DNA from: Cyanobacteria bacterium UBA8156 | GTDB lineage: Bacteria > Cyanobacteriota > Cyanobacteriia > Pseudanabaenales > Pseudanabaenaceae | Reading direction: 5' to 3' | DNA length: 16,081 bases | Assembly: GCA_003456125.1 (NCBI GenBank) | Contig: DMPD01000341.1 | Coordinates: 1-16,081 of the forward strand | Shown here: piece by piece, positions 1 through 16,081 of the stretch | Position numbering within the stretch: the first letter of the stretch is position 1 | Layout of the letters: the number at the start of each line of letters is the position of its first letter | Position numbers and translations under genes: made by a program | The notes under the pieces: model-generated | Told to the model about the DNA's origin: nothing | Databases searched by the model: none | The model's input: only the letters and a program-made list of their open reading frames with translations

Positions 1-10
1 TACCTAACGT

Positions 11-463
11 TTGTACCAGCAACTACTAGATATCAGGCGAAAAACGATAAAAGGAAGTAACTGGAAATGCCCAATCGTGAGGTTGGGAAGCCCGCGCTCT
101 ATCGCTTGCGATGAGTGTCGGGAGGATGTCACAGCCTTTGCCGATGCCACCAGCGAACGTTGGTTTCAGCGGACGTGGCAAAACAAGTTGGCCGGAGGAT
201 TTACCCACTCCGCGGGCCTCAGCGGCGATAAACAAGGCACCCTAATCTATATGGCCACTTTGGCCGCACAGCACGGCATAATCTGGGTGGGCATCAACGA
301 CTTGACGGACCCCACCACCGGCATCAACCGTCTGGGATCGTACATGGGGGTGATGGGGCAGTCGGATTTGGATTTTTCGGGGAAGCCCGCCACCCTCCAT
401 GCCGGCGATCGCCTCAGTGCCGTTCGCTACGGTCAGCGTCTGGCCCAATTCGCCAAAATGTGA
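11..463 (+). pseudogene. Flavodoxin-family protein, N-terminally truncated remnant
   Basis: From about position 134 the frame reads like the C-terminal half of a flavodoxin-family / NADPH-dependent FMN reductase protein: FADATSERW, NKLAGGFTHSAG, SGDKQGTL, IIWVGINDL and GINRLGSYMGVMGQS are all family-like and in order. The 40 or so codons before this are not convincing. IV..GSP resembles the family's 'IVFGSPTY' strand, but the following YMG..S segment is scrambled, as if by small indels around positions 90-125. The FMN-phosphate loop expected near the N-terminus is absent. The only upstream start is TTG at 11, and a TAA lies in frame at 5-7. Intact relatives are near 200 residues, against about 110 recognisable here. 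I infer a decayed or truncated gene. A short expressed protein cannot be excluded, but it would lack the usual flavin-binding half. Confidence 0.6.
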
Positions 464-570
464 ATCCGATCGCGGCAAACCGATGCCCCGTCTTGGCCTC
501 ACCCTCGCCCAAAGATGAGGACAAGGCGGGGGAGGAACGGAACCGGTAAAGTTTCGGTAAAGAAACAACG

Positions 571-945
571 CAATCTTTGGTGGAGCGCTCCGGGTGCATT
601 GCCGGATATCCCGATCGCACCTTTCGGGGGCAGCGCAGCCGGTTTGAGTTTGCCGCCGGAGTGAATGCCTGCCTCGCCAAAATCAACGAATTGCTGACCG
701 CCGGCTTGGCCGACAAAGTGGGCAAAGAAGATCTGGCCACCCTGCAACGGCTGCAAGAAGAATTTGCCGCCGAGTTGGCGGTACTGAAGGGGCGAGTAGA
801 CACCCTCGAAACCCAAACCGAGAAACTCGAAGCCCAGCAATTTTCGACGACTACCAAACTCACCGGCGAAGCGCTGATGCAATTGCGGGCCGATTTCACC
901 GGCAGCAACCTGCGGCCCGACAATTCGGGGGCAGTGCCGGGGTTG
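571..945 (+). pseudogene. Fragment of SLH-domain iron-uptake (OprB-type) porin
   Basis: The frame reads QSLVERSGCIAGYPDRTFRG, then RFEFAAGVNACLAKINELL, KEDLATLQRLQEEFAAEL, a short coiled coil with LETQTEKLEAQQFSTTTKL, and TGEAL. This is the SLH motif, linker coiled coil and beginning of the barrel of cyanobacterial SomA/SomB-like iron-uptake porins, which normally exceed 500 residues. The signal peptide and N-terminal SLH part are missing: an in-frame TAA lies at 547-549. About three residues are missing inside the SLH motif, between FRG and RFEF. After about position 945 similarity stops, and the frame runs on, meaningless, into the 3' end of dxr. It is an internal gene fragment, presumably left by a deletion or recombination. 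The porin identity is confident; non-function is inferred from the missing ends. Confidence 0.75.
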
Positions 946-1108
946 GTCTCCAAACCCTTGGCGAAGGCCCCGCTTGGGCTACCGCGCTGTTGGTCTTTCA
1001 TGCTCGCGTGGCGATCGCCCAGCTCACCAACGTGCTGGCTGGAGCAGCACCCTTCCCGGTGGTATTGGTGCAGGGGCCTTGGCGAACGCTTTTGGGGTGG
1101 CTGTACGG
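946..1108. other. Unassigned tail between porin fragment and dxr
   Basis: No intact gene is present. Two plus-strand frames are open and hydrophobic. One reads ATALLVFHARVAIAQLTNVL from about 978. The other contains [19 protein letters not shown] and ends at a TAA at 1115-1117. Neither has a start codon with a ribosome-binding site, and I recognise no family. They may be the 3' end of whatever gene was fused to the porin fragment by the rearrangement, read through indels. Confidence 0.3.
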
Positions 1109-2287
1109 TCAGGCTAAGACGGTCTGGGGTAGCTTCTGGGCAAATTCTTGTACCCGGCGGCGAGCTTCCCGATCGCAGTTCAAAATATCCGCCAAACTGG
1201 GTTGGGGGATGGGGGTATGGGTCTCACACACCTGGGCGATCGCCGCCGGAATTTGGCGGAACGGAATTTTTTCCTGCAAAAACAACTCTACGGCTTGCTC
1301 GTTGGCCGCATTGAGGGTGGCCGGCATGGTGCCGCCGGCTCGACCGGCCGCGTAGGCCAAATCCAAACAGGGGTATTTGCGGCGATCGGGTTCCCGAAAC
1401 GTCAAGGAGGCACACTTCACCAAATCCAGTCGCGGCCAATCGGTGGGCACCCGTTCCGGATAGGCCATCGCATACAACAGGGGCAACCGCATATCGGGCA
1501 AACCCAACTGCGCCAGCACCGAGGTGTCCTGCAACTCAATCAAAGAATGAACGATGCTTTGGGGGTGAATCACCACCTCAATGAAATCAAACGCCAATCC
1601 AAACAGGAAATGGGCCTCAATGATTTCTAGACCCTTGTTCATCATGGTGGCGGAATCCACGGTGATTTTTCGGCCCATCGACCAATTGGGGTGTTTGAGG
1701 GCATCGGCCACCGTAATTTTGTCCATGTCCTCGAGCGCCCAATCCCGGAAAGCCCCCCCCGAAGCCGTCAGGATAATGCGTTGCAGACCGTGGACCGGTA
1801 CCCCCTGCAAACACTGAAAAATCGCCGAGTGTTCGGAGTCGGCGGGCAACAATTTCACGCCGTGCTTTTCCAGCAAAGGATTGACCACACACCCCGCTGC
1901 AATCAGGGTTTCTTTGTTGGCCAACACAATATCCTTGCCTGCTTCGATCGCCGCGATCGTGGGCAACAACCCGGCACAGCCCACAATGCCCGTCACCACC
2001 GCCGCCGCCTCACCGTAGGCCGCCACGGTGGCCACCCCATCCGCGCCGGCAAACAACAAAGGGGGTGGCGAAAGGTCGGTCAAGGCGGCCCGCAACTCGT
2101 CCAACTTGCTGCCATCGGCGATCGCCACCGCCTCCGGTCGAAATTGCCGCACCTGCGCTGCCAACAGGGGCACATTGCTGCCGGCGGTTAACCCCACCAC
2201 CCGAAACCGGTCGGGGTATTGGGCCACAATATCGAGGGTTTGGGTACCGATGGAGCCGGTGGAACCCAGCAGCGTGATGGGCTTCAT
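1109..2287 (-). CDS. dxr: 1-deoxy-D-xylulose 5-phosphate reductoisomerase
   Basis: The product converts DXP to 2-C-methyl-D-erythritol 4-phosphate with NADPH and a divalent metal. This is the second step of the MEP isoprenoid pathway, which supplies carotenoids, the chlorophyll phytyl chain and quinones. The 392 residues match the usual length. Visible motifs are the N-terminal NADPH loop GSTGSIG (8-14), LANKETL (122-128), the metal ligands in PADSEH (D150, E152) and MMNKGLE (E221), the flexible loop HPNWSMG (199-205) and HPQSIVHS (241-248). The chosen ATG (2285-2287) is followed directly by the [13 protein letters not shown] strand and preceded by AAGG eight bases upstream. The open frame continues upstream to 2800 but only as a shadow of the chelatase gene. 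The upstream chelatase stop is 10 bases away, so the two are probably cotranscribed. All key residues are intact. Confidence 0.97.
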
Positions 2288-2297
2288 AAACAAAACC

Positions 2298-2992
2298 TTA
2301 ATTTCGCTCAGTGTAGCGCGCCATGGCCGCCAGCGCGAGATCGGCCAAGTCCGCTGGGGTAAAGGGCAACGGCAACAACCGGGCTTGGGGATAGGGGGCC
2401 AACCGCTGGGCGATCGCCTCCCAGATGCCGCCCCCGCCCAAAAAACAGGGCAACACATTGCTGGGGTCTCCGGCCACCGCCTGTTCCAAGGTCGGGTCTC
2501 CCTGCCAACAGGCCAAGGTCGCCCCCAACCGATTCGCCCAGTCTTGCACCACCGTGGCAACGGCCGGCTGACGGCTGCCGTGTACCAACAACACCGATCG
2601 CCGATCGCCTTGAGGCAATTTTGGCCGCAGGCGATCGACCAAGTCCGGCAGAGCCCCCACATGGGGAAACAAGCATAAATGGCGATACCGACTTTGCACT
2701 TCGCCCACAGCGGCCGGCAAATCGACTTGGACATGGGTGCCCGGCAGCAAAAACAACGGCAGCACCCCGATGCCCGTGCCTTCGGGATAGGCCGCCGCAA
2801 ACGCCATCAGCCGCTCCGACAGAGGGGTGGCCGTCCCCTCCAAAAACCCCCCCCCACCGCCAACTCCGGCCACCGGGCCCGACCGGCAGCAACTGTAGCG
2901 GTCAACACGTCCTGGGCGCGGCGATCGCGGCTGCCGTGCATTACCCAAAACCAAGCGCCAATAGGCGGGGCGGGCGATCGCACCAAGTTCAC
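2298..2992 (-). pseudogene. Sirohydrochlorin chelatase (CbiX/SirB family), frameshifted at a 9-G run
   Basis: The family inserts Fe2+ (siroheme) or Co2+ (cobalamin) into sirohydrochlorin in the cytoplasm. The first frame starts at GTG (2990-2992) and reads VMHGSRDRRAQ (catalytic His near residue 19), then PELAVGGG. At the C run 2847-2855 (G9 on the coding strand) it shifts. The next frame resumes with [30 protein letters not shown] (second active-site His near 87) and a second CbiX-like half with [10 protein letters not shown], ending ARYTERN. Adding one G, or removing two, gives a single product of about 230 residues, normal for the two-domain cyanobacterial form. The GTG overlaps the TGA of the pentapeptide gene (GTGA), which fixes the N-terminal frame and suggests translational coupling. 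The break may be a real mutation, slippage-tolerant expression or a sequencing error; the rest of the gene looks well conserved. Confidence 0.87.
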
Positions 2993-3510
2993 TGTTTAAC
3001 CTCTGGATCGAGCATAGCGGTCTCCCAGTTTTGCGCTTTTTGGAAATCCGCCACCGACAGGGAGTGTGCCCCCCGCAAATCGGCAAAATTCACATCGGCG
3101 TCCCGCCAGTTTACCCCCTGTACATCGGCCCCCCGCAAATCGGCACTGTTTAGGTTGGCCCCCTGGAAATTAACCCCCTGCAAATTCGCCCCTTGCAAAT
3201 TGGCAAAGAGCAACTTGCTGGCGCTTAGGTTCCCCTGACGGAGCTCAACGCCGTTAAGCCGAGCCCAACTCAAATTGGAATGGCTGAGGTTGCTGCCCCG
3301 CAAATCCGCCTGTTGCAAGTTGGCCGTCAACAAAAACGACCAACTCAAGTCCCGGGCCATCAGGTTGGCCCGACTTAGATCGCAGCCCCGACACCGATGG
3401 GTTTGGGTGTAGTAAACCACCGCCCGCAGGTTGGCGGCGGTCGCAGGGACACTCCCTACCAACCAAAACCATCCCAGCCACAATACCGTCACGAAAATTC
3501 GCCAGCCCAT
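2989..3510 (-). CDS. Exported pentapeptide-repeat protein
   Basis: This is a 173-residue protein. It opens with a hydrophobic signal sequence (MGWRIFVTVLWLGWFWLVG), with a plausible signal peptidase I site after ATA (residue 25). A CRGC pair (40-43) follows, just before the repeats. From DLSRANL (44) to about 157 it is a continuous run of A(D/N)LXX-type pentapeptides (ANLQQADL, ANLQGANL, ADLRGADV), which fold into a right-handed four-sided beta helix. A Cys pair next to the first repeats is common in cyanobacterial relatives. The biochemical role of the family is mostly unknown; periplasmic or thylakoid-lumen placement is inferred from the signal. The ATG at 3508-3510 is chosen because it opens the signal peptide. 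The frame stays open upstream to 3648 but would overlap the neighbouring gene. No strong ribosome-binding site is visible. The TGA overlaps the chelatase GTG. Confidence 0.85.
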   Translation of the reverse strand: MGWRIFVTVLWLGWFWLVGSVPATAANLRAVVYYTQTHRCRGCDLSRANLMARDLSWSFLLTANLQQADLRGSNLSHSNLSWARLNGVELRQGNLSASKLLFANLQGANLQGVNFQGANLNSADLRGADVQGVNWRDADVNFADLRGAHSLSVADFQKAQNWETAMLDPEVKQ

Positions 3511-3538
3511 ACCGTTTATGTCGAACGTCCGTGTTTTG

Positions 3539-3568
3539 GGTATAGCACCGAGAGGGTTGCCCAAGCAA
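3539..3568 (-). promoter_or_regulatory. Candidate promoter of the pentapeptide/chelatase/dxr cluster
   Basis: On the minus strand there is TTGCTT (3563-3568), an 18-base spacer and TATACC (3539-3544). The -10 is preceded by TGC, forming an extended -10. It sits about 29 bases before the pentapeptide ATG, within the 67-base gap after the upstream gene. The call rests on motif likeness only. Confidence 0.4.
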
Positions 3569-3577
3569 GGCGATCGC

Positions 3578-5977
3578 CTAGATGCCCAAGCTGCCAAAAC
3601 CGCCGTTGAAGCGGAAATTGGTGGCCAAACCGCCCAATTCCACCGCAAAGGTCAAAAATTGGGTGAATTGGGTGGCGCTGAAGTTGTCGTCGCTGGCGAA
3701 AATTAACGACAACCGACCGTCCGGCAACACCGGCCCGATCGCCATGGCCTCCACATTGTCCAAGCCGGTGGGCAACCGCAACGTGTCGAAGTCCAACAAC
3801 AGCCGTTTTTGGGCCGGCTGAATCCGGGTGCGATCGGCCGTCAGGAGGCTGTCAATGCCCGCAATATCCGTCGCCCCGTCCAACCGCACCTCGTACAGTT
3901 TGATCGAGTTGCCGGTGCCGGGCACTCCCGCCGAAAACGATCGCTCCAAAGCCAACAACAAACTGCCCCCATTATCCAGCGCCAACAACTCCACCAATCC
4001 GCTGGTGTTGAAGGCGGTAGGGGGTACTGGTGCCTGGGCCACCGGCTCCACTTCATACAGAAATTCGGCAATGGGCTGCCCCGTCACCACGTCGTATTTG
4101 AGAATCCGAGACGAACTGCCGTTGCCCACCGTCGCCGCCGGCCCGTCCTGGGCCAAGGCATTCTCGGTAGCCGTCAACAAAAAGCGGCGATCGGGCGTGA
4201 GAGTCAAGCTCTCAAAGGCCAAATTGTTGCGCACTCCCGATCGCAGGGTATCGCCGGCATCGAGCCGCCCGCTGTTGTTGGTATCTTCTACCACCGGCGT
4301 AAATTTGCGGGGCACCGGCAAACGGCGAATTTCGCGCCCGGTTTCCAAGTTGTACTCGGCGATAAACGGCGGGGTCACCCGACTGGGCACCTCCGGATTG
4401 CTCGACAAAAACACTTCCCCTTCCGAAGACACCCACACCGTATTGGCCGTGGCCATGGCGATGCCCTCAAAATCAATACTGTTGAGGGGGTAGGTGGCCC
4501 CTTGGCCGTCCCGCAGCGTCGTCACACCGGTGAACCCGATGCTGCCCGGCCCAAAGGTGGTGGCGGAACCCAAATTGGCCACCGTGGTGTAAAACCGCGC
4601 CGGCGCAAACTGCGAGCGATCGTCCGACAGGGCATAAAAACGATTGCGGGGAGCATCGTACGCCAACCCCGAAAGCCCCCCCAACCGCGACTCAAAAATG
4701 TTGATCCCCGGCGGGAAGGTGTTTTGCCCCAAAAACGTGAGGCGGCGTACCCCAATGTCCGGGTTCCGTACCGCCAAATCCACATCCACAAACACCGCGC
4801 TGTGATCGGAAGTGGGGTTGTTGGCCCCCCCCGGCGGATTCTGGGGCACCGTGGCGGAACCCCGTTCCCCCACCAACCGAAACAGCGGATCGGTGCGCAG
4901 GGGCCAAAACACCCCGGCATTGCGAATGGCGATGTCTCGGGAAGGCAATACGTAATCCGCCCGCAAATTCCCCGGTGCGGTATCCCCAAAATCCGCCGTG
5001 TCAAACGCGGGATTGCCCCGATGGTTGGGGTTGATCCCCCCATCGTCCACCTGTTGTACCCCTCCCGGCGAAGATGGGGCGATCGTGTTGTTCACCCGGG
5101 GGTTGTCCAATAACTGCTGGATCGCGTTGTCGAAGCTGTTGCCATCAAACGGATCGGCGTTTTGATCGCCCATAATCACAAACCGGGCATTGGTGGGCAA
5201 TCCCCCCCGCCGACCGCGATCGTCGTAAATGTAATCCCCCCGCCCCGAAACATAGTCGGCCCAAAACCGGATTTCGTCGTGGTTGCGCTTGCCGTTGCGA
5301 TCTTCGGGGCCGTCAAATACCGGCGGCGTGGGATGGCTGACCAAAACGTGCACCACGCCATCCGGCGTGATCAACGGTACGTCCCAGTGGCTCTTGGAAG
5401 ACAACCGCAAAATGTTTTGCTCGGCCGGCGTGTAAAAGTTCCGCAGGTTGTTGGCTCCGGCCGTGGGGTCATTGGTCAGCAAATTGCCCGGCATGTCCTT
5501 CCACAAAAACGTTTGGAAGGTGCGCACATTGACGGTGTCGATGGGGAACTTCGACAACAGCAGCATCCCAAAATGTCCCGGAAAATTGCCGAAGCCCAGG
5601 GCATCATCGCCGTAACCGGGGGTACCCGGAATCACGACGGTTTGCCCGTTGTTGTTCAAATCAAAGCCGGAAGCAATGCCGGTGTTGGAGGGAGCGGCAT
5701 ACACAAATGGGTAATCGACCGTCCCTGCCCCGTTTTGCGACACGTTCAAATAGTTGCGGCGGAAGTTGAGGGAAGGAACATTGGTCGGCAAAAAGGCGGC
5801 ATCTAATTCCGCAGCTTCAAAGTCAAATTCGTTGATCAGCAAAACATCGGGGTCTAAGCGCTGAATCACTTCGGCCACGGCGGCAATCTGGGCATGGCTG
5901 CGGGTAGCCATGTCGGCCTGCATCTGACCCGCCGTATTGCGATTCAAAGAAGCGTTGAACTGAGCAAAGCGCACCAT
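3578..5977 (-). CDS. Endonuclease/exonuclease/phosphatase domain fused to phytase-like esterase domain
   Basis: This is a 799-residue fusion. Residues 1-405 form an endonuclease/exonuclease/phosphatase fold with the metal and catalytic set in order: FNASLN (N8), LLINEFD (E50), VSHPTPP (H215), MGDQNADP (D271, N273) and TSDHSAVF (D391, H392). Residues about 415-799 resemble the 'esterase-like activity of phytase' propeller: LSGLAYD, FYALSDDR, SIDFEGIAM, SSEGEV and FESLTLTPDRRFLL. Together they suggest a phosphodiesterase/nuclease that frees phosphate from nucleic acids or organic phosphates. It resembles the NucH-type nuclease of Synechocystis (from memory, unchecked). The ATG is backed by GGGAG eight bases upstream. 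No Sec signal peptide is visible and no RTX repeats are seen, so any export would have to use another route. Three 11-base-spaced repeats upstream suggest phosphate control. Domain assignment is confident; substrate is inferred. Confidence 0.87.
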   Translation of the reverse strand: MVRFAQFNASLNRNTAGQMQADMATRSHAQIAAVAEVIQRLDPDVLLINEFDFEAAELDAAFLPTNVPSLNFRRNYLNVSQNGAGTVDYPFVYAAPSNTGIASGFDLNNNGQTVVIPGTPGYGDDALGFGNFPGHFGMLLLSKFPIDTVNVRTFQTFLWKDMPGNLLTNDPTAGANNLRNFYTPAEQNILRLSSKSHWDVPLITPDGVVHVLVSHPTPPVFDGPEDRNGKRNHDEIRFWADYVSGRGDYIYDDRGRRGGLPTNARFVIMGDQNADPFDGNSFDNAIQQLLDNPRVNNTIAPSSPGGVQQVDDGGINPNHRGNPAFDTADFGDTAPGNLRADYVLPSRDIAIRNAGVFWPLRTDPLFRLVGERGSATVPQNPPGGANNPTSDHSAVFVDVDLAVRNPDIGVRRLTFLGQNTFPPGINIFESRLGGLSGLAYDAPRNRFYALSDDRSQFAPARFYTTVANLGSATTFGPGSIGFTGVTTLRDGQGATYPLNSIDFEGIAMATANTVWVSSEGEVFLSSNPEVPSRVTPPFIAEYNLETGREIRRLPVPRKFTPVVEDTNNSGRLDAGDTLRSGVRNNLAFESLTLTPDRRFLLTATENALAQDGPAATVGNGSSSRILKYDVVTGQPIAEFLYEVEPVAQAPVPPTAFNTSGLVELLALDNGGSLLLALERSFSAGVPGTGNSIKLYEVRLDGATDIAGIDSLLTADRTRIQPAQKRLLLDFDTLRLPTGLDNVEAMAIGPVLPDGRLSLIFASDDNFSATQFTQFLTFAVELGGLATNFRFNGGFGSLGI

Positions 5978-6006
5978 CTGAAAGGCTCCCTGAAACCGGT
6001 TCCTTC

Positions 6007-6012
6007 AGCCTA
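6007..6012 (-). promoter_or_regulatory. Candidate -10 element of the EEP-phytase gene
   Basis: TAGGCT on the minus strand lies 20 bases downstream of the last Pho-like repeat and about 30 bases before the start codon. It fits a TANNNT -10 with no conventional -35, as expected for activator-dependent promoters. Weak evidence. Confidence 0.25.
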
Positions 6013-6032
6013 CGCCTCCAGGCGATCGCCTG

Positions 6033-6062
6033 CTGTTAACAATTGATTAACAACCGATTAAG
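6033..6062 (-). promoter_or_regulatory. Putative Pho box: three TTAA-centred repeats at 11-base spacing
   Basis: Read on the minus strand, CTTAATCG (6055-6062), GTTAATCA (6044-6051) and GTTAACAG (6033-6040) are separated by exactly 3 bases, giving a perfect 11-base period. The known cyanobacterial SphR/PhoB box is a set of tandem 8-base units of the form PyTTAAPyPy(T/A) with 3-base spacers. The TTAA cores and spacing match. The outer bases are imperfect: two units start with G. The box lies 55 bases upstream of the ATG of a gene whose predicted product would release phosphate, which makes the assignment biologically coherent. Confidence 0.6.
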
Positions 6063-6113
6063 AACCAATCCGCCCCTACCAGAGCCAAGGCACCGCCCCG
6101 GCTGATCGGCCGT

Positions 6114-6147
6114 GCTATTCAAACAACAACGCTATTCAAACAACAAC
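6114..6147. repeat. Perfect 17-bp tandem duplication at the 3' end of the STAS gene
   Basis: GCTATTCAAACAACAAC occurs at 6114-6130 and again, identically, at 6131-6147. On the minus strand the upstream copy encodes the last residues (LLFE) and the stop codon of the STAS protein. The second copy lies just past the stop. Because 17 is not a multiple of three and the stop is in the first copy, the protein end is unchanged. Confidence 0.9.
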
Positions 6148-6479
6148 TCCAACGAAGGCATCAGCCGTTGCAGGTTTTTGAGGGACTTGCCCTGCCAGGG
6201 AATTTGTCGAGACCCCCGCACGATAATTTGGAGATCCCCCCGTTGGCGCATTTTGATCACAAACTTCGAGAGCATGTTGATGCCCGAACTGTTCAAAAAA
6301 TCAAGGGCTTGGAGGTTAAGACTCAGCTTTTCGTTGCTGCTGTTGGCCGCCGTATCCAACAGGTCGATGATGGGAGCATACTCTTCCGTCCCGTTCAAGC
6401 GCAGGGTGCCATGGAAGGACACCTCGCCACTCTCCGGCGCGTACCCCACCCGATAATCTTCTGCGGCAATCTCGTTCAC
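6132..6479 (-). CDS. STAS-domain regulator (anti-sigma-factor-antagonist type, Slr1659-like)
   Basis: This is a 115-residue single STAS domain. The core LSLNLQALDFLNSSGINMLSK carries the conserved Ser-Ser-Gly (S64, S65, G66) at the position phosphorylated in SpoIIAA/RsbV-type antagonists. A C-terminal IIVRGSRQIPW segment is typical of the cyanobacterial Slr1659-like subgroup. In partner-switching systems the unphosphorylated STAS protein binds the HATPase partner and frees its target. The GTG start (6477-6479) is preceded by a strong AAGGGGAG about five bases away. The HATPase gene lies 114 bases upstream on the same strand, supporting a functional pair. No phosphatase of the RsbU type is visible in this window. 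The identity of the regulated target is unknown. Confidence 0.85.
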   Translation of the reverse strand: MNEIAAEDYRVGYAPESGEVSFHGTLRLNGTEEYAPIIDLLDTAANSSNEKLSLNLQALDFLNSSGINMLSKFVIKMRQRGDLQIIVRGSRQIPWQGKSLKNLQRLMPSLELLFE

Positions 6480-6497
6480 GTTCTCCCCTTCCTCTTC

Positions 6498-6525
6498 TCT
6501 ACACCAACGTTTCTACACCAATGTT
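6498..6525. repeat. 14-bp tandem duplication, one mismatch, upstream of the STAS gene
   Basis: TCTACACCAACGTT (6498-6511) is followed directly by TCTACACCAATGTT (6512-6525). It lies 19 to 46 bases before the STAS start codon, in its leader, and could alter spacing between promoter and ribosome-binding site. Confidence 0.85.
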
Positions 6526-6573
6526 TGCTCTGGATTTCATCCTCGAAAGCAGACCTAGCCCCATCCCGTATTG

Positions 6574-6596
6574 TAGGGGCAACCCGATTCCCCCTA
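6574..6596. repeat. Hairpin spanning the HATPase stop codon
   Basis: TAGGGG (6574-6579) and CCCCTA (6591-6596) form a perfect 6-bp stem with an 11-base loop. The second arm contains the stop codon of the HATPase gene. GCCCC at 6558-6562 could pair instead with GGGGC at 6576-6580. There is no T run, so it is not a clear intrinsic terminator. It could damp read-through into the STAS gene or be part of a dispersed repeat. Confidence 0.4.
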
Positions 6597-7163
6597 AACG
6601 GCAATCTGTACCATGGTGGTTACCAAGCTCAGTCCGTCCCTCTCGGTATCCTCAAACTGCCAGCCCAGGGTCGCTCCATAGTTCATGATCATGGTCACAA
6701 AACCCAGCCCCGATTTGCCCGATTCGTCTAACAGGGCCTCCTCATAAAGACTCCCCAAATCTTCGGTTTCGACAATCCGGGCGATCGCCGCACCAAAATC
6801 GCCGCGATCCGCTGTCGAAATGCTGTTGCGCGTCAGGAATACCAACCGATCCTTATGCAACTGAAGCGTTAGTGAAACGGAAAACGTGGGGTCGGATTCG
6901 CCGTACTTCATGGCGTTTTCCAACAATTCGTTGGCAATGTAGCTCACGGCATCTTTGACTTCGACTTGGTGGGCTTCCCCATTGCCGTCGGCCTCTTCCT
7001 CCGTTGGAAAAAACGTCGCAAAGTAGTCTGCCATAAAGTCCGCGGATAATCCGTTGTTTTTCCACAACTTTTGGATGGGCAACGAACTAGGCGAAAATTC
7101 AATCGTGAGAAACTCGCGACTGGCGGGCAGGTCTACTTCAAAATCTCCAAAGGTCTCCGTCAT
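6594..7163 (-). CDS. HATPase-fold regulator (anti-sigma kinase-like, Slr1658-like)
   Basis: This is a 189-residue protein with a GHKL/HATPase fold. The N-box ANELLENAMKYGE contains N78, E79 and N83 for Mg-ATP contact. The C-terminal glycine-rich ATP lid is ESGKSGLGFVTMI (147-159). Flanking beta strands resemble SpoIIAB/RsbW-type serine kinases, but the protein is longer, with an N-terminal extension of about 65 residues that ends in an acidic stretch (TEEEADGNGE). The cyanobacterial subgroup is the Slr1658-type regulators, usually next to an Slr1659-type STAS gene as here. The expected role is to phosphorylate or sequester the STAS partner. The start ATG is at 7161-7163. Upstream lies a 199-base gap with no clear promoter. 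Family assignment is good; the downstream target is not shown by the sequence. Confidence 0.85.
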   Translation of the reverse strand: MTETFGDFEVDLPASREFLTIEFSPSSLPIQKLWKNNGLSADFMADYFATFFPTEEEADGNGEAHQVEVKDAVSYIANELLENAMKYGESDPTFSVSLTLQLHKDRLVFLTRNSISTADRGDFGAAIARIVETEDLGSLYEEALLDESGKSGLGFVTMIMNYGATLGWQFEDTERDGLSLVTTMVQIAV

Positions 7164-7362
7164 GGGCTTATGGTTGGCTATGGATCTGCGACATTACCCT
7201 TTCCTCAAATGCTCTGGCGGGCGGACTTGTATGCAGTCGAGCTTGCGCTTGGCTGAGACAGAACCTTGCTTAACTTTCCGTTAATGATTTTTGCCCACCA
7301 ACAGCAATGTATCATCAGGCGGCCCTTTTCCCCTAGGGTTTGGTCAAATTCCCTGTCTGTGC

Positions 7363-7917
7363 TTAGACCGGATCGGGGGCGGCAATCAACTGCAGATCAA
7401 TGGTGTCGGGGGCTGACTGTACCACCCGGGCGATCGCCCCGGGGCCAAAAAAGCGTTCGATTTTCTCCCGGCGTTGGGCCCACACTTCCATGGGCAAGTG
7501 GGGCGAGTGGAACCGCAACCCCAGCACATAGGTGCCGGTTTCCGAAGATTCTTCGTAAAGGGCTTGCAATTCGGGGCGGACTTCATCGGCGGGACTCAGA
7601 CCCACTTTTTCCAAGGCCATATCCAAGTGGGCTTTGATCCCGTAACGGTAGCGGGTCACGTCTTCCCGGATTTGGGTCTGGGTGGGGGTCGCCTGTTGCC
7701 GGAGTTCGGCGATCGCCGGATCGGTAGTGGGCAAAATGGGCACCGGGGTTACTTCGGCTGCCTTGAGGGCGGCTCCCCCCAACAAAATGGGAATCCCGTA
7801 GAAAAAGGTGGCCAGGTTGAGGGTGGAATTGCCGGTGGCATACCCATAAATGGCCAATACCAACAGCGCCGATCCCACATACAGACCCACCGAGCCCAGT
7901 GATACCTTCCGAAACAT
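7363..7917 (-). CDS. DUF2854 domain membrane protein
   Basis: This is a 184-residue protein of the DUF2854 family, found in cyanobacteria and plant plastids, whose function is not established to my knowledge. Two membrane segments lie at about 8-27 (LGSVGLYVGSALLVLAIYGY) and 36-52 (ATFFYGIPILLGGAALK). A soluble domain follows with RYRYGIKAHLDMALEKVGL (about 89-107), LRFHSPHLPMEVWAQRREKI and FFGPGAIARVVQ. The length and organisation match the family. The ATG at 7915-7917 is just before the first membrane segment; no good ribosome-binding site is seen. The gene is divergent from sigA, with a 180-base shared upstream region containing a TATACT on this strand. Confidence 0.85.
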   Translation of the reverse strand: MFRKVSLGSVGLYVGSALLVLAIYGYATGNSTLNLATFFYGIPILLGGAALKAAEVTPVPILPTTDPAIAELRQQATPTQTQIREDVTRYRYGIKAHLDMALEKVGLSPADEVRPELQALYEESSETGTYVLGLRFHSPHLPMEVWAQRREKIERFFGPGAIARVVQSAPDTIDLQLIAAPDPV

Positions 7918-7940
7918 TGGTTCACACTCTGTTACAAATG

Positions 7941-7954
7941 CTTTTTAGTATAAA
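7941..7954. promoter_or_regulatory. Overlapping divergent -10-like elements between the DUF2854 gene and sigA
   Basis: TATACT on the minus strand (7947-7952) faces the DUF2854 gene and TATAAA on the plus strand (7949-7954) faces sigA. They share four bases. Neither has a convincing -35 at 16-18 bases. A second plus-strand candidate, CATAAT, is at 7984-7989. Suggestive only. Confidence 0.25.
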
Positions 7955-8097
7955 GGATTAGGCTGTTCTCAAAAAGAGATCGTCATAATGGATGAGAGCC
8001 AACCACTGACCCACACTATCGGATGGGGCATGGTTCGGGTTGGGGCACGCTGCCCGTTGGCAGGGCCGATCGGAGACAAGATTTAGCGGAGCAAGTT

Positions 8098-9309
8098 ATG
8101 AGCAACGTCAACCTGGTAATGGCAGAAGCAGCGGTGGAAACATCTCCGTCTCAACCGGAGGGAGATGCTTTGGTGGATGCCCTGTTGCAGGTGGAGTTGC
8201 GACGAAGCGATGCCCCCGATCCGGAAGCATTGTTGGCTTCCGGTCTGGAAGAAGAGGACGACGAAGATTTGGAGTTGGAGGAGGAAGCCGAGGAGGGCAA
8301 GGAGGCGAAGGCGAAGGGGGCCAAGAAGCGGGTGACCCAGAGCCGCAAAAAGCACTATACCGAGGATTCGATTCGGCTGTATCTCCAAGAAATTGGTCGG
8401 ATTCGGTTGCTGCGGGCAGATGAAGAGATTGAATTGGCCCGCAAGATCGCCGACCTGTTGTTGTTGGAAGAAAAACGGGAGGAGCTGGCTCAGCACCAAG
8501 ATTGCGACATCGAAGCGGTTGGTTTGCAGGAATGGGCGGCGGCCCTGGGGATGGAAATCCCAGCGTTTCAGCGTCGTTTGCACTCGGCGCGGCGGGCGAA
8601 GGACAAAATGGTGCAGTCCAACCTGCGGCTGGTGGTCTCGATCGCCAAGAAGTACATGAACCGCGGGCTGTCGTTTCAAGATTTGATCCAGGAGGGCAGT
8701 TTGGGGTTGATTCGCGCTGCCGAAAAGTTTGACCACGAAAAGGGCTACAAGTTTTCGACCTACGCCACGTGGTGGATTCGGCAGGCCATTACCCGGGCGA
8801 TCGCCGATCAATCCCGCACGATTCGGTTGCCGGTACACCTCTACGAGACCATTTCCCGGATCAAGAAAACCACCAAGTTGCTTTCGCAGGAAATGGGGCG
8901 CAAGCCCACAGAAGAGGAGATCGCCACCAAGATGGAGATGACGATCGAAAAGCTGCGGTTTATTGCCAAGTCGGCCCAGTTGCCGATTTCGTTGGAAACG
9001 CCCATTGGTAAAGAAGAAGATTCGCGGCTGGGGGATTTTATCGAGTCGGATGGGGAGACCCCGGACGATCGGGTGGCCAAGAACCTGTTGCGGGAAGATT
9101 TGGAAAGCGTTTTGGATACCCTCAACCCCCGCGAGCGGGATGTGTTGAAGTTGCGCTACGGTCTGGACGATGGCCGCATGAAGACCCTCGAAGAAATTGG
9201 GCAAATTTTCAATGTCACCCGCGAGCGCATCCGCCAAATTGAGGCCAAGGCGTTGCGGAAGTTGCGGCACCCCAACCGCAACAGCGTCCTCAAGGAATAC
9301 ATTCGCTAG
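8098..9309 (+). CDS. sigA: RNA polymerase principal sigma factor (group 1, sigma-70 family)
   Basis: This is a 403-residue sigma factor. A variable acidic N-terminus ([17 protein letters not shown], about 51-67) and a basic linker precede region 1.2 ([19 protein letters not shown], 87-105). Region 2 follows: [37 protein letters not shown] and the -10-binding [20 protein letters not shown] (218-237). Region 3 contains [10 protein letters not shown]. Region 4 has [17 protein letters not shown] and the helix-turn-helix [20 protein letters not shown]. The complete '[11 protein letters not shown]' and the C-terminal LRKLRHPNR...LKEYIR are typical of cyanobacterial SigA. ATG 8098 is chosen over ATG 8023 because GGAG lies at 8088-8091, about seven bases ahead, and the earlier start has none. 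It recognises -10/-35 promoters of most genes. Group 2 identity is possible but less likely given the long acidic N-terminus. Confidence 0.95.
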
Positions 9310-9336
9310 GCGGGACAGGGAGCACGGGGTGCTTAA

Positions 9337-10521
9337 ATGAACTCCGTTCCCGAGTCAACGATAACCATGAATGCCGAGGCCCAACGCTGGGATGGGTTGA
9401 GCAGTCTCCGGGCGATCGCCGCGTTTTTTATTGTGTTGGCCCACTGCCATCCACCGCGGGAAGCCCTGTGGTGGGGGGATTGGGATTTGAGTTGGTTGAC
9501 GTTTGCCGCTGGCGGGGTCTACCTCCGCCTGTTTTTTGTGTTGTCGGGGTATTTAACCGGCAAAGTGTTTTGGATTGGCAAGTACGATCTGACTCCCGCA
9601 GGGGTCTGGCGGTTCTGGCAAAATCGCTGGCGGCGGATTGCCCCCCTCTACTATTTTGCGGTGTTGTGGTTGACGGTGTTGGTGTACACCCACCTCCTCC
9701 AGCGGGAAAATTGGGGCTACCTGTTGCAGATTGTGACGTTTACCTACAACCATGCCCTGCCCACAGACTTTAATCGGGCCCTGTGGGCGGTGTCCACCGA
9801 AATGCAGTTCTATGCGATCGCCCCCTTTGCCGTGGCCCTGATTCAAAAATTTGCGGCGACACCCCGGCGGGCGGCCCTAGCGGCGGTGGGGATCGCGATC
9901 GCCGTGACGGTGTACCGGGGGATGGTCACGGCCAGCGATTTGCAAGACGACATTGTGACCTATTGGTATACGCCCTTACCCGCCAACCTGGATGCGTTTT
10001 TGGGGGGCATGTTGCTGAATGTTTGGCTCCAGACCAAACCCCCATTTTCTCCACGGTTTGTGGGGATTTCGGCGGCGATCGCCGCCATCGGTCTGCATTT
10101 GGTTACAGCCTACTACATTTATTTTGTCGAAGAACGGAACCTACCGGGCCGCACTGCCGACTTTCAGAGTCCGGTGGGGTTATTTGTATTGCCGTTGGCA
10201 GCGGTATGGGTGTTTGCTTGGGTGATTTATGCCCTGGAGGCAGGGGAGGCCTACCACCGACGGCCGGCCCCCCTCTCGTTTGCCGCCTGTTTGCAAAACC
10301 CCCTCCGCCTTACCGAAGCCCTGGCCCAACTCTCCTACGGCATTTACGTCTGGCACATGCCGGTGTTGCGCCAAATCGCCTTTGCCCATCCGGTGGTGGC
10401 TTCCGATAAACCGTTTACGTTGTTTGTGGGAAAGCTGGGGGTGACGCTGGTTTTGTCGGGGCTGCTGGCAACGGTCACCTACAAGGCGATCGAGCAACCC
10501 GCCCGCGTGGGGGGAAAATAA
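9337..10521 (+). CDS. Acyltransferase-3 family membrane protein (OafA/YrhL type)
   Basis: This is a 394-residue integral membrane protein with roughly ten hydrophobic segments. Family hallmarks are SLRAIAAFFIVLAHCH (R25, catalytic-type H36), FFVLSGYL (66-73), NRWRRIAPLYYF (97-107), WAVSTEMQFYAIAP (E155), and near the C-terminus YGIYVWHMPVL and TYKAIEQPAR. Such enzymes move acetyl or other acyl groups from the cytoplasm onto sugars of exopolysaccharide, O-antigen or glycolipids. The acceptor cannot be told from sequence. The gene begins 27 bases after sigA on the same strand; no terminator is seen, so it may be read through from sigA. ATG 9337 has a GGGG about seven bases ahead. ATG 9367 (MNAEAQRW) is an alternative without a ribosome-binding site. 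Its stop is one base from the convergent secretion gene. Confidence 0.87.
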   Translation: MNSVPESTITMNAEAQRWDGLSSLRAIAAFFIVLAHCHPPREALWWGDWDLSWLTFAAGGVYLRLFFVLSGYLTGKVFWIGKYDLTPAGVWRFWQNRWRRIAPLYYFAVLWLTVLVYTHLLQRENWGYLLQIVTFTYNHALPTDFNRALWAVSTEMQFYAIAPFAVALIQKFAATPRRAALAAVGIAIAVTVYRGMVTASDLQDDIVTYWYTPLPANLDAFLGGMLLNVWLQTKPPFSPRFVGISAAIAAIGLHLVTAYYIYFVEERNLPGRTADFQSPVGLFVLPLAAVWVFAWVIYALEAGEAYHRRPAPLSFAACLQNPLRLTEALAQLSYGIYVWHMPVLRQIAFAHPVVASDKPFTLFVGKLGVTLVLSGLLATVTYKAIEQPARVGGK

Positions 10522-10522
10522 C

Positions 10523-12082
10523 TTAACGCACTTCCCGCAGGGAATCCACGCGATCGACAAATTGGCTGAGGAAAATATCCAACCCCCGCCGCTTCCGGGT
10601 CAGGATACTGGTGCTGACGGCCATCCCCGGCTGCAACGGCAATTCGATGCACTCGCCCCGATCCTGTTCGTTTTGGCACGCATTGCCCACTTTCAACGCC
10701 TGGGTATCAAGGCGAATCCGCGCCGGAAAGGCAAAGAATTGACGGCCGGTTTGGGGATCCGGCGGCAAGGCATCGCTGCCAATGGCAATCAACGTGCCGT
10801 TTACGCCACCGTATTGCAATTTTGGGAAAGAGTCGATGTTCACTTCCACGGGTACCCCCTGATCCCCGTTTTCGTTCAGCTTTTTCCGCACAAACCCAAT
10901 GTCGCGATCGGTGATGAACACGCGGGCTTCCAAACTATCCTTGGGCACCAGTTTCATCACGGGATTGGCCGCATTGACCCCGGAAATCACGCCGCCTGCC
11001 GAAACCCGCAAATCGAATACCGTACCGGCAATGGGGGCCCGCACTTCTTGGTATTCCAGCGATTTCTCGGCTTTCTCCAGTTGCCCGCTGATGTCGGTGA
11101 GGCGCTTTTGGTTTTCCGTGATCCGCTGTAAAATCTCGCGCCGGAATTGCGAGATCACGTTTTCTTTGCGCTCTTTGCCTTGGGAAATGGCCGAGACGAT
11201 CCGTTGCTCCTCTTGGCGCAGTTGGTTGATTTCCGACTCTAAACGCACCAATTCCCCTTCCCGCGATAGTTTGTCGGCTTCGGCCGATTGCACTCGCTGC
11301 TCCTGCTGCCGGAATTGCAGCAGGGAGAGGGCCCCCGATTCCGATACGGGCCGCATGTCCTCCAGAATTTTGCGGTTGGTCTCCAAGATGGCTTGGGTGC
11401 GGCCCAAAATGTTGGCATTGGCCAAAATCAATCGCTGGTTGCCCTCGATTTGCTGCCGAATCCGCTCCCCTTGGGATTCCAATTGGGTCACTTCCAAATC
11501 GGCGGCCGATACCCGCGAGCGAAAATCGCTGGCGCTGCTCTCCAAAGAGCGTTGCAGGTTTTGGACAAATTCATCGGACACGTTGTCGCCGCTGATCAGG
11601 GGCACCTGAAAATCCTCGAGGTAGCTTTGGTAAAAGCTGTTTTCGGTTTCCAGGGCCGCCTTGGTTTGCAAGAGAGTGGTGCGATCGGCTTTGGGGCCGG
11701 TGGGGTCGAGGGTTAACAGCAGGTCCCCAGCGGCCACTTTATCGCCGTCTTTGACTTTGAGATCGAGGATTACCCCGGCGGTGGGGGTCTGAATCTCGCG
11801 GACTGGCTCTTTGGTCTCTAACCGACCAACCGCCGGGACGGCTTCATCGATTTTGCTGAAGTAGGCCCAGGCTACGGACCCGGCGGTGATGCCGACAATA
11901 AACCACACGAAAAACCGCGACCAGAAAATGGTGCGTTCGTAAATCACCGGTTGATCGACCGTATCCGGCGACAGTTCCAGACCGCTGTGGCCGGCGGCGA
12001 CGGCAGGGGGCGCGACCGTGACTTTGGCTAGGGCCCCGTTGGTTTCGGGCGATGGGGATGCGGTGTGGGGGGTCTGTGACAT
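10523..12082 (-). CDS. HlyD-family membrane fusion protein of a type I secretion system
   Basis: This is a 519-residue periplasmic adaptor. A Pro/Ala/Thr-rich cytoplasmic tail (1-45) is followed by one membrane helix (about 55-75, FFVWFIVGITAGSVAWAYF). The first half of the lipoyl domain is IQTPTAGVILDLKVKDGDKV (98-116). A long coiled-coil hairpin covers about 130-350, rich in LES, RQQ and EEQR heptads. The second lipoyl half is EVRAPIAGTVFDLRVSAGG, and beta-barrel and membrane-proximal domains follow. Two cysteines lie near the C-terminus (NACQNEQDRGEC). It bridges the inner-membrane ABC exporter to a TolC-type outer-membrane channel, which is not encoded here. It follows the ABC gene by nine bases, with GGAG overlapping that gene's stop region six bases before this ATG, so the two are cotranslated. 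The stop codon lies one base from the convergent acyltransferase stop. Confidence 0.92.
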   Translation of the reverse strand: MSQTPHTASPSPETNGALAKVTVAPPAVAAGHSGLELSPDTVDQPVIYERTIFWSRFFVWFIVGITAGSVAWAYFSKIDEAVPAVGRLETKEPVREIQTPTAGVILDLKVKDGDKVAAGDLLLTLDPTGPKADRTTLLQTKAALETENSFYQSYLEDFQVPLISGDNVSDEFVQNLQRSLESSASDFRSRVSAADLEVTQLESQGERIRQQIEGNQRLILANANILGRTQAILETNRKILEDMRPVSESGALSLLQFRQQEQRVQSAEADKLSREGELVRLESEINQLRQEEQRIVSAISQGKERKENVISQFRREILQRITENQKRLTDISGQLEKAEKSLEYQEVRAPIAGTVFDLRVSAGGVISGVNAANPVMKLVPKDSLEARVFITDRDIGFVRKKLNENGDQGVPVEVNIDSFPKLQYGGVNGTLIAIGSDALPPDPQTGRQFFAFPARIRLDTQALKVGNACQNEQDRGECIELPLQPGMAVSTSILTRKRRGLDIFLSQFVDRVDSLREVR

Positions 12083-12091
12083 GGGTAACTC

Positions 12092-15031
12092 CTACATTTG
12101 CGATTCTTGCTGCATGAACAGGCAGTAGTACCGCCCCTTCAAGGCCATCAATTCGGGGTGGGTGCCCATCTCCACCACCGATCCCTTGTCCATCATCAAA
12201 ATCACGTCGGCCCCTTTGATGGTGTTCAGCCGGTGGGTGATAAAGAAAATGGTGCGATCGTGAAACTCCGCGGCCAAATTTTGACAGACCTGCCGCTCGG
12301 AGTCGTAGTCGAGGGCGCTGGTGGCTTCGTCCAAAATCAAAATCCGCGGCCGCTGCAATACCGTTCGGGCGATCGCAATCCGTTGCCGCTGTCCCCCGGA
12401 CAGTCCAGCCCCCCGTTCCCCCACCACCGTGTTGTAACCCTGGGGCAACGACATGATGAAGTCGTGGGCGGCGGCAATTTTGGCAGCTTCGACGATCTCA
12501 TCGGCACTGGCATCGGGATTGGCCAAGCCAATGTTTTCCTGCACCGTCGAGTTGAACAACAGCGAGTCCTGCAACACGATGCCAATCTGCCGCCGCAGCG
12601 AATACAACTCTACTTTGCCAATGTCGTAGTTGTCGATTTGAATCCGCCCTTGCAAGGGATCGTACAACCGCGAAATGAGTTTGGTGAGGGTGCTCTTGCC
12701 GGAACCGCTCTGCCCCACAATCCCGACAAAGGTACCGGCCGGAAAATCCAAGCTGATGTTCACCAGTTGGAGGGGGCCATCCTTGCCAAACCGGAAGGAT
12801 ACCTCTTCAAATTTCACCGAGCCTTCGATGGCGGGCATGGGGATGTTGGTGCGGTCTTCGGCGGAAATTTCCTGCTCGGCATCCATGATGTCGCTGAGGC
12901 GCTCGATCGACAACCCGATTTCCTGGAAGTTTTGCCAGAGCTGGGCCAACCGCAGCAAGGGGCTGGTGACATAGCTGGAGATAATCCGAAAGGCAATCAA
13001 TTGCCCCAGGGTGAGATCGCCGTTGAGCACGAGGTGAGCCCCCACCCACAACACCAACAAACTCGAAAGGTGATTCAAAAAGGTGCTGGCGGCACTGGCA
13101 AAGCTAGAGGTCATCACGGTCTGAAAACCGGCGTTGACGTAGCGGGCATATTTTTCTTGCCACTGCCACCGGGATTTCAATTCGATGTTTTGGGCTTTGA
13201 CGGTCTGCACCCCCGACAGCACTTCCACCAAATAAGACTGGGTATCGGCATTCCGTTCGGCTTTCCGCCGCAGTTGCCGCCGAATTAGGGGCGAAGCCAC
13301 CAAGGCCAACCCCATGAAAAACGGCACCGTTACCAAAGCCCACAACGTGAGTTGCCAGTTGTAGGCAAACATGATCAGGATATAGACTACGGAAAAGATC
13401 ACATCCATCACCACCGTGAGGGCGGTGCCGGTCATGAAGGAACGGATGTTTTCCAGTTCCCCAATCCGGGTGGAAACTTCCCCCACCCGGCGGCGATCGA
13501 AGTAGTTCAGGGGCAACCGCAACAGGTGATCGATGATCTCAGAACCCAAGCTGAGGTCAATGCGGTTGGTGGTATCCACAAACAGATAGGTTCGCAGCCA
13601 GGTGAGCACCCCTTCCAACAGGGCGATGATTACCAGCAACCATCCCAACACGTCCAGGGTGGCCACGCTTCTCTGAATCAGCACCTTATCAATGATGACT
13701 TGGGTGATGAGAGGCGTGGCCAAACTGAACAGCAGGATGAAGAAGGAAGCCACCAACACCTGTACCAAAATGCCGCTGTGCTTTTGGACGTAGGGGATAA
13801 AGGTATGCAACCCAAATTTTTCGACCCGGCTCACCGGTGGTTTGACGAACAAAGCTTGGATTTGTTCGGGGCAGTTGGCGATGAAGTAGTCCAGCTTCTT
13901 GCGCTGGACACCGGGCCCCTGGGGACTGGCAAAAACCACTTCGTTTTCTTCGATTTTGTACAGCACCGCAAAGCTGTCTTGCCAGGGGATGAGGGCGGTG
14001 CCCTTGAGGCGGGTGAGGGCGGTGGTGGGAATTTGCACCAGTTGTCCGCTCAAGCCAATGGTTTCGACGAGGGCCCCGCACACGGGCATGGAGATGGTGC
14101 CGGTGGCCCGTACCTGCCCTTCCAAAATCCGCTGGATTAAATCCCGTTTGAAGGGCACTTCCATGAATTTGCCCAACATTTGCAGGCAGGCTAGCAACCC
14201 ATCGATGGGGCCGCGCCCCCGGAAAAACGGATACCGTTTGGCGGTGCCGGCAGCGACCTCCTGATCCGTGGTCGGCCGGGTTAGTTCCGGGGCATAGGGA
14301 ATTCCCCCTTCCATCACTTCGGCGGTGACGGATTTGGCTTCGTCCAACATGTCCCGGAAACCCAACAACCGGACTTTGTCGGAGAGGGCTGTGTAGCGAT
14401 CGCGCCCCATGTCCAACCGACTGCCCTGGGCAAAGCCTTCCACTTCGCCGGCGCTGACCAACCACACCAGGTTCGGATCGAGACGCTCTTTGCCAAATTC
14501 CCCTTTGGGTAGGGTCAGAATAATGCCTTCTTCGCTCACACGGGCGGCGGCGGCTTTGGCATCGGTGGCCCCGTCGGCGCGGCGATGCAGTTCCGCTACC
14601 ACCAATTCGTAGGCTTCGCAGTAGGAGGGGCGATCGCCAAAGACGGGTTGCAGGGAGGGCTCCCGCCGCATCAATTCCAAAAAGTCTGCCTGGAGAATGG
14701 TAACGGCAACGGTCTCCTGGGCAGCGGTGGCGGTTTCGCAGGGTACCCCCCGCATCAGGCTCCCCCATCCCAACAATTTGCCCGGGCCCAGTACCCCCAA
14801 ACTCACCGGTATGCCGCCCGCCGTAAATCCCAACAACCGGGCCTGCCCCTCAAAAATGGCGATCGCCCGATCGGGCATGACTTCGCGGCTGAGCATGGCT
14901 TGCCCCATCCGGTACTGAAACAACTGGCACTTGGTCATCAACCAGTCGAAGTTGGCGGCGGATAGGCGATCGAACGGCGGGGTTTGAGCCAGAAACTCCC
15001 GGAGTTGCTGCGCCGAAACGGTCTGTGGCAT
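12092..15031 (-). CDS. Type I secretion ABC exporter with N-terminal cNMP-binding-like and C39-like domains
   Basis: This is a 979-residue inner-membrane exporter. Residues 1-130 resemble a cyclic-nucleotide-binding fold (AIAIFEGQARLLG, LGPGKLLGWGSLMRG), but the usual phosphate-binding Arg is not seen (VPCETATA). A second, weaker copy may lie at 140-240. Residues about 270-395 are a peptidase C39-like domain (GPIDGLLACLQML) lacking the catalytic Cys and His (DSFAVLYK replaces HFVV), so it probably docks cargo rather than cleaving it. The transmembrane domain spans about 405-690. The nucleotide-binding domain has Walker A GQSGSGKST (773-781), signature LSGGQRQR (877-884), Walker B ILILDEATSALD (897-908) and H-loop H933. 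All ATPase motifs are intact. With the adjacent HlyD gene it forms a type I secretion pair like Synechocystis Sll1180/Sll1181 (from memory). No cargo gene is adjacent. Confidence 0.93.
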   Translation of the reverse strand: MPQTVSAQQLREFLAQTPPFDRLSAANFDWLMTKCQLFQYRMGQAMLSREVMPDRAIAIFEGQARLLGFTAGGIPVSLGVLGPGKLLGWGSLMRGVPCETATAAQETVAVTILQADFLELMRREPSLQPVFGDRPSYCEAYELVVAELHRRADGATDAKAAAARVSEEGIILTLPKGEFGKERLDPNLVWLVSAGEVEGFAQGSRLDMGRDRYTALSDKVRLLGFRDMLDEAKSVTAEVMEGGIPYAPELTRPTTDQEVAAGTAKRYPFFRGRGPIDGLLACLQMLGKFMEVPFKRDLIQRILEGQVRATGTISMPVCGALVETIGLSGQLVQIPTTALTRLKGTALIPWQDSFAVLYKIEENEVVFASPQGPGVQRKKLDYFIANCPEQIQALFVKPPVSRVEKFGLHTFIPYVQKHSGILVQVLVASFFILLFSLATPLITQVIIDKVLIQRSVATLDVLGWLLVIIALLEGVLTWLRTYLFVDTTNRIDLSLGSEIIDHLLRLPLNYFDRRRVGEVSTRIGELENIRSFMTGTALTVVMDVIFSVVYILIMFAYNWQLTLWALVTVPFFMGLALVASPLIRRQLRRKAERNADTQSYLVEVLSGVQTVKAQNIELKSRWQWQEKYARYVNAGFQTVMTSSFASAASTFLNHLSSLLVLWVGAHLVLNGDLTLGQLIAFRIISSYVTSPLLRLAQLWQNFQEIGLSIERLSDIMDAEQEISAEDRTNIPMPAIEGSVKFEEVSFRFGKDGPLQLVNISLDFPAGTFVGIVGQSGSGKSTLTKLISRLYDPLQGRIQIDNYDIGKVELYSLRRQIGIVLQDSLLFNSTVQENIGLANPDASADEIVEAAKIAAAHDFIMSLPQGYNTVVGERGAGLSGGQRQRIAIARTVLQRPRILILDEATSALDYDSERQVCQNLAAEFHDRTIFFITHRLNTIKGADVILMMDKGSVVEMGTHPELMALKGRYYCLFMQQESQM

Positions 15032-15063
15032 AAATTCGAGCCGAATGGTCTTCCAAGGGTTGC

Positions 15064-15072
15064 ATCATAGCA
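15064..15072 (-). promoter_or_regulatory. Extended -10 promoter candidate for the secretion operon
   Basis: On the minus strand TGCTATGAT (TGn plus TATGAT) ends 32 bases before the exporter ATG. There is no TTGACA-like -35 at 17 bases, which fits an extended -10 promoter. This would give a short leader of about 25 bases. Confidence 0.4.
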
Positions 15073-15093
15073 GAGGTTTTTGGCGGTCGCCGA

Positions 15094-15107
15094 GGGGCGA
15101 TCGCCCC
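15094..15107. repeat. Perfect 14-bp palindrome GGGGCGATCGCCCC containing HIP1
   Basis: The HIP1 octamer here is extended by three symmetrical G/C pairs on each side, in the 197-base gap between bvdR and the exporter gene and about 25 bases upstream of its candidate -10. It could be an operator, a bvdR 3' hairpin (no T run follows) or simply an extended HIP1. Confidence 0.4.
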
Positions 15108-15228
15108 CCCGTAGGCTTTTTGCTGCTTTCGGTAGGCCGCCCTATCCCGTTGTGTCCGTTCCTCTGCCAACTGCCGCTATGTTGTGCGACCGCAAACCCC
15201 AGGAGGCGGACAGGAGTTTCAGGATATT

Positions 15229-16081
15229 TTAAGGAACCAAGGTTTGCGCTTGACCGGTACGAGCGGCGGTTTCGGCGGTGCTGGCGACGGCCAAAGCGTC
15301 TAACGATTCGGTGAGGGAAACATAAAGGGGTGTCCCCTCGGTCAAAAAATCCAGGACGGCGTGGAAGTCTTTGGCAAAGGAACCCCTCGGGGAAGGAACG
15401 GTTTCCGTGTGCTCCCCCTGGGCTGTGCTCCGGGTGCCGGTCTCATCTTGGAAGGCGATCGCCCCCTCCTCCCCCCACAATTCCAAGGTGCGCTCGCTGC
15501 GCCAAAACACTTCTCCCTTGCCGTAGGTCAGGTCAACCGTGAGACCATCGGGGTAGACCAATTGAGCCGTGGCCAAACAAGACGTAAAGCGATCGGGCAA
15601 GGCCTCCCCCCAGTAACGAACGGTGGCGGCGACGGTGTGGGGCAACCCGAACCAACGGGTGAAGCGGCTGATCCGGGAAAGGGCGGCGACCCACGGTGTG
15701 CCCCAGCGCTCGGGGTAGTAGCTCCATTTGTCGAGGGCGGGGTGCTGGGGGGCGATCGTGCGGTAGCGGGCGGCAAAGGGTCGGCCGATGGCGGGCAGCC
15801 AAGCCGTGGCGGTTTGATGGATGGGCCCCAACAATTCGATATGTTCGACGTGCAACAGCAGTCCCTTGGCAGCGGCCAGCCGGGCCAATTCCTGACCTTC
15901 GGCCCAAGACAGGGCCAGCGGGTATTCCACTACCACGTTTTTGCCGGCTAACAACGCTTCCTGGGCCGCCGACCCATGCTCGGCGTTGGCGTTGGCTACC
16001 ACCACCAACCCCACGGCTGGATGGGCGATCGCCTCGGATTTGGGCAAAGCGGGAGCCCCAAGGGTGTCGGCCAAGGCTTGG
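15229..16081 (-). CDS. bvdR: Biliverdin reductase (partial, N-terminus beyond window)
   Basis: The C-terminal 283 residues of a protein of about 330 are present. The frame is open through the last base, so the Rossmann start with its NAD(P) glycine loop lies outside the window. Diagnostic BvdR segments are NVVVEYPLALSWAEG, LLLHVEHIELLGPIHQ, ALSRISRFTRWFG, TYGKGEVFWRSER and the C-terminal GTPLYVSLTESLDALAVA. They follow the Synechocystis BvdR order closely, as I recall it. The enzyme reduces biliverdin IX-alpha to bilirubin with NADPH in the cytoplasm and is linked to phycobiliprotein metabolism. The TTG at 16072-16074 is an internal Leu codon, not a start. The stop is followed by a 197-base gap before the secretion operon on the same strand, with no clear terminator. 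Confidence 0.93.
   Translation of the reverse strand, partial: QALADTLGAPALPKSEAIAHPAVGLVVVANANAEHGSAAQEALLAGKNVVVEYPLALSWAEGQELARLAAAKGLLLHVEHIELLGPIHQTATAWLPAIGRPFAARYRTIAPQHPALDKWSYYPERWGTPWVAALSRISRFTRWFGLPHTVAATVRYWGEALPDRFTSCLATAQLVYPDGLTVDLTYGKGEVFWRSERTLELWGEEGAIAFQDETGTRSTAQGEHTETVPSPRGSFAKDFHAVLDFLTEGTPLYVSLTESLDALAVASTAETAARTGQAQTLVP

Follow-up and report, generated by a model that had tools for sequence, protein, structure and literature searches.

We consider it highly probable that positions 6033-6062 of the window (the whole stretch of 16,081 nucleotides analyzed here) form a genuine three-unit SphR-type Pho box in front of a plausible target, the gene for a predicted EEP + phytase-like phosphoesterase (3578..5977, minus strand; 799 amino acids, assigned with Pfam). 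The cell probably makes this predicted phosphate-releasing enzyme mainly when phosphate is short. This kind of switch is well known, and the EEP + phytase-like gene is likely to be a new target of it.

Read directly along the minus strand from 6062 to 6033, the site is CTTAATCG-GTT-GTTAATCA-ATT-GTTAACAG. Unit 1 (CTTAATCG) occupies 6055..6062, unit 2 (GTTAATCA), preceded by the 3-base linker GTT, occupies 6044..6051, and unit 3 (GTTAACAG), preceded by the linker ATT, occupies 6033..6040, all three on the minus strand and recognized from both sequence and matrix; the site thus has the layout of the SphR Pho box, namely three tandem 8-base units with 3-base linkers and a TTAA core. An earlier note on this DNA had described three TTAA units at 11-base spacing on the gene's own strand, 55 bases before its ATG, with a deviating first base in two of the three, and our reading of the sequence confirms both points: the three TTAA cores are spaced at exactly 11 bases, 55 bases separate 6033 from the ATG at 5977, and G replaces the pyrimidine as the first base of units 2 and 3. 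This deviation is mild because G occurs at the first unit position in approximately 13% of the published units in our matrix. None of the three units matches the strict consensus PyTTAAPyPy(T/A) in full, with unit 1 ending in G, unit 3 ending in CAG, and units 2 and 3 starting with G; judged by eye, most boxes in Table 1 of Su et al. 2007 (PMC1906773) likewise depart from it.

The earlier note had proposed that the site be scored with a Pho-box matrix, and we built one from 24 of the 30 triples in the same table (PMC1906773), leaving out three PCC 7942 doubles, the PCC 7120 nucH copy and the doubtful pstC boxes of CCMP1375 and NATL2A. The top matrix site of the window is 6033-6062, which scores 20.7 bits when read along the gene's strand; an overlapping reading on the opposite strand scores 13.6 bits, and the next separate site in the window scores 8.6 bits. 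In a leave-one-out comparison with the 24 reference boxes, the site would rank 14th of 25, which is within the range of known boxes. Its score lies well above background: when the 154-base intergenic region was dinucleotide-shuffled 20,000 times, no shuffle reached that score and none contained the bare triple TTAA-N7-TTAA-N7-TTAA, and when the window was shuffled in full, 3 of 500 trials reached it. The last of these figures speaks to some extent for a chance arrangement of TTAA in a slightly AT-richer gap that binds nothing, an explanation that we regard as improbable. That explanation also draws on counts of the bare triple, which barely outnumbers its backwards control within the genome of the window (5 vs 4) and equals it when summed over 13 family genomes (64 vs 64). 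TTAA cores alone therefore prove nothing, and the bare triple was rejected as evidence since it shows no excess over the control. The published two-unit consensus was also set aside; with up to 3 mismatches it gave 6 matches in the window against 3.1 expected, as many being found in 24 of 200 shuffles, which is nothing beyond chance, and it has no exact match in the window's own genome. The specificity of the predicted site derives instead from its flanking bases, orientation, position and recurrence; chance is opposed here by the matrix score together with the orientation and, as set out below, by similar sites before other phosphoesterase genes and by a spacing peak at 11 over the relatives.

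The genome to which the window belongs is a 2.3-Mb draft of about 78% completeness (G000). A TTAAYY triple with 11-base spacing and at most 2 mismatches gave 7 rows at 6 places in this genome, compared with 3 for the backwards control. Four of the six places precede phosphoesterase genes, namely the EEP gene itself and genes encoding a NucH-family nuclease (contig C284; profile score 496 bits, cut-off 300), PhoX (C98; 360, cut-off 24) and an RTX-GDPD protein (C253; 75, cut-off 23.6), and the latter three sites count against a chance origin of the window's array. Only about 16 bases separate the GDPD box from the first ATG, and the start codon of this gene may therefore be misplaced. The other two places have no phosphate gene: one (C149) is near a topoisomerase-like gene, as judged by eye, and the other, on C200, was not counted as support, being a tandem repeat that adjoins masked sequence. 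Elsewhere in the genome, four TTAA units form an 11-base array at positions 2077-2115 of contig C207 (locus L197), which by eye lies within a long gap upstream of a PspA-like ORF; this array scores 19.9 bits and was not counted either, since it is a tandem repeat of 11 bases for which no clear target gene is evident. The one scorable pstS-like region of the genome (C258, L152) yielded no box (p 0.37), and a positive control over the pstS-family upstream regions of the wider family yielded a box at p 0.005 in 7 of 22.

Comparison of the regions upstream of orthologues, also suggested in the earlier note, was performed on two sets. The first comprised the best 80 of 573 loci encoding a relative, from which L075 and L078 were dropped for want of a start or upstream DNA, leaving 39 of 40 cyanobacterial-labelled and 39 of 40 other-phylum loci; in the second, 11 of 30 loci were scored, including that of the window (L001), after omission of L004, L005 and L008, which share contigs with L050, L047 and L052, and of L015-L030, which are partial or single-domain. 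A box at p<0.01 was found before 14 of the 39 cyanobacterial relatives of the first set with 200 shuffles (Fisher 8e-17, a value that treats related sequences as independent, several upstream regions being alike), before 12 of the same 39 with 500 shuffles, and before 5 of the 10 relatives of the second set when the window was left out. Among control genes from the same loci the figure was 4 of 85, significantly lower than 14 of 39 (exact test, p 1.6e-5), and one of these four genes (L049) is the head of an operon just before the EEP gene; because 12 of the 85 control genes reached p<0.05, the shuffle p-values run somewhat low. The upstream comparison accordingly bears out the earlier note in that boxes are commoner before relatives than before control genes, and fails to do so in that no box at p<0.01 precedes 25 of the 39 cyanobacterial relatives in the first set or 5 of the 10 in the second. 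Over the 39 cyanobacterial relatives, the mean best score was 8.4 at a spacing of 11 and 1.3-3.5 at spacings of 8-10 and 12-15, with 3.3 for the antisense strand at spacing 11, and this peak speaks against chance. The matrix score and the recurrence before related genes above the level of control genes together support the phosphate-starvation (SphR) control that the earlier note had predicted from the sequence.

The form of the array varies among the relatives. In the Nostocales loci L036, L040 and L049, a box resembling TTTAACCT-N3-GCTAG-N3-...-CTTAATCT stands before the first gene of the operon (p 0.03, 0.02 and 0.008, respectively), and a near-identical Nostocales box stands directly before the EEP gene in L039, L042, L043 and L048. 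Two of the operon-first genes were scanned, of which one is a 5'-nucleotidase/DUF4114 gene and the other a NucH-type gene that falls below its cut-off. Two TTAA units are spaced at 23 rather than 22 bases in L003, L006 and L012, and genomes G002 and G009 carry, by eye, arrays with more units than three or two. In Lyngbya aestuarii, a gene for a CRP-family regulator, itself preceded by a 19.6-bit Pho box, lies just before an EEP gene (L087, 3905-4394, plus strand), for which the PhoBR-PtrA cascade described in marine Synechococcus (PMC11098088) offers a comparison. Among the other-phylum relatives, 4 of 39 had a box at p<0.01 (L111, L072, L079 and L098; Fisher 9e-5), an enrichment of its own that shows no peak at spacing 11, and L085 reached p 0.025. 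L085, L098 and L111 come from metagenome bins labelled Chloroflexaceae and Gracilibacteria, and their EEP proteins are closest, within the set, to cyanobacterial ones; cyanobacterial sequences are likewise among the close matches of some loci that are clearly not cyanobacterial, so that misbinning of these contigs is no more than possible.

In the sister species (G001; 90-92% protein identity), the genes around the EEP gene follow the same order, with slr1659-, slr1658- and DUF2854-type genes upstream (ORFs of at least 50 amino acids); the slr1659/slr1658 pair lies at 11374-12462 of locus L207. The gap before the EEP gene is longer, at 418 bases by coordinates compared with 154; its sequence resembles that of the window between the site and the ATG and has diverged above the site. 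The array itself has two units instead of three and gives p 0.43 when scored as a triple, and the smaller number of units favors a chance arrangement of the window's TTAA cores to some degree. The three units of the NucH box are kept in each of the two species, in DNA that has otherwise diverged. The EEP gene of the sister species is present in two overlapping frames (C15, 8558-10955; L002, L207), representing either an assembly error or a broken gene.

Upstream of the EEP gene are slr1659- and slr1658-type regulator genes (6132-7163, minus strand; NF047705 and NF052618, both over their cut-offs), of which the slr1659-superfamily gene (6132-6479, minus strand) directly precedes it. Since both flanking genes are encoded on the minus strand, the EEP gene is the only one that this gap of 154 bases can serve. 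This gap contains a putative -10 element, TAGGCT (6007..6012, minus strand), 23 bases past the last TTAA, and a ribosome-binding-like AGGGAG (5986..5991, minus strand) 8 bases before the ATG, the latter being kept in the sister species. A palindrome that we take to be HIP1-like, GGCGATCGCC (6021-6030), lies between the box and this -10-like element and is likewise shared with the sister species. TAnnnT is found exactly 23 bases past the last TTAA in the EEP and NucH promoters of both the window's own genome and the sister species. The offset is 11 bases for the EEP genes of G013 and G002 (also of G009, by eye) and for the own-genome PhoX gene; TATGGT occurs at 33 in the two pstS-like promoters of G002 and G009, and the GDPD promoter has no TAnnnT within 45 bases. 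A promoter geometry is suggested by these offsets in a suggestive sense only, as the offset was picked after looking and the PhoX, GDPD and pstS-like promoters differ. If the box were real and acted as a repressor site, or controlled another gene, its closeness to the -10 element would have a parallel in Synechocystis, where repression from such a position has been proposed for urtA (PMC13226834); we judge this extremely improbable, since 23 bases separate the last TTAA from the -10-like element and since the slr1659-type gene (ending at 6132) and the EEP gene (starting at 5977) run in the same direction, leaving no divergent gene to control.

In our model of activation, phosphorylated SphR, a PhoB-type regulator, would bind the three 11-base units during phosphate shortage, head to tail and on one face of the helix, and would help RNA polymerase to start at the weak -10 element about 23 bases downstream; the EEP + phytase-like enzyme would then be switched on and would release phosphate from organic phosphates. 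We infer both binding and induction at the site from sequence. The genome encodes a PhoB/SphR-type regulator, the best candidate for SphR being the response regulator on contig C356, which is the best PhoB-family match in this genome. Many of its relatives, at 66-79% identity among the best 120 of 7792, are named "phosphate regulon response regulator PhoB"; no protein in the 13 family genomes searched, that of C356 included, passes the TIGR02154 cut-off for PhoB.

Another OmpR-family regulator with a similar half-site, such as RpaB, might occupy the site instead and confer a response to light or redox rather than to phosphate. The rpaB gene stands upstream of minC/minD, and the HLR1-type repeats of RpaB have a period of 10, TTACA cores and repeats beginning with G. 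Units 2 and 3 of the window's site do start with G, and the genome has 56 PhoB-like matches, receiver-only ones included, one of which is upstream of minC/minD-like ORFs (by eye). We nevertheless find this alternative very improbable: the period of 11 and the TTAA cores agree with published SphR boxes and differ from HLR1 in both period and core, the mean score over the cyanobacterial relatives is 2.1 at spacing 10 compared with 8.4 at spacing 11, and 3 of the other 5 such places in the genome precede phosphate-scavenging genes.

Control by SphR is in keeping with the predicted product, which the earlier note had described as a phosphate-releasing, nuclease/phytase-like enzyme. Two Pfam domains exceed their curated cut-offs, PF03372 (EEP; residues 24-392, 95.8 bits) and PF13449 (phytase-like; residues 431-766, 292.9 bits). 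The protein contains the motifs NEFDF, SHPTPP, GDQNAD and SDH, and N8, E50, H215, D271, N273, D391 and H392, presumably the EEP metal and catalytic residues as known from the family, are invariant in all 10 sequences of an alignment that left out L004 and L010 (internal stops), L008 (a close double) and L002 (split). Among the best 120 of 2442 related proteins, many add a beta-propeller phytase (PF02333) and RTX repeats (PF00353) and a few add PhoD-type or GDPD domains, so that the family looks like a phosphate-scavenging kit. A Pfam scan found no RTX repeat in the window protein, and a search of solved structures with the same protein gave no match. Directly downstream on the same strand is a gene for a pentapeptide-repeat protein (2989-3564, minus strand), possibly in one operon with the EEP gene. 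The window also holds HlyD-type and ABC exporter genes resembling type I secretion (10523-15031, minus strand), with a cNMP-binding domain just under its cut-off; this exporter could be a candidate export route for phosphoesterases.

More broadly, we put forward tentatively, as an idea slightly more doubtful than assured, that the EEP + phytase-like fusion is a widespread and overlooked core SphR target in filamentous cyanobacteria, with an array that varies by whole 11-base units between close species and that stands at the head of the operon where a nuclease or 5'-nucleotidase gene lies in front. If true, this would explain phosphate induction in the absence of a recognized box, as in Nodularia. 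The probable box of the window by itself extends a well-described phosphate regulon to a large and poorly characterized family of phosphoesterases. In Nostocales the motif takes the form of three units with a degenerate middle one, and this form could serve to find boxes where a published search found none; phosphorus scavenging by cyanobacteria is relevant to blooms and mats.

The SphR Pho boxes of Synechocystis PCC 6803, before sphX, pstS2 and phoA-nucH, were reportedly described by Suzuki in 2004, according to citing papers. PhoB of Synechocystis binds less well, or no longer binds, once any one of the three TTAA units is mutated (PMC11126600). Our literature search, which covered few subscription papers and no supplementary gene lists, turned up no report that we recognized of a Pho box before an EEP + phytase-like gene, and the words "phytase" and "endonuclease" are absent from the main text of Su et al. 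2007 (PMC1906773). In Nodularia spumigena CCY9414, nsp7010, annotated as an "atypical alkaline phosphatase (esterase-like activity of phytase family protein)", was strongly induced by phosphate limitation in an RNA-seq study, with log2 changes of 5.53 on day 7 and 3.82 on day 14; its listed neighbors are a metallophosphoesterase and a DUF4114 gene, and according to the authors the search for a conserved P-box was unsuccessful (PMC9846622). Similarly, the EEP gene of Anabaena (L036) follows a gene with 5'-nucleotidase and DUF4114 domains, and nsp7010 may be an ortholog of the window's gene, judging by annotation and neighbors alone. The window's enzyme may also be likened, by description only, to Psip1, a cyanobacterial alkaline phosphatase under phosphate control, which certain species reportedly have in fusion with a phytase-like domain (PMC11098088). 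The site as a whole resembles the SphR boxes of Synechocystis PCC 6803 in its three 8-base TTAA units, its 3-base linkers and its association with phosphate-scavenging genes (PMC1906773), and differs from the SphR targets of that species in that the predicted target here is an EEP + phytase-like fusion.
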